From contig DAHUYE010000043.1 in the NCBI GenBank assembly GCA_027315345.1, positions 1 to 64,000 on the forward strand: a DNA stretch of 64,000 nucleotides, given 5' to 3'. Origin of the DNA: Actinomycetota bacterium (GTDB taxonomy: Bacteria; Actinomycetota; Acidimicrobiia; Acidimicrobiales; JAJPHE01). The notes beneath the pieces are model-generated. The model was given only the letters and a program-made list of their open reading frames with translations, was not told where the DNA came from and made no database searches. The position numbers and the translations under genes are program-made. This document shows positions 1 to 64,000 of this stretch, one piece after another (within the stretch, counting starts at the first letter, position 1; every line of letters starts with the position of its first letter).

Positions 1-813
1 CCCGGTGGCCCGCCCGTTGCGGAGCAGGATCCGGGCCGCGAAGGTTTCCGCCTCCAACCGGCACCGGCCGCTGGCCAAGGCGCGCTGCAGCATGGCCACC
101 GGGTCACCCTTAGCATGGATCGGGCAGCCGTAGTAGCCGCAGAACCCGCAGTTGTTGCACGCCGGGCGGCCGTCGTAGGGGACCGAGTTGGCGGCGGTGG
201 GGGCGGGGTAGGGATGCAGGCCGATCCGCTCGGCGGCGGCGGTGGTGAGGACGGCCGCGTACATGGGTGGCCCCGGAGGCATCGGGAACGGTCCGGAGCG
301 GGGGGCGGCGAAGGGGTTGGAGCCGGCTTCCCCGGCCACACCGACCAGACGCTCGGCCTCGGCGTAATAGGGCTCCAACTCGTCATAGCCGAAGGGCCAG
401 TCGGCCAGGGTGGCTCCGTCGATCGGCCCCCGTTCCGAGAGCAGCCGGAAGTCCTCTTCCAGGAAGCGGGGTGTCTTACCGTCGGCGTGGACGCCGCCGC
501 CCCCGACCGTGGTGGGGATGCTGTTCACCTCGCCCACGTAGGCCCGATCCCCCTCGGCCTCGCTGACCCGGAAGGTGCGCGGCTCGAGGAAGGGGTCCGG
601 CCCCAGGAAGTGCCGGCTCACGAACTTGATCTCATCGTTGCTGTAGTCACCTAGCAGCCGGCTCGGGTCATCGGCGTCGATGAGGTGGTTGCGCCCCTTC
701 TCCACCAGCAGGACCGACCAGCCCGCCTCGGTCAGGGCCAGGGTGGCGGCCGAGCCGCCCGGGCCCGACCCGATGACCACCGCGTCATAGTCGCCCCCGG
801 TCATGGCGCTCAT
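1..813 (-). CDS. GMC-type oxidoreductase, C-terminal part outside window
   Basis: Minus-strand translation begins MTGGDYDAVVIGSGPGGSAATLALTEAGWSVLLVEKG (FAD GxGxxG), then a GMC-like CNNCGFCGYYGC region; runs off the window edge; followed by the gluconate dehydrogenase subunit 3-like partner gene. Confidence 0.8.
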   Translation of the reverse strand, partial: MSAMTGGDYDAVVIGSGPGGSAATLALTEAGWSVLLVEKGRNHLIDADDPSRLLGDYSNDEIKFVSRHFLGPDPFLEPRTFRVSEAEGDRAYVGEVNSIPTTVGGGGVHADGKTPRFLEEDFRLLSERGPIDGATLADWPFGYDELEPYYAEAERLVGVAGEAGSNPFAAPRSGPFPMPPGPPMYAAVLTTAAAERIGLHPYPAPTAANSVPYDGRPACNNCGFCGYYGCPIHAKGDPVAMLQRALASGRCRLEAETFAARILLRNGRATG

Positions 814-1370
814 GGCTCGCTCACCTCGGCGTCGGTGTAGCCGGCCGGCTGCACGTCGCCCTCGAAGTCGATGTAGCGCCACCCCACCAGGTCCCGATTG
901 CCCCCGTATTCGGGGGCGCCGTACATGCCCTCACAGGCGTGTCCGTAGACCAGTTCGGTGAAGTCGGACGCGGCCCGGAGCCGATCGTCCTGCTCCTCCC
1001 CGGTCAGGGCGGTGAAGTCTTCCCCCAGTTGGGCCAGTCCGTCCCGGTAACGCTCCTGCAGGCCGACCACGGGCCCGTTGAACTCCCGCTCCGGTCGGCC
1101 CTGGGAACCTTCGATCCGCGTCCGCCAGGCCAGCTCATCCAGGGCGGTAAGGGGCGTGAAGCTACTGAAGGACCCCACTCCGCCCTTCCGCCCGGAGAAG
1201 GGGCCGCCGGCCCAGATCCGAGGTGGATCGAAGCTGAAGGCTCCGAGCAGCGTGTCGATGTAGTCCGCCACCCCGGCTTCGGTGGCGCCGGGGTCGGAGT
1301 CGGTTGGTATCAGCCGGGCGCAGACGGCCCGGACCACTTCGTATTGATGATCGGAGAAGAAGACGGGCAT
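810..1370 (-). CDS. Gluconate 2-dehydrogenase subunit 3 family protein
   Basis: MPVFFSDHQYEVVRAVCARLIPTDSDPGATEAGVADYIDTLL is typical of the subunit 3 family; stop overlaps the GMC start. Confidence 0.8.
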   Translation of the reverse strand: MPVFFSDHQYEVVRAVCARLIPTDSDPGATEAGVADYIDTLLGAFSFDPPRIWAGGPFSGRKGGVGSFSSFTPLTALDELAWRTRIEGSQGRPEREFNGPVVGLQERYRDGLAQLGEDFTALTGEEQDDRLRAASDFTELVYGHACEGMYGAPEYGGNRDLVGWRYIDFEGDVQPAGYTDAEVSEP

Positions 1371-1396
1371 GGCCCGGGGACCGTAGTACCCGGCGG

Positions 1397-2980
1397 TCAG
1401 GAGCCGTCGTTGCTGAAGGCGGTGGGCAGCCAGCCCAGGTTGTAACAGGTGTTGATACCGGCCACGGTGACGAAGGTACCGGCGGCGTCGTTCCACTGGG
1501 CTATCGAGTCACAGGCCGGGGACGGCTGGTTGTAGTTCATGGGCGCCCAGGCCAGGGGGGACATCAGCCCATCGAAGGTGTAGCCGGGCCCGCCCGCCTG
1601 GGGCTGCTTCCAGGCGTCGAGCCACTTCATGAAGCCGGCCCGGGTGACCTTGGCCCCCATGGAGGAGACGGCGTCCCCGAAGAGGATCCCGAGGGCGTAA
1701 CCGTCGAGGGCCCACTGGTGCATGGTGGCGGTGGGCTCGTAGGTGGACATGGCCCGGCGGAACTGGGCCACCACCGGGTTGGAGGTGTCCGAGTAGGGGG
1801 CGGAACTGTCGGCGGAGTAGACCGAGTCCCGGCACGGCGAGCTCCACTGGCCGACCGACTGGCCGAAGACCTCCACGGTGGAGACCTTGGCCTTGACGGT
1901 AAAGCCCTGGCGGTCCATGGCCGCGCACAGCTTCTCGTTTCCGGCCACGTCCATGGCGTCGTAGACGGAGTCGACCTTGTCCTCCCGCATGTTGATGACA
2001 TCGGTGTCGAAGGTCGGGTCGGCGGGATTCTCGCCCTGGTGGCTGCCGCCACCCTCATAGGTGGTGGCGATCCCCACCGACTTCGCCTCCGCCTCCTCGG
2101 CGTAGCCCTGCTGGGCCGAGATGGGGATGATGTAGAAGAAGAACGCCCCCCGGCTGACGTGGCGGGTGGTCGCGAACCACTTGTAGATGTTGGCCTGGTT
2201 CTCCTCATTGGCCGGCATGGCGCCCTTGCGGGGGTAGCCGGTTCCGTAGATGCTGAACATGTTCGGGTACTTGTAGTAGCCGTTGCACAGCGGGAACCCG
2301 ACGTCGGGCACACCCTGGGTGTACTCGTAGTGCGCCGAAGAGGCGCAGGCGTCGCTGTTGTTACCGATCAGGGCGAAGACGTGATCCTGGCTCACCAACT
2401 GGTTGGTGCAGGTCAGGTTCTGCTGTCCGTTCTCGGAGTCATCACAGGTGTCCAGCACGATCTTGCGGCCGTTGATCCCGCCGTTGGCGTTGGTGGCGGC
2501 CACCCAGGCCTGGAGGCCGGGCAGGCTGACCCCGAAGGCGTCGGGGCCCAGAGCCCCCTGCACGGAAGTGACGTTGCCGATGGTGATGGTGCTGGCGGTG
2601 ACACCGACGTCACTGGCCCCGCTGGACGTCCCCGACCCGGCCCCCGACGGCCCGCCGGCGCCACCCGCCCCCGCCGAGGCGCCGCCGGCGCCGTTCGAGC
2701 CGGCGCCGCCTCCTGCCGACGCCGCCCCCGGGGTCGCCCCCGAGGACGAGGCCCCCGGGACGGATCCGCCCAGGCCGCTGGCGTTGGTGCCGCCCGAGTT
2801 GCCGGTCCCGCCGCCACTTCCGGAAGCGGCCGGGCCGCCGGCGGAGACCGAGGCGCCCACGCCGCTGGACGTACCGAAGGCGCTGTTGGGCAGGCGGGTT
2901 CCGCAGCTGGACAGGGCCAGACCCACGACGCCGAGGACAGCCACCAGGCACAGGGCCCGCCGATCGACTACGCGACCCAT
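1397..2980 (-). CDS. ABC transporter substrate-binding lipoprotein, branched-chain amino-acid-like type
   Basis: Lipobox VGLALSSCG followed by a long Gly/Ser/Ala linker, then periplasmic binding fold I-like sequence (ITIGNVTSVQGALG...NGGINGRKIVLDTCDDSENGQQN). Confidence 0.85.
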   Translation of the reverse strand: MGRVVDRRALCLVAVLGVVGLALSSCGTRLPNSAFGTSSGVGASVSAGGPAASGSGGGTGNSGGTNASGLGGSVPGASSSGATPGAASAGGGAGSNGAGGASAGAGGAGGPSGAGSGTSSGASDVGVTASTITIGNVTSVQGALGPDAFGVSLPGLQAWVAATNANGGINGRKIVLDTCDDSENGQQNLTCTNQLVSQDHVFALIGNNSDACASSAHYEYTQGVPDVGFPLCNGYYKYPNMFSIYGTGYPRKGAMPANEENQANIYKWFATTRHVSRGAFFFYIIPISAQQGYAEEAEAKSVGIATTYEGGGSHQGENPADPTFDTDVINMREDKVDSVYDAMDVAGNEKLCAAMDRQGFTVKAKVSTVEVFGQSVGQWSSPCRDSVYSADSSAPYSDTSNPVVAQFRRAMSTYEPTATMHQWALDGYALGILFGDAVSSMGAKVTRAGFMKWLDAWKQPQAGGPGYTFDGLMSPLAWAPMNYNQPSPACDSIAQWNDAAGTFVTVAGINTCYNLGWLPTAFSNDGS

Positions 2981-3081
2981 GCGCCTTCCCCCCCTTGGAC
3001 AGCGACGCCGCCGGGCCGGGCCCGGACGGGGGTGCAGCCTAGGGTCGCCCTCAGGCCGCCACAAGGCAGGCCCCCGGGCGG

Positions 3082-4572
3082 TCACGGGCCGGGCGCCGCC
3101 ACCGGCGGTTCGATCAGGTGGAGGCGGGCCGCCTCGGCGCAGGCGAAGGCCATGTCGTGGCCGTACGAGCGCCGGGCGAAGATGAAGGCGATACCGGCCA
3201 GACCGCAGACGGGGGCGAAGATCACCAGGGCCGCCTGCAGGCCGGCGGCATGGTTGGCGGCCGGGCTTCCCAGGTGATCGGCCAGTGCTCCCACGATGAG
3301 CGATCCGGCGCTGGAAGCAGCTCGCACCATGGAGCGCACGCTGGCGGCCCGTCCTCTCAGAGATGCGACCACCACGTCGTTGAAGAGGGCTTCGCTGGGG
3401 GCGATCGGGAGCGTCACCCCGCAGCCGCCGATCAACAGGAACACGCCGCTGAGGACAAGGTTGTGGGTCCCGAAACCGATGGGCAGGCCGATGCCGGAGA
3501 GGACCGAGCCGGCCACCACCACGTAGATGCGGGCGTTGAGCACGCCCCTCCGGTTGAGCCGGTCGGCCACGGCGCCGCCCCCGAGGACGCCGAGCATGGC
3601 CGCCGGCAGGAGGATCCCGGTGAAGGCGCCGGCCGCCACCGGGGAGAGGTGGTCGACCCGCTCGAAGAAGGGGATGGCCCAGAAGCTGAGGGCGGCGGTG
3701 ATGAGCTGGGCCAGGGTGAGGGCCAGCAGGGCCCACCACATCGACGGTATGCGGAACAGCTCCCGCATGATCTCGGTGACCCCGGCGGTGTCGTAGTCGA
3801 CCGTTCCGACCCGGCGGGGGGGAGGCAGCCGCCCGGCAAAGGCCATGGCCCCCTTCTGGCCCGTGAAGCTGGGGGGCTTGAAGCTGGCCGCGGTGGTGCC
3901 GGCCTCGGTGAAACTGGCCGCCGTGGAGCTGGCCGCCGCCGCCCGGTCGGCCTCGAAGTCGGCGTCCTGAATGCCCCGCCGGGGCTCGGGCTGGGCCAGC
4001 AGATAGGCGACGGTGGCCATGCCCAGGGGGACCCAGAACCAAAAGGCCCACCGCCAACCCCCGACGGCCACCGCCACCCCGCCCCCGAGGAAGCCGATCA
4101 GGCTGCCCACGATGCTGCCGGCCTGGTACAGCCCCATCCGCCCGGCCCGTTCGGACACGGGAAAGTAGTCACCGATGAGGGAGATCGACGCCGAGCTGCT
4201 GGCCTCGGCGAAGCCCACCCCCAGGCGGAAGGCCAGCAGCACCCAGAAGCTCCAGGCCAGGCCGTTGAGGCCCATGCAGGCCGTCCACGCCAGCATGGCC
4301 CCGCCCAGGACGTAGGTACGCCGGCGGCTGTCGGCCATGAAGCCGAAGGGAACGGCCCCGAGCACGCCGATGACCGCCATGGCCACGGGCAGGAGGGCCA
4401 CGGTGGCGTTGGAGACATGGAAGGTCCGTTGGATGCCGTTGACGGCCTGGGACAGCGAGCCGGTCTCCCCCGCCCCCAGGGCCAGGGTGGCGGCCAGCGC
4501 CAACAGCGGAGCCCAGCCGTGGTCGATGGCCCGTCGGCGTCCGTCCGCCCCGATCACTCCCTGTCCGATCAC
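3082..4572 (-). CDS. MFS transporter
   Basis: 496 aa with about 12 hydrophobic segments and the MFS motif GFMADSRRRTYVLGGAMLAW. Confidence 0.85.
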   Translation of the reverse strand: MIGQGVIGADGRRRAIDHGWAPLLALAATLALGAGETGSLSQAVNGIQRTFHVSNATVALLPVAMAVIGVLGAVPFGFMADSRRRTYVLGGAMLAWTACMGLNGLAWSFWVLLAFRLGVGFAEASSSASISLIGDYFPVSERAGRMGLYQAGSIVGSLIGFLGGGVAVAVGGWRWAFWFWVPLGMATVAYLLAQPEPRRGIQDADFEADRAAAASSTAASFTEAGTTAASFKPPSFTGQKGAMAFAGRLPPPRRVGTVDYDTAGVTEIMRELFRIPSMWWALLALTLAQLITAALSFWAIPFFERVDHLSPVAAGAFTGILLPAAMLGVLGGGAVADRLNRRGVLNARIYVVVAGSVLSGIGLPIGFGTHNLVLSGVFLLIGGCGVTLPIAPSEALFNDVVVASLRGRAASVRSMVRAASSAGSLIVGALADHLGSPAANHAAGLQAALVIFAPVCGLAGIAFIFARRSYGHDMAFACAEAARLHLIEPPVAAPGP

Positions 4573-4656
4573 CTTGCCGGCGATGACACCCCTCCCCCAG
4601 CTGATCCTTCAAGCATTCGACGCCTGGACGCCGGATCCCTACCGGGGCGTCGACGC

Positions 4657-5139
4657 TCAGCCGGCCGCCGCCTCCACCGCCACCGTCACTTCGATCTCCA
4701 CCGCCCCGCCTCGGGGCAGCGCCGCCACCCCCACCGCCGAGCGGGTGTGGCGTCCTCTGTCCCCGAAGACGGCGTGGAGCAGGCGGCTGGCTCCGTCCAC
4801 CACCGCCGGTTGGGCGTCGAATCCGGGGGCGCAGGCCACGTAGCCGGTCACGTGCAGCACCCGTTCGATGCGGTCGAGGGTGCCCAGGGCCGCCTTGAGC
4901 ACGGCCAGGGCGTTGAGGGCGCACACCTCGGCGGCCTCGGCTCCCTCCTCGACGGTGACGTCCTCCCCGAGCCGGCCCGTGCACGTGAGGCGGCCCGCGA
5001 TGCGGGGCAGCTGGCCCGAGGTCCGGGCCAGGCCGCCGTGGACGACCACTGCCTCGAGGGGGTCATGGGGGGGATGGGGACCGTGCAGGGTCAGACCCAG
5101 CTCCTCGACCCGGGCGTCGAACGGGGGCATCGGCGCCAC
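4657..5139 (-). CDS. RidA family protein (YjgF/YER057c/UK114)
   Basis: VVVHGGLARTSGQLPR...ALNALAVLKAALGTLDRIERVLHVTGYV...RSAVGVAALPRGGAVEIEVTV. Confidence 0.85.
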   Translation of the reverse strand: MAPMPPFDARVEELGLTLHGPHPPHDPLEAVVVHGGLARTSGQLPRIAGRLTCTGRLGEDVTVEEGAEAAEVCALNALAVLKAALGTLDRIERVLHVTGYVACAPGFDAQPAVVDGASRLLHAVFGDRGRHTRSAVGVAALPRGGAVEIEVTVAVEAAAG

Positions 5140-5192
5140 CCTACGGTAAGGCCCCGGGCCGGGACGCCCGGGCTGGAGGGGGAGAGAGAGCA

Positions 5193-5963
5193 GTGACGAT
5201 CGATCGGTCCCTGTGGGGCCAGGTGGAACCGGAATCCCTGACCCGCATCGTGGTGCTGTCCCCTCACTTCGATGACGCCGCCATGGGCGCCGGCCAACTG
5301 CTCATCCGGCATGCCGGGAAGGCGGAGACGACTGTGATCACCGTCTACGGAGGGGCTCCCCCGGCCTACCCGGCCCAACCGACGGAGTGGGACGCGCTGG
5401 GCGGCTTCGGGCCCGGGGATGACGTGGTCAGCGCCCGCCGCCAGGAGGACCGGGCCGCCATGGAGGTGCTGGGGGCCGGGCCGGTCTGGCTCGACTTCCC
5501 CGATCACCAGTACCTGGACCCGGCCGAGCGGCCCACCGCCTCCCAGGTGGCCGCCGTCCTGGAGGGGGCCATCCTGGAACGCGACCCGACGGCGGTCTTC
5601 GCCCCCATGGGCCTGGCCAACCCCGATCACGTCGACACCCACGAGGCCGCCCTGCTCATCCGCCGGGCCCATCCGGAACTGGCCTGGTTCTGCTACGAGG
5701 ACCAGGGCTACAAGCACCTGCCCGGTCTCTTGGCCTGGCGGGTGGCCAAGCTGTTCCGGGCCCTGATCTGGCCCACCCCGGCGGCGGTGCCGGTGGCATC
5801 CGACGCCGAGCGCAAGCGGAGGGCCATCTGGTGCTACGCCAGCCAGATTCCCCCCCTCGAGCGGGACCACGGCCTGACCGAGCGCCTCGAGGCCGGGGTG
5901 CCCGAGCAGTTCTGGCGCCTGCTGCCCCCTCCGCCGGGGTGGGAGGCCCTGGTGGAGGTCTGA
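5193..5963 (+). CDS. PIG-L family deacetylase
   Basis: VVLSPHFDDAAMGAG (PHxDD motif) and NPDHVDTHEAALLIRRA. Confidence 0.9.
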   Translation: MTIDRSLWGQVEPESLTRIVVLSPHFDDAAMGAGQLLIRHAGKAETTVITVYGGAPPAYPAQPTEWDALGGFGPGDDVVSARRQEDRAAMEVLGAGPVWLDFPDHQYLDPAERPTASQVAAVLEGAILERDPTAVFAPMGLANPDHVDTHEAALLIRRAHPELAWFCYEDQGYKHLPGLLAWRVAKLFRALIWPTPAAVPVASDAERKRRAIWCYASQIPPLERDHGLTERLEAGVPEQFWRLLPPPPGWEALVEV

Positions 5964-5972
5964 CCGGCCCGC

Positions 5973-7913
5973 TCAGCCGGCCGGATCCGCCTCGGCGGCG
6001 CAGTGGCCGGGCGGGGGGGGCACATCCAGGGCGGGGTTCCGGTCGAAGAAGCCGACCGGGACGAGATGGAACCCGGTGTACTCCACCGGCATCACCGGCC
6101 AGTCCTCCGGACGGGGGAAGTGGGTGACGCCGAAGGTGTGCCAGAGCACCACGTCGGTGCCGATCAGGGACCGGTCGGCCTGGGTCCAGCGAGCCAGGCC
6201 GTCACCGCCGGCGTGCTGGTTGGGATACTCCCCGGCGGCCCGCATCTCGGTGGCGGCGTAGGGCGTGACCCACAGGTTGCGGGTGGCGAAGGCGGCCCGC
6301 CGCCCGACGCTGGAGGCCGGGTCGGCCAGCAGGGTCGGCACCGGACCGGGGACCAGCTGATAGGCGACCGGCTCCCCGGCCGCGTTGCGGACTCCGGGGT
6401 TGACCACCCGCCAACGCCGGCTGAGGGCGGTATCGGTGATCCGGGCCGCCTCGGATTCGGTGTTGAGGCGGGTGGACCGGGGCCGGAACCCGTTGCCCCA
6501 GGGGTTGGCCGGGCCCGACGGAAGGCGTTCCGCTTCCACCTCGTGGACCTCGTTGTCAGCCCCGTCCACGTCCAGGTCCAGCCGGGCGCAGAACAGGTGC
6601 TGATGGACCGGGGCGGCCAGGTCCCGGGTGAGCAGCGGGGCGTGGTCCGGGCGTTCCCCCGGCTTGACGGCCTGGGTGGAGAGGATGCCGGTCAGCTTGA
6701 CCTCGAGCTGGATGGTGCCGTCCTGATACAGGTACCAGTAGAAGCCGTAGTCGTAGTTGCCCACCGTGGCGATGAAGCTGACGACCAGCCGCCGGGAGCG
6801 GCGCACCTCGACATTCCCGGTGTTGAGATCGGTGTGCTTCCAGAGGATGCCGTAGTCCTCCTCGTGGATGCACACGGCGTTGACCAGGGGGTACGGGTTT
6901 CCGTGCTCATCGGCCAGAAGGCCGTCCATATAGGTGATCTCCCCCAGGCAGTCACAGCCCAGGCTCAACGAGTTGGCGAAGCGGCCCAGCCCCCACTCCC
7001 CCACGTCGAAGGCGTTCTTCCAGCCGTGCATGGGCCCGGGATCCCCGTAGGGGACCACCATCTCGCTGATGGACGCCCGGTACAGGATGGACCGGACCCG
7101 GCCACTGTCCTCATAGCCCACCGTGTGCAGGACCACGCCCTCCCGGGTGTCCATCGACACCCGCAGCGACCACTTCTGCCAGCGGAGAAGGTTCCCCTCC
7201 AGGGTGAAGCTGGGCCCCTCGGGCTGGCTGATCTCCAGCGGCGCCAGATCGGAACGCAGCGGGCCGACGTCCTCGGCCCCGTAGGTACCGGACGCCTCCG
7301 GAACGGGCACCAGGCCGTAATCCACCACCTCCAGCACCTCGGCCCGACCCAGGTCCACGAAGGCGATGAGGCCCTCCACCGGACGGGCGTAGCCGTTGTC
7401 GGTGGCGGTGGCCCGGATGTAGGTCAGGCACCGGGCGATACGCCGTCCGTCCTCATGGCCCAGACCGAACGAGCCGGCCGGCCAGGGATCGATCTGGGCG
7501 GTGCCGAAGTCGGTGATACCCCGGCGCGCCAGGGCCGCCTGCCAGTCGGGGTTCTCCATCACGGCCACGATGGCCCCGAAGGACTCTTCGAACAGGAGGG
7601 CCGGGCGCATCCCGGGCACCGGCGTCCACGACTCCAATTCGTCTGCGTCCCGGCCCTGGCCCAGGACCACCACCGCTTCGACCATGTCCAGCCCCGGGCC
7701 CAGGACGATCTGAACCCGGACCCGGCGCCGCACCGGCCGGCCGGGGCGATGGGCGAGGACCTCCGCCTTGGGCGGCTCCTGCAGGGCGATGTAGGAGAAC
7801 CGGGCCGTCTCGCTCAGCCGTCCCGAGGCCCGCACGACCGCCACGGCCGCCTCGATCTCTTCGGCCGTCAAGACGTCCAGGGGATGGGAGGCGGGAGCGC
7901 CGGCCAAGCTCAT
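5973..7913 (-). CDS. Primary-amine oxidase (copper amine oxidase)
   Basis: Start MSLAGAPASHPLDVLTAEEIEAAV; TVGNYDYGFYWYLYQDG contains the TPQ-site NYD/Y motif; HQHLFCARLDLDVDG and FPRPEDWPVMPVEYTGFHLVPVGFFDRNPALDVP C-terminus. Confidence 0.93.
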   Translation of the reverse strand: MSLAGAPASHPLDVLTAEEIEAAVAVVRASGRLSETARFSYIALQEPPKAEVLAHRPGRPVRRRVRVQIVLGPGLDMVEAVVVLGQGRDADELESWTPVPGMRPALLFEESFGAIVAVMENPDWQAALARRGITDFGTAQIDPWPAGSFGLGHEDGRRIARCLTYIRATATDNGYARPVEGLIAFVDLGRAEVLEVVDYGLVPVPEASGTYGAEDVGPLRSDLAPLEISQPEGPSFTLEGNLLRWQKWSLRVSMDTREGVVLHTVGYEDSGRVRSILYRASISEMVVPYGDPGPMHGWKNAFDVGEWGLGRFANSLSLGCDCLGEITYMDGLLADEHGNPYPLVNAVCIHEEDYGILWKHTDLNTGNVEVRRSRRLVVSFIATVGNYDYGFYWYLYQDGTIQLEVKLTGILSTQAVKPGERPDHAPLLTRDLAAPVHQHLFCARLDLDVDGADNEVHEVEAERLPSGPANPWGNGFRPRSTRLNTESEAARITDTALSRRWRVVNPGVRNAAGEPVAYQLVPGPVPTLLADPASSVGRRAAFATRNLWVTPYAATEMRAAGEYPNQHAGGDGLARWTQADRSLIGTDVVLWHTFGVTHFPRPEDWPVMPVEYTGFHLVPVGFFDRNPALDVPPPPGHCAAEADPAG

Positions 7914-8704
7914 GCCCCCGTTCGCTGGGCCACATAGGCGATCACGCCCTGCAGGTAAGCGCCGGTGTCGGGGAACTTGTGCGCCACCACATCCTCGAAC
8001 CAGGCCGGCACGTAGGACTCGAAACGGCCGGACTCGATCTGGTCGATGACCGGCTCGACTATGGCCTCGGCGGCCAGGACCTCCACGTCGGCCACCAGTG
8101 GGTCGTTGTCGGGCTGCTGGAACAGTTCGGTGTCGAACAGTCCCGGATTGACCACGTGTACGAGGACGTCGTGGCCGGCGGCGGCCAGGTCGACCTGCAT
8201 GCCTTCCGACCACGCCGTCAGGGCCGCCTTGGAAGCGGAGTAGGCCGCCTCCCCGGGCGGGCTCAGCCGGGCGGCCACCGAGGCCACGTTCACTATCCGC
8301 CCGCTCCGGCGGATCAGGCCGGGGAGCAGAGCCAGGGTGAGGCGGACCGGAGACAGGAAGTTGATGCGCATGACGGCGTCCACCGTGCCGGCGTCCAACT
8401 CCAGCACCGACCGCCGCTTGGGAATGCCGGCGTTGTTGATGAGGATGTCGACGCCACCCAGCTCTTCCTCGGCCCGGCGGGCGAAGGCCTCAATTCCGTC
8501 CAGGTCGGCCAGGTCGACCACCCAGGACCGCGAATCGGGCGAGACCGCCTTGAGCCCGGCCAGGACCTGTTCCAGCCGCTCGGCCCGGCGGGCGCAGATC
8601 CCCACCACCGCCCCCCGCGCGGCCAGGCCCTGGGCCAGCGCCGCCCCGATGCCCGAGGATCCCCCCGTGATCAACACCCGCCGGCCGGCCACGGAATAGG
8701 TCAC
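7910..8704 (-). CDS. SDR family NAD(P)-dependent oxidoreductase
   Basis: VLITGGSSGIGAALAQGLAARG, INNAG, YSASKAAL. Confidence 0.9.
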   Translation of the reverse strand: MTYSVAGRRVLITGGSSGIGAALAQGLAARGAVVGICARRAERLEQVLAGLKAVSPDSRSWVVDLADLDGIEAFARRAEEELGGVDILINNAGIPKRRSVLELDAGTVDAVMRINFLSPVRLTLALLPGLIRRSGRIVNVASVAARLSPPGEAAYSASKAALTAWSEGMQVDLAAAGHDVLVHVVNPGLFDTELFQQPDNDPLVADVEVLAAEAIVEPVIDQIESGRFESYVPAWFEDVVAHKFPDTGAYLQGVIAYVAQRTGA

Positions 8705-8842
8705 GGCCGGCTCCCGAGACCAGGCGCCGCCAGCACGGCCGGGAGACTAGTTCGACCCGGTCCTTCCTTGACTTGGGCGGCACCACCGTTCAGAGTGTCG
8801 GGCCCGGCGCCCCGGCCTGGGCCGCGTCATCGGAGGTCGGCT

Positions 8843-9478
8843 GTGAGCAACCGCGAATCCCCGGGGCCTTCGGCCCGCCTCCTGGAGTTGGGCGCCGCCA
8901 CCCTGGGCGAGTCCGGTGGTGTGCCGCTTCACCCCCGGCTGCGCCCGGCCTGGCCGGGAGCCCGGCTGGCGGCCCCGGCCTATACCGTCAGCTGTTCACC
9001 CGGAGACAACCTGGCCATCCACGTGGCCGTGACCCGGGCCCCGGCCGGCAGTGTCCTGGTGGTCGATGTGGGTGACGTGGCCGAGCGGGGCTACTGGGGT
9101 GAGGTGCTCACCACCGGGGCCGAGGCGGCCGGAGTCACCGGGCTGGTCATCGACGGCGGCGTCCGGGACGTCACCGCCCTGGAGGCGCACGGCTTTGCCG
9201 TCTTCTCCACCACCATCGCCCTGCGGGGGGCCACCAAACAGGAGCCGGGTTCGGTGGGGGGCCCGGTCCGGGTCGGGGGAGTGGAGATCTCCACCGGGGA
9301 CTGGGTGGTCGGAGACGCCGACGGCGTCACCGTGGTGCCGGCCGGGCGGCTGGAGGCGGTCATCGAAGCGGGCGCGGCCCGAGCCGATAAGGAGACCAAC
9401 TTCTTCCGTGAGCTCCGGGCCGGCCGGACCACCGTCGACCTCCTCGGCCTCGACACCACTCCGATCCGGGAGCTCTGA
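8843..9478 (+). CDS. RraA-like / 4-hydroxy-4-methyl-2-oxoglutarate aldolase family protein
   Basis: GDNLAIHVAV, GYWGEVLTTGAEAAGVTGLVIDGGVRDV; likely GTG start at 8843. Confidence 0.85.
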   Translation: MSNRESPGPSARLLELGAATLGESGGVPLHPRLRPAWPGARLAAPAYTVSCSPGDNLAIHVAVTRAPAGSVLVVDVGDVAERGYWGEVLTTGAEAAGVTGLVIDGGVRDVTALEAHGFAVFSTTIALRGATKQEPGSVGGPVRVGGVEISTGDWVVGDADGVTVVPAGRLEAVIEAGAARADKETNFFRELRAGRTTVDLLGLDTTPIREL

Positions 9479-9516
9479 TCCGAAGGCGCTGAGCCCCCGG
9501 ACCCCGCCCGGGAGGA

Positions 9517-9900
9517 TCAGTGGTGGGTGTAGTCGATCGGCCCCGCCCCCGGCACCCCGATGGCGAAGCAGAAGCAGTGGATGGAGGCGTGGTCGGTGAC
9601 GGGGCGCAGGGTGTGCACCACATCGGGAGGGATGTGGACCAGATCCCCCTGGCCGATCTCTCGCTCCTCCTCGCCCACCTTCATCAGGCCGCGGCCGGAC
9701 AGGACGTAATAGAACTCATGGGTGGGATGCGAGTGCGGATCCACCGCCCCGCCTCCGGCCACCTCGAACTCGTTGACCAGCTCCAGGAAGCCGCCGGCGG
9801 TGAGGTCCTTCATCTCCGCCGATTCGATCATCCACCACACCGGTACGGTCCCGTTGTGCTCCACGATGGGTGCCTTGTCGCGGATGTTGCGGACGTCCAC
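9517..9900 (-). CDS. Cupin domain protein
   Basis: GGAVDPHSHPTHEFYYVLSGRGLMKVGEEEREIGQGDLVHIPPDVVHTLRP. Confidence 0.85.
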   Translation of the reverse strand: MDVRNIRDKAPIVEHNGTVPVWWMIESAEMKDLTAGGFLELVNEFEVAGGGAVDPHSHPTHEFYYVLSGRGLMKVGEEEREIGQGDLVHIPPDVVHTLRPVTDHASIHCFCFAIGVPGAGPIDYTHH

Positions 9901-9935
9901 TGCGCCTCCCGGTCGGCCCTCCGGCCCGAATGGGG

Positions 9936-9981
9936 CCCGGACGTAGAATATGAGTCACCGTAATAGAGCGAGGAGAAGCCG
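9936..9981 (+). promoter_or_regulatory. Possible promoter and RBS for the ureidoglycolate lyase-like gene
   Basis: TAGAAT hexamer in ggacgTAGAATatgag, then aggag 6 nt before the TTG start; no -35 verified. Confidence 0.25.
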
Positions 9982-10497
9982 TTGGGCGATGTCGCCCGTC
10001 GGATACAAGCGGCGGCACTGTCCGAGCCGGCCTGGTCGGACTTCGGGTGGCTGCCGCGGGATGACACCGATGAGAAGGACGGAACCGACCGCCTCCGGTT
10101 CGACTGGTCCGATGTCCATGTCAATGTCATCCGTCACCTCCCCGCGGAGGTGACCCGCCTGGAGGGCGGCGGGTTGCGCTGCGACGCCATGTACCGCCAT
10201 GACACCCACACCCAGGTGCTCATGCCGCTCAACTGCGAGTGTGTGATGGCGGTGGCTCCGGCCCGGGTCGAACTGTCGGAGGCGGCTGACCTGGACTCGG
10301 TGCGGGCCTTCGTGGTCCGGCCCCTGCAGAGTCTCGTGCTGCACCCCGGCACCTGGCACTGGGGTCCGTTCCCCCTCGGTCAGGAAGCCGTGCGCCTGTT
10401 CAACGTCCAGGGCCTGCGCTACGCCGAGGACAACCGCGGCGCCGATCTGGCCGGGCGCCATCTCGCCTTCGAGGTCGCGGTCCCAAACCGGAACTGA
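9982..10497 (+). CDS. Ureidoglycolate lyase/hydrolase-like cupin-fold protein
   Basis: YRHDTHTQVLMPLNCECVMAVAP...VLHPGTWHWGPFPLG; TTG start preceded by AGGAG. Confidence 0.65.
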   Translation: MGDVARRIQAAALSEPAWSDFGWLPRDDTDEKDGTDRLRFDWSDVHVNVIRHLPAEVTRLEGGGLRCDAMYRHDTHTQVLMPLNCECVMAVAPARVELSEAADLDSVRAFVVRPLQSLVLHPGTWHWGPFPLGQEAVRLFNVQGLRYAEDNRGADLAGRHLAFEVAVPNRN

Positions 10498-10507
10498 TTT
10501 TCCGCCT

Positions 10508-11296
10508 TCAGCCGTTGCGGCCCTCGGCCACGATGCGGCGGATGTGTTCGTGGGAGACCCCGGCGGCCTGGCCCACCTCGCGCAGACTGTGGCCCGCTTC
10601 CACCGCCTCGGCCACGGCCGCCTCGAAGTCCATCCGGGCCCGCTTGGCCTGGGCGGCCCCTTCGGCCACCCGGACCAGAGCCGTGGGCGGAGCCGGGGGG
10701 ACCGGGGCGTCGGACCAGAGCAGGGCGTCGACCAGCCGGGTGAACAGGGGGGCGGAGGGGACCTCCTCATCGATGGCAGCCAGGACCATCTTTCCGAAGG
10801 CGATGACCATCATGAGCCGGCCCAGGTCCGCTGAACCCACCGCCGGGGAGAACCACCCGGCCTCCCGGCCGGTGTCGGCGGCCCCCACCAGTTCGCCCAA
10901 CTTGGCCCGGAACAGCCGGCGGATGGTCCCGCCCAGGCGGGGATCCCGGCGGGCCAGCACGATCACGTCCAACAACAGGGAGGTCTCGCCCGGCTGGGCC
11001 GCAGCCAGGTCCCGGCCCATCCACAGCGCCAGCTGGGTGGGGCTGGACCCCGAGGCCACCTGGTGGAGGTCCTGGAGGAAGTCACCGATGGGGCGCACTC
11101 CGACGGTCTCCAGGAGGAGGTCGAGTTTGCCGTGGAAATGGGCGTAGAGGGCCCCGGTGGTGACCCCGGCCCGCTCGGCGATGCCGTTGACGGTGGCCGA
11201 CTCGTAACCCTTCTCGGTGAACTCGGCCCGGGCGGCGTCGATCAGGGCCGAGCGGGAGTTGGCCCGCCCCGGTCCGGCCGTCAGGGCCTCGGCCAT
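10508..11296 (-). CDS. TetR/AcrR family transcriptional regulator
   Basis: SRSALIDAARAEFTEKGYESATVNGIAERAGVTTGALYAHFHGKLDLLLE. Confidence 0.88.
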   Translation of the reverse strand: MAEALTAGPGRANSRSALIDAARAEFTEKGYESATVNGIAERAGVTTGALYAHFHGKLDLLLETVGVRPIGDFLQDLHQVASGSSPTQLALWMGRDLAAAQPGETSLLLDVIVLARRDPRLGGTIRRLFRAKLGELVGAADTGREAGWFSPAVGSADLGRLMMVIAFGKMVLAAIDEEVPSAPLFTRLVDALLWSDAPVPPAPPTALVRVAEGAAQAKRARMDFEAAVAEAVEAGHSLREVGQAAGVSHEHIRRIVAEGRNG

Positions 11297-12942
11297 CAGC
11301 CGGTGCCGACCTGGGCGGCCGCCCAGCGGTAGTCGGCCTTGCCCGAGGGGGAGCGCTCGATGTGGTCGAGGAAGATCACTTCCTTGGGCAGCTTGAACCG
11401 GGCCAGCCCGCCCGAGGCGTGCTCGATCAGCGCCCCGGCGTCGGGGGTCGAGCCGGCCGCCGGGCGGACCAGGGCCACCACCTCCTGGCCCCAGCGCGGA
11501 CTGGCCCGGCCCACCACCACCACGTCGGCCACATCGGGGTGGGAGCCGATGGCCCGCTCCACCTCCTCGGCGAAGATCTTCTCGCCTCCGGAGTTGATGG
11601 TGACCGAGTCCCGACCCAGCAGTTCGATCTGGCCGTCCTCGAGGAGGCGGGCCCGGTCCCCGGGGACGGCGTAGCGGACTCCGCCCACCACCGGAAAGGT
11701 CCGGGCCGTCTTGTCCTGATCCCCGAGATAACCCAGCGGCACGTAGCCCTCCTGGGCCAGCCAGCCGATCCCCTCGTGGCCGGGCTCGAGCAGCCGCTCC
11801 AGTGCCTCGTCCAGGACCTTGGTGCCCGGACCGGGGGTGAATCGGCCGCTGGACACCGAGCCCCTGCTGGAGACGTGGCTCATCTGGGCCCCGGTCTCGG
11901 AGGACCCGACCGCGTCGGCTATGACCAGCGTCGGCACCAGTTCGGTCAGGCGCTCCTTGAGGCTCGGATTGAGGGGGGCGCCCCCGCTGACGATGGAGGC
12001 CAGCGGAGCCACCTCCCGGGGCCTGGCCTCCAGGGCGTCGACCAACGGGCGCACCATGGCGTCGCCCACCACACTCATGGCCAGGGTGCGCTCGGCGCTG
12101 ACGGTGTCCCACACCTCATCGGCGTCCATGCGCCGGGTGTCGGGGGGCATGACCACCGTTCCGCCCGAGTTGAGGGCGGTGAAGGAGACCCACTGGGCCG
12201 CCCCGTGCATGAGCGGAGGCAGGACCAGGAAGCGGAGGAAAGCTCCGTTGGGCGCCCGTTCGGCCAGGGCCTCGTAGCCGGCCACCACCTCGGCCGAGCC
12301 CATACCCCGCCCGCCCATGGCCGCCACGAAGATGTCGTGCTGGCGCCACAGCACCCCTTTGGGCATGCCGGTGGTACCGCCCGTGTAGAGGATGTAAAGA
12401 TCGTCCGGGCTGGGCTCCACATCCGGACCGGACGGGTCGGACCCGGCCAGGGCCTCCTCGTAGTCGACGGCCCCCTCCAGCAGGGGATAGCCGGATGCAT
12501 CGGCCACCTGGATGAGGACCTTGACGGTGGGCACGGCATCGAGGACCTCGGCCAGGACCGGGGCGAAAGTGGCGTGGTAGATGACCGCGGCCGTCCCGGC
12601 GTCATGGAGGAGGTACTCCAGCTCCTCGCGCACGTAGCGGTAGTTGACGTTGAAGGGCGCCACCCGGGCCTTGAAGGCGCCCAGCATGCCCTCGAGGTAC
12701 TCGTTGCCGTTGTAGAGGTACAGGGCCAGATGGTCCTGACCGGACTGGTGCCCGGCCAGACCACTCCTTTCCTGGCGCAGGCCCAGACCCCGCCCGGCCA
12801 GGAACGAGGCCAGCCGGCGGGAGCGTTCCGCCAGCTGGGCGAAGGTCAGGCGGACATCCCCCCACACCAGGGCCTCGTGATCCGGCACCGCCGCCGCCAC
12901 CACCTCGTTGATCCGCCCGAGGTTGAACTCGGTCTCAGCCAT
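11296..12942 (-). CDS. AMP-binding acyl-CoA synthetase
   Basis: LYILYTGGTTGMPKGVLWR (P-loop), GYLGDQDKTARTFPVVGGVRYAVPGD, SPSGKADYRWA. Confidence 0.92.
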   Translation of the reverse strand: MAETEFNLGRINEVVAAAVPDHEALVWGDVRLTFAQLAERSRRLASFLAGRGLGLRQERSGLAGHQSGQDHLALYLYNGNEYLEGMLGAFKARVAPFNVNYRYVREELEYLLHDAGTAAVIYHATFAPVLAEVLDAVPTVKVLIQVADASGYPLLEGAVDYEEALAGSDPSGPDVEPSPDDLYILYTGGTTGMPKGVLWRQHDIFVAAMGGRGMGSAEVVAGYEALAERAPNGAFLRFLVLPPLMHGAAQWVSFTALNSGGTVVMPPDTRRMDADEVWDTVSAERTLAMSVVGDAMVRPLVDALEARPREVAPLASIVSGGAPLNPSLKERLTELVPTLVIADAVGSSETGAQMSHVSSRGSVSSGRFTPGPGTKVLDEALERLLEPGHEGIGWLAQEGYVPLGYLGDQDKTARTFPVVGGVRYAVPGDRARLLEDGQIELLGRDSVTINSGGEKIFAEEVERAIGSHPDVADVVVVGRASPRWGQEVVALVRPAAGSTPDAGALIEHASGGLARFKLPKEVIFLDHIERSPSGKADYRWAAAQVGTG

Positions 12943-12972
12943 CGAAGGCCTCCTGTCGTCTTCCCCGGCCGG

Positions 12973-14244
12973 TCAGGACGCTCCGGCCGGTCGGGTGGGG
13001 GTGAACCGGACCGGCAGGTGCTTGACGCCGCCCACCAACGGGATGCCCATGGCCTCCAGGTGCACCGGAGGACCGGACGGCTCGATGTCGGGCAGCCGGG
13101 TCAGCAGCTGGCGGAAGACCACGCCCAGCTCCCGGCGGGCCAGATGGGCGCCAAGGCAGAAGTGGGGGCCGGGGCCGCCGAAGCCCACATGGGGGTTGGG
13201 ATCCCGGCGCACATCGAAGCGGTCCGGATCCTCGAAGACCAGCGGATCCCGGTTGGCGGCCCCGTAGAAGAGAACCGCCTTGTCCCCGGGCTCGAAGAGA
13301 TGCCCGGATATCTCCACCGCTTCGGTGGCGGTGCGGCGCATGAAGGTGACCGGGGAGGCGTAGCGGACGATCTCCTCCACGGCGGCGGGGGTGATGCCCT
13401 CGATGTCGTCCTGCCAGATGCGGCGCTGCTCCGGATTCTCCCCCAGGATGTGCATGCCCAGGCTGGTGGCGGTTCTGGTCGTGTCGTTGCCGGCCACGGC
13501 CAAAAGGATGAAGAACGGCCCGAGTTCCTCCGGGCGCAGGTACTCACCTTCGATATCGGTGTGCACCAGGGCGGAGGTCAGATCATCGGTGGGCGAGGCC
13601 CGGCGCTGGTCGGCCAGTTCGTTCATGAGGGCGGTGAGGGTCATCCCGGCCTCGAAGATGGCGCCGAAGGGATCCCGCCCGCCCATCATCTCCGGGTCCC
13701 CCGCCCCCAGGATGATGTTGGTGGCCTCCAGGACGGTGGTGAACTCCGAACGGGGGATGCCCATCATGTCGCAGATGACCAACAGCGGGAACGGCGCCGA
13801 GATGGCCTGGACCAGATCGGCCTCGCCCCGCTCACACATCCCGTCGATCAGTTCCGAGCAGATGCCCTCCACCGAATCCACCACCGTCTGCAGACGCCGG
13901 GGGGTGAAGGAGCGGCCCACGATGCCGCGCAGGCGCGCATGCCGGGGGTCGTCCATGTTGATGAACGATCCGAAGAAGTCCATGGCCATCTCCGGCATGT
14001 CCTGGATGGAGATGGATCCCTGGCCGGAGCAGAAGACCTGGGGACGGCGGCTGATCTCCACCAGCTCGGCGTGGCTGATGACGGCCTGGAACGGGATCGG
14101 ATCCCCGATGAAGGAGTCCATCTCCACCGCCACGAAGGGACCCGACTCCCGAAGGGCGGCAAAGTCCGCCATTCGCTCGGCCAGGGGCCGGCGCCAGAAG
14201 TCGCTCTGGCCGATGGACAGCCCGCTCGGCGTGGAGGCGGTCAT
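12973..14244 (-). CDS. Cytochrome P450
   Basis: AGNDTTRTA (I-helix), ETVRYAS-like EEIVRYASPV, FGGPGPHFCLGAHLARREL (heme loop). Confidence 0.95.
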   Translation of the reverse strand: MTASTPSGLSIGQSDFWRRPLAERMADFAALRESGPFVAVEMDSFIGDPIPFQAVISHAELVEISRRPQVFCSGQGSISIQDMPEMAMDFFGSFINMDDPRHARLRGIVGRSFTPRRLQTVVDSVEGICSELIDGMCERGEADLVQAISAPFPLLVICDMMGIPRSEFTTVLEATNIILGAGDPEMMGGRDPFGAIFEAGMTLTALMNELADQRRASPTDDLTSALVHTDIEGEYLRPEELGPFFILLAVAGNDTTRTATSLGMHILGENPEQRRIWQDDIEGITPAAVEEIVRYASPVTFMRRTATEAVEISGHLFEPGDKAVLFYGAANRDPLVFEDPDRFDVRRDPNPHVGFGGPGPHFCLGAHLARRELGVVFRQLLTRLPDIEPSGPPVHLEAMGIPLVGGVKHLPVRFTPTRPAGAS

Positions 14245-14436
14245 CTGTCCGATAGTCCCATTACGGCCCGGGGTCCGTCAAAATTCTCGCCTTGCCCGCC
14301 CCAGAAGGTCTCTTGGCCTTCTCGGCCTCCGGGCCGGCGTCAACGTTTCTGACAACGGGCCCCGTGCCGGTTCCGGCGGGTACAGAATGGGGCCGGAAGT
14401 GCCGATGACATCCATAGCTCGTCGCCGACCAACGAG

Positions 14437-14859
14437 GTGCTGACTTTGGAAGACCAACCCAACCCGGTGGCCGGACCCCCCTGGCGAGTGCTGCTGGCCG
14501 ACGACGACGCTTCCTTCCGCCGCATGCTGCGCATCCTCCTGGAGGACTCCCCCTCCTTCGAGGTGGTCGGGGAGGCCGGGGACGGCGCCGAGGCGGTGGA
14601 GATGGCCGTGGCCCTGCAGCCCCACAGCGTCATCCTGGACATGACCATGCCGGCCATGGACGGTGACACCGCCCTGGCCCTGATCAAGAGCAGATGCCCC
14701 CACACGGACGTCATCGCCCTGTCGGCTGACGCCTGGGAGTCCGTGAAGGGCCCGCCCCCCGATGCCGCCTTGGAAAAGGGCACCGGCGCCTGGATGGACA
14801 AGTTGCCCACCCTGATCGAGCTGCTGGCCATGGACCGGACCCTGCCGGCCAGCTCCTGA
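14437..14859 (+). CDS. Response regulator receiver protein
   Basis: VLLADDDASFRRMLRILLEDSPSFEVVGEAGDGAEAVEMAVALQPHSVILDMTMPAMDGDTALALIK. Confidence 0.88.
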   Translation: MLTLEDQPNPVAGPPWRVLLADDDASFRRMLRILLEDSPSFEVVGEAGDGAEAVEMAVALQPHSVILDMTMPAMDGDTALALIKSRCPHTDVIALSADAWESVKGPPPDAALEKGTGAWMDKLPTLIELLAMDRTLPASS

Positions 14860-14873
14860 ATCGCAACCCGCCT

Positions 14874-15167
14874 TCAGCCCGTCTGCGCACTCTCCGACAG
14901 GGGCCGGCGCAGCTCCTGGAAGGGTTGACGGAGCTCCTGGAGGGGCTGGCGCAGTTCGTCCAGCGGCTGGCGCAGATCGTCCAGCGGCTGGCGCAGGCCG
15001 GCCGAGTCGACCGCCTCGGAAGCCCGGGACCGCAGGTCGGCGCTGACCCGGCGGTAGTCGGCCAGAAGGGCCCCGATGGTGCGGGCTGCTGCCGGCAGCC
15101 GCTCCGGGCCCAGGACGATCAGGGCCACCACGCCCACCAACAGGAACTTGGGGGAGAAGAGATCCAC
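14874..15167 (-). CDS. tatB: Sec-independent translocase TatB/TatA-like protein with heptapeptide-repeat tail
   Basis: MDLFSPKFLLVGVVALIVLGPERLPAAARTIGALLADYRR is a TatB-like TM plus amphipathic helix; adjacent to tatA and tatC. Confidence 0.8.
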   Translation of the reverse strand: MDLFSPKFLLVGVVALIVLGPERLPAAARTIGALLADYRRVSADLRSRASEAVDSAGLRQPLDDLRQPLDELRQPLQELRQPFQELRRPLSESAQTG

Positions 15168-15171
15168 CTCT

Positions 15172-15396
15172 TCAGCCGGCGGTGATGGCGGAGGTCGAGG
15201 GGCTCACCGAGGGGGTGGTGACGGGGGCGGCTTCAACCGAGGCGGCCGTGGCGCCCTCCTCGGTGCCCTTGCGGAACTCATGGGATGCCGACCCGAGGGA
15301 ACGGGCCAGCTTGGGCAGCTGGGAACCTCCGAAGAGGAAGAGGAGAACGATGGCGATGATGCCCATGTCCGGTCCGAGGATGTTGGCGACGATCAT
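15172..15396 (-). CDS. tatA: Twin-arginine translocase TatA/TatE family subunit
   Basis: MIVANILGPDMGIIAIVLLFLFGGSQLPKLARSLGSASHEFRKG. Confidence 0.88.
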   Translation of the reverse strand: MIVANILGPDMGIIAIVLLFLFGGSQLPKLARSLGSASHEFRKGTEEGATAASVEAAPVTTPSVSPSTSAITAG

Positions 15397-15489
15397 GTTG
15401 GGACTCGCTTTCTTTCTTGGATGAGGATCGGGGACGCCGCCGCGCCCTCGTTCGGTTGTCATTCGGCACCGCCGCCGCCGTGGATGTGA

Positions 15490-16272
15490 CTAGCGGCGCA
15501 GGAGCCTGCCGATCAGGATGGAAACTTCGTAGAAGACATACAGCGGGACAGCCAGGGCCAGCATGGAGAACGGGTCCGAACTGGGCGTGGCGACGGCGGC
15601 GAAGGCGGTGATCATCACGATGGCCCACCGGCGCCGGGCGGCCAGCCACTCGGGCCGGACCACTCCAGCCGCTTCCAGAGCCACCAGAACCACCGGGATC
15701 TCGAAGGTGATCCCGAACACCAGCATGAGGGCGATGATCAGGCTCAGGTAGCTGGTCGGGTTGTAGAGGGCCTGAAGATGCGGCCCGCCGATGTCACCCA
15801 GCCAGCGCAGGGCGTGGGGAAAGGTGACCCAGGCCACGAAGGCGCCGAAGGCGAACACGGCCATGGAGGCGGAGACGAATGGCACCGCGTAGCGGCGCTC
15901 CTTTTTCTCCAGGCCCGGGGTGATGAACCGCCAGACCTGCCACAGCACCACCGGCAGAGCCAGCATCAGGCCGCCGTAGGCGGCCATCTTGAAGCGGATC
16001 GAGACTCCGTCCAGGGGAGAAGTGACGTACAGGTTGCAACCAGAGCCAGAGCCTGGGACGGAGCCGTGGCCGGCCGCCACCATGGAGCAGTAGGGGTGGA
16101 GGAAGAAGGCCAACACGCTCCCGTAGAAGATGAAGGCCACCACCCCGCCGGCGCTGACGGCCAGGGAGGACACCACCAGGCGCCGGCGGAGCTCCCCCAG
16201 GTGCTCGGCCAGAGACATCACCCCGCCCGGAGGACGGGCCGGCCGGCGGCGGAGAGCGGTGATCAGAGCCAT
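15490..16272 (-). CDS. tatC: Twin-arginine translocase subunit TatC
   Basis: MSLAEHLGELRRRLVVSSLAV, multiple TM segments, FGITFEIPVVLVALEAAGVV. Confidence 0.93.
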   Translation of the reverse strand: MALITALRRRPARPPGGVMSLAEHLGELRRRLVVSSLAVSAGGVVAFIFYGSVLAFFLHPYCSMVAAGHGSVPGSGSGCNLYVTSPLDGVSIRFKMAAYGGLMLALPVVLWQVWRFITPGLEKKERRYAVPFVSASMAVFAFGAFVAWVTFPHALRWLGDIGGPHLQALYNPTSYLSLIIALMLVFGITFEIPVVLVALEAAGVVRPEWLAARRRWAIVMITAFAAVATPSSDPFSMLALAVPLYVFYEVSILIGRLLRR

Positions 16273-16349
16273 GTCGAGCGGTCTCCCGTGGATGGGGTGA
16301 ATCGGGGTTGGAGACACCCGCCGGCGGGGCTACCGGCGGGTGTCACCAC

Positions 16350-17153
16350 TTAGGCCTTCTTGACGCTGTAGTCCGTGACCGGACGGGCGCCGGTGGTCAT
16401 GGCGAAGGCGTTGGGTACCGGATAGGTCCCCAACACGAAGTTGAGGATGGCGGCGTGCTGCATCTCCACCGGCTGGATGGTGGCGGCGGTGGAGATGGCC
16501 TGCTGGCTGGAGAGGACGCCGATGGCGTTGAGGTAGGTGGCGGCGGCTATGTCCTCGAGGGTGAGGGCCAGCTTGGCCAACCCGCCGGCGTCCTTGACCT
16601 GGGCGAAGTCCGACTGGACGGTCGAGGTCAGAGCCGGGTCGGTAGTGGTCACCTTCTGGTATCCGGCTCCGGTCACGATGGCGTTCCAGGCGTCGGCGTG
16701 ATCCTGGTGCTGGGCCTTGGCGGTGGTGGCGAAGGTCACCACCGCCGGAGGGATGGTCCCCAGCTTTCCGGCGGTGGCGGCCGAGATGCCGGCCCCGTAG
16801 GCGAAGACGGCCAGGTTTTCCAGGCTGGCGGCCATGGCCCCGGCCTGGACGTCGACCGGGGCGCTGGACCCGCCCCCCGACGCCGTGGTGGCGGCGGTGG
16901 AGGACTTGGTGCTGCCGGAGCCGCAGGCGGCCAGCAGGGCACCGCCCACCACCACGACCCCGCCGCCGGCCAGGAAGCCGCGCCGGCTGACCCGGCTGCG
17001 CTCGGCCACCCCGTCGCCCTCGATGTACTCGGCCACGGCCGCGTGCATCTTGGGAAGGGTCTCGCGGTGGCGCTCCTCCATGTCGGCGGTCAGAGCCAGG
17101 AGCTCGGTCTCGCTGATGGCTATCTGGTCGGTGTTCTTACGGAGGATCCTCAT
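16350..17153 (-). CDS. Ferritin-like domain protein with Tat/lipoprotein signal
   Basis: Tat motif SRVSRRGFLAGGGVVVVGGALLAAC; ferritin-like repeats (LENLAVFAYGAG, TTAKAQHQDHADAWNAIV). Confidence 0.85.
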   Translation of the reverse strand: MRILRKNTDQIAISETELLALTADMEERHRETLPKMHAAVAEYIEGDGVAERSRVSRRGFLAGGGVVVVGGALLAACGSGSTKSSTAATTASGGGSSAPVDVQAGAMAASLENLAVFAYGAGISAATAGKLGTIPPAVVTFATTAKAQHQDHADAWNAIVTGAGYQKVTTTDPALTSTVQSDFAQVKDAGGLAKLALTLEDIAAATYLNAIGVLSSQQAISTAATIQPVEMQHAAILNFVLGTYPVPNAFAMTTGARPVTDYSVKKA

Positions 17154-18001
17154 GACACTGCTCCTTCGGTGGCCGGGCTGGCCATGTCGGTCTGATAGAA
17201 GGCGTTGGGGAAGCCGATGCTCCCGGCCGCGCCCGGCAGCGCCGACAGATTCGGCGGTAGGGCGATGAGCTGGGGGGCGTTGGCGGCCAGCAGGGCCTGG
17301 ACAGCCAAAAGGATGGAGACGTGCTGGGCCTCCACGCCCATGATGCTGGCCGCCACCTTCCTGGCGTTGAGATCGCCGAAGGCGGACACGTCGGCCACAT
17401 AGGTCTCCGCCGCCACCGTCTCCAGCTTGATGGCCAGGCCGACCACGTCGGCCGGCCCCTTGATGGTGGGTACGGCCGCCTTGACCACGGCCGCGTACTT
17501 CGGATCGGCCGCACTCTGGGCCTTGCCACCCAGCTGCTGGGCGGCGGCGTTGAAGGCCTGGCCGTGCTGCTTGTGCTGGGCCATGGTGGTGGTGGCGAAC
17601 GCCTTCACCACCGGGTTGGCCGAGCTGCCCCCGATGAAGGGCAGGGTCAGGGCCGTCTGGTAGGTGGCCACGGCCAGGTTCTCCAGGGATGCCGCCGTCT
17701 GCAGCATCTGGATATCGGTGGCCGAATCGGCAAAGGCAGGGGTGTCGAACAGACCGAGGACGGCGACGCCGAATCCGGCCGCCGCCAGGGTCCCCACGCC
17801 CAGGAGTGACTTTCTCATCAGCTCCTGGCGCCCGGTGGCGCCGGCTGTGTCCTGCTCCGGATCTATTTCTCCGGCGCGGCGGCGGTCGTGACCGACCTCC
17901 ACCATTTCCTTGAGTGCCTCGGTGGACTGGTGCACGGCATCGGCCTGTAGATCGGCCGACTGCTCGATCAGCTCCCCGAGAGCGTGCTCGTCAACGCTCA
18001 T
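17150..18001 (-). CDS. Ferritin-like domain protein, secreted paralog
   Basis: MRKSLLGVGTLAAAGFGVAVLGLF signal-like segment; SLENLAVATYQTAL, TTTMAQHKQHGQAFNAAAQ, VEAQHVSILLAVQ. Confidence 0.83.
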   Translation of the reverse strand: MSVDEHALGELIEQSADLQADAVHQSTEALKEMVEVGHDRRRAGEIDPEQDTAGATGRQELMRKSLLGVGTLAAAGFGVAVLGLFDTPAFADSATDIQMLQTAASLENLAVATYQTALTLPFIGGSSANPVVKAFATTTMAQHKQHGQAFNAAAQQLGGKAQSAADPKYAAVVKAAVPTIKGPADVVGLAIKLETVAAETYVADVSAFGDLNARKVAASIMGVEAQHVSILLAVQALLAANAPQLIALPPNLSALPGAAGSIGFPNAFYQTDMASPATEGAVS

Positions 18002-18126
18002 GGTTCGTTCTCTCCTTTATCGAACCCGCGGGGGGCCCGGCGTCTCTTATACGGAACCGCCCCGGGGCTGGATGGCCACCGGGGCGGATATTTCGGCTCG
18101 GACCGTCGATCCGGTCCCGAATCGGG

Positions 18127-18513
18127 TCAGCCGGTGACCGTGAGGGTGCCGGTCATGTACTGGTGGATCTGGCAGTCGAAGCTGTATTGGCCGGCGTGGG
18201 CCGGCGCCGTGAACGTCTTGGTGGTTCCAGGCGCGATGTCCCCGGTGTTGAACGCCCCGTTGATGGCGGTGAGGGTGTGGGTGGTGCTGTCCTCGTTGTG
18301 AACCGACACCGTGGCGCCGGCCTTGACGGTCAGCGACTTGGGCATGAATTCGAAGTTCTTGATGATGACGGTGTCGGGGCCCGAGGCGGTAGCCCCCGAC
18401 GGAGCCGTGGAGGAGCCGGCCTGGGCACTGGATCCGCCTCCGCAGGCGCTCGCCCCTACGGCTAGTGCGCCGCTAATCCCCGCGGTCATCATCAGTTTGG
18501 CGATCCGGTTCAT
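18127..18513 (-). CDS. Cupredoxin-domain lipoprotein (plastocyanin/azurin-like)
   Basis: Lipobox AVGASACGGG; NFEFMPKSLTVKAGATVSVHNEDSTTHTLTA...GQYSFDCQIHQYMTGTLTV (type 1 Cu ligands H, C, H, M). Confidence 0.88.
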   Translation of the reverse strand: MNRIAKLMMTAGISGALAVGASACGGGSSAQAGSSTAPSGATASGPDTVIIKNFEFMPKSLTVKAGATVSVHNEDSTTHTLTAINGAFNTGDIAPGTTKTFTAPAHAGQYSFDCQIHQYMTGTLTVTG

Positions 18514-18968
18514 CTCTGCTCCTCCTTGGGCCCGCGACGGTTGCCGCCGGTTTTCGATAAATGGGCTTTCAAAATCGGACCGCCCAGGGCCAGGCCCAGG
18601 ACGGCGCCGACGATCTCGACGGCCAACGACGCTTTCGCCCACGGGGCCGAATAGCTGTCTTTGAATCCGAACAGGCCCACCTGGGCCGACAGCACCAACC
18701 CGGCCACGGTGGAGACCAGGAAGCCGGCTCCGGCCAGCCCGGCCCAGCCTGACCAGGCCCGGGGCACGCTGAGGACGGCCAGGGCCAGGGCCGCCGCCGC
18801 CATGGCCTGCAGCAGGAACAGCGGCCCGATGGTCGGGATGTGGCGGTAGCCGCTGTCCCAGAGATGGAAGTGGATGGCGGCGCTGGCGCCGAGGGCGGCC
18901 GCCGCCCCCAGGCGCAGACCGATCCCGACCCCGTTCGTCTGGGACCGGGTGGCCCTGGCGGCGGTCAT
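18510..18968 (-). CDS. Small integral membrane protein, unknown function
   Basis: 152 aa with about 4 hydrophobic segments; start/stop overlap with the cupredoxin gene. Confidence 0.65.
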   Translation of the reverse strand: MTAARATRSQTNGVGIGLRLGAAAALGASAAIHFHLWDSGYRHIPTIGPLFLLQAMAAAALALAVLSVPRAWSGWAGLAGAGFLVSTVAGLVLSAQVGLFGFKDSYSAPWAKASLAVEIVGAVLGLALGGPILKAHLSKTGGNRRGPKEEQR

Positions 18969-19063
18969 AACTGGTACGACCCTGATGGTTTCCGGCCTGT
19001 GCTCACGGTTGGATTCGGCGCCGCCGGAGCGATTGGATGTATCGGCCGTCCTAATCTCGGAGC

Positions 19064-19756
19064 GTGCCCGAGCTGCTCAGTTCCGAAGAGGCCCGCGTCC
19101 TGGGTTGCCTCCTGGAGAAGGAGGCGGCCACGCCGGAGTACTACCCGCTCACCCTCAACGCCCTCCGCAACGCCTGCAACCAGAGTTCCAGCCGCAACCC
19201 GGTGGTCTCCTACGACGACAGTGAAGTCAGCCGAGCTCTGGCCACCCTGCGCGAGAAGGGCCTGATCCGCGTCGTCTACAGCCCGTCCAACCGGGCTGTC
19301 AAGTACCGGCAGGTGACCGATGAGGCCTACGGCCTCGATGACCGGGGCCGGGCGGTGATGTGTCTGTTGTTGCTGCGGGGGCCCCAGACCGTCGGGGAGC
19401 TGCGCATCCGCAGCGACCGGCTCTGTTCCTTCGAGTCCCTGGAGGAGGTGGAGCGGGTCCTTGACGGCCTGGCCGATCGTGACGAACCCCTGGTGGCGCG
19501 CCTGCCCCGGGCGCCCGGGCAGAAGGAGGCCCGATTCGCCCAGCTGCTGACCCCGGCCGATCCGTCCGTAGGCGGGCCGGGCTATGCCCCCGAGCCGGCC
19601 GCCCCCGAGCCGGCCGCTCCGGAGCCGGACGTGGCCGGAGAGCCGGGGGCAGTGGCGACGCGGGTGGCCGGGTTGGAGGCGGAGATGGCCGGGCTGCGCT
19701 CCGAGGTCGGCCAACTGCGGGCCACGGTCGAATCGCTCCGCGCCCTCCTGGACTGA
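19064..19756 (+). CDS. YceH family protein (DUF480)
   Basis: LSSEEARVLGCLLEKEAATPEYYPLTLNALRNACNQSSSRNPVVSYDDSEVSRALATLREKGLIR. Confidence 0.92.
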   Translation: MPELLSSEEARVLGCLLEKEAATPEYYPLTLNALRNACNQSSSRNPVVSYDDSEVSRALATLREKGLIRVVYSPSNRAVKYRQVTDEAYGLDDRGRAVMCLLLLRGPQTVGELRIRSDRLCSFESLEEVERVLDGLADRDEPLVARLPRAPGQKEARFAQLLTPADPSVGGPGYAPEPAAPEPAAPEPDVAGEPGAVATRVAGLEAEMAGLRSEVGQLRATVESLRALLD

Positions 19757-20553
19757 GGCTCCCCTCCCGTCTCCGCCCCTCCCCGGATCAGGCGCAGGCC
19801 TGGAGGCAACGGACGGACAAGAGGATGGCGGCGGTAGCCGGTGCCGCTGAGCCAGAGCTTGACGGCCTGGCCGTAGATGGAAGCCGACACCTGCAGCGGC
19901 ATGGCCGGGTAGCGCCGGGCCAGGCGGGCCAGGTTGACGGCGTCGGCCTCCACCCGCTCCAGGGCCAGTTCGGCTTCGAAGATCAGAGCCTCCCCCCGCC
20001 GGTCGGCCACCGACACCGACAGATCCGGGCCCGGGACCGACAGTTCGAAGTCATGGGTCAGGTCCATGTCCAGGAAGGGGGAGACGTGCAGGGCCTTATC
20101 GGCCTGACCCGAGGCGCCCGCCCCGCCGGCCGGCACCAGGTACTCGTGACGCTCGCCCCAGGGCGTGTTGGTGACCTGGACGAGCACCTGTTGCAGAGCG
20201 GAGCCGGCCGGGTCGAAGCAGTAGTAGACGCTGATGGGATTGAAACACCAGCCGAAGCTGGATAGCTGGGTCAGCAGCCGGATGGGCCCGGCCGGCGCGG
20301 CACCGCCCAGGGCGATGACGGCATGGGTCACCGCATCCCTCAGATCGCAGCAGGGCGCCCCCAGGTAGTCGCGGCGGCGGAACCGGTAAGGAGCCAGGCG
20401 GGCCGACCAGGCCGGATGCTCCCGGAACGGCACCGGTAGCTCGTCCAGGTCGACATAGGCCATGTACAGCCGGTAGGTGAACTCCCGGGGCTCGGGAGCC
20501 AGGCGCCGGTGGCGGACCACCCCTTCGTACATGGCGCTGGCCCGGGCGTTCAC
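19582..20553 (-). CDS. DUF1365 domain protein
   Basis: MYEGVVRHRRLAPEPREFTYRLYMAYVDLDELP...QLSSFGWCFNPISVYYCFD; GTGA overlap with the upstream gene; unusual C-terminal extension. Confidence 0.9.
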   Translation of the reverse strand: MNARASAMYEGVVRHRRLAPEPREFTYRLYMAYVDLDELPVPFREHPAWSARLAPYRFRRRDYLGAPCCDLRDAVTHAVIALGGAAPAGPIRLLTQLSSFGWCFNPISVYYCFDPAGSALQQVLVQVTNTPWGERHEYLVPAGGAGASGQADKALHVSPFLDMDLTHDFELSVPGPDLSVSVADRRGEALIFEAELALERVEADAVNLARLARRYPAMPLQVSASIYGQAVKLWLSGTGYRRHPLVRPLPPGLRLIRGGAETGGEPQSRRARSDSTVARSWPTSERSPAISASNPATRVATAPGSPATSGSGAAGSGAAGSGA

Positions 20554-21809
20554 AGCCCCACTCCGAAGTGCCGGCCCACGTCCAGGGCCGACTGGACCCC
20601 GTCCTCGTGGAAGCCGTGGTTCCAGTAGGCGCCGGCGAAGTACGTGCCCGCTCGGCCTTGAATCTCGCCCCGGCGCCGCTGGGCCGCCACCGCTCGGCCG
20701 TCGAGGACCGGATGGTCGTAGTCGAAGCGGGCCAGCACCTTGTCCGGATCGACCCGCCCGTCGTCGTTGAGGGTCACACAGATGTGATGCCGGCTCTCCA
20801 GGGCCTGCAGCCGGTTCATGTAGTAGGTGACCCGGGCCACCCCCGGCTCCCCGGGACCCGCCGGCGCCTCCGGAAGGTGGTAGTTCCAGCTGGCCCAGGC
20901 CCGCCGGCGCCGGGGCAGCACCGAGGCGTCCCAGTGCAGGGTGGCGGTGTTGTACTGGTACGGCAGGGCGCCGAGTATCTCCCGTTCGGCCGGGGTGGGA
21001 TCCCCCAGCAGCTCCAGGGCCTGATCCGAGTGGGTGGCCAGCACCACCGCATCGAACTCCTCCAGCCCGGACGGGCTGACGATCTCCACCCCCCGGCCGG
21101 TGCGGACCACCTTCTCCACCGGCGAGCCCAGGCGCAGCCGGTGGCCCAGGGGACCGGTGATGGCCTCCACGTAGCGGCCCGATCCGCCCACCACCGTCCG
21201 CCATCGGGGTCGCTTGAGAAAGCCGCCCAGGAGCCCGTGGTGGTGGAAGAACTGGGCGAAGGTGCGGGCCGGCATGGCCGCGAAGGTGCCGGGATCCGCC
21301 GACCAGATGGCCGACCCGATGGGCACCAGGTAGTGCTCGCTCAGCCGCCTCGAGTAACCGCCGTCCCGCACGAACTGGGCCAGGGTGATCTCGCCCTCGC
21401 CTCCGTCCAGCAGCCCCCGGGCGGCCCGGTTGAAGCGGAGGATGTCGGCCAGGAAGCGATGGAAGCCGGGCCGGAGCAGGTTGGAGCGCTGGGCGTAAAG
21501 ACGGTTGGGCCCCAGGCCCCGGTACTCAAAGCTGGCGTCGTCGGCCGACACACTGAAGGACATGTCGCTGGGCTGGGTGGCCACGCCGAGCCGCTCGAGC
21601 AGGCGGGTGAAGCCCGGGTAGTTGGCCTGGTTGTAGACGATGAACCCGGTGTCGACCTGGTGGCTCTCACCGTCCAGGTCCACGGTGACGGTGTTGGCGT
21701 GGCCCCCGGGGCGTGAGTCGGCCTCGAAGACGGTCACATCGTGAGCGGCGTGGAGGAGGTGGGCACAGACCAGGCCGGACACTCCCGAACCCACGATGGC
21801 GATTCTCAA
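20550..21809 (-). CDS. FAD/NAD(P)-dependent amine-oxidase-like oxidoreductase
   Basis: LRIAIVGSGVSGLVCAHLL...VFEADSRPGGHANTVTVDLDGESHQVDTGFIVYNQANYPGF; TTG start at 21809. Confidence 0.9.
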   Translation of the reverse strand: MRIAIVGSGVSGLVCAHLLHAAHDVTVFEADSRPGGHANTVTVDLDGESHQVDTGFIVYNQANYPGFTRLLERLGVATQPSDMSFSVSADDASFEYRGLGPNRLYAQRSNLLRPGFHRFLADILRFNRAARGLLDGGEGEITLAQFVRDGGYSRRLSEHYLVPIGSAIWSADPGTFAAMPARTFAQFFHHHGLLGGFLKRPRWRTVVGGSGRYVEAITGPLGHRLRLGSPVEKVVRTGRGVEIVSPSGLEEFDAVVLATHSDQALELLGDPTPAEREILGALPYQYNTATLHWDASVLPRRRRAWASWNYHLPEAPAGPGEPGVARVTYYMNRLQALESRHHICVTLNDDGRVDPDKVLARFDYDHPVLDGRAVAAQRRRGEIQGRAGTYFAGAYWNHGFHEDGVQSALDVGRHFGVGL

Positions 21810-21883
21810 CTGTGCCGGCTCCTTGCGATCGGTACTCCTGGACCCTTGTTCGCCGCCGGGGCCGGTTCTGGATGACTGGAGGG

Positions 21884-22843
21884 TCAGTAGGCGGAGGTGA
21901 TCCTCTCGCACCAGTCCCAGAGGGCCTCCTCCTCGGCCCGCGAACCGGCGCCGATCACCATGGCCTCCCGCCGGGGGCGGCGGTCCAGCCAGAACAGGCC
22001 GCTGGTGGTGCCGGCCGCCGCCGCCGTGGCCAGCCAGATCAGGGTGTCGGCCCCCTCCTCGGGCCGGCGCAGCAGCGGCCGCAAAGTCTTCTCGAAGCGG
22101 GGCAGGGACTCGTGCAGGGCGGGAGTGTCCACCCAGCCCGGGTGCATGGCGTGCACGGCCCGGCCCGGCAGGCGTTCGGCGAATCGGTGGGCCAGGGCCA
22201 CCTGGGCCCGCTTGGCCCGGGAGTAGGCGGTGGCGCCCCGGTAACCGGCCGGGCCGGCCTGGAGCTTGGCCACATCCAGGCCGTGGGAGTACATGCCGCC
22301 GGAGGACATGAAGACCACCCGGGACCGGGTCGAGTTGGGGATGAGCGGGCTCAACCGGCGGGTGAGAAGGAACGGGCTCAGCACGTGGAGGACCTGGGTG
22401 CGCTCGATTCCGTCGTGCTCCTCGTAGCCGGCAAACATGGCCCCGGCGTTGTGGACCACCACATCCACGTGATCGAGCCGGCCCATGAACTCCTTGGCCA
22501 GGCCGGCCGCCTGGTCCAGGTGGGACAGATCGGCCCCCAGGCCGATGACCTCGGACCCGGTGGCCCGGGCGATCTCCCCGGCCACGGCCTGGGCCCGCTC
22601 CGGGTCCCGCCCGGTGATGACCACTCCGGCCCCGGCCCGGGCCAGCCCCTCGGCCCCGGCCCGGCCGATGCCGCTGGTGCCCCCGGTGACCAGGGCCCAG
22701 CTCCCGCTCATCGATCCCGAGGCCGGATCGCCCCAGGCCCACAGGTTGCGCCGGATCCGATAACCGAGGTTCGTCCATCCGGGCACGATCGGGATCTCGA
22801 GGGCGGCGTCGATGACCCGCTTGGTGCTCTGGAAGCTGCTCAC
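21884..22843 (-). CDS. SDR family NAD(P)-dependent oxidoreductase
   Basis: SWALVTGGTSGIGRAGAEGLARAGAGVVITGRD, VVHNAG, AYSRAKRAQ; GTG start overlapping the upstream stop. Confidence 0.9.
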   Translation of the reverse strand: MSSFQSTKRVIDAALEIPIVPGWTNLGYRIRRNLWAWGDPASGSMSGSWALVTGGTSGIGRAGAEGLARAGAGVVITGRDPERAQAVAGEIARATGSEVIGLGADLSHLDQAAGLAKEFMGRLDHVDVVVHNAGAMFAGYEEHDGIERTQVLHVLSPFLLTRRLSPLIPNSTRSRVVFMSSGGMYSHGLDVAKLQAGPAGYRGATAYSRAKRAQVALAHRFAERLPGRAVHAMHPGWVDTPALHESLPRFEKTLRPLLRRPEEGADTLIWLATAAAAGTTSGLFWLDRRPRREAMVIGAGSRAEEEALWDWCERITSAY

Positions 22844-24108
22844 GGGCGCCAGTCTGGCCCGGCCATGACCATCTGGACGTCGCTGACCCGCCGCTCCAGG
22901 AATCCGCCCTCGCAATAGGACAGGTAGAACTCCCACATCCGCTGGAAGGCGGCATCGAAGCCCATGGCCTCCACCCGGTCCCGGTGGGCGTGCAGATTGG
23001 CCCGCCAGGCCGACAGGGTCGGGGGGTAGTGGGCCCCGATGTCCTCCAGGGCGATGACCCTCAGATCGGTGGCCGAGGTCAGGGACCGGGTGATGGCGGT
23101 GACGGAGGGGAGACAGCCCCCGGGGAAGATGACCCGGCGGATGAAGTCGTCCTTGCGCTTGGAGCGCTCATAGGCCTGATCGGACACCACGATGGCCTGC
23201 AGGGCCATCAGCCCGTCGGGGGCCAGCCGCCTTGCACAGGTGCGGAAGAAGGTGTCGTGCTGGCGCCAGTCGACCGCCTCGATCATCTCCACCGAGACCA
23301 GCCGGTCGAACCGGCCCGTCAGGCGCCGGTAGTCCAGGTCGAGCACCGTCACCCGGTCGGACAGGCCCCGCTCGGCCACCAACCCCCGGGCGTATTCGTA
23401 CTGGCGCTCGGAGATGGTGGTGGTGGTCACCCGCACCTCGTAATGGGTGGCGGCGTGCACGGCCAGAGCTCCCCAGCCGGTGCCGATCTCCAGCAGGTGC
23501 TGACCCGGCTCCAGCCGCAGCATCCGGCACAAGCGGTCGATCTTGGCCACGGACGCCTCTTCCAGGCTGGCCCCGGGTTCCTCGAAGTACCCACACGAGT
23601 AGCTCATGGTCGGGTCCAGGAAGGCGGCGAAGAACTCGTTGGACAGGTCGTAGTGGGCCCGGATGTTGAGCCGGTCCCGATGCAGGGGATCCCGGTGTTC
23701 CCGCCCGGCCCTGGTCACCGTCTGGGCGGCCGTGCTCAGAGGGGCCAGGCTCCGGCCCAGCCGGCGCAGGCGGCCCCGGTCATCGGGCAACAGGCCGATC
23801 AGGATCCGCACCAGGCTGGTCAGGTCATCGGCGTCCCACCAGCCCTGCATGAACGACCACCCCAGGCCGACGCTGCCGCCGCCGAGAGTGGCGCTCCAGG
23901 CCTCAGGTCGGTGGACGGTGATGGTCGCCTTCAGCCCGGCGCCCGCCGGTCCGAAGGTCCGGGTCGGCCGGCCGGCCTCCTCGATGCTCAGATGGCCCTT
24001 CTCCAGGGGGTGGAGGAGTCCCTGGATGATGCTGCGGGCCAGGGCCGGAGGCAGCGCCCGCCTCGACGCCCCCCTATCGGCCAGGCTCATCGGGGGAGCG
24101 GATTCCAC
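22840..24108 (-). CDS. Cyclopropane-fatty-acyl-phospholipid synthase family SAM methyltransferase
   Basis: NIRAHYDLSNEFFAAFLDPTMSYSCGYFEEPGASLEEASVAKIDRLCRMLRLEPGQHLLEIGTGWGALAVHAA. Confidence 0.95.
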   Translation of the reverse strand: MESAPPMSLADRGASRRALPPALARSIIQGLLHPLEKGHLSIEEAGRPTRTFGPAGAGLKATITVHRPEAWSATLGGGSVGLGWSFMQGWWDADDLTSLVRILIGLLPDDRGRLRRLGRSLAPLSTAAQTVTRAGREHRDPLHRDRLNIRAHYDLSNEFFAAFLDPTMSYSCGYFEEPGASLEEASVAKIDRLCRMLRLEPGQHLLEIGTGWGALAVHAATHYEVRVTTTTISERQYEYARGLVAERGLSDRVTVLDLDYRRLTGRFDRLVSVEMIEAVDWRQHDTFFRTCARRLAPDGLMALQAIVVSDQAYERSKRKDDFIRRVIFPGGCLPSVTAITRSLTSATDLRVIALEDIGAHYPPTLSAWRANLHAHRDRVEAMGFDAAFQRMWEFYLSYCEGGFLERRVSDVQMVMAGPDWRP

Positions 24109-24236
24109 CCCCGGTATCTACCACGACATCAGCGCGACATCCGCCGCCCGCATTGGTATCGAATGCCTCTATCAGGGACGCTCTGACCTGGCTACCCTCG
24201 CCGTGGCGATCAAGCCATCGAAATGGGAGGAAATCA

Positions 24237-24644
24237 TTGTTAAAGGACTTCAAGGCGTTCGTCCTGCGGGGCAACGTCGTCGACCTGGCCGTAGGCATCG
24301 TCATCGGAGCCGCCTTCGGCACAGTGGTCTCCTCCTTCGTCAAGAACCTTCTCACCCCGTTGGTGAGCATCCCGGGCAAGGCCAACTTCTCCGCCCTCCA
24401 CTTCACCGTCCGCCACAGCGTGTTCCTCTACGGGACCTTCCTGAATGACCTGATCTCGTTCATCATCGTGGCCGCCGCCGTGTTCTTCTTCGTGGTGCGG
24501 CCCGTCAACCACCTCATGAACCGCCGGCGCACCTCCACCGACTCCGAGTCCACCACCCGGGACTGCCCGGAGTGCCTCAGCTCCATCCCCAAGGCCGCCA
24601 CCCGTTGCGCCTTCTGCACGGCCGAGGTGACCGCCGTCGCCTGA
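24237..24644 (+). CDS. mscL: Large-conductance mechanosensitive channel MscL with C-terminal zinc-ribbon-like motif
   Basis: LKDFKAFVLRGNVVDLAVGIVIGAAFGTVVSSFVKNLLTPLV; GGAGG RBS before TTG; C-terminal CPECLSSIPKAATRCAFC. Confidence 0.93.
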   Translation: MLKDFKAFVLRGNVVDLAVGIVIGAAFGTVVSSFVKNLLTPLVSIPGKANFSALHFTVRHSVFLYGTFLNDLISFIIVAAAVFFFVVRPVNHLMNRRRTSTDSESTTRDCPECLSSIPKAATRCAFCTAEVTAVA

Positions 24645-24669
24645 GCCGGGAGGGCTGAGAAGATCGCAC

Positions 24670-25671
24670 CTAGACCGGAAGGTCCTCGGCCCGGGCCACC
24701 GGGAAGTAGCGGTGATGGTGGGCGCCGGTCAGTTCATAGATGGCCGTGCCCTCCCGGCCGTCGTCCGCCTTCACCGTCACCCGGTTGAGACCTCCGCCCA
24801 CCGGCCCGTAGCGCTGGGCCCAGAGCCCCTCGGCGCTGAGGGCCACGGTGCGGCCCCCCTCCAGGTCGAACTCGACCCGGCCGGCCACCCCGGCCACGTC
24901 CGGACCGTCCCGGCCGTAGTCGACCTCGGCGCCGTCGGCGCCGATCCAGTGGAGGTCATGGCGGAAACCGACCACGGGGGTCGGCGCCGAGCCGTCGGCC
25001 GGGGCCCAGCACCCGTCGGTGTAGATGCGGGCCCCGTTGGCCAGCTCCCAGTTCCACACCGCCAGCATCCCGTCGGGCAACTGCACGGCCAGCCACATCC
25101 AGAACGGGCAGCGGGCGTGGTCCCGGATCCCCCAGGAGTGGTCGCGCTGGCCCCACCAGTCGTCGATGCGGATGTCCGCTCCGCCCCGAGGCTTAACGGT
25201 GCCCTGGAAGTGACCGGACTGGACCATGTGGCTCTGGTCCCAGATGAGCTCGTGGCCGGCCCGCATGCTGCCCCGGCGCAGCCCGTAAGCAGCGGTGCGG
25301 GCCTCGAAGGTCAGGTCCAGGGCCACCGGGACAGCCGGGTCCTCGGCCACGTGGAGGCGGATGGTCTTGAAGGGTTCGACGATGTCGATCTCCACCGGCC
25401 CCACCTTCATCTCATGCGGGGTCAGTCCGGTCTCCCGGGCGTGGCGGCCGATGGCGGGCTGGCCGGCCACGATGCCCAGCTGGAGGGAGTCCATCTCCTC
25501 CCGGGCCGGAAAGTGGGCCAGGGTGAGGATGACGCAGTCACCCAGGCGGTCCTTGGGGTGGGCGATGAAGAACAGGCTCTCCCGCCAGTGCTGATGGTGC
25601 ACGGCCACGTTGAGCATGGGTTCGGGGATCTGGTGGACGAACTGCTCGTCCATGGCGGTCAGTCTGGGCAC
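24670..25671 (-). CDS. Conserved hypothetical protein (DUF7064/7065 or hydroxyneurosporene-synthase-like beta-barrel)
   Basis: WGQRDHSWGIRDHARCPFWMWLAVQLPDGMLAVWNWE, lipocalin-like pattern recalled from this family. Confidence 0.55.
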   Translation of the reverse strand: MPRLTAMDEQFVHQIPEPMLNVAVHHQHWRESLFFIAHPKDRLGDCVILTLAHFPAREEMDSLQLGIVAGQPAIGRHARETGLTPHEMKVGPVEIDIVEPFKTIRLHVAEDPAVPVALDLTFEARTAAYGLRRGSMRAGHELIWDQSHMVQSGHFQGTVKPRGGADIRIDDWWGQRDHSWGIRDHARCPFWMWLAVQLPDGMLAVWNWELANGARIYTDGCWAPADGSAPTPVVGFRHDLHWIGADGAEVDYGRDGPDVAGVAGRVEFDLEGGRTVALSAEGLWAQRYGPVGGGLNRVTVKADDGREGTAIYELTGAHHHRYFPVARAEDLPV

Positions 25672-26742
25672 TTAGGCCTCCTTGGGCACTAGGTCGAGGG
25701 CGTCCATATCGATGGCGTGGAGGCCGGCCCGGTCGGCCATGGCGATGAACATGGCGTCGCCCCGGTCGGTCCTGGTCACCACCATGGAGGCGAACATGGC
25801 CATGATCAACCCGGCGAAGGCGTAGCGCCGGTAGTCCTCCCAGCACTGATCCCAGTTCAGGGCCACCCCCAGGCCGGCCAGGCGGTCCGAGTACAACTTG
25901 ACCAGCTCCCGCTCATGGGCCCGGCGCACCTCGGGCAGGAGGCTCCCGCCCAGGAAGTAGCTGACGTCGGACAGGGCCGCCCCCAGCGAGACGGTCTGCC
26001 AGTCCAGCACCACCACCCGATCCAGGCCGAACATCAGGTTGTCGTTGCGGAAGTCACCGTGCAGGACGGTGGAGGGGGCGTCGCCCCCGGCGCCGTAACG
26101 ATCCATCACGGTCAGGAACCGGGGGATGAGCTCGACCACCTCGGGCGTCATCCGGGCCCCATAACGCTCCAGGAACCCGGGCAGGAACATGGCCAGGATG
26201 GCCCCCAGTCCGGCCCCGCGGTCCCGGCCTCCCTCGTGTAGCCAGGACAGGCCGGCCAGGGAGGGGTCCCCCCAACGGGGGGCGTGCAGGAGGGCCAGCT
26301 CCTCCAGGGCCAGGGCCGCCTCATCGGGCGAACACCCTCCGACCTGGTCGCCCTGGCGGGCCGGAGCGACGTCCTCCAACAGCACGCAATAAGCGGCACG
26401 GTCCGGGTCGAAGCCGGACCAGTAGCAGCGGGGGGTCCGCACCGGCAGTTCGGCGGCCAGGGTCGAGTAGAAGCCGACCTCCACCTCGTAGGTGCGGGTG
26501 GTCAGCCCGGCCTGCCGGCTCTCCTCGGAGGCGGCCGTAACCTTGGCCACCAACGAGTCCGGTCCGGCCCCGGCCGGCTCCCAGGCCATCGCCAGCCGGG
26601 CGCTGTCGGCTATCTGGCCGGTCCCGATCGGGCTGACATCCACCTCGGCCACCCGGCCCGGGTAGTGCGGAGCCAAGGCGGCCGACAGCCACTCGGCGGT
26701 CAGATCGGGCAGGCCGGTCGGGATGTGGAGCGCTTCGGGCAA
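25672..26742 (-). CDS. Aminoglycoside phosphotransferase-like (APH) family protein
   Basis: VLHGDFRNDNLMFGLDRVVVLDWQTVSLGAALSDVSYFLGG (HGDxxxxN...DW). Confidence 0.87.
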   Translation of the reverse strand: MPEALHIPTGLPDLTAEWLSAALAPHYPGRVAEVDVSPIGTGQIADSARLAMAWEPAGAGPDSLVAKVTAASEESRQAGLTTRTYEVEVGFYSTLAAELPVRTPRCYWSGFDPDRAAYCVLLEDVAPARQGDQVGGCSPDEAALALEELALLHAPRWGDPSLAGLSWLHEGGRDRGAGLGAILAMFLPGFLERYGARMTPEVVELIPRFLTVMDRYGAGGDAPSTVLHGDFRNDNLMFGLDRVVVLDWQTVSLGAALSDVSYFLGGSLLPEVRRAHERELVKLYSDRLAGLGVALNWDQCWEDYRRYAFAGLIMAMFASMVVTRTDRGDAMFIAMADRAGLHAIDMDALDLVPKEA

Positions 26743-26959
26743 GGGGTGGTCAACCCACCTTTCGGGTCGGCCCGGAAGCTAATGGCCCATCCCCTCCGCC
26801 GTCGGCCCGGCCGGGGCCGGCCGGGCCGTTCCGACCCGGCGACGAGGATGGCCCTCGCTGACATTCATATCGGTATACGACGTATTAGCCCTCTTTTTCG
26901 GTTTGCTCTTTCCCGCCCCCCGTCCGGGTATCCGCCGACGCCTCTTAGGATCACGGGCC

Positions 26960-28207
26960 GTGGGCGCCGGGACCGGACTGTCGAACCGGCAGGCCCGCTG
27001 GCTGGCCCTGGCCGCTCAGGGCCTGGATCGGTCCCGGCCCGCCCGGCCCCCCGGGCCCGCCCAGTTGCTCCGGATGGTGGAGAAGCTGGGCGTGGTGCAA
27101 CTCGACGCCGTCAACGTCCTGGCCCGGACCCAGCTCATAGTTCCCTTCAGCCGTCTCGGTTCCTACGACCCGTCCGCCTTCCACGCTCTGACCGGCCCCC
27201 ATGCCCCCCTCCTGGAGGGATGGGCCCACGTGGCCTCGCTGACCCCGGTGGCCACCCATCGCCTGTTGCGGTGGCGCATGGAGAGGTTCTTCAGTGCCAG
27301 CTCGGCCCGGGAGGCGGCCCGGGCCGCCTGGGCCAAACAGGAGGCCGGCTACATCCGGGCCGTCATGGACGAGGTCAAAGAGCGGGGACCCCTCACGGCC
27401 GGGATGCTCAGTGACCCCCGGCCCCGGCAGGGGGAATGGTGGGACCGGCGCAGCATCGGCCGCACCGTGCTCGAGCACTTGTTCATCCGGGGCCAGCTGG
27501 CCGCCTGGCGCAACCCGGCCTTCGAGCGCCTCTACGACCTGCCCGAGCGGACCATCCCGGCCGAGGTGCTGAGCGCCCCCACCCCCGGCCCGGAGGAGGC
27601 CATCCGGGAGCTGCTCTTCCTGGCCGCCGGCTCTCTTGGGATCGGGACCCTCAAGGACCTGGCCGACCACTACCGCGTGGTTCCCACCCAGGCTCGGCCC
27701 CGGCTGGCCGAGTTGGTCGAGGAGGGCAGGCTGGAGCCGGTGGAGGTGGAGGGCTGGGCCGAGCCCGCCTTCATGGTGCCCGGCCTCCGACCCCATCGGC
27801 CCACCCGGGACCACGCCACCCTGCTGTCACCCTTCGACTCGCTCGTCTGGGACCGGGCCCGCACCCTCCGGCTTTTCGGCTTCGACTACCGCATCGAGAT
27901 CTACGTGCCCGAGCCGAAGCGCCGGTACGGCTACTTCGTGTTGCCCCTGCTGCTCGGGGATGAACTGGTGGGGCGCTTCGACCTGAAGGCGGACCGGAAG
28001 GCCGGCGTGCTCCGGGTCAACGCCGCCCACGTCGAAGCCGGCGCTGACCCCGGGCCGGTGGCCGAGGCGGCCTCCGCCGAGCTGGCCGCCCTGGCCGGCT
28101 GGCTCGGCCTGGGGAGCGTGGCCGTGGCCGGCCGGGGCAACCTGGCCCCAGCCCTGCGCCGGACAGCCGGGCCGGCACGAGGTCGGATAGGTTCCTCCCG
28201 TGGCTGA
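26960..28207 (+). CDS. YcaQ-like winged-helix DNA glycosylase family protein
   Basis: LGVVQLDAVNVLARTQLIVPFSRLGSYDPSAFHAL, LLSPFDSLVWDRARTLRLFGFDYRIEIYVPEPKRRYGYFVLPLLLGDELVGRFDLKADR. Confidence 0.9.
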   Translation: MGAGTGLSNRQARWLALAAQGLDRSRPARPPGPAQLLRMVEKLGVVQLDAVNVLARTQLIVPFSRLGSYDPSAFHALTGPHAPLLEGWAHVASLTPVATHRLLRWRMERFFSASSAREAARAAWAKQEAGYIRAVMDEVKERGPLTAGMLSDPRPRQGEWWDRRSIGRTVLEHLFIRGQLAAWRNPAFERLYDLPERTIPAEVLSAPTPGPEEAIRELLFLAAGSLGIGTLKDLADHYRVVPTQARPRLAELVEEGRLEPVEVEGWAEPAFMVPGLRPHRPTRDHATLLSPFDSLVWDRARTLRLFGFDYRIEIYVPEPKRRYGYFVLPLLLGDELVGRFDLKADRKAGVLRVNAAHVEAGADPGPVAEAASAELAALAGWLGLGSVAVAGRGNLAPALRRTAGPARGRIGSSRG

Positions 28208-29027
28208 TGACGGACGGGTGACCATCGAAGAAGGGGTGGTGTTCGGCACCGGCGGAGGCCGGGACCTCAAGGCGGACGTGTTCACTCCCCCCGGTGAGGT
28301 CAAGGACGCCCCGGCCGTGCTGCTGGTGCACGGGGGCGGCTGGCGCCAGGGTGACCGCAGCCAGCTGCGCGGCTATGGAGTGCTGCTGGGCCGGCGCGGC
28401 TATGTCTGCGTGGCCAGCGAGTACCGGCTCATACCCGAGTCGCCCTGGCCGGCCCAGATCCACGACGTCAAGGCCGCCCTGCGCTGGATGCGGGCCAACG
28501 CCGGCCGCCTCGGGATCGACCCGGACAAGATCGCCATCGAGGGCAACTCGGCCGGCGCCCACCTGGCCCTGCTGGCCGCCGGAACGCCCGACCATCCCGA
28601 GTTCGAAGGCGACGGGGGAAATCCCGGCGTCTCCACGGCCGTGGCCGCCGCCATCGGCGTCTACGCCCCCACCCTGTTCTGGCATGAGCAGTCGGCCCGG
28701 GGCGGCGTACCGATCCTGGCCCTCCACGATGAGCCCAGCGCCGAGCTGGCGGCAGCGGCCAGCCCCATGACCCACGTGTCGGGGGAGTTCCCACCCACCC
28801 TGCTCATCCACGGCACCGGGGACACCACCGTTCCGCCGCTGGCCAGCGTGCGCATGTACGAGGAGTTGGTGGCGGCCAAGGTGCCGGTCGAGCTGCACAT
28901 GTACGCCGAGCAGCCCCACGCCTTCGACGCCGTCCCCGAGTTCGGGCGGCAGTGTGCCGCCGAGATGCTGCTGTTCCTGGACCGCTACGTGCGCCAGCCC
29001 CGCCGGGCCGAAGCCCTCACGCTGTAG
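28200..29027 (+). CDS. Alpha/beta hydrolase fold esterase
   Basis: VLLVHGGGWRQGDRSQL, IAIEGNSAGAHLALLAAG, HGTGDTTVPP. Confidence 0.9.
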   Translation: MADDGRVTIEEGVVFGTGGGRDLKADVFTPPGEVKDAPAVLLVHGGGWRQGDRSQLRGYGVLLGRRGYVCVASEYRLIPESPWPAQIHDVKAALRWMRANAGRLGIDPDKIAIEGNSAGAHLALLAAGTPDHPEFEGDGGNPGVSTAVAAAIGVYAPTLFWHEQSARGGVPILALHDEPSAELAAAASPMTHVSGEFPPTLLIHGTGDTTVPPLASVRMYEELVAAKVPVELHMYAEQPHAFDAVPEFGRQCAAEMLLFLDRYVRQPRRAEALTL

Positions 29028-29070
29028 GCCTCCCCCACCTTCGCCGGTGGGTGGACGGCCCCCGCCCGAC

Positions 29071-29541
29071 TCAGCCGGCGGCGGCCACCCCCATGGCGGC
29101 GGCCAGCAGGATGTTGGCCCCACGGGTGTCGCCCAGGAGGTTGCCCTCCATCCGGTTCATGACATAGGAGACGGCCATGCGGGCGTCGAGGTCGACCAGG
29201 ACCACCGATCCCCCGTAGCCGCCCCAGAAGCAGGCCCGGGGGCCCAGGGGCATGGTCTCGTTGCCCAGGCCGTAACCCAGGCCGAAGCGCAGGGGCGCCC
29301 CCAGCACCACGTCGGTCCCGTTGCTCTGTTCCGTAAAGACCGCCTGGCAGCCCTTTTCGGAGAGGAAGCGCCTTCCGCCGACGCTGCCCCCGGCGGCCAG
29401 CACCGACTGGACCCGGGCCACCGACCGGGCGTTGCCATGGCCGTTGGCGGCGGGGATCTCGGCCCGCCGCCACCACTCCAGCCAGGACATGTCCCCGGTC
29501 AGGGGTGGGTTGGACAGGACCCGCAGGGCGAAGGGCGCCAC
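29071..29541 (-). pseudogene. N-terminally truncated serine beta-lactamase/esterase-family remnant
   Basis: NGHGNARSVARVQSVLAAGGSVGGRRFLSEKGCQAVFTEQ...LRFGLGYGLG...ACFWGGYGGSVVLVDLDARMAVSYVMNRM matches the C-terminal part of that family; no SxxK or YxN half, and the next gene begins at 29601. Confidence 0.7.
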
Positions 29542-29600
29542 CGAACCGACCGCCCCGGCCTGGGCCTCGACATCGATGGGGCCGGGCTTACGATCGGGCC

Positions 29601-30245
29601 ATGAGTGTTGCCGTTTCCTTCGCCGATGCCGAGCGGGCCTATCTGGCCGACGCCCTGGAACGTGTGGGCCCGGACGCCCCGACCCTGTGCGAGGGGTGGA
29701 CCACCCGGGACCTGGCCATCCACCTGGTGGTACGGGAGCGCCGCCCCGACGCCGGGCCGGGCATGATCGTGCCCGCCCTGTCCGGATGGACGGAAAAGGT
29801 GATGGCCGGCCGTGCCGGGGACCCCTACTCCGAACTGGTGGGGAAGGTCAGGACAGGCCCGCCGGGGTGGAGTCCCTTCGCCGTGCCAGGGGTGGCCGGA
29901 CTGGTCAACGCCATGGAGTTCTTCGTCCACCACGAGGACGTGCGCCGGGCCCAACCGGCCTGGGAGCCGAGGGAGCTCGACGGGGACGTCGAGGACCTCA
30001 TCTGGTCACGCCTCGGCCGCCAGGCCCGGCTCATGTTCCGGAAAGCCCCGGTTGGGGTCAGATTGCACCGGGAGGACAACGGCACCGAGGCGGTGGCCAA
30101 GGCGGCCACCCCGGTCGTGACGGTGATCGGAGCGCCCGGGGAGTTGCTCCTCTACGCCTTCGGCCGCCGGTCGGCGGCCCGGGTTCGACTGGAGGGCGAT
30201 CCGGGGGCGGTGGCCCGGCTGGAGGCGGCCGACGTGGGCCTCTGA
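29601..30245 (+). CDS. TIGR03085-like metal-binding (DinB/mycothiol-maleylpyruvate isomerase fold) protein
   Basis: ERAYLADALERVGPDAPTLCEGWTTRDLAIHLVVRERRPDAGPGM...NAMEFFVHHEDVRRAQP. Confidence 0.85.
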   Translation: MSVAVSFADAERAYLADALERVGPDAPTLCEGWTTRDLAIHLVVRERRPDAGPGMIVPALSGWTEKVMAGRAGDPYSELVGKVRTGPPGWSPFAVPGVAGLVNAMEFFVHHEDVRRAQPAWEPRELDGDVEDLIWSRLGRQARLMFRKAPVGVRLHREDNGTEAVAKAATPVVTVIGAPGELLLYAFGRRSAARVRLEGDPGAVARLEAADVGL

Positions 30246-30252
30246 CCCGCCC

Positions 30253-30657
30253 TTACCGGAGCCGGGCGGTCCAGGCCCGGTTGCGCTCCGGGGAGTAGCG
30301 CCGGACGCTGCCCGCCGCCTGGGCCGCCATGGCGTGCGCCCAGCGATGGCAGGTGTCCCGGGCGGCCTGTTCCCGGCCGGCGGCGGGCGGGTCGATCCGC
30401 CATTCGACGGTCGCCACCGTGATGCCCAGGCGGCCCAGCAGTTCCGCCTGTTCGGCCGGCAGGTGATCATCGGCCGTGACCAGCACCCACTCCTCCTCGG
30501 CGTAGCGGCGGGCCAGGCCCCGCAGGAGCTCGGCGTCGGCGGCCCGGCCCAGGCCGATCTCCCCCACCGCCAGGGCCCGCCGGCCCCGACCCTTGAGCTC
30601 CCCGGCCAGGCGCCGGTTGAGGCTGGCGTCGAGGATGAGCAGGCGCGCTGTGCTCAT
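30253..30657 (-). CDS. PIN-like / DUF5615-like putative toxin
   Basis: LLILDASLNRRLAGELKGRGRRALAVGEIGLG...WVLVTADDHLPAEQAELLGRLG; ATGA overlap with the upstream DUF433 gene. Confidence 0.7.
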   Translation of the reverse strand: MSTARLLILDASLNRRLAGELKGRGRRALAVGEIGLGRAADAELLRGLARRYAEEEWVLVTADDHLPAEQAELLGRLGITVATVEWRIDPPAAGREQAARDTCHRWAHAMAAQAAGSVRRYSPERNRAWTARLR

Positions 30658-31379
30658 GACCGGCCCTCCGGGCCGGCCGGGGCCGCCGCGGCCGAACCAG
30701 GCGTCGGGCCTTCGCCGGCCAGGCGGCGGGCCTCGTGCCACCAACGCCGGGCGTCTTCTATCTCCGGGCCGGACAGGCCGTAGTCGTGCTTGAGGGTGTC
30801 CACACCCTGGGTGGTGGCGGCCAATTCGGCCACCAACTCGGCCGGCACCCGCCGGCCCTTGATCACCGGCCGGCCCGACAGTCGGCCCGGGTCGACCTCG
30901 ATGTGGGTGATGGGGATGGTCCGGGCCGCCCAGCCCCCCCGGGACAGATCCGAGACCACCCCCACCAGGTCCAGCCCGGCCAGCACCGGATGACCGGCCA
31001 CCACGTCGGTCTGGGTGTCGCCCGAGTCCACCACGACCGAACGGGCCGGGCGGCCCGGGGCCCGGCCGGCGGGTACCAGCAGGTCGGCCGTCTGCAGCGG
31101 CCAGGGGGTGTCCAGCTCCCGGCCCAGGCGCACCACCGTGGCCCGGATCGCCCGCAGGCTGACCCCTTGGACGATCAGCTCATGGACCAACATGGCTTCG
31201 GCCACGTCCTGGTAGCAGTAGACGCGGGGAGCGGAGGCCGAATGGGAGGAGGGGATGTAGCCCCGCCGGGCCCACTGGCCGATGGTCGTGCCGGGGACCC
31301 CGGCCAGCCGCCCGGCCTCCTCGGCCAGGTACCGGCCCCCGGGCGGGGCCATGTCCGCCCGGCCCCGGGGCGGGGCCAT
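30654..31379 (-). CDS. MerR-like HTH plus DUF433 putative antitoxin
   Basis: RYLAEEAGRLAGVPGTTIGQWARRGYIP (MerR-like) and GRLSGRPVIKGRRVPAELVAELAATTQGVDTLKHDYGLSGPEIEDARRWW (DUF433). Confidence 0.75.
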   Translation of the reverse strand: MAPPRGRADMAPPGGRYLAEEAGRLAGVPGTTIGQWARRGYIPSSHSASAPRVYCYQDVAEAMLVHELIVQGVSLRAIRATVVRLGRELDTPWPLQTADLLVPAGRAPGRPARSVVVDSGDTQTDVVAGHPVLAGLDLVGVVSDLSRGGWAARTIPITHIEVDPGRLSGRPVIKGRRVPAELVAELAATTQGVDTLKHDYGLSGPEIEDARRWWHEARRLAGEGPTPGSAAAAPAGPEGRS

Positions 31380-31380
31380 G

Positions 31381-32844
31381 TCAGTCCCGACGGGCGGCGG
31401 CCGTCGTCCGGTGCCGGACACCGGACAGCAGGGCGGCTATCAGCATGAGCCCCACGGACAGGTAGAAGGCGGTGTGCAGGCCGCGGGTAAAGGCCGCCGC
31501 CAGCGACGGCTTGAGGGTGGTGGTGCCCACGAAGATGGCGAAGGCTACGTGCCGGGAGATGGCGTGGGACGAGGCCAGGATGGCCACGGCGAAGGAGAAC
31601 ACCATCCCCACGTTGGCGAAGGTGCGCAGCATCCCCGAGGCGATGCCGAACACCTGGGGCGGGGCCGCCTTCATGACCGCGGCGGTGTTGGCCGGGAAGA
31701 ACAGGCCGGCCCCGATGGAGCTGACGATGCTGGCCGCCACTACCAGGCCGTAGCTGCTGTGTAGATGCAACTGGGCGTAGAGGACGAGGGCCACCGCCTG
31801 GGTCCCCAGGCCGATGGTGGCCGGCCAGACCGGTCCGATGCGGTCGGCCAGACGCCCGGAGGTGGGCCCGACCACGGCTCCGATGGTGTAGCCCGGCACC
31901 AACAGCAGGGAGGCGTCCAGCGGGCTCAGGCCCCTCACCCCCTGCAGGTACATGATGACCAGGAACAGCACGGCGAAGTTGGCCAGGCTCTGGAACATCG
32001 ACGCCAGCAGCGACGCCGTCATGGTCGGGATTCTGAACAGGTCCATGTTGAGCATGGGGGCCTGGGCCCGGAACTCGATCCCCACGAAGGCCACCAGCAG
32101 AGCGCCCCCGAGCAGGAGGGCCACCAGGATTTCCCCACTGAAGGAATCCGAGGCCAGCTTGGTCATGGCCCACAGCACCGACAGCAGTCCGCCGGCCAGG
32201 CTGAGCATGCCGGCCACGTCGAAGCGCCGGGCCTGGGTTTGGGTCCGGTCCCGGAGCACCCGCACGGCCAGCAGCACGGCCAGGGTGCCGATGGGGGCAT
32301 TGATCCAGAAGATCCAGCGCCAGGAGACGTAGGTGACCATGGCCCCGCCGATGAGGATGCCGAGCACCGCCCCGGTGGTGTAGGCGCCGGCATTGAAACC
32401 GAAGGCGCGGCCCCGCTTCTCGGGCGGGAAGATGTCGGCGATGACGGCGCCGGAGTTGGCCGTCAGCAGGGCGCCCCCGACTCCCTGGAGAACCCGGAAG
32501 CTGATGATGGACGACTCGTTCCAGGCCAGGGCGCAGAGCACCGAGCCGATGATGAAGACGATGAAACCGGCCTCGTACATCCGGACCCGGCCGAACATGT
32601 CGCCCAGGCGGCCGACCTGGGTGGCCAGGACGGTGATGACCAGCAGGTAGGCGATGATCACCCACACCACCGAGGACAGGGCCAGGTGCAGGCTGCGCTG
32701 GATTTCGGGCAGAGCCAGCACCACGATGGTGGTGTCGATGGCGGCGATCAGCACGCCGGTCATGACCACCAGCAGGGCCAGGCCCGTGCGGATGGGCGGC
32801 TCCTCGGCGGTGCTCGGTGCCTGGATCCCGGCGGGGGCGCTCAC
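31381..32844 (-). CDS. DHA2-family (EmrB/QacA-like) MFS transporter
   Basis: GVLIAAIDTTIVVLALPEIQRSLHLALSSVVWVIIAYLLVITVLATQVGRLGDMFGRVRMY, 14-TM pattern. Confidence 0.92.
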   Translation of the reverse strand: MSAPAGIQAPSTAEEPPIRTGLALLVVMTGVLIAAIDTTIVVLALPEIQRSLHLALSSVVWVIIAYLLVITVLATQVGRLGDMFGRVRMYEAGFIVFIIGSVLCALAWNESSIISFRVLQGVGGALLTANSGAVIADIFPPEKRGRAFGFNAGAYTTGAVLGILIGGAMVTYVSWRWIFWINAPIGTLAVLLAVRVLRDRTQTQARRFDVAGMLSLAGGLLSVLWAMTKLASDSFSGEILVALLLGGALLVAFVGIEFRAQAPMLNMDLFRIPTMTASLLASMFQSLANFAVLFLVIMYLQGVRGLSPLDASLLLVPGYTIGAVVGPTSGRLADRIGPVWPATIGLGTQAVALVLYAQLHLHSSYGLVVAASIVSSIGAGLFFPANTAAVMKAAPPQVFGIASGMLRTFANVGMVFSFAVAILASSHAISRHVAFAIFVGTTTLKPSLAAAFTRGLHTAFYLSVGLMLIAALLSGVRHRTTAAARRD

Positions 32845-32950
32845 GCCCCCAGTATCGACCGAACGGGGGCGGAACCGGGAATCCGGCTCCGCCCCCTGCT
32901 ACCTGGGACTACTTCTCTTTCTCTCTGACGGCTTGATGCCGGCCGGCGGC

Positions 32951-33196
32951 CTACTCGACGTAGGTGTCCACCCGGCGGGTGGCGGGGCCGTTGTCGATGA
33001 CGGTGGTGTCACCGCCGCGCACTCCCCCCCAACTCCCCACCCCGCTTATCAGCAGGGCGGCCAACAGGCCGATGGCCCCGACCGCCATGAGGATGTAGCC
33101 GATGGTCTGAAGGTCGACCCCCCGGGCCACGGCGTGAACCGCGAACGCCAACACGGCTCCCACTGCCAGCAGGAACACACTGATTCCGATTCCCAT
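32951..33196 (-). CDS. Small membrane protein, DUF6458-like
   Basis: MGIGISVFLLAVGAVLAFAVHAVARGVDLQTIGYILMAVGAIGLLAALL. Confidence 0.75.
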   Translation of the reverse strand: MGIGISVFLLAVGAVLAFAVHAVARGVDLQTIGYILMAVGAIGLLAALLISGVGSWGGVRGGDTTVIDNGPATRRVDTYVE

Positions 33197-33270
33197 GACC
33201 ACTCCTTGTCTTGTGGACCGCCGCAGCGGTCACTCCGGAGTGTTCCCGTACAGCCCGGGACCAAACTTCC

Positions 33271-34535
<1,265 letters not shown>

Positions 34536-34539
<4 letters not shown>

Positions 34540-35132
34540 TTCTCCCCCAGGGTGGATGCGGCGGATGCGGTGGATGCGGCGGATGCGGCGGTCAGGGACG
34601 GGAGCCCGTCCAGGCTCTCGACGTTGTTGTCCTCCCGGTAGGCGACCAGCCCCTCCGGGCCCTTCTGCTCGGCCCAGTGGTCCAGGTTGTCCCGGTGGCG
34701 CTCGAAGGTCATGAGAGGGACGGCGTAGCCGCAGGAGTCGGATACCCGCTCGGCTTCCACCACGATGACGGCCCGGGTCCCCGGATTGGGGCCGAACCGG
34801 CCGGCCACCTCCTCCCAGTCGGGTTCCTCCGGGGTGACCACCCGGCCCCGGCCGTGGACGCGGATGATGCGGGGTGGTCCCTCGAAGGCGCAGAACATGA
34901 CCACGATGCGCCCGTTCTCCCGCAGGTGGGCGATCGTCTCCGAGCCGCTGCCGGTCAGATCCCGGTAGGCGAGCCGCCGGGGCCCCAGGACGGCCAGGCT
35001 GCCGTTGTTCCCCTTGGGCGAGCAGTTGACGTGACCGGCGGCCCCGGCCGGGGCCGTAGCCACGAAGAAGACGGGCTGGGCCAGGATGAACTCACCCAGC
35101 CGCCCGTCCAGGGTGTCGTATTGGCGTCCCAC
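34536..35132 (-). CDS. Pyridoxamine 5'-phosphate oxidase family protein
   Basis: FFVATAPAGAAGHVNCSPKGNNGSLAVLGPRRLAYRDLTGSGSETIAHLRENGRIVVMFCAFEGPPRIIRVHGRGRVV; GTG start; ATGA overlap with the P450. Confidence 0.88.
34552..34590. repeat. 9-bp-period minisatellite (gtggatgcg/gcggatgcg) in the 3' end of the PPOX gene
   Basis: ggtggatgcg gcggatgcgg tggatgcggc ggatgcggcg, about 4 units, encoding AASAASTASAAST on the minus strand. Confidence 0.85.
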
Positions 35133-35371
35133 GGCCCCAGTGTCGCACCGGCGCCGGTCCCCGCGCTTCCGGGCGTGCACCGGGCCGAAGCGGGCCCCAC
35201 GGCGCCACATGGCCCCTTTGTCAGGGAGTTGATAGTCCGTTGGGACCATGACGATCTAGCGCCGACATCCCATTTGTCAGATGAGTCTCGACTCCCTGTA
35301 CTTACCCTGTCACTCTCAGTGGCAAGGAACGGGGCCACAGCACAGCTGGGCCCCCGGGCGAGGAGCAAAGA

Positions 35372-37153
35372 ATGAAGATACGGACGTCCCGTAAGGGCGT
35401 TTCCTGGGATATGAGGGACGCGGCGCATAGCTTGCGCCGACGCCTCCTGGCCGCGGGCACCGCCGGGGTCAGCCTGTTCGCCATGGCGGCCCCGGCGGCC
35501 ATGGCGAACACTCCCACCGCCGGTGAAGGGCCCCTTCAGTCCGTGCTGGTGGAATACGCGCCACCCGGTGCAACCATTGCCGCCGACGCCGCCGGGGTCG
35601 CCAGCACCCGGACCGACACGCTCGGCCTGCTCGGCTCGGTCCTGCCACCGGGCCTGGCCACGCAGACCTTCGACTCGACCGGGGCGGTGGCCGTGACCCT
35701 GCCCCAGGCCCTGATCGGTGTCCTGGAGGCCGACGGGGCGACGGTCAGCCCGGACACACACGGGAACCCGTTCCTGAGCACCACCTCGACGGCCACCTGC
35801 CCGTCGGCCACGACCTACTCCCCGCCGACGGGATACTTCCCGACCGACACCGGGGCCAACCAGCTGGCCGGCGCCGGTGACACCGGTCAGGGGACCACCG
35901 TGGCCATCCTGGACACCGGCATCGATGGCAGCCTGCCGGACTTTGCCGGGCGCCTGATCGGCGGCGCCGACCTGAGCGGGGGCAGCTCCCCCTTCACCGA
36001 CGGGTACGGACACGGGACCTTCGTGGCCGGCCTGGTGGCCGGCAACGGCGCCAGCTCGAACGGCCAGTACGTGGGCGAGGCTCCGGGGGCCAACCTGGTG
36101 TCGATCAAGGTGGCCGGCGCCAACGGCGCCACCAGCATCTCCACCATCATCCACGGGATCGACTGGGCGGTGAACCACCAGTCCCAGTACGGGATCAACG
36201 TCCTCAACCTGTCCCTGGGGGCCATGCCCACCGGGCCGACGGCCACCGAGCCGCTGGACCAGGCCGTCGAGTACGCCTGGAACGCGGGAATCACCGTGGT
36301 GGTGGCGGCGGGGAACTCCGGCCCGTTCAACGGGACCATCACCAGCCCCGGTGACGACCCGCTGGTCATAACCACCGGCGCCTTCGCCGACAACAACTCC
36401 CCGGCCCCGGCCAACTGGGCCGCCTGCCCGTTCTCCTCGGTGGGACCCACCGAGTACGACGGCTGGCTCAAGCCCGACCTGGTGGCCCCGGGCCGTTCGG
36501 TGGTCAGCCTGCTCGACCCGGGCTCGACCATCGCCACGGCCAACCCCCAGGCGGTGGTGGGCACGGCCAACTTCGTCGGGTCGGGCACGTCTTTCTCGGC
36601 GGCCATCACCTCCGGCGCCGCCGCCCTGGTGCTGTCGGCCAACCCGGGCATCAGCCCCAACGCCATCAAGGGCCGCCTGCTCGGCAACGCCATGCCGGGT
36701 GAGCTCGGCAACCCCTTCGTGGAGGGCCACGGCTTTCTCAACGCCTACGACGCAGCCACCGGGCCTCCGATGGTCTACCACCAAGGCCCGGCGGCCCTGG
36801 CCGAGGCCTCGTCCGTGCCGAGCAGCGTCAGCCTCAGCTCGGCCTGGGGCCCCTCGTCCTGGAACCCAGCCAACTGGACCGGCTCGGCCTGGGACGGCTC
36901 GGCCTGGGACGGCTCCTCGTGGACCGCCGGCCCTTGGAACGGCTCCTCCTGGACCGGCTCGGCCTGGGACGGCTCCTCCTGGACCGGCTCCAGTTGGACC
37001 GGCTCCTCCTGGACCGGCTCTTCCTGGACCGGCTCCAGTTGGACCGGCTCCTCCTGGACCGGCTCGGCCTGGGACGCCATGGCCTGGGACGGCTCGTCCT
37101 GGACCGGCTCGTCCTGGACCGGCTCGGCCTGGGACGGGGATCTCTGGGCGTGA
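35372..37153 (+). CDS. S8 family subtilisin-like serine peptidase, secreted, with C-terminal WTGSS/AWDGS repeats
   Basis: Signal-like region, VAILDTGIDGSLPDFAGRL (Asp), GHGTFVAGLVAG (His), GTSFSAAITSGAAALVLS (Ser); C-terminal pentapeptide repeats. Confidence 0.93.
   Translation: MKIRTSRKGVSWDMRDAAHSLRRRLLAAGTAGVSLFAMAAPAAMANTPTAGEGPLQSVLVEYAPPGATIAADAAGVASTRTDTLGLLGSVLPPGLATQTFDSTGAVAVTLPQALIGVLEADGATVSPDTHGNPFLSTTSTATCPSATTYSPPTGYFPTDTGANQLAGAGDTGQGTTVAILDTGIDGSLPDFAGRLIGGADLSGGSSPFTDGYGHGTFVAGLVAGNGASSNGQYVGEAPGANLVSIKVAGANGATSISTIIHGIDWAVNHQSQYGINVLNLSLGAMPTGPTATEPLDQAVEYAWNAGITVVVAAGNSGPFNGTITSPGDDPLVITTGAFADNNSPAPANWAACPFSSVGPTEYDGWLKPDLVAPGRSVVSLLDPGSTIATANPQAVVGTANFVGSGTSFSAAITSGAAALVLSANPGISPNAIKGRLLGNAMPGELGNPFVEGHGFLNAYDAATGPPMVYHQGPAALAEASSVPSSVSLSSAWGPSSWNPANWTGSAWDGSAWDGSSWTAGPWNGSSWTGSAWDGSSWTGSSWTGSSWTGSSWTGSSWTGSSWTGSAWDAMAWDGSSWTGSSWTGSAWDGDLWA
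36885..37150. repeat. 15-bp-period tandem repeats encoding SxWTG/AWDG units
   Basis: Reiterated ggctcctcctggacc / ggctcggcctgggac units. Confidence 0.93.
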
Positions 37154-37225
37154 CACCCCCACCGGGGCGCAACGGGGCGCCCCGGGAAGCGGCGCAGAAG
37201 CTGCGCACTCAATATTCAGGCTCCT

Positions 37226-37270
37226 GATGCCGATCTACCCGGACCCCCCTGGTTCGGGTAGGCCGGCATC
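37226..37270 (+). terminator. Imperfect inverted-repeat hairpin between the subtilisin and GGDEF-EAL genes
   Basis: gatgccgatctacccgga-ccccccctgg-like loop-ttcgggtaggccggcatc; arms pair almost fully over about 18 nt; no U-tract. Confidence 0.5.
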
Positions 37271-37306
37271 GGGGGCAACACCGGATCGATCGGCAGACCA
37301 CGGACC

Positions 37307-40093
37307 ATGACCAAACCAGGGCTCACAATTTCGGCGCAGGCCAAGGTGATGGGTTTGTCCGGCACGCTCGCCGCCCTGGCCGGGGCCGCCCTGTGGCTCG
37401 CCATCCGATCCGCCGGAACGATTCACTCGCCCATCTCGATCCCGTGGTGGGGCTTTGCCCTGGGCTTCCTGGCCACCGAGGTCCTGGTCTTCCACGTCGA
37501 GATCCGCCAGGAGGCGCACTCCTTCAGCTTGAGCGAGTTGCCCCTGGTCATCGGCTTCTTCTTCGCCTCACCCTGGACGTTGATGGCCGGTCGCCTGCTC
37601 GCCCACCTCATCTACCGGTCGGTTGTCCGCCGACAGACGCCACTCAAGCTGGTCTTCAACCTGAGCTCCTTCGCGGCGGAGACAGGCGTGGCCCTGTTCG
37701 TGTTCCACGCCCTCAGCAACGGGGACCCTCCCACCGCCCCGCGCTCCTGCCTGGCCATCCTGGCGGCGGTACTGGTGGCCGACACCCTCAGCACGTTCTC
37801 GGTGACGGCCGCCATCCGATTGTACGGCGGGGACACTCGGATCGTCACGATCATGCTGACGGCGGCGGTGACGGCCGGGGCCAACTCCAGCCTCGCTGTT
37901 CTGGCCGCCATCGTCCTGTGGGACAGCCCCTGGGCCATCGTACTCTTCGGCATGGTTGCCACCGCCGTCGCCCTGGCCTACCGGGGCTACGCCGGACTGC
38001 GCCAGCGCTACTCGAGCCTGCAGCTGCTCTATGACTTCACCAAGATGGTCGTGGCCTCCGTCACGGCCGAGCAGGTCATGGACGAGGTCCTGACCGAGGC
38101 CCGAAAGCTGCTGCGGGCCGAGCGGGCCGAGGTCTTCCTGCTGGACGAGGAGACCGGTACCTGCCGTCACCGCATCCGCAGCGATGACGCCGTCTCGCCC
38201 GGTCCCCTCCAGCCCACCGACTCCCCGGTGGGGCTGGAGTCGACCTGGGTGTGGGAAGAGGCGGTGGACCACCGCCGTCCGGTGGTGGTGTCCCAGTCCG
38301 GGCGGGGCCACTCCAGCGGCCAGTTCCTGGATCTGGTAGAAGCCAAGGATGCCATCGTGGCACCGCTCCTAGCCGAGGGTCGGGTGGTGGGGGTCATTCT
38401 GGTGGCCAACCGGATGGGCACCGTGAGCAGCTTCGACCAGGACGACCTGCAGCTCTTCGCCACCCTGGCCAACCACGCCAGCGTCGCCTTCGAGAATGGC
38501 CGCTTGGTCGACCAACTGCGCCGAGAGGCGGACGAGCGGCGTCACGAGGCGCTGCACGACTCCCTCACCGGCCTGGCCAACCGCACCTTGTTCCTCCAGC
38601 GGGTCGGGGAGCTGGGCAGCACCCGGGCTCGGGGCGACCAGCGCATGGCCGCGGTCATGCTGATGGACCTGGACCGCTTCAAGGAGGTCAACGACACCCT
38701 CGGCCACCACAATGGGGACCTCCTCCTGCGGGAGGTGGCCAACCGGATCGTGGCCACCCTGCGCCATGAGGACACCGTGGCCCGGCTGGGCGGGGACGAG
38801 TTCGCCATCCTGCTTCCTCACCTCACCTCGGTGGACCAAGCCCTCTCCAGCGCCCAGCGCATTGTCGAGGCCCTGCAGCAGAGCTTCAGCCTGGACCAGC
38901 TCTCCGTCGACGTGGGCGCCAGCATCGGCATCGCCATCAGCCCCGCCGACGGAGACGACGCCGCCACCCTGCTGCAGCGGGCCGACGTGGCCATGTACGA
39001 GGCCAAGGGCGCCAGCCACCCGGTCATGCTCTACTCCCCGGAGCGGGACAACTACAGCCCCAAGCGCCTGACCATGGCCGCCGAGTTGCGCCAGGCCCTG
39101 GCCGACGGGGAAATCGTCGTCTACCACCAGCCCAAGGCCCGTCTGTCCGACGGCGTCCTCATCGGCACGGAGGCACTGGTCCGGTGGCGCCATCCCCAGA
39201 ACGGCCTGATCGGGCCGGACGAGTTCATCCCCGTGGCCGAACAGACCGGGCTCATCGAGCCGCTCACCTTCTACGTCCTCCAGTCGGCCCTGGAACAGTG
39301 CCGGCAGTGGAACAACGCCGGCCATGACGTCGGGGTGGCGGTCAACCTCTCCGTGCGCAGCCTGCTCGATCCCGATCTGTCGTCCCGGGTGGAGGCCCTC
39401 CTGGCCCAGACCGGAGTGGCCGGGTCACGCCTGACCCTGGAGATCACCGAGTCGGGCGTCATGGCCGATCCCACCCGGGCCATCGCCATGCTCGAGCGCC
39501 TGGCCGCCACCGGGGTCAAACTGTCGGTGGACGACTTCGGGACCGGATACTCATCGCTGTCCTATCTGCGCCGCCTGCCCGTCCACGAGGTCAAGGTGGA
39601 CCGCTCCTTCGTCTTCCGCATGGCCACCGATCCGAGCGACGCCACCATTGTCCAGTCCATCATCGAGCTGGGCCGCAACCTCGGCCTGCGCACGGTGGCC
39701 GAGGGGGTCGAGGACCAGATCTCCTGGGAGCTGCTGCGGGGCATGGGCTGCGACGTGGCCCAGGGCTATCTGCTCAGCAAGCCCGTACCGGCTCAGGCCA
39801 TCACCCGCTGGCTCGATGATGTGCGCCGGGCCTCCTTCACCTCCAGCGAAGCGGCTCCGGACCTGCCCGCCCCCACCGACGCCGGCCTGGTCCCTGCCAC
39901 CGTGCCCACCGGACTGACGGCCGCCGCCGGCCTGAGCAGCGCCGCCGCCGGCCTGAGGGCCGCCGCTGTGATGGCGGAAGCGGAAGCCGAAGCCGAAGAG
40001 CCGGGCTGTGACATCGTTCCCATCACCGGCCGGCGGCTGGTCCCGGCCAACGGGCCGAGCCTGCCCGGGGCGAACCGGGTCCTGCTCCGGTAG
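37307..40093 (+). CDS. Diguanylate cyclase/phosphodiesterase: N-terminal multi-TM sensor, GAF, GGDEF, EAL
   Basis: Several TM helices, GAF-like TAEQVMDEVLTEARKLLRAERAEVFLLDEE, LGGDEFAILLP, GTEALVRWRHPQNGLIGPDEFIPVAEQTG, VDDFGTGYSSLSYL. Confidence 0.93.
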   Translation: MTKPGLTISAQAKVMGLSGTLAALAGAALWLAIRSAGTIHSPISIPWWGFALGFLATEVLVFHVEIRQEAHSFSLSELPLVIGFFFASPWTLMAGRLLAHLIYRSVVRRQTPLKLVFNLSSFAAETGVALFVFHALSNGDPPTAPRSCLAILAAVLVADTLSTFSVTAAIRLYGGDTRIVTIMLTAAVTAGANSSLAVLAAIVLWDSPWAIVLFGMVATAVALAYRGYAGLRQRYSSLQLLYDFTKMVVASVTAEQVMDEVLTEARKLLRAERAEVFLLDEETGTCRHRIRSDDAVSPGPLQPTDSPVGLESTWVWEEAVDHRRPVVVSQSGRGHSSGQFLDLVEAKDAIVAPLLAEGRVVGVILVANRMGTVSSFDQDDLQLFATLANHASVAFENGRLVDQLRREADERRHEALHDSLTGLANRTLFLQRVGELGSTRARGDQRMAAVMLMDLDRFKEVNDTLGHHNGDLLLREVANRIVATLRHEDTVARLGGDEFAILLPHLTSVDQALSSAQRIVEALQQSFSLDQLSVDVGASIGIAISPADGDDAATLLQRADVAMYEAKGASHPVMLYSPERDNYSPKRLTMAAELRQALADGEIVVYHQPKARLSDGVLIGTEALVRWRHPQNGLIGPDEFIPVAEQTGLIEPLTFYVLQSALEQCRQWNNAGHDVGVAVNLSVRSLLDPDLSSRVEALLAQTGVAGSRLTLEITESGVMADPTRAIAMLERLAATGVKLSVDDFGTGYSSLSYLRRLPVHEVKVDRSFVFRMATDPSDATIVQSIIELGRNLGLRTVAEGVEDQISWELLRGMGCDVAQGYLLSKPVPAQAITRWLDDVRRASFTSSEAAPDLPAPTDAGLVPATVPTGLTAAAGLSSAAAGLRAAAVMAEAEAEAEEPGCDIVPITGRRLVPANGPSLPGANRVLLR

Positions 40094-40096
40094 GAC

Positions 40097-41131
40097 TCAG
40101 CCGCCGGCATTGACTTCTCCGACCAGATCCATGAGCAGACCGAGGGTGTCCAGGCGTCCGCTCATGCCCTCCCCGGCCGGGTTGACCCGCAGGGTGGTGA
40201 CCCCGGCCTCGGCGTAGAGGACGAGACGCTCCTTCACCATGGCCGGGGTGCCGAGCAGGTTGGTGCGCCGGCCGATCTCGGTGGGAACGGCGGCGGCGGC
40301 CGCCTCCCGGTCCCCGGACAGCCACAGCCTCTGCACCTCGGCCGCCTCCTCGGCATAGCCCTGACGGGCGAAGGCGTCCTTGTAGAAGTTCTGGCTCGGT
40401 GAGCCCATGGCGCCGAAGGTGAAGGCGTAGCCGCGGGCATGGCGGGCGGCTGCCTCCTCCACATCGTCGGTGAACTCGACCGCCACCGGGACGGTCAGCT
40501 CGATGTCGGACAGGGAGCGGCCGGCCGATTCGGCCCCGGCCCGGATGGGGTCGAGGAACACCGGGGCGGTCTCGGGCATGAAGGAGGTGCCGATCCAACC
40601 GTCGGCCACCTCACCGGTCAAACGCAGGTTGGCCGGTCCCAGCGAGGCGATGAAGACGGGCACCGCCGCCGGCTGGGCACTGACCCGGATGGAGCGGCCG
40701 GGTCCATCCGGAAGCGGCAGCCGATACAACTCGCCCTGGTGGGCCACCCGCTCCCCGGCCACCACCTGACGGAGGATCTCGATGGTCTCCCGCGTGCGGG
40801 CCAGCGGACGCTCGAAGCGCACCCCGTGCCATCCCTCCATGACCTGGGGGCCGCTGGTGCCCAGGCCCAGGATGAAGCGGCCGGCGGAAAGGGCCTGCAT
40901 GGACAGGGCCGACATCCCGAGCAGGGCGGGACTGCGGGAGCCGAGCTGAACGATGGCGGTACCGAGGCGGATGCGGCTGGTGCGGGCGGCCAGGAAGGCC
41001 AGGGGGGTCAGGGCGTCGTAACCCCAGGCCTCCACGCTCCAGGCCGAGTCCACCCCCAGCCTCTCGGCTTCGACCACGAAATCGGCGGCACCGGCCCCCA
41101 GCCCGGCGGCCACGCCGATCTTCAAGCTCAC
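40097..41131 (-). CDS. LLM class (F420-dependent-like) oxidoreductase
   Basis: AERLGVDSAWSVEAWGYDALTPLAFLAARTSRIRLGTAIVQLGSRSPALLGMSALSMQALSAGRFILGLGTSGPQV. Confidence 0.9.
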   Translation of the reverse strand: MSLKIGVAAGLGAGAADFVVEAERLGVDSAWSVEAWGYDALTPLAFLAARTSRIRLGTAIVQLGSRSPALLGMSALSMQALSAGRFILGLGTSGPQVMEGWHGVRFERPLARTRETIEILRQVVAGERVAHQGELYRLPLPDGPGRSIRVSAQPAAVPVFIASLGPANLRLTGEVADGWIGTSFMPETAPVFLDPIRAGAESAGRSLSDIELTVPVAVEFTDDVEEAAARHARGYAFTFGAMGSPSQNFYKDAFARQGYAEEAAEVQRLWLSGDREAAAAAVPTEIGRRTNLLGTPAMVKERLVLYAEAGVTTLRVNPAGEGMSGRLDTLGLLMDLVGEVNAGG

Positions 41132-41640
41132 GGGGCCGCCCCCTCGGCCAGGGCCTTGATGCCCTCCAGGGTCGCCCTCATGTTGCGTTCGTGTTCGGCC
41201 AGCCGGCTGGCCACGATCCGCTCTTCGAGTTCCGGCCTGCGCTCGATGGCGGCGGTCAGTCCCGACGGTCCCGGGCCCATGACCGCCCGCTGGCGGACGA
41301 TGACCGCCCCGGAAGCAGCCCCGGCCGGCTCGATCTCGAAGCACCAGGTGGCGGCGGGGTTGTCGGCGTCCTCCACCGCCCAGGCGAAGCGCCGGCCCGG
41401 ATCACAGGCCACCACGATCGAGGTGGTGTGCCATTCCCCGATGGCGGGGTGGTGGTTGTGCCCGAGGATGCGGGCCCCTAGGGCGGGGCCGGGGGCCTCG
41501 GGGTCCCAGCGCCCCTCCTGGAACTCCTGGCTGAACCGGGCCGGCAGGGCCGGATCGCTCACCAGGCCCCAGACCACCGCCACCGGAGCGGCCACCTCTA
41601 TCTCCACTTCGACCGTGGGTTGATCGGCCATACGGGTCAT
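41128..41640 (-). CDS. SRPBCC family protein
   Basis: VEVEIEVAAPVAVVWGLVSDPALPARFSQEFQEGRW...RRFAWAVEDADNPAATWCFEIEPAG. Confidence 0.85.
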   Translation of the reverse strand: MTRMADQPTVEVEIEVAAPVAVVWGLVSDPALPARFSQEFQEGRWDPEAPGPALGARILGHNHHPAIGEWHTTSIVVACDPGRRFAWAVEDADNPAATWCFEIEPAGAASGAVIVRQRAVMGPGPSGLTAAIERRPELEERIVASRLAEHERNMRATLEGIKALAEGAAP

Positions 41641-41799
41641 GGTTCCTCCTCCCGCACCGTAGGACCTCATTCAAGAGGAACGGCCCGGCTCCCGGGGCGA
41701 CCGTGGGATGTCCGCGTGCATGACCGGCGGCCGATTTGGGAAAACCTGGGCGGAGAGTGCGGACCGTCCGTAACTCTGAGCGAGGAGGAAGAGGCGTCC

Positions 41800-42615
41800 A
41801 TGGCCGCCGATCTGAGCGAGGATTTCGAAGAGCAGGTCGAACGACTCCACGCCGAGATTGAGCTTCTCCGGGACCTGAGCGAGGTCACCCGGCTGGTGAG
41901 CGAACCCGACCCCGCCCGGGGCATCCTGGAGCGGATCTGCGCCCTGGCCGGAACCTCCCTGCCCGGCTGTGAGGTGGGCATGTCCCTGGGGGGTCAGGTC
42001 CGGGACCTCGAGTCCGGAGCCTCCTCCAGCGAGCGGGCCGAGCGGCTCGACCGGGCCCAGCGGGCCGCGGGGGAGGGCCCCTGCCTTTCCGCTCTGGCCG
42101 ATCAGACCCCCCATGAGGCCGTCGGGGGCGAACTCACCGAGCGCTGGCCGGCCTTCGGGCCGGTGGCGACCGCCGACGGGGTCGAGGCCGTCCTGGCCGT
42201 CCCCTTTCTGGTCGAGGGCCGCTCCCGGGGCGCCCTCAACGTCTACGCCATGGACGCCGCCCGGCTCGATGACCGGGCCCGCCGGCTGACCTCATTGCTG
42301 GCCGAGCCGGCCGCCGCCGCCCTGGCCAACGCCCAGCTGTACCACCGCAGCGCCGAGCTGGCCCGGAACCTCTCCATCGCCATGGAGTCGCGCGGTGTCA
42401 TCGAGCAGGCCAAGGGGATCATCATGTTCCGGAGGCGCTGCAGCGAGGACGACGCCTTCGCCCGCCTGCGCCAGGTGTCCCAGGACCACAACATCAAAGT
42501 CCGCGATCTGGCCCAGCAGGTGGTCAGCCACGCCGCCGCCTTCCCGGCCGAGGGAACGGCGCCCCCGGCCCCGCTGGCCGAACTGCTCCGCCCGGCCGAG
42601 GACGCCATGGACTGA
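41800..42615 (+). CDS. GAF and ANTAR domain protein
   Basis: GAF region plus ANTAR: AMESRGVIEQAKGIIMFRRRCSEDDAFARLRQVSQDHNIKVRDLAQQVV; GAGGAGGAAGAG RBS-like tract. Confidence 0.92.
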   Translation: MAADLSEDFEEQVERLHAEIELLRDLSEVTRLVSEPDPARGILERICALAGTSLPGCEVGMSLGGQVRDLESGASSSERAERLDRAQRAAGEGPCLSALADQTPHEAVGGELTERWPAFGPVATADGVEAVLAVPFLVEGRSRGALNVYAMDAARLDDRARRLTSLLAEPAAAALANAQLYHRSAELARNLSIAMESRGVIEQAKGIIMFRRRCSEDDAFARLRQVSQDHNIKVRDLAQQVVSHAAAFPAEGTAPPAPLAELLRPAEDAMD

Positions 42616-42681
42616 CCGCCTCTGGGTGGCGGGCGGTCCACGGGCAGGCCGCCGGCCGCGGGAGAGCGCGGCCGGCGGAGC

Positions 42682-43950
42682 TCAACCGGTGATGCGGGTG
42701 ACCTCGGGTACGGCCGAACCGATCTCCCCGATCGCCATCACCTGGACGGTGCTACCGGTGTGGGTGGCGTTGACCACGTCACCGTCACCGACATAGATGC
42801 CGACGTGGTAGATCGAGCCGCCCGACGACCAGAAGACCAGGTCCCCGGGGGCGGCCTGGGAGAGTGGGACGTGGGAGCCGGCGTCGTACTGGCCGGCGGC
42901 GGTGCGGGGCAGGGTGACCCCCTGTTCCTCGAAGGCCCGGTAGACCAGGCCCGAACAGTCATAGGCGCCCAGGCCCGAGGCCCCGTAGGAGTAGGGCTTT
43001 CCCTGCTGGGAAAGGGCGAACTTCTCGGCCCGCTGGGTCAGGCTGGGCGGGGCCGGGGACGGGGCTGGAGCCGGGCCCGAGGCGGCCGAGGAGCTGTAGA
43101 CAGGAGGAAGGGATACCTCCGCCATGGCCGTGAAGACACCCGGCGGGGTGGATCCGTCCGAGCCGAAGGCCCGGACCTCACCGGCCCCGTCCACCAGCCA
43201 GTAGCCGTTGGAGTCGTCGGCCGCCACCAACTGGTCCACGGGGGTGCCCGACCCGGCCGGGGCTCCCGAGCCCAGGAAAGTGGCGTCCCCGTAGTTGAAG
43301 ACACCCCCGTCGGCGGCGTAGAGCCAATACCCCCTGCCGTCGGCGGTGGGGGTGATGCCGGTGACCGGGGCGGAGAGCTTCTTGGCCCCGGCCGAGCCGA
43401 AGAAGCCGGCATCACCGAAAGTGAACACCCCTCCGTCGGAGGCGACCAGCCAGTAGCCCCGGCCGTCGCTGGTGGGGGCTATGGCGATGACCGGGCTGGC
43501 CAGGTGCTCGGCCCCGGTGGAGCCGTAGAAGCCGGCGTCCCCGTAGCTGAAGACGCCTCCGTCGGAGGCGACCAGCCAGTAGCCCTTACCGTCGGCGGTG
43601 GCGGCCATGCCGACTACGGGATGGGTGATGCCCTGGGGCGAGCCGTAACCGGTGGCGTCACCGAAGGCGGTCACCCGTCCGCCGCTCTCGGCCAGCCAGT
43701 AGCCGCTGCCGTCCGGGGTGGGGACGATGGCCGCCACATAGGCGCCCGAATCGGGCGTGTCGGAACCGAGGGACTGAGCCCCTCCTACGGCGTCGACGTG
43801 ACCGCCGCTATGTGCCATCCAATAGGACGGGGCCTGATCGGCAACAACTGGTGTCGTGCCGCTGAAGCTGAGGGTGACCGTTCCGGCCGCAAAGCCGGCT
43901 GCGCCCAAGAGGAAACGGGCCACCCGATGTCTGGAGTGGTGCTTGCGCAT
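42682..43950 (-). CDS. NlpC/P60 family peptidase with N-terminal GYWLVASDGG-type repeats
   Basis: Repeats such as GKGYWLVASDGGVFSYGDAGFYGSTGAEHL, then GKPYSYGASGLGAYDCSGLVYRAFEEQGVTLPRTAAGQYDAG...DLVFWSSGGSIYHVGIYVGDG. Confidence 0.92.
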   Translation of the reverse strand: MRKHHSRHRVARFLLGAAGFAAGTVTLSFSGTTPVVADQAPSYWMAHSGGHVDAVGGAQSLGSDTPDSGAYVAAIVPTPDGSGYWLAESGGRVTAFGDATGYGSPQGITHPVVGMAATADGKGYWLVASDGGVFSYGDAGFYGSTGAEHLASPVIAIAPTSDGRGYWLVASDGGVFTFGDAGFFGSAGAKKLSAPVTGITPTADGRGYWLYAADGGVFNYGDATFLGSGAPAGSGTPVDQLVAADDSNGYWLVDGAGEVRAFGSDGSTPPGVFTAMAEVSLPPVYSSSAASGPAPAPSPAPPSLTQRAEKFALSQQGKPYSYGASGLGAYDCSGLVYRAFEEQGVTLPRTAAGQYDAGSHVPLSQAAPGDLVFWSSGGSIYHVGIYVGDGDVVNATHTGSTVQVMAIGEIGSAVPEVTRITG

Positions 43951-44290
43951 CTCACGCCTCCTTGAGAAGTGGGCCGGGGACCCGGGCCCTTCAGGTGTGG
44001 TGGAGTGCGGGCAACCGCCTTTTGGCATTCAGCTCGCGACCGGACCGATTGCAGGTGCCGCCGCCGAGGGGCGTGGTTCCGTGATCGGGTCGGGACTCTC
44101 GTCCGTACGAGGTGCAGACGGAAAACCCTGGTTCTCTTCGGCTAGGCGATCACCTCATAGGGGGGGGCGCGCCGCACCAAGGCGCTGGGGTTGGGGGGGA
44201 CGACCGGGCAGAGGCGCGGCCGGGGGCGTATCGACTCCGTCAGGACCGAAGTCCCACGACGAAGTTCGTCACTCTAGGTGAATATCCTCC
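43951..44290 (-). ncRNA. Candidate structured 5' leader of the NlpC/P60 gene
   Basis: On the minus strand: UUCG tetraloop hairpin GGAC-UUCG-GUCC (44243-44254), palindrome GACGAA-c-TTCGTC (44258-44270), and overlapping alternative stems UCCGU/ACGGA versus CUCGU/ACGAG near 44095-44125. Confidence 0.3.
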
Positions 44291-44415
44291 AAAATCCAAC
44301 CTCGGCGGTTTGGGAAATCCCCCCGGCGGGTATGAAGCGGCGCCGCCGGCCGCACCGGTGGGCCGCCGCCCGGACCCCCAGCCGAAGGCGTGGCAGCCCT
44401 CCGGCCGGCCGGTGG

Positions 44416-44976
44416 TCAGTTGAGGGAGGGGTCCTCGGGGAAGGCGGCCAGCATGGCCAGGCTGGATCGCTTCTGGCGGCGCAGGACCGCCGGCCACAGG
44501 CCGGCCGGATCGGGGCCGAAGGCGTCCTCATCCTCCCGGCGCAGTACCAGCCACCCCCCGGCTTCCAGCTCGGTCTCGACCTGGCCCTCCCCCCAGCCGG
44601 CATAGCCGGCGAAGAGCCGCAGTCCCAGGCTGGCCTGGCCCAACTCGGCCACCGGCTTGTCCAGATTGACCGAGCCCACCGAGCCGAACAGGTGGCTCCA
44701 GCTGGGCCCGGACTCGGGGAAGGCCAGTTTGACCAGGCAGATGGCCGCCTCGGGCTGGACCGGGCCCCCGACGTGGACCGTCCCAGGTGGCAGGGCCAGG
44801 CCCTCCAGGTCGGGAAGGATGTCGGACGCCCGTACGTGGCTGGGCCGGTTGAGAACCACCCCGACCGCCCCGGTCTCGCTGTGTTCCAGCATGAGTACGA
44901 CCGTCCGGTCGAAATTGGGGTCCCGCATCACCGGGCTGGCCACCAGGAGGCGGCCAGTGAGCCTCCGCCCCACCAC
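44416..44976 (-). CDS. YqgE/AlgH family protein
   Basis: LTGRLLVASPVMRDPNFDRTVVLMLEHSETGAVGVVLNRPSHV...RLFAGYAGWGEGQVETELEAGGWLVL. Confidence 0.93.
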   Translation of the reverse strand: MVGRRLTGRLLVASPVMRDPNFDRTVVLMLEHSETGAVGVVLNRPSHVRASDILPDLEGLALPPGTVHVGGPVQPEAAICLVKLAFPESGPSWSHLFGSVGSVNLDKPVAELGQASLGLRLFAGYAGWGEGQVETELEAGGWLVLRREDEDAFGPDPAGLWPAVLRRQKRSSLAMLAAFPEDPSLN

Positions 44977-44999
44977 GGGCGTACCTTAGGGCGGGCAGC

Positions 45000-45034
45000 G
45001 CAAAGGGCCGGCGGGGGGGATGCCGGCCCTTTGC
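45000..45034. terminator. Perfect 13-bp-stem hairpin between cysH-like and yqgE-like genes
   Basis: gcaaagggccggc-gggggggat-gccggccctttgc; no clear U-tract on either strand. Confidence 0.65.
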
Positions 45035-45255
45035 TACCTACCTGGGGGTTCTACCGGAGGGGGGTCCGGGACCTCACCAGCAAGAGCAATTCAAACGCCT
45101 GGGACGTCATCTGTCCAACAGTTATTCGTGATACGCCTGATCCACTTGGAAGATAGGCCAGCTAGAGTGGGTTGGAGGCCCCTAAACGGTCAAGAACTCT
45201 TTTCCAAGATGTCAGTAAATGGCGCCGCCGGGCCGGAGCGCGGCAGCCCCAGGCC

Positions 45256-45918
45256 TCAGAGGTGGATTCCGCACTCGGTCTTGTCGGTGCCCGACCAGCG
45301 TCCGGCCCGGGGGTCCTCGCCCGGCCGGACAGCCCGGGTGGTGGGAGCGCAGCCGATGGAGAGGAATCCCTGGCTGGTGAGGGGATGGATGGGCAGGCCG
45401 TGGTCGACCACGTAGCCGGAGACGTCCCGGTCGGTCCAGGTGGCCAGGGGGTTCACCTTGACCAGGCCGCGGGCTTCGTCCCAGCCCACGATGGGCGCCT
45501 CGGCCCGGGTGGCGGCCTCGGCCCGCCGCAGGCCTGTCATCCAGGCCCCCCGGCCTTCCAGGGCCCGGGCCAGCGGGGCGACCTTGCGCAACTCACAGCA
45601 GCGTCCGGTGCCGCACGGCCACTCCTCAGCCCCCAGGGTGGGGCCGATGACCCGGAGGTTGAGGTCGTAGCGGCGCCGCACGGTTTCGACGTACTCGAGG
45701 GTCTCGGGGAAGTGGAACCCGGTATCCAGGAACACGACCTCGACCCCGGGGAACTGGCGGACGGCCACGTCGATGAGGACGCAGTCCTGGAAGGAGGAGG
45801 CCAGTACCAAAGAGGCCCCGAAGCGGTCGCGGGCCCAGCGCAGGACCGCCGCCGCCGAGGCGGTCTCGAACCGCCCGGAAATTCCGGCCAGCTCGGCTCC
45901 ATCCAGCAGCGTCATCAT
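45256..45918 (-). CDS. cysH: Phosphoadenylyl/adenylyl-sulfate reductase, Fe-S type
   Basis: LVLASSFQDCVLIDVAVRQFPGVEVVFLDTGFHFPETLEYVETVRRRY, CGTGRCCELRKV, IGCAPTTR, KTECGIH (CC...CxxC Fe-S cysteines). Confidence 0.93.
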   Translation of the reverse strand: MMTLLDGAELAGISGRFETASAAAVLRWARDRFGASLVLASSFQDCVLIDVAVRQFPGVEVVFLDTGFHFPETLEYVETVRRRYDLNLRVIGPTLGAEEWPCGTGRCCELRKVAPLARALEGRGAWMTGLRRAEAATRAEAPIVGWDEARGLVKVNPLATWTDRDVSGYVVDHGLPIHPLTSQGFLSIGCAPTTRAVRPGEDPRAGRWSGTDKTECGIHL

Positions 45919-45958
45919 GTCCGTCACGGCGTCTCTCCCCAGCGGGCGTCGGCCTATC

Positions 45959-45979
45959 TGAGCATTCCTGAGTATTCCA
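45959..45979. promoter_or_regulatory. Tandem direct repeat upstream of cysH, possible operator
   Basis: ctgagcattc/ctgagtattc c (minus strand GGAATACTCAGGAATGCTCAG), just upstream of or within the extended 5' end of the cysH ORF. Confidence 0.3.
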
Positions 45980-46087
45980 GTCAACTTTCTCAACAATCGG
46001 CGCGACGCCGGGGCCGCCCGAAGATTCCCGGCGCCCCTCCAACCGGTGCCCGCCGCCGGCCCGGGCCGGCATTAGGGTCCGGCCATC

Positions 46088-48403
46088 GTGCGGGGCGGAC
46101 GCCAACACCGGGCTGTGCTGATCGGCCTCCTGGTCCTCGGAATCGCCTGTACCAGCGTGGTGGTGGGCCTCTCGGCCCGGCCGGCCGGCGCCGCCGGCAC
46201 CGGTAGCGGGCCGGGGCCGGGAACGGTCGCCTCGCTGGCTTTCTCCCCCGCCCCGGTGGCCCCCACCGGCAGCCTGGCCCCGGGCCAGGCCGTGGACGTG
46301 ACCCTTACCGCCCTGGATCCCTCCGGAGCACCCGTCAATGACGGCCTGGTCTATCTGTCCCTGACCTCCACGGCGGCGGCGGCCGGGACCGCCTCGGTGG
46401 GAGGGACCGCCCTGACCTCCAGCCCGGAACCCTTCACCACCTCCCAGAACGGGCTGGTGGCCATCGCCTACGCCGCCGCCGACCCCCAGTGTTCGAGCGG
46501 TGGCGTATGCATCCCGGCCGCCTTCCCCACGGCCGGGGCCGATGAGATCCAGGCCTCGACGGCTCCGCCGTCCGGCTCGGGGGCCGGAGCGTCCGCCTCC
46601 CCGACCACGGCCCAGGACGCCTACTCCTACGCCCCGGCCGGCCCGGCGCCGGGCCCGGACCGCTACAGCTTCTCCCCCGATCCTCTGGCCGGCCCCGGCA
46701 GCCTCCAGGCCGGCCAGAGCGTGTCGGTGGTCCTCACCGTGACCCGGGCCTCCGGGGCGCCGGAGCCCCAGGCGGCCGTCTTCGTCTCCGTGGCCACCAC
46801 CAGCGGTGGAGCCACCCCCCAGGTCACCTCGACCCAGTGCGCCCAGGGACAACTCGGTTCCGCCCCAACCGACTGCACGACCGACGCCAACGGCCATCTG
46901 GCCCTGGACTACTCGGTGCCCAGCCCGGGGCCGGGCTCGACCCTGCCCACCACGGGCCAGGATGCGATCACCGTCCAGAACCAGGCCGGCACCCCGACCG
47001 AATCGGCCACGGATGTCTATGAATACGGCGCCGCGTCCTACCACCTGTCGTCCACGCCCATGGCGCCGACCGGGTCGCTGGGATCGAACCAGTCCGAGAC
47101 CCTGTCCGTCACCGTCGTCGGGCCCGACGGGGTGGCGGTCCCTGACTGTCCGGTGTACCTGGTCCTGGCCGCGGCCAAGGACCAGGCCCCCGCCGGTTCG
47201 GCGGTGGCCACGGGAGCCACCCCCAGCCCGCAGAACCCGACCGGCGCCCCCGGCCTCGGCCCCAGCCCGGAGCCGTTCGACACCGACACCAACGGCGTGA
47301 TCCTGGTGACCTACTCCACCCCCGCTGGCACGCCATCCAGCGGCATGGACGTGCTGGTGGCCCAGAACCGGGCCACCAACCCGGACGTGGGGGTCTTCGA
47401 TCCCTATTCCTTCTCCTCCCCGGAGTTCTCCTTCTCCCCTGACCCCCTGGCCCCCGGCGCCTACCTCCACCCCGGCCAGAGCGTGACCACCACTCTTTCG
47501 GTGACGGCCTCGGCCCCCGGCGTCTATCTCTCCTTCGATCCGGCCCCGGGCGGGGGCTCGGCCTCGGTGGCCGGAGTTGCTCTGGGCCCCGCACCCAGCC
47601 CCTTCACCCCCGGCCCCGACGGCCGGCTCAGCCTCACCTACCAGGCCCCGGCCAGCCTCCCCAAGTCCGGGACCGACCGGATCGTGGTCCAGGACGCCGC
47701 CAGCGGGCCGGCCGCAGCCGCCTCGGACACCTACTCCTTCTCCCCCGGCCCGGCGGCCGGGACCGGCTCGGGGCCCGGCCCGGGCTACTGGCTGGTGGCG
47801 GCGGACGGAGGGGTCTTCAGCTTCGGTGGCGCCGGCTTCTTCGGGTCAACCGGGGCCATCCACCTGGCGGCGCCGGTGGTCGGGATGGCCGCTGCCCCCG
47901 ACGGCGGGGGGTACTGGCTGGTGGCCTCCGACGGGGGGGTCTTCAGCTTCGGGGACGCCCGCTTCTTCGGGTCCACCGGGGCCATCCATCTGGCCGCCCC
48001 GATCGTGGGCATGGCCGCCACCCCCGACGGCGGGGGGTACTGGCTGGCCGGGGCCGATGGGTCCGTCTACGCCTTCGGGGACGCCCCGGCCCGGGGCGGG
48101 GCCAACGGAACCGGCCTGGCCGCCCCGGTGGACGGGATCGCCCCCACCGCCACCGGGCTGGGGTACTGGCTGGTGGCCTCCGACGGGGGGGTCTTCAGCT
48201 TCGGGGACGCCGCCTGGTACGGCTCCACCGGCGGGGAGCACCTGAACGCCCCGGTGCTGGGCCTGGCCCCGACCGCCAACGCCGCCGGTTACCGCCTGGT
48301 GGCCCGGGACGGCGGGGTCTTTGCCTTCGGGAACGCCGCCTTTGACGGGTCCGAAGGGGGTGAAAGGCTCAATTCACCTGTCGTCGGGATGGCGACCACG
48401 TAA
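46088..48403 (+). CDS. Secreted surface protein: about 4 Ig-like/invasin-like repeats plus about 5 YWLVASDGGVFSFG repeats
   Basis: Signal-like N-terminus VLIGLLVLGIACTSVVVGLSARPAGA; repeated YSFSPDPLA.PGSL.PGQSV...SGTDRIVVQ...DTYSFSP blocks; C-terminal GYWLVASDGGVFSFGDARFFGSTGAIHLAAPIVGMAATPDGG. Confidence 0.9.
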   Translation: MRGGRQHRAVLIGLLVLGIACTSVVVGLSARPAGAAGTGSGPGPGTVASLAFSPAPVAPTGSLAPGQAVDVTLTALDPSGAPVNDGLVYLSLTSTAAAAGTASVGGTALTSSPEPFTTSQNGLVAIAYAAADPQCSSGGVCIPAAFPTAGADEIQASTAPPSGSGAGASASPTTAQDAYSYAPAGPAPGPDRYSFSPDPLAGPGSLQAGQSVSVVLTVTRASGAPEPQAAVFVSVATTSGGATPQVTSTQCAQGQLGSAPTDCTTDANGHLALDYSVPSPGPGSTLPTTGQDAITVQNQAGTPTESATDVYEYGAASYHLSSTPMAPTGSLGSNQSETLSVTVVGPDGVAVPDCPVYLVLAAAKDQAPAGSAVATGATPSPQNPTGAPGLGPSPEPFDTDTNGVILVTYSTPAGTPSSGMDVLVAQNRATNPDVGVFDPYSFSSPEFSFSPDPLAPGAYLHPGQSVTTTLSVTASAPGVYLSFDPAPGGGSASVAGVALGPAPSPFTPGPDGRLSLTYQAPASLPKSGTDRIVVQDAASGPAAAASDTYSFSPGPAAGTGSGPGPGYWLVAADGGVFSFGGAGFFGSTGAIHLAAPVVGMAAAPDGGGYWLVASDGGVFSFGDARFFGSTGAIHLAAPIVGMAATPDGGGYWLAGADGSVYAFGDAPARGGANGTGLAAPVDGIAPTATGLGYWLVASDGGVFSFGDAAWYGSTGGEHLNAPVLGLAPTANAAGYRLVARDGGVFAFGNAAFDGSEGGERLNSPVVGMATT

Positions 48404-48478
48404 AGAAGTCGCTGGAAGACTGTATTTCACTATGAGTGGCGCGCTACCCTCTCCACAGTGGCCCCGGGGAGGGTAAGG

Positions 48479-50926
48479 GTGGAGTTCCCCCCAGACGACG
48501 CGCGCTCCGTGGCGTGCGCTACCAGTGACCTGATCCTCGTCATAGACCGCGCCGGACGGGTGGCGGCCAGCTTCGGGCCCGCCCTGGAGGTGATCGGCTC
48601 CCCGGCCGAAGGCCTGATCGGGAACCGGGCCATCGGCCTGGTCCATCCCGATGACCGCGGCCATGTGATCGACTACGTGGCCAAGCACCTCGAGCGACCG
48701 GAACTGGCCCAGAAGCTGGACCGCTTCCGGGTCCAGGCCTCCGACGGCACGTGGCGCCACCTGGTGGCCCGGGCCGTCAACCGCATCCACGACCCGCGCA
48801 TCCGGGGCGTGGTCCTCACCCTGGCCGATGAGACCGATCTGCAGGCGGCCATGGCCGCCCTCACCGCCAGCGAGGGTCACTACCGCTCCATCCTGGCCGG
48901 CCTGGACGCCGCCGTGCTGGTCATGGACCGGGACGGAGCGGTGGTGTCGTGCAACCCGGCCGCCGAGTCCCTCTTCGGCCAGCCCCGACCGGCCATGGTG
49001 GGCGACCGTCCCTTCGAGGCCCGGGTGGTGGACGAGGACGGCCGGGACCTACCCCCGGAGCGGTTCCCGACCCGGGTGGCGGCGCAGACCGGTAAGGCCA
49101 GCCGCGCCGTCCTCATCGGCATCGAACGGGAGGGCCAGCGGCGCTGGCTGTCGGTCGACACCGTCCCGCTGTCGGTTCCCGCCGAGGGCCGGCCCCTGGT
49201 GGCCGCCTCCTTCAGCGACATCACCGAACTGCGGGAGCAGTCCGACGCCGCCGCCCGCAGCGCCCGTCGCTTCCGCCGCCTGACGGCCCGCACCGGAACT
49301 GCCCTCCTGGTCTGCGAAGCCGACGGCACCCTCTGCTACGCCAACGACAGTGCCATCGACCTGTTCGGTCCGGGGCTGGCCGAGCTGGACGGGGTCTGCT
49401 TCGACGACCTGGTGCTGGCCGAGGACCTGGCCAGCTTCAACGCCGCCTTCGACGCCGCCGTCCACCGCCCCGAGCGGCACCACGCGGTGGAGTTCCGGGG
49501 CGGCCGCCACCGTCCCGACGGGTCCATCCCCCACTTCGAGGGTCGCTTCACCAATCTGTTGTCGGACCCCGACGTGGGCGGGGTCGTCATCAATGTCGAG
49601 GACGTCACCGAGCGGCGCCGGATGGCCGAGACCCTGGCCCATCAGGCTCTCCATGATCCTCTCACCAATCTGCCCAACCGGTCCCTGTTCATGGACCGCC
49701 TCGAGCACTCCCTGCGCCGGTTGCAGCGGGGCCGGGCGCCGGTGGCGGTTCTCTTCGCCGACGTTGACCACTTCAAGGCCATCAACGACAGCCTGGGCCA
49801 CAGCACCGGTGATCGGGTCCTGCGTTCGCTGGCCGGACGGTTGCGGGCCCTCCTGCGCCCGGGGGACACGGTGGCCCGCTTCGGCGGGGACGAGTTCGTG
49901 CTGCTCTGCGAGGACACCACCGCCGAGGCCGCCCTGGTCATCGCCCGGCGCATCACCGGCCTGGCCGAGCCCATCTCCCGGGCCGTCAGTCCCTCTGGGG
50001 ATCTGAAGGTGACCCTCTCGGTCGGGGTGGCCGTGGCCAGCGACCCGGACATCACCCCCGGAGCCCTGCTGGCCAACGCCGACGCCGCCATGTACCGGGC
50101 CAAGGAGGAGGGCCGGTCGCGGGCGGCGGTGTACGACACGAGCATGCAGTTCGCCGCTCAGGGGCGGATGGAGACCGAGACGTCGCTGCGTCGGGCTCTG
50201 ACCGACCAGGAGCTGCGCCTCGTCTACCAGCCGGTGGTGCGCCTGGACGACCGCCGGGTGGTCGGAGCCGAGGCCCTGCTGCGCTGGGAGAACCCCCGCC
50301 GAGGACTGTTGCACCCCGGTGACTTCATGGCCGTGGCCGAGGAGACCGGCCTGATCGTGCCCATCGGCCAGTGGGTGATGGGCGAGGCCTGCCGCCAGGC
50401 GGCGGCGTGGACGTCGGCCGGGCACCCCACGCCGCAGATCTCCGTCAACATCTCCGGTCGCCAGCTCAGCGATCCCGGGTTCATCGATCAGGTCCGGAGG
50501 GAGATCGATGAGTCCGGCATCGACAGCTCCAGCCTCTCCCTGGAAGTGACCGAGAACGTGATCATGGCCGACCCGGACGGCTCCGCCACCGTCCTGGCCG
50601 GGCTCAAGGATCTCGGCGTGCTCATCAGCCTCGATGACTTCGGGACCGGCTACACGTCCCTCGGCTACCTGCGCCGCTTCCCGGTCGACGTGCTCAAGGT
50701 CGATCAGACCTTCGTGGGGGGTCTCGGGCATGACGCCGAGGACTCCAGCATCGTCTCGGCCATCCTGGGCCTGGCCGGCAGCCTCGGCCTGGCCACGGTG
50801 GCCGAGGGGGTGGAAACCGGTGAGCAGGCCGACGTGCTGACCGCCATGGGCTGCACCCACGCCCAGGGCTTCCAGTTCGGACACCCCGCCTCGGCCGAGG
50901 ACCTCACCACCCAGATGTCCGCCTGA
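48479..50926 (+). CDS. PAS-GGDEF-EAL diguanylate cyclase/phosphodiesterase
   Basis: PAS-like segments, FGGDEFVLLCEDT, GAEALLRWENPRRGLLHPGDFMAVAEETG, LDDFGTGYTSLGYLRRFPVDVLKVD; GTG at 48479 has a GGGGAGGG RBS (ORF opens at 48458). Confidence 0.93.
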   Translation: MEFPPDDARSVACATSDLILVIDRAGRVAASFGPALEVIGSPAEGLIGNRAIGLVHPDDRGHVIDYVAKHLERPELAQKLDRFRVQASDGTWRHLVARAVNRIHDPRIRGVVLTLADETDLQAAMAALTASEGHYRSILAGLDAAVLVMDRDGAVVSCNPAAESLFGQPRPAMVGDRPFEARVVDEDGRDLPPERFPTRVAAQTGKASRAVLIGIEREGQRRWLSVDTVPLSVPAEGRPLVAASFSDITELREQSDAAARSARRFRRLTARTGTALLVCEADGTLCYANDSAIDLFGPGLAELDGVCFDDLVLAEDLASFNAAFDAAVHRPERHHAVEFRGGRHRPDGSIPHFEGRFTNLLSDPDVGGVVINVEDVTERRRMAETLAHQALHDPLTNLPNRSLFMDRLEHSLRRLQRGRAPVAVLFADVDHFKAINDSLGHSTGDRVLRSLAGRLRALLRPGDTVARFGGDEFVLLCEDTTAEAALVIARRITGLAEPISRAVSPSGDLKVTLSVGVAVASDPDITPGALLANADAAMYRAKEEGRSRAAVYDTSMQFAAQGRMETETSLRRALTDQELRLVYQPVVRLDDRRVVGAEALLRWENPRRGLLHPGDFMAVAEETGLIVPIGQWVMGEACRQAAAWTSAGHPTPQISVNISGRQLSDPGFIDQVRREIDESGIDSSSLSLEVTENVIMADPDGSATVLAGLKDLGVLISLDDFGTGYTSLGYLRRFPVDVLKVDQTFVGGLGHDAEDSSIVSAILGLAGSLGLATVAEGVETGEQADVLTAMGCTHAQGFQFGHPASAEDLTTQMSA

Positions 50927-50994
50927 GGCGGCCCAACCTCTAGCCTTGGCGCTGACGCCGCGTCTCCGGCGTGCGCTCGTAAAGGAGCCTCGAA

Positions 50995-51210
50995 ATGGTT
51001 CTGGCAAACCTGGCCGGGCCCGACACCATCATCCTTATCGTCGTCGTCGCCCTGGTGTTCCTCTTCGGTGGCAGCCAACTGCCGAAGCTGGCCCGGGGCC
51101 TCGGCTCGGCGTCCCACGAGTTCCGCAAGGGCCTCGAGGAAGGCGGCCAGGACGCCGCCGCCAAGGACGCCGGGGCCGGCGGGACCGGTAAGCCCGACTC
51201 GGCCGGCTGA
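50995..51210 (+). CDS. tatA: Second TatA/TatE family subunit
   Basis: MVLANLAGPDTIILIVVVALVFLFGGSQLPKLARGLGSASHEFRKG; near-identical core to the tatA at 15172-15396. Confidence 0.9.
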   Translation: MVLANLAGPDTIILIVVVALVFLFGGSQLPKLARGLGSASHEFRKGLEEGGQDAAAKDAGAGGTGKPDSAG

Positions 51211-51281
51211 GCCCAGCTGGGGCCGGGACCCGGGTTCTGCCCTGGTCCCGCCGTCGCCCGGTCAACCCCGCCCCTCCCTTC

Positions 51282-51800
51282 GTGGCCAGACGCTTCATCC
51301 CCTTCGCCCTGCACCAGGCGGCCGAGCTCCTGCTGGCCGTCCTGCTCATCGTGGTGGGCATCCACGTATCCGGCCCGTCCCAGATCTTCCTGGTCGCAGG
51401 CGGCGTCTTGCTGGTCGTCCTGGCCGTGCTCAGCGACGGCCCCCTGGCCGCCTGGGAGCTGCTCAGCCGGCGGGCCCATCGGGTGGCGGACTGGATCGGC
51501 ATAGCCGTGCTGGCCCTGCTGCCGGCTCTGCCGGGGCGAACCCTTCTGTCCGCCTTCCTGCTCGAGTTCAGCGCCCTGGCCGTGTGGCGCCTCAACGCCT
51601 CCACCCGCTTCGAACCCCGCCCGGCCCGAGTGCGACCGGCAGGTCCGGCGGGTGCGGTAGGTCCGGTAGGTCCGGCCCGGACCGGGGGGGCGGCGCCCTC
51701 GCCCGGGCTGGCCCCCGCCGCTGATCTGGCCCTGCGCCGCACCGCCCGCAAGGCCGGTATAGCCGCCGGGATCATCCGCCGCCGTAGGATGCGGTCGTGA
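51282..51800 (+). CDS. Hypothetical membrane protein
   Basis: Hydrophobic segments LLLAVLLIVVGIHVSGPSQIFLVAGGVLLVVLAVL; overlaps the downstream start (ATGA-type coupling). Confidence 0.6.
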   Translation: MARRFIPFALHQAAELLLAVLLIVVGIHVSGPSQIFLVAGGVLLVVLAVLSDGPLAAWELLSRRAHRVADWIGIAVLALLPALPGRTLLSAFLLEFSALAVWRLNASTRFEPRPARVRPAGPAGAVGPVGPARTGGAAPSPGLAPAADLALRRTARKAGIAAGIIRRRRMRS

Positions 51801-52672
51801 GCCGCACGACCGTCCAGGTCCCGACCAGGCTGCTGGTCTTCGGCATGACCCGGGCCGATCACACCATCGTGCCCAGCGAGGTCATGCCGGTGGCCGAGGC
51901 GTGCGGTCAGAGTCCTGACCAGATCCGCTCCTGCCTGCGCCGGCTGGTGACCGAGGGCCTCTTCCTGCGCCGGGGCAGCGGCCGGGACGCCGTTTACGAA
52001 GCGACCCCGGCCGGCCTGGCCGCCATGGGGTCCACCATGGAGCGGACCCGGCTGGCCTACGTCCAGGACGCCGCCGGGCGGGGCTGGGACCGCCAGTGGC
52101 GCCTGGTCGGCTTCGCGGTGCCGGAACGCAACCGGGCGGCCCGGGATGCCTTCCGGGAGCGGCTCCTGGCCCTGGGAGGCAGCGCCGTCCAGGGCGGCCT
52201 CTACGTCTCACCCCATCCCTGGCACAAGGACGTCCGGGCCGAGGCCGACCGGCTCGAACTGGCCGACCAGATCACCCTGGCCACCACCGATGACCTGGAG
52301 GTCGGAGGCGAGCGCGATCCCCGTGAACTGGCCCGCCGCCTCTGGCAACTCGACGAATTGGCCTCCCGCTACCGTCGCTTCAGCGACACCTACGGCCGCA
52401 TCCCGGCCGAGCTGACCGCCCTGCGGGAGCGCCACGAGCGCCTGGCCGACGCCACCTTCCTGCCTCTGGCCCTGGGCATGGCGGTGGCCTTCTCGGAGTG
52501 CTTCAGCCGGGACCCGCTCCTGCCCCCGGAACTGCTGCCCCGCCCCTGGCCGGGCCGGGAGGCCAGGGAGCTGACGGCCCGCTCCCGCCGCCAGGCCCTG
52601 GCCCTGCGCCAGGCCAACGGCCTGCCCCCGCTCTTCCGCCTCTTCGACGAGGCGATAGAAGCCCTGGGTTAA
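51797..52672 (+). CDS. PaaX family transcriptional regulator
   Basis: PTRLLVFGMTRADHTIVPSEVMPVAEACGQSPDQIRSCLRRLVTEGLFLRRGSGRDAVYEATPAGLA, WDRQWRLVGFAVPERNRAARDAFRERLLALGGSAVQGGLYVSPHPW. Confidence 0.88.
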   Translation: MSRTTVQVPTRLLVFGMTRADHTIVPSEVMPVAEACGQSPDQIRSCLRRLVTEGLFLRRGSGRDAVYEATPAGLAAMGSTMERTRLAYVQDAAGRGWDRQWRLVGFAVPERNRAARDAFRERLLALGGSAVQGGLYVSPHPWHKDVRAEADRLELADQITLATTDDLEVGGERDPRELARRLWQLDELASRYRRFSDTYGRIPAELTALRERHERLADATFLPLALGMAVAFSECFSRDPLLPPELLPRPWPGREARELTARSRRQALALRQANGLPPLFRLFDEAIEALG

Positions 52673-53322
52673 CTGGACATGGCGGCTATGACCGCCGGCG
52701 GCACGGGGGTCATGGTGCAGGTGGCCGTGATGGCCGAGCCGGTCACGGTCAGGCTGAAGCTGCAGGCCGGCACGATCGGATTACGGGCCAGGTCCAGCGA
52801 GACCACCGTCACCCCCGAGACATCGATGTCGAGGACGTCGGCCGCCCCCATGGTGGCGCTGGCCTGGGCCTGCTGACCGCCCACGTCCACCAGGATCTGC
52901 CCCGAGGAGGTGAGGGCGATGGTCCGTCCGGCGGCGGCGGTCAGCTCCGGAGCGCTGATCGTCACCGCCGCCGTGCCACTGGCGATCGACTGGATGGTGA
53001 CCTTGCGCTTGTGAATCAGCTCCTGGCGGTCGATGGCCACCTTGACCAGGTGCACATGGACGCTCTGCAGGGTCAGCGAGGTGCCGGCCGGGACCTCCTC
53101 CAGGGTGAGGTCCACGGTATCGACCGAGCCCCGGCCCAGGACGTCGTACAGGAACGGGAAGCCCCCGATGGAGGCCGAGGCGGAGCTGGCCCCGGTCGAC
53201 TGCTTGGCCCGGTCAGCCATGGCCGTCTCGGCCACCCGCTTGGCCCCGAAGTCGGCGGCCACCGCCCCCAGCACCACGATGAGGAGGACGACCGAGGTCA
53301 GCCAGCGCAAGATTCTGAACAT
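52669..53322 (-). CDS. DUF2993 / LmeA-like phospholipid-binding protein
   Basis: MFRILRWLTSVVLLIVVLGAVAADFGAKRVAETAMADRAKQ...SIGGFPFLYDVLGRGSVDTVDLTLEEV. Confidence 0.85.
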   Translation of the reverse strand: MFRILRWLTSVVLLIVVLGAVAADFGAKRVAETAMADRAKQSTGASSASASIGGFPFLYDVLGRGSVDTVDLTLEEVPAGTSLTLQSVHVHLVKVAIDRQELIHKRKVTIQSIASGTAAVTISAPELTAAAGRTIALTSSGQILVDVGGQQAQASATMGAADVLDIDVSGVTVVSLDLARNPIVPACSFSLTVTGSAITATCTMTPVPPAVIAAMSS

Positions 53323-53394
53323 GTCCGGGCGCACACTAGGAAAAGGCTCCCCCGGGTTGCCGTCAGCCTCTCTGTGCCCACTAGATTCCCAGCC

Positions 53395-54174
53395 GTGAGC
53401 ACCTCGGCGAGCGCACCCTCTCGAGCCACGCCCGGACGGCGCCGCCTGGGCCGGGCCGGCCTGCTTGGCGCCCTGGCCCTGGCCCTGTCGGGCTGCACCT
53501 ACAACTTCGAGAACTACACCGGGGCCACCACCCAGGGGCATCAGATCTTCAAGCTCTTCCAGGGCTTCGACATCACCGCCCTGGCCGTGGGGGTATTCGT
53601 CTGGGCCCTGATCTTCTGGTGCATCCTCGCCTACCGGCGCAAGAACCCCGATCACTGGCCCCGCCAGACCCGCTACAACATGCCCTGGGAGGTGGCCTAC
53701 ACCACCATCCCCATCCTGATCGTGGCCGTCCTGTTCGGTTACACCGTGGTCACCGAGAACAGCGTCGACGCCGTGGCCGCCAACCCCTCCAACCACATGT
53801 CCATCCAGGCCTTCCAGTGGGGTTGGCGCTTCACCTATGACAATCCCCCCGGGTCGACCCGGCCGGTCACCCTGCTTTCCGACCCCAACCACTACGCCAC
53901 CTTCGAGATCCCCCTCAACGAGGTGACCCAGGTCGACCTGACCACCGCCGACGTCATCCATGAGTTCGACGTGCCCCGATTCGACTTCCAGCGCTACGCC
54001 CAGTCCGGCATCGAGAACACCTTCGATCTCACCCCGACCCAGACCGGCACCTACATAGGGCGCTGCGCCCAGTTCTGCGGCCTGCACCACGATCTCATGA
54101 TCTTCTACGTCAAGGTGGTGCAACCGGCCACCTTCCAGACCTGGCTGCAAAGTCAAGAAAGGTCGTCTACATGA
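53395..54174 (+). CDS. ctaC: Cytochrome c oxidase subunit II
   Basis: Lipobox [72 protein letters not shown] (CuA ligands). Confidence 0.95.
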
Positions 54175-55856
54175 CCCTGGTGGCCGAACGGCCGGTAGTG
54201 GCCCATGAGGAGCACCACGAGGAGCACCGCTCCGGGATCCTCTACTGGCTGACCAGCACCGACCACAAGGTGATCGGTAAGAACTACCTGTACACGTCGG
54301 TGTTCTTCTTCCTGGTGGGCGGCCTGATGGCCATGTTCATCCGGGTCCAGCTGTTCTCACCCAACAACACCTTCGTCAGCCAGGACACCTTCAACCAGCT
54401 CTTCACCATGCACGGCACCATCATGCTGCTGCTCTTCGCCGGGCCCTTTGCCTTCGCCGGCTTCGCCAACTACATCGTCCCCCTCCAGGTGGGGGCGCCG
54501 GACATGGCCTTCCCCCGCCTGAATGCCCTGTCCTACTGGTTGTTCCTCTCCGGCGGACTCATCATGTTGAGCTCGTTCCTGGTGGCCGGGGGCGCCGCCG
54601 ATTTCGGCTGGACGGCCTACGCCCCCCTGTCCAACTCCCTCTACACCCCAGGCGCCGGGGCAGACCTGTGGATCGTCTCGCTCTTCCTCACCGGATTCTC
54701 GGCCATCTTCTCCGGCATCAACCTGGTGGTGACCACCTACGGTCTGCGGGCGCCCGGCATGACCATGTTCCGCATGCCCATCTTCACCTGGAACATGCTG
54801 GTCACGGCCATCCTGATCCTCATCGCCTTCCCGGTGTTCACCAGCGCCCTGGTGATGCTGTACTTCGACCGCCACTTCCACACCCACATCTTCGAGACCA
54901 ACGGGGGCGGCGTCCCGATCCTGTGGCAGCACCTGTTCTGGTTCTTCGGGCATCCCGAGGTGTACATCCTGGCCCTGCCCTATTTCGGGATCGTCTCGGA
55001 GGTCATCCCCGTCTTCGCCCGTAAGCCGATCTTCGGTTACAAGGGCATCGTCTTCGCCACCCTGGCCATAGCCGGGCTCTCCACCGGGGTCTGGGCCCAC
55101 CACATGTTCACCACCGGCGCCGTGCTTCTCCCCTTCTTCTCGGGCATGACCATGCTCATAGCCGTGCCCACCGGCATCAAGTTCTTCGCCTGGATCGGGA
55201 CCATGTGGCGGGGGTCGATCGTCTTTTCCACCCCCATGCTCTTTGCCGTCGGGTTCCTGGTGGTCTTCCTGGCCGGCGGCCTGTCCGGGATCATCCTGGC
55301 CGCCCCCCCGCTGGACTTCTACACCAACAACAGCTACTTCGTGATCGCCCACTTCCACGAGGTGCTGATGGGCACGGCCGTCTTCGGCGGCTTCTGCGGC
55401 TGGTACTTCTGGTATCCCAAGTTCACCGGGCGCATGTTCAACGAGAGGCTGGGCTGGGCCCACTTCTGGGTGATGTTCTTCGGTTTCTGGTTCCAGACCG
55501 TGCCCCAGTACCTGGTGGGCCTGCACGGCATGCCCCGCCGGATCGCCATCTACCAGGCCTCCGACGGCTTCACCACCCTCAACCGGATCTCATCGGTGGG
55601 GGCCTGGCTGGTCGGCTTCTCCTTCGTCATCTTCCTGGTCAACATGTGGGTCTCCTGGCGCCGGCCCGTCCCGGCCGGAGGCAATCCCTGGGACGGCTAC
55701 AGCCTGGAGTGGGCCACCACCTCCCCGCCTTCGCACCACAACTTCGAGCGCATCCCCCCCATCCGCTCCGAGCGGCCGGTGTGGGACATGAACCACGCCG
55801 ACATCGAGGACATCCAGCCCCACGGGAGCCACGGGAGCCAGGGGAGCCATAAATGA
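54171..55856 (+). CDS. ctaD: Cytochrome c oxidase subunit I
   Basis: [64 protein letters not shown]. Confidence 0.98.
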
Positions 55857-56323
55857 CCGCTGAAGTCGACCCCGGGCCGGCGCCCGAGCCCCGGACCGTG
55901 CCCCGCGTGTACAAGGGCTACCGGATCGAAGCCCTGGTCTTCCTGGGCACCGCCTTCTTCTTCGCCATCGTCCTGGGCGTCTACTGGTTCACCTCCTACG
56001 AACACGCCGGCTCGGTCATGCTGCTCATGACCGTCTTTCTCGGCCTCATCCCCGGCTCCTATCTCTTCTGGTGGGGAATGAAGCGGGGCGGGGACATGCC
56101 GGCCCGGGCCGAGGACTCGGATGAAGCCGAGTTGGAAGACGGCGCCGGCACCGTGGGCGCCTTCCCCTCCTCCAGCATCTGGCCCTTCTGCATGGGCGTC
56201 TCCGCCGCCGTGGTCTGCCTGGCCCTGGTCTTCGGCGCCTGGCTGGGCATCCTGGGCGGCGCCGGGGTGGTGGCCACCCTGATCGGCTACACCATGGAAT
56301 CCCGCCGGGGCGGCTACATCTAG
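55853..56323 (+). CDS. ctaF: Cytochrome c oxidase subunit IV (actinobacterial)
   Basis: [52 protein letters not shown] overlap after ctaD. Confidence 0.85.
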
Positions 56324-56348
56324 AGGGCTTCGGCTTCGGCTCCCCGGG

Positions 56349-56389
56349 CCACCCGTAGTCGCCCGAGGACCACCCGTAGTCGCCCGAGG
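56349..56389. repeat. 21-bp tandem duplication
   Basis: ccacccgtagtcgcccgagg a ccacccgtagtcgcccgagg. Confidence 0.9.
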
Positions 56390-56533
56390 GCAGGGCGTGT
56401 GGCGGCAGGTGTCGACCTGGAGGCCGCTGAAGCGATAGGGGTAGCGCTCCCGGCTTCAGCCCGGTGGCAGTACACCTTGGCCGTGCGGGGCCAGGTCTCC
56501 CTGGCCTTGAGAATGAGGTCGCACTCGGCGCTG

Positions 56534-56563
56534 CCGGCGTGCAAGTGGCCGGCGTGCAAGTGG
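56534..56563. repeat. 15-bp tandem duplication
   Basis: ccggcgtgcaagtgg ccggcgtgcaagtgg. Confidence 0.9.
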
Positions 56564-56586
56564 CCGGCGGAGAACCAGAACCCGGT

Positions 56587-58377
56587 TCAGTCGGAGCCGG
56601 CCCCGTCCCCGTCCTGGGCGCCACTGCCGGCGTCCCCCTTGGAGCCGTTCCCGTGGGATCGGCGCGGGAAGAACAGGTGCCGGCCCGAGCGCGGCGCCGG
56701 CTCACCCGGAGTCTCCTGGCGGCTGACCTGGCGCACTCCGGGTATGTCGGAGGCGGCCGTGCTCTGAACGGAGGCCGAGGCGGCTGAGGTGGCCGGAGCC
56801 GGGCCGCGGTTGGCGCGCTCGGCGGCCGTGGCCGGGGAGACGGCCCCGGCCGTCACCAACTCCGGCTCCGGCTCGGGCATCACGACATGGCCCACGGGAG
56901 CAGGCTCGAGCTCATGGTGGTGCTCGGCTTCGAGCGGATGGAGCTCCACCGGCGTGGCCGAGTAACCGCCGTCGGCGCCGCGCACGATGACGTTGGCCAC
57001 CCGCCGCTTACCGGCCGAGGGCACGGCCGAGAGCTCCTTGCAGAGGAGATAGGTCACCGCTCCCACGATGGGCGGTATGACGAACAGCCCGACCCGGAGG
57101 GTCCACACCACCGACTGGACGGAGGTGTCGAAGGCCACGGCTATGACGTCCTCGGAGCCCCCGAGTAGCAGCACGAAGAAGAAGGCCAAGAAGCCGGCCC
57201 CGAAGGCGGTGCGGCCGGGGACGTCCCGGGGCCGTTGCAGCAGGTTGTGGTACGCCTTGTCCCCGGTCAGCTTGGCCTCAAGGAACGGGTAGGCGTAGAG
57301 GATGTTGAAGATGATCCCGGGCAGGATGACGGCCGGATAGAACGTGTTGGCGATCATGTGGCCGGGGAAGTGCGTCTCCCAGTTGGGCCACAGCCGCAGG
57401 GCGCCGTCCAACCAGCCGATGTACCAGTCGGGCTGGGTGAAGGTGCTGATCCGGATGGGGTCGTAGGGGCCGAACAGCCAGATGGGGTTGATCTGGGCCC
57501 AGCCGCCCAACAGGGCCGTGATGGCCAGTGTCATGAAGAAATAGCCGCCGGATTTGGCCATGTACCCGGGCCACATCGGGGTGCCCACCACGTTGGTCTC
57601 GGTGGCGCCTTTGCCCGGGAACTGGCTGTGGTGCTGGCGCATGATGATGGCCAGGTGGGCGCTCAAGAGGCCCAGGATCACCAGGGGCAGGATGAAGACG
57701 TGGATGACGTAGAAGTGGGACAGGACCGCCGTGCCCGGATAGGGACCGCCGTAGAGGAGCTCCATGGCCCAGGTGCCCACGAAGGGAATGGACTCGAACA
57801 CCGAATAGAAGATGCGCAGTCCGCCGCCGGAGATGAGGTCATCCGGAAGCGAATAGCCGAAGAAGCCGTTGAGCAGGGCCAGGATCATCAGGGTCAGGCC
57901 GATGGTCCAGTTGATCTCCCTGGGCTTGCGGAAGGCACCGGTGAAGAAGACCCGGCACATGTGGATCCCGATGGCGCCGATGAAGATCAGGGCCGCCCAG
58001 TGGTGCATCTGGCGGATGACCAGACCGGCCCTTATGTTGAAGCTGATCTGCAGCGTCGAGGCGTAGGCCTCGGACATCTTGACGCCCTGCAGGGGGATGT
58101 AGGACCCGTGATAGATGATCTCGTGGGCCGAATCCACGAAGAAGAAGGCCAGGTAGACCCCGGTCAGCAGCAGGATGATGAAGGAGTAGAGGGCGATCTC
58201 GCCCAACATGAAGGACCAGTGGTCCGGGAAGATGTAATTGAGCATCCACCGGCCGGCCGAAGCCAGACCCAGACGCTCGTCGAGATCCCGGCCCTGCTTG
58301 GCGGCCGCCTTCTTACCGGCGTCAGCCGCCTTCTCCCGCATGCCGGTCGGTGTCCGGCTCCCGCTGATCAGTGTCAC
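56587..58377 (-). CDS. qcrB: Cytochrome bc1 complex cytochrome b subunit with long low-complexity C-terminus
   Basis: FPDHWSFMLGEIALYSFIILLLTGVYLAFFF, QMHHWAALIFIGAIGIHMCRVFFTGAFRKPREINW, HFYVIHVFILPLVILGLLSAHLAIIMRQHHSQFPG. Confidence 0.96.
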   Translation of the reverse strand: MTLISGSRTPTGMREKAADAGKKAAAKQGRDLDERLGLASAGRWMLNYIFPDHWSFMLGEIALYSFIILLLTGVYLAFFFVDSAHEIIYHGSYIPLQGVKMSEAYASTLQISFNIRAGLVIRQMHHWAALIFIGAIGIHMCRVFFTGAFRKPREINWTIGLTLMILALLNGFFGYSLPDDLISGGGLRIFYSVFESIPFVGTWAMELLYGGPYPGTAVLSHFYVIHVFILPLVILGLLSAHLAIIMRQHHSQFPGKGATETNVVGTPMWPGYMAKSGGYFFMTLAITALLGGWAQINPIWLFGPYDPIRISTFTQPDWYIGWLDGALRLWPNWETHFPGHMIANTFYPAVILPGIIFNILYAYPFLEAKLTGDKAYHNLLQRPRDVPGRTAFGAGFLAFFFVLLLGGSEDVIAVAFDTSVQSVVWTLRVGLFVIPPIVGAVTYLLCKELSAVPSAGKRRVANVIVRGADGGYSATPVELHPLEAEHHHELEPAPVGHVVMPEPEPELVTAGAVSPATAAERANRGPAPATSAASASVQSTAASDIPGVRQVSRQETPGEPAPRSGRHLFFPRRSHGNGSKGDAGSGAQDGDGAGSD

Positions 58378-59348
58378 AGTGCATCCCTGTACCAGAAGCC
58401 CGGGCCCACCGGCTCGCCATAGCTCGACAGGGCCCGGAGATAGCCGTTGGAATCTAGCGTCAGCGGCAGCTGGGGCAGCGGCCGGGGGGCGGGGCCGAAG
58501 ACCACGGCGCAGGCGTTGAGCACGTCGAAGGTCGACTCATGGCAGGGGCAGAGGAGCTTCTGGTACTGGGCCTCGTACTGGCCGACCGGGCAGCCGGCGT
58601 GAGTGCAGAGCTTGGAGAAGGCCAGATAGCCGACCGGGGACCACTGCAGCTTGTGGGATTGATCGGGGGGGGCCACCGGCTGGGTGGACGCCCGGATGAG
58701 AAGGGTCTGGTCGTCCTCGGCGTCGGTGTAGCCGTAGGGGAAGACCGTCATGGAGCCGCCCACCTCCAGGGTGGTGTAGTGGACCGGGTTGTTGTTCTCG
58801 TCCACCACCAGCGAGCCTGGCTTCCACTGGGTTTTGTAGAAGGGCCCGTTGGGCGAGAGACCCACCGGGCTCAGCGAACGCAGGGGAAAGAGCAGGATGG
58901 CGCCCATCAGCCCACTGGCGGCCAGGAAGAGCTTGAGCAGGAACGAGCGCCTGCCCTCGATGGCCACCTGGCCCCGCTTGAGGGTCTCGGCAAAGGCCTG
59001 CTCATCGGCCTCCGAGGTGAGGACCTCCCTCTCCTCCACGAACGGCCCCCGGGGCATGAGGTACTTGCCCCACGCCGCCATGCCGAAGCCGATGCCCCCG
59101 AAGAGGACGAAGAGCATGGCCCCTTCGAGCTGGGGATTGCCGCGCTGGGTGTAGATCCAGCCCAGGACGAACACCGACAGGATGGCCAGGATGAAACAGG
59201 CCCCGACCACCAACTCGACCCGCTTGGGGTTCCGGGCCGCCACCGACAGTTGGGCGGCGTAGGTCTCGGTGTCGGTGGTCCCGACGGGGGCGGCGCCGTG
59301 CCCGCCCGGGGTGCCGCTGGGATCTTCGGTGCCCGTGAGGTCGGTCAT
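58374..59348 (-). CDS. qcrA: Rieske 2Fe-2S subunit of the bc1 complex
   Basis: CTHAGCPVGQYEAQYQKLLCPCHESTFDVLNACAVVFGPAPRPLPQLPL; N-terminal TM helices. Confidence 0.95.
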   Translation of the reverse strand: MTDLTGTEDPSGTPGGHGAAPVGTTDTETYAAQLSVAARNPKRVELVVGACFILAILSVFVLGWIYTQRGNPQLEGAMLFVLFGGIGFGMAAWGKYLMPRGPFVEEREVLTSEADEQAFAETLKRGQVAIEGRRSFLLKLFLAASGLMGAILLFPLRSLSPVGLSPNGPFYKTQWKPGSLVVDENNNPVHYTTLEVGGSMTVFPYGYTDAEDDQTLLIRASTQPVAPPDQSHKLQWSPVGYLAFSKLCTHAGCPVGQYEAQYQKLLCPCHESTFDVLNACAVVFGPAPRPLPQLPLTLDSNGYLRALSSYGEPVGPGFWYRDAL

Positions 59349-60247
59349 GCCCGGTCTCCGATCCAGAAGGCGGCCAGCATCAACAGGCCCACTCCCACCA
59401 CGATCCCGATGAATCCCTCGGTGGTCGGCCCGACGTGGCCGAGGTTGAAGCCACCCCGGTCTTGGGGGTGGGTGATGTACTTGACGTACTTGATGATGTC
59501 GGCCTCATCCTGGCTGGAGAGCTGGGCGATGCTGAAGCGGGGCATGTTGCCCGGCCCGGTGCGGATGGCCTCGGCTATCTCCAGGGGAGTGTCCGGGACC
59601 AGCGAAGGGGCGTAGGCGCCATAGCTCAGGGCTCCACCGTTGGCGGTGAGACTGTGGCAGGTGGAGCAGTTGAGCCGGAACAGCTCCCCGCCGTGGGCCA
59701 GATTGGCCTGGGAGAGATCGATGGGGCCGGGTATGGACGGGCCCTGGGGCACGCTGCCCACATAGCCGGGGACCTGGAGAGAGGCCACGTACTGGGCTAT
59801 CTCCTTGGCCTGGGTGGTGGAGAAGATGGGGTTCTTGCGCATGGCCTGCTGGCTCGGAACCTCCAGGGGCATACGCCCGGTGATGATCCAGAAGTCGACC
59901 GCCGCCGAGCCCAGCCCGACCAGGGTGGGCGCCCGGGCCGAGCCCTGGGCATCGGTGCCGTGGCAGGAGGCACAGGCCTGGACATACAGCTGCCTACCGC
60001 TGGCCGACCCCGTCCCCAGTTCGGTGTCCTGGTAGCTGGTGCCCCCGGTGTTGCCCAGGGCGTGGTTGTGGGTGCCGGCCGGCACGGTGGTGGCCGGCGC
60101 CGCCGGCTGGGCCGAACCGGTGCCCTGGGCCCGCGCCGTGGAGCCGAACAGCACGATGGAGATGGCGGCCACCCCCATCACGAGGAGGGCGGGCAGGGCC
60201 ATCTGGCGGGTCCGGCGGGCGATAGCGGGTCGGGCGGAGGCGGGCAT
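59345..60247 (-). CDS. qcrC: Diheme cytochrome c subunit of the bc1 complex
   Basis: CASCHGTDAQGSARAPTLVGLG and CSTCHSLTANGGALSYGAYAPSL; C-terminal TM. Confidence 0.94.
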   Translation of the reverse strand: MPASARPAIARRTRQMALPALLVMGVAAISIVLFGSTARAQGTGSAQPAAPATTVPAGTHNHALGNTGGTSYQDTELGTGSASGRQLYVQACASCHGTDAQGSARAPTLVGLGSAAVDFWIITGRMPLEVPSQQAMRKNPIFSTTQAKEIAQYVASLQVPGYVGSVPQGPSIPGPIDLSQANLAHGGELFRLNCSTCHSLTANGGALSYGAYAPSLVPDTPLEIAEAIRTGPGNMPRFSIAQLSSQDEADIIKYVKYITHPQDRGGFNLGHVGPTTEGFIGIVVGVGLLMLAAFWIGDRA

Positions 60248-60257
60248 GGAGGGCCGA

Positions 60258-60872
60258 CTACCCCTTCAGGAGGAAGATGGCGCTGTACAGGAAGACCCAC
60301 ACAACGTCGACGAAGTGCCAGTAGTAGGTGACGCATTGGAACACGGAGCGCTCGCCCGGGTCACCGCCCGGACCGGCCAGACGCCCGTAGAAGGCGGCCA
60401 TGGCCACCAGGCCCACGAAGACGTGGAGCCCGTGCAGGCCGGTCATGAGGAAGAAGAGGGATGTGAAGGCATCGTGGGAGATGCGGAAGTCGACGTGGAA
60501 CCACTCGTAGCCCTGGTTGGCCAGGAACAGCGAGCCCATGATGAAGGTGATGATCACCCAGCGGCGGGCCTGCTCCCGGTCGTGGCGGCGCTCCTCCGAC
60601 CACAGCGCCCTCTGCATGGTGAAGCTGGACGCCACCAGGATGGCGGTGAAGATGCCCGACTGCAGGATGTCGAGGTGGATCCCCTGGGGGGGCCACACCC
60701 CGGCCACGGTGTCCTGGGCCCGCACCGTGAAGAAGGCGGCGAAGAGCCCGGCGAAGAACATCAGCTCCGATCCCAACCACACCATCACGCCCACGTTCAG
60801 CAGCGGCGGCCGGGTCGGGGGGGCGGGAGCGGCGTAGTGACTGGGCGGCTCCGTGGCGAGGACCTGGGTCAC
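60258..60872 (-). CDS. ctaE: Cytochrome c oxidase subunit III
   Basis: VGVMVWLGSELMFFAGLFAAFFTVRAQ, FFLMTGLHGLHVFVGLVAM, VTYYWHFVDVVWVFLYSAIFLL. Confidence 0.95.
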   Translation of the reverse strand: MTQVLATEPPSHYAAPAPPTRPPLLNVGVMVWLGSELMFFAGLFAAFFTVRAQDTVAGVWPPQGIHLDILQSGIFTAILVASSFTMQRALWSEERRHDREQARRWVIITFIMGSLFLANQGYEWFHVDFRISHDAFTSLFFLMTGLHGLHVFVGLVAMAAFYGRLAGPGGDPGERSVFQCVTYYWHFVDVVWVFLYSAIFLLKG

Positions 60873-60955
60873 GGCCCCTTTACTAGTCGATCCAGAGGGG
60901 TCCGATCACATCTTCGGGCCATCTCCACGACATATTCACAGGCGGAGCGGGATAT

Positions 60956-61591
60956 TCAGGGGTGAACCAGGCCGAGCTTGAGGGCCAGGGCCGTGGCCTC
61001 CTGCCGGCTGCGCACCTCGAGCTTGGCGTAGATGCTGCTCAGGTGGGTCTTGACGGTGGCCGGGGACAGGAACAGCTCGGCGGCTATCTCCTCGTTCCGG
61101 GCCCCCCGGACCAGACAGGCCAGCACCTCCCGCTCCCGGGCCGTGAGGGACCCGGTCTCGGGCGCGGCCGCCCCGGTGTCGTGGATGACGATGCCGGCCA
61201 GGGCGGGGACGAGCTCCCCGGAGAGGGCCCGCTCCCCGGCCATGATCCGCTCCACTGCCCCCAACAGCTCCTCGGCCGGGACCGAAGCGGTCATGATCCC
61301 GTCCGCCCCGGCCCCGGCCAGGGCGGCCAGCTGGCTCCGGGAGGGCCGGTCGACCAGGGCCAGCACGCGGGCGCCCTGGGATTTGGCCATGGCGACCAGG
61401 GAGGAGCCGTCTTCCCCCAGGTGGTCGCCCAGGACCACCAGATCCGGATGACGGCGGCGGATGGCCGCCCGGGCCGCCACCGGGCCATCCGCTTCTTCCA
61501 GTATCCGGTAGCTAAGACTGGGCAGGGACCGGCCGATACCCAGACGGACAAGCGGCCACTGGTCGACTATCACCACCCCCGTCGAAGCCAC
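60956..61591 (-). CDS. LuxR-family response regulator
   Basis: Degenerate receiver domain plus GSLTAREREVLACLVRGARNEEIAAELFLSPATVKTHLSSIYAKLEVRSRQEATALALKLGLV; GTG start. Confidence 0.88.
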   Translation of the reverse strand: MASTGVVIVDQWPLVRLGIGRSLPSLSYRILEEADGPVAARAAIRRRHPDLVVLGDHLGEDGSSLVAMAKSQGARVLALVDRPSRSQLAALAGAGADGIMTASVPAEELLGAVERIMAGERALSGELVPALAGIVIHDTGAAAPETGSLTAREREVLACLVRGARNEEIAAELFLSPATVKTHLSSIYAKLEVRSRQEATALALKLGLVHP

Positions 61592-61759
61592 CTGCCCCAG
61601 GGTAGGCCGTGGCGGGATTGACACCCGGCTCGGGCGGACTAGCCCATCCGGGTTGGTGGCATCTCTCCGTCTTCCATAGCCCGAGCGGGCCATGGCCGTA
61701 TAGCCGACCACCCGCGCGGCCGATGCCCCGAGGGTCCCAGATGGCCCATAACGGCTTAC

Positions 61760-62638
61760 ATGGCACAAAGGACCAAGAACCTCTCCTCGGTCCCGACCAA
61801 TGAATACGGCGTCAACGAGGAGCAACTGGTAACCGAGCACTTCCAGCTGGCGCAGCGGGCCGTTTCCGACCTGCTCCAGCGGGTGCCCAGGCACGTATCG
61901 CGCAGTGATCTGCTCTCGGCCGCCCTGGCCGGGCTGGCCCAGGCCGCCCGTTCCTACGATCCCGACCGGGGCATCGCCTTCGACCGCTTCGCCTCGGCCC
62001 GTATCCGGGGCGCCCTGCTGGACGAGCTGAGGAGCCGGGACTGGGCCAGCCGCTCGGTCCGGGCCCGGGCCCGCCGCGTGACCGCCGCCGTGGACCACCT
62101 GACCGCCGCCAACGGCTCGGCCCCCACCCCGGATCAGGTGGCCGCCCACCTCGGGATGGACAAGGCCACCCTGGATTCCCTCACCGGGGACGTCCACCGG
62201 GCCGTGGTCCTCAACTTCGACGCCCTGGTGGTCGACGGGGACGGCGCTTCCGCCCTGCCGGCTGATGAGCGGGGCCCCGACGTCCAGATCCTCGACCGGG
62301 AGCGGCGCTCCTATCTGCTCGACGCCGTCTCCCACCTGCCCGAGCGCATGCGCCACGTCGTGGTGGGCTACTTCTTCGATGAGCGCCCCATGCGGGAGCT
62401 GGCCGAGGAGCTGGATGTGACCGAGTCCCGCATCTCCCAGATCCGGGCCGAGGCCCTCGCCCTCATGCGCACCGCCCTGGACGCCCATCTGGACGGCATC
62501 GACCCCGTGGCCGAGCTGGCCCCCCGCACGGCCAAGCGCACCGCCGCCTACGTCGACGCCGTCGGCACCAACTCGGAGTGGAAGCACCGCCTCGACGCCG
62601 TCCCCCACACCCCCCGCCCCACGACTCTGATTGGCTGA
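61760..62638 (+). CDS. FliA/WhiG-like sigma-70 family RNA polymerase sigma factor
   Basis: YDPDRGIAFDRFASARIRGALLDELRSRDWASRSVRARARRV, LPERMRHVVVGYFFDERPMRELAEELDVTESRISQIRAEALALMR. Confidence 0.9.
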   Translation: MAQRTKNLSSVPTNEYGVNEEQLVTEHFQLAQRAVSDLLQRVPRHVSRSDLLSAALAGLAQAARSYDPDRGIAFDRFASARIRGALLDELRSRDWASRSVRARARRVTAAVDHLTAANGSAPTPDQVAAHLGMDKATLDSLTGDVHRAVVLNFDALVVDGDGASALPADERGPDVQILDRERRSYLLDAVSHLPERMRHVVVGYFFDERPMRELAEELDVTESRISQIRAEALALMRTALDAHLDGIDPVAELAPRTAKRTAAYVDAVGTNSEWKHRLDAVPHTPRPTTLIG

Positions 62639-62750
62639 CGGGCACCCGGGTCCTTCGGACCTCGCCCATTGCCGGCTCCGCCGGCGTGCCCGCACCGGGT
62701 GCCCGGGGGCCCAACCCCGGGCGCGCTCAATGCCTGAGTCAGTGGTACCC

Positions 62751-64000
62751 CTACTCCGGCCGGAGCGCCTCTGGCAGAGGGCGGGCGTGGACCACGCTGA
62801 GGCGGCGGGTGGCCCGGGTCAGGGCCACGTAGAGGGCCCGTAGGCCCTGGGCGGCACCCTCGATGATGGCGGCCGGCTCGATCACGATCACGGAGTCGAA
62901 CTCCAGGCCTTTGACCACCCCGACCGGCACCAGGGTGACGGGGCGGTCCAGGCCGTCCCGCTCGGGAAGGCCGAACTCCAGCCCGGACTGCTCCAGCTCG
63001 GCGCTCAGCCAGTCCAGCCAGGCGTCCGGACAGACGAGGGCCACCGTCCCGCCCTCCACCGCCGCCAGTTCCGAGCGGGCCTCCTCGGCCACCGTCTTGG
63101 CCAGCGACTCGGCCGAGGGGGCGGCCACGAAGCGGGGCACCGACCCGGTGCTGCGGACCGACTGGGGCGGCACCAGCCCGGGGGCGGCGGCGGCCAGGAC
63201 CCCGGCGGCCACGTCCATGATCTCGGCCGGGGTCCGGTAGTTCACGCTCAACTCGGTGACCGTGGGCTCCCGGCGGGGGGTCAGGTGCTCGACCACCGCC
63301 TCCCATCCCGGGGGGGCCAGGGCACCGGTGGCCTGGGCCACGTCACCGACCACGGTCATGGACCCGGCCGTGGAACGCCGGGCCAGCATCCGCAGCTGCA
63401 TGGTCGAGAGGTCCTGCGCCTCGTCCACCACGATGTGGCCGTAGGTGCGGGGCCATTCGGTGTTGTCGTTGGGCCGGGGGCTGCCCACCAGCAGCTTGGC
63501 CTCGTCCACCAGGGCGACGTCGGCGGCGGTCCAGGGGATGTCCTCCAGCCGGCTGGACCGGCGCCGGTACAGGAGGCGGACCTCCTCGGCGCTCAGGACG
63601 CCCTTGCCGGCCGAGGTCAGCAGGGCCGGCGCCCCCAGGAGGTCGTGGACCAGCTCCTCGGGCAGCAGGCGGGGCCACATCCGCTCCAGGGCCTCCACGA
63701 TCACCGGGTGGCGGCGCAGCCGGGAACGCAGCTCGGCCTCGTCCAGCTCCTCCTCCCCGTGCTCGACCTCCCAGTCCTCCTCGGGCGCCGGGAACAGGGG
63801 GATGACCTTGGCCAGTCCACCGTCGCGCCCGGGCACCTCGCCCTCCCCGGGGTCGGCGTTGAGCTCCCGGGCTCCCACCGCCTCCAGGTAGGCCCGATGA
63901 ACCCGGCGAAACAACTCCGCCTCCACATACCGCCGCCGCCGATTGTGAGCCCCTTGGCGGCGGCGGCCGGCCGTCACCGCCGCGACCGTGTCCTCGGGGC
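62751..64000 (-). CDS. HelD/UvrD-like superfamily 1 DNA helicase, N-terminal part outside window
   Basis: GHIVVDEAQDLSTMQLRMLARRSTAGSMTVVGDVAQATG, LSVNYRTPAEIMDVA, VGVVKGLEFDSVIVIEPAAI, LYVALTRATRRLSVVH. Confidence 0.9.
   Translation of the reverse strand, partial: PEDTVAAVTAGRRRQGAHNRRRRYVEAELFRRVHRAYLEAVGARELNADPGEGEVPGRDGGLAKVIPLFPAPEEDWEVEHGEEELDEAELRSRLRRHPVIVEALERMWPRLLPEELVHDLLGAPALLTSAGKGVLSAEEVRLLYRRRSSRLEDIPWTAADVALVDEAKLLVGSPRPNDNTEWPRTYGHIVVDEAQDLSTMQLRMLARRSTAGSMTVVGDVAQATGALAPPGWEAVVEHLTPRREPTVTELSVNYRTPAEIMDVAAGVLAAAAPGLVPPQSVRSTGSVPRFVAAPSAESLAKTVAEEARSELAAVEGGTVALVCPDAWLDWLSAELEQSGLEFGLPERDGLDRPVTLVPVGVVKGLEFDSVIVIEPAAIIEGAAQGLRALYVALTRATRRLSVVHARPLPEALRPE

Follow-up and report, generated by a model that had tools for sequence, protein, structure and literature searches.

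A prediction made from sequence for the 64,000-nucleotide stretch of an Actinomycetota genome that was analysed here (the window) described a secreted subtilisin with a Trp-rich pentapeptide tail, and the locus raises the question of what such a tail does: whether it serves an exported protease that stands alone or belongs to a larger arrangement.

An S8 subtilase with a complete active site and a Trp-pentad tail

The following features of the gene were assigned:
35372 to 37153, forward strand: secreted S8 subtilase with Trp-pentad tail, 593 aa (ORF, Pfam PF00082, member of the W-tail S8 clade)
35372 to 35506, forward strand: signal-peptide-like N-terminus, residues 1 to 45, AMA/N (sequence inspection; helix 15 to 30 in the model)
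35534 to 35752, forward strand: propeptide-like alpha/beta domain, residues 55 to 127 (confident AlphaFold2 alpha/beta fold; best PDB match, the pro-form of Tk-SP, 3afg)
35885 to 36733, forward strand: Peptidase_S8 catalytic domain (Pfam; D181, H214, N315, and S407 present)
36839 to 37150, forward strand: 21 pentads, Trp recurring every five residues, with W-A-COOH as the end (Tandem Repeats Finder [TRF], pattern scan, codon analysis; unfolded in AlphaFold2)

A Shine-Dalgarno-like GAGGAG was found at 35360 to 35365, ahead of the ORF. Peptidase_S8 spanned residues 172 to 454 (PF00082, E-value 1.4e-43; 149.7 bits vs a gathering score of 21.8) and was the sole match of the Pfam scan in this protein at E-values up to 1. 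The Asp-His-Ser triad and the oxyanion Asn were all there (D181, H214, N315, and S407), and across 64 tailed relatives H214, N315, and S407 were invariant and D181 was at least 90% conserved. Thus, 35372 to 37153 encodes an active-site-complete S8 subtilase, with proteolysis predicted, and the secreted subtilisin with a complete S8 domain was borne out by the Pfam match, the triad, and, by inspection, the N-terminus. The Pfam S8 cut-off was passed at six places in the source genome, of which the full-length query matched only this ORF. Among solved structures, Tk-SP of Thermococcus kodakarensis (3afg) is the nearest relative and has the catalytic domain, triad, oxyanion Asn, and propeptide-like N-domain in common with it; however, the match stops before the tail, and neither a Trp-pentad array nor a coupled membrane sensor was matched in Tk-SP. 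The best NCBIfam similarity of the S8 domain was to the type VII secretion mycosin TIGR03921, at 155.7 bits, but membership was rejected as this is far below the curated cut-off of 278.75, and the window gene differs in having a signalling gene next to it instead.

The tail follows the motif [ST][SA]W[TDN]G at the C-terminus of the S8 protein. TRF reported 15 bp × 17.3 copies at 36874 to 37132 (score 236), and a search for eight TGG spaced exactly 15 bp apart gave 14 matches vs 0 in 100 dinucleotide shuffles; the Trp run is far beyond chance, and the predicted 15-bp tandem repeats with Trp at every fifth residue are confirmed by both. The array had been put at about 18 pentads; it is real, but its Trp register is unbroken over 21 units, a count that holds for the sequence as assembled, in which an error in the exact number is possible. 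The units were 83% identical to their own consensus, and the 18 inner units comprised 11 different 15-mers. The Trp codon was constant, wobble positions varied, and Ser was encoded as both TCN and AGT; the pattern is therefore kept at the protein level, and the array is no fresh product of slippage. The expected variation in copy number held up, as tails of relatives carry about 4 to 37 Trp.

An AlphaFold2 model built on a 64-sequence alignment resolved the propeptide and protease well and left residues 482 to 593 almost structureless (pLDDT mostly 25 to 40, and 25 to 33 in the tail). The pre-formed aromatic ladder that had been suggested for the tail was not predicted, the tail having no secondary structure in this model. 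AlphaFold2 has been reported to over-predict beta-solenoids on repeat sequences (PMC11795689); because no solenoid was modelled here, not even a false one, the model argues mildly for a flexible tail. Self-association or surface retention by the tail is possible. No Choline-binding or CW_binding repeats were matched by Pfam in the S8 protein at E-values up to 1.

Tailed subtilases form one clade

An earlier contig search with the window protein alone gave no confirmed relative. A W-x-G pentad scan of genome contigs, open to proteins of any kind, supplied the other tailed proteins that had been called for: at least 38 ORFs with an S8 domain were found, and among the matches listed nearly all of those outside S8 were short ORFs or lay in other frames. 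A general sorting tag carried by many exported proteins was rejected on this distribution among the matches listed. Hosts named among these matches were Frankiales, Geodermatophilus, Blastococcus, Acidothermus, Thermoleophilia, Ilumatobacter, and Dormibacterota, together with two Chloroflexi cases (L136 and L150) that were without a sensor neighbour. In relatives of the same order, each array had its own homogenised spacer (SSWNG, SQWGG, SRWAG, GKSWT, QAWSG, GSSWY, NSSAW, and others) with Trp still at every fifth residue, and the tail ended most often in Trp plus one residue (35 cases). In the S8-domain tree, the W-tail S8s grouped into a single clade with support (72 rows), and 40 other S8s fell outside it; only two members were without a visible tail, both cut by contig ends. 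A formal one-clade test on the 70 visible-tail rows rejected their separation from these two rows (p-AU 0.004), which was read as an effect of contig-end truncation. Since the Trp period is kept clade-wide while other positions diverge, a functionless tail is unlikely.

The tailed subtilase is linked to a membrane sensor gene

In the window, the W-tail S8 gene is directly followed by a gene whose product begins with a membrane domain common to the partners of this clade (35372 to 40093 for the two genes), with these features:
37220 to 37276, forward strand: 25-bp stem-loop with no T run, between S8 and partner (−48.2 kcal/mol, z −6.2, unique in the genome)
37307 to 40093, forward strand: partner, a membrane domain-GAF-GGDEF-EAL protein of 928 aa (Pfam; same-strand neighbour conserved beside the clade)
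37313 to 38137, forward strand: partner membrane sensor domain, multi-helix, with an S-component-like model (46-partner profile; homologous across outputs; Foldseek RibU/ThiT)
38549 to 39784, forward strand: GGDEF (415 to 568) and EAL (592 to 826) outputs (Pfam E-values 1.3e-46 and 2.5e-75)

For 52 tailed S8 genes, 3 kb or more of downstream sequence was available, and in 46 of these an output domain lay on the same strand less than 2.5 kb downstream; untailed S8s from the same order gave 0 of 24 (Fisher P-value 1.6e-14). The distance from S8 to output was typically 1.1 to 1.7 kb, which is as long as the membrane and GAF/PAS part. Of the loci lacking the GGDEF-EAL arrangement, ten were scanned; nine had a histidine kinase and one SpoIIE. 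The predicted S8/membrane-sensor pair spans several classes of Actinomycetota as well as Dormibacterota, and at one locus two tandem W-tail S8 genes each had a membrane sensor domain after them (L033, G040:C59). Other conserved clusters beyond the sensor appeared to be antisense frames of the S8 or partner genes. Gene neighbourhood of this kind is evidence of functional linkage and not of physical interaction.

The reverse direction was examined by a search with the membrane domain only. In 397 genomes of the phylum, 30 loci were read, 21 of them with a Trp array flagged directly ahead of the domain; with two spurious frames without S8 and one locus cut at its contig start left out, a W-tail S8 immediately precedes the domain at about 19 of the 29 best loci for which upstream sequence exists. 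Among 59 genomes of the order, W-tail S8s occurred in 17 of the 28 with the membrane domain and in 0 of the 31 without it. As orphan copies of the membrane domain exist, the dependence is clearer from S8 to sensor than the reverse. The source genome itself has two extra copies on GGDEF-EAL proteins without an S8 neighbour (L341 at G000:C67:1761-2591 and L342 at G000:C26:5424-6266), so that the receptor family is not always protease-dependent. This counts against the pairing, as do (i) the spacing in the window, where 153 bp and the very stable hairpin lie between the two genes while at other loci they are a few bases apart or overlap; and (ii) two of the three closest paralogues (L278 and L280), in which the partner is not adjacent. 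A terminator or attenuator is a possible role for the hairpin; no riboswitch or known RNA was matched by Rfam near the gene, hairpin included.

At a further locus (L352 / L030, G006:C216), an S8 domain was spread over several short frames beside a GGDEF domain, and neither a Trp tail nor the sensor membrane domain was found there.

The partner's membrane domain is one family with interchangeable outputs

The membrane domain was homologous in the GGDEF-EAL, histidine kinase, and SpoIIE partners: a profile made from those of the GGDEF-EAL partners found all 12 other partners at E-values of 4e-36 to 2.5e-61, and a reversed control found none. GGDEF and EAL motifs were present in the translation of the window partner, with enzyme function predicted. 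No Pfam model exceeded its cut-off for the membrane domain, the nearest being MASE9 (PF20972; 16.3 bits vs a cut-off of 24.3, E-value 0.0097, over 35 residues only). MASE-type sensors likewise place a multi-helix membrane input before GGDEF-EAL or kinase outputs, but the partner domain differs from them in falling below the MASE9 cut-off and in being paired with a secreted S8. Its AlphaFold2 model (pLDDT 91.7) gave as best PDB matches by Foldseek the ECF transporter S-components RibU and ThiT (TM-score on the target of about 0.55 to 0.68, probability up to 1.00), a weak alignment with their fold at E-values of 0.03 or worse and about 15% identity, and unlike these proteins the partner domain is fused to signalling outputs (GAF-GGDEF-EAL here). 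The modelled fold suggests a receptor for a small ligand or peptide.

The S8 domain co-diverges with the membrane domain

Distances between S8 domains correlated with those between membrane domains over 45 pairs (Mantel r 0.69, 0 of 2000 permutations as high; raw identity distances were used, and rate differences and saturation may affect r), and among pairs with different outputs r was 0.51. For the 31 GGDEF-EAL pairs, Mantel r was 0.72 between S8 and membrane domain vs 0.36 between S8 and GGDEF-EAL, with a bootstrap interval of 0.18 to 0.56 for the difference; the partial r between S8 and GGDEF-EAL given the membrane domain was 0.005. Because the membrane domain and GGDEF-EAL lie on one polypeptide, simple co-inheritance would not lead S8 to track just one of the two, the membrane domain; the co-divergence observed is what one expects if outputs are exchanged and S8 stays with its input. 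Ten output changes, neighbour losses included, were found on the S8 tree. At one kinase locus (L314), the S8 was 76% identical to that of a GGDEF-EAL locus (L138), and the membrane domain was closest to that of another GGDEF-EAL locus (L291). Tail composition was related to the membrane domain beyond S8 weakly (partial r 0.17), a further point against the pairing.

A proposed two-gene envelope sensory unit and its alternatives

The tailed S8 is better explained within a sensory pair than by a stand-alone binding tail. For the window, we lean modestly toward reading the two genes as one envelope sensory unit whose outputs can be swapped: the S8 would be its secreted half, and the Trp tail would act as a flexible, multivalent sticker. 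The protease would first be exported and relieved of its propeptide. The tail, with regular Trp stickers on Gly/Ser/Thr spacers, may then hold it in the envelope near its cognate receptor by anchoring to the wall or an exopolymer, to the membrane surface, or to other tails. The protease could cut a substrate, itself, or the receptor and in this way make, remove, or expose the signal read by the receptor, which would relay its state to the cytoplasmic output and, in the source genome, raise or lower c-di-GMP. We propose more tentatively, as slightly less likely than not, that the Trp-tailed subtilase is the dedicated extracytoplasmic part of a modular receptor system, so far undescribed, in Actinomycetota, in which an S-component-like receptor is joined to interchangeable c-di-GMP, kinase, or phosphatase outputs, the signal is created or gated by proteolysis, and the tail is a tether or a receptor ligand.

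The closest competitor, an ordinary secreted or wall protease whose Trp tail forms an aromatic ladder on peptidoglycan or glycans and whose neighbour merely co-regulates it, for instance in biofilm matrix turnover, is unlikely. Trp exposed at regular intervals between small polar residues could stack on sugars, matrix production is often under c-di-GMP control, and the window neighbour is a c-di-GMP enzyme by Pfam; however, no folded ladder was predicted, and co-regulation accounts neither for S8 tracking the membrane domain instead of the GGDEF-EAL of the same polypeptide nor for the swap to kinase and SpoIIE outputs. We give somewhat less credence still to a tail that acts as a self-assembly or condensate element, building a protease-containing extracellular matrix the state of which the signalling partner senses: the predicted disorder and the internally homogenised arrays of 4 to 37 units, with Trp every five residues on Gly/Ser/Thr/Asn spacers, are in keeping with it, but the Lys, Arg, and Asp charges carried by some arrays may oppose self-association.

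Two further readings have very little probability. Pentapeptide repeat proteins (PF00805; consensus [STAV][DN][LF][STR]G) share the five-residue period and similar position preferences with the S-S/A-W-T/D/N-G register of the tail, and TRF scored the 60-bp (four-pentad) period above that of 15 bp; however, these proteins have Leu/Phe where the tail has Trp. A quadrilateral beta-helix of four pentads per coil with central Trp was set aside as improbable, as Pfam matched no PF00805 repeats in the repeat region at E-values up to 1, similarity at a lag of four pentads gave no special signal over 63 tails, and the pLDDT of 25 to 33 stands against the tendency of AlphaFold2 to over-predict solenoids (PMC11795689), a prediction that cannot exclude folding on binding. 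Just as improbable is that the two genes are adjacent by ancestral accident and that the S8 acts on its own: L278 and L280 indicate that the S8 can exist alone, but this leaves the linkage at 46 of 52 loci across several classes of Actinomycetota and Dormibacterota, and the exchange of outputs while S8 and membrane domain stay.

A parallel to the favoured sensory unit is LapD/LapG, a c-di-GMP-linked envelope protease system in which an envelope protease is likewise coupled to a membrane GGDEF-EAL protein. LapG, however, is a cysteine protease of another family that acts on an adhesin, as opposed to the S8 domain, Trp tail, and swappable outputs here. A literature search on the Trp-pentad motif, the S8/sensor pair, and related terms, which had preprints and most subscription papers outside its scope, returned nothing, and the accessible part of a 2022 census of c-di-GMP inputs mentions no such pair (PMC8846402). 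If the proposal is correct, (i) a widespread family named only "S8 family serine peptidase" would be half of a testable sensing system; (ii) a large unnamed membrane input domain would gain a partner; and (iii) signalling through c-di-GMP, kinases, and SpoIIE in little-studied actinobacteria would acquire an input coupled to proteolysis. The pair can be tested in cultured hosts, Geodermatophilus telluris (L161) among them. The tail is also useful for relating Trp spacing to binding or assembly, being a naturally occurring polymer with aromatic residues at even intervals and many sequence variants.

Other repeat arrays and S8 arrangements

Several arrays and S8 genes of other kinds were seen alongside. 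Within the window, an NlpC/P60 protein at 42682 to 44028 on the reverse strand has tandem 'GYWLVASDGGVF' repeats in 126-bp units, and another array of this kind is at 47776 to 48341; similar repeats end some untailed S8s (L021 and L061). Five tandem untailed S8 genes, all with an NNDLLFT[NR][LF] end, were found at one locus (L326, G020:C244). Trp-pentad arrays (WNGIG, WNGVD, WSGNT) were found near the ORF start of non-S8 proteins from Myxococcales (L137:1910-4051 and L141:2-1102) and another genome (L208:4240-5838). Viral contigs (L232, L233, L238, L239, L250, L258, and L272) carried long W-x-G-G-x arrays of 14 to 42 Trp that are unrelated to S8; the three of their proteins that were scanned (L238, L250, and L258) had no Pfam match.
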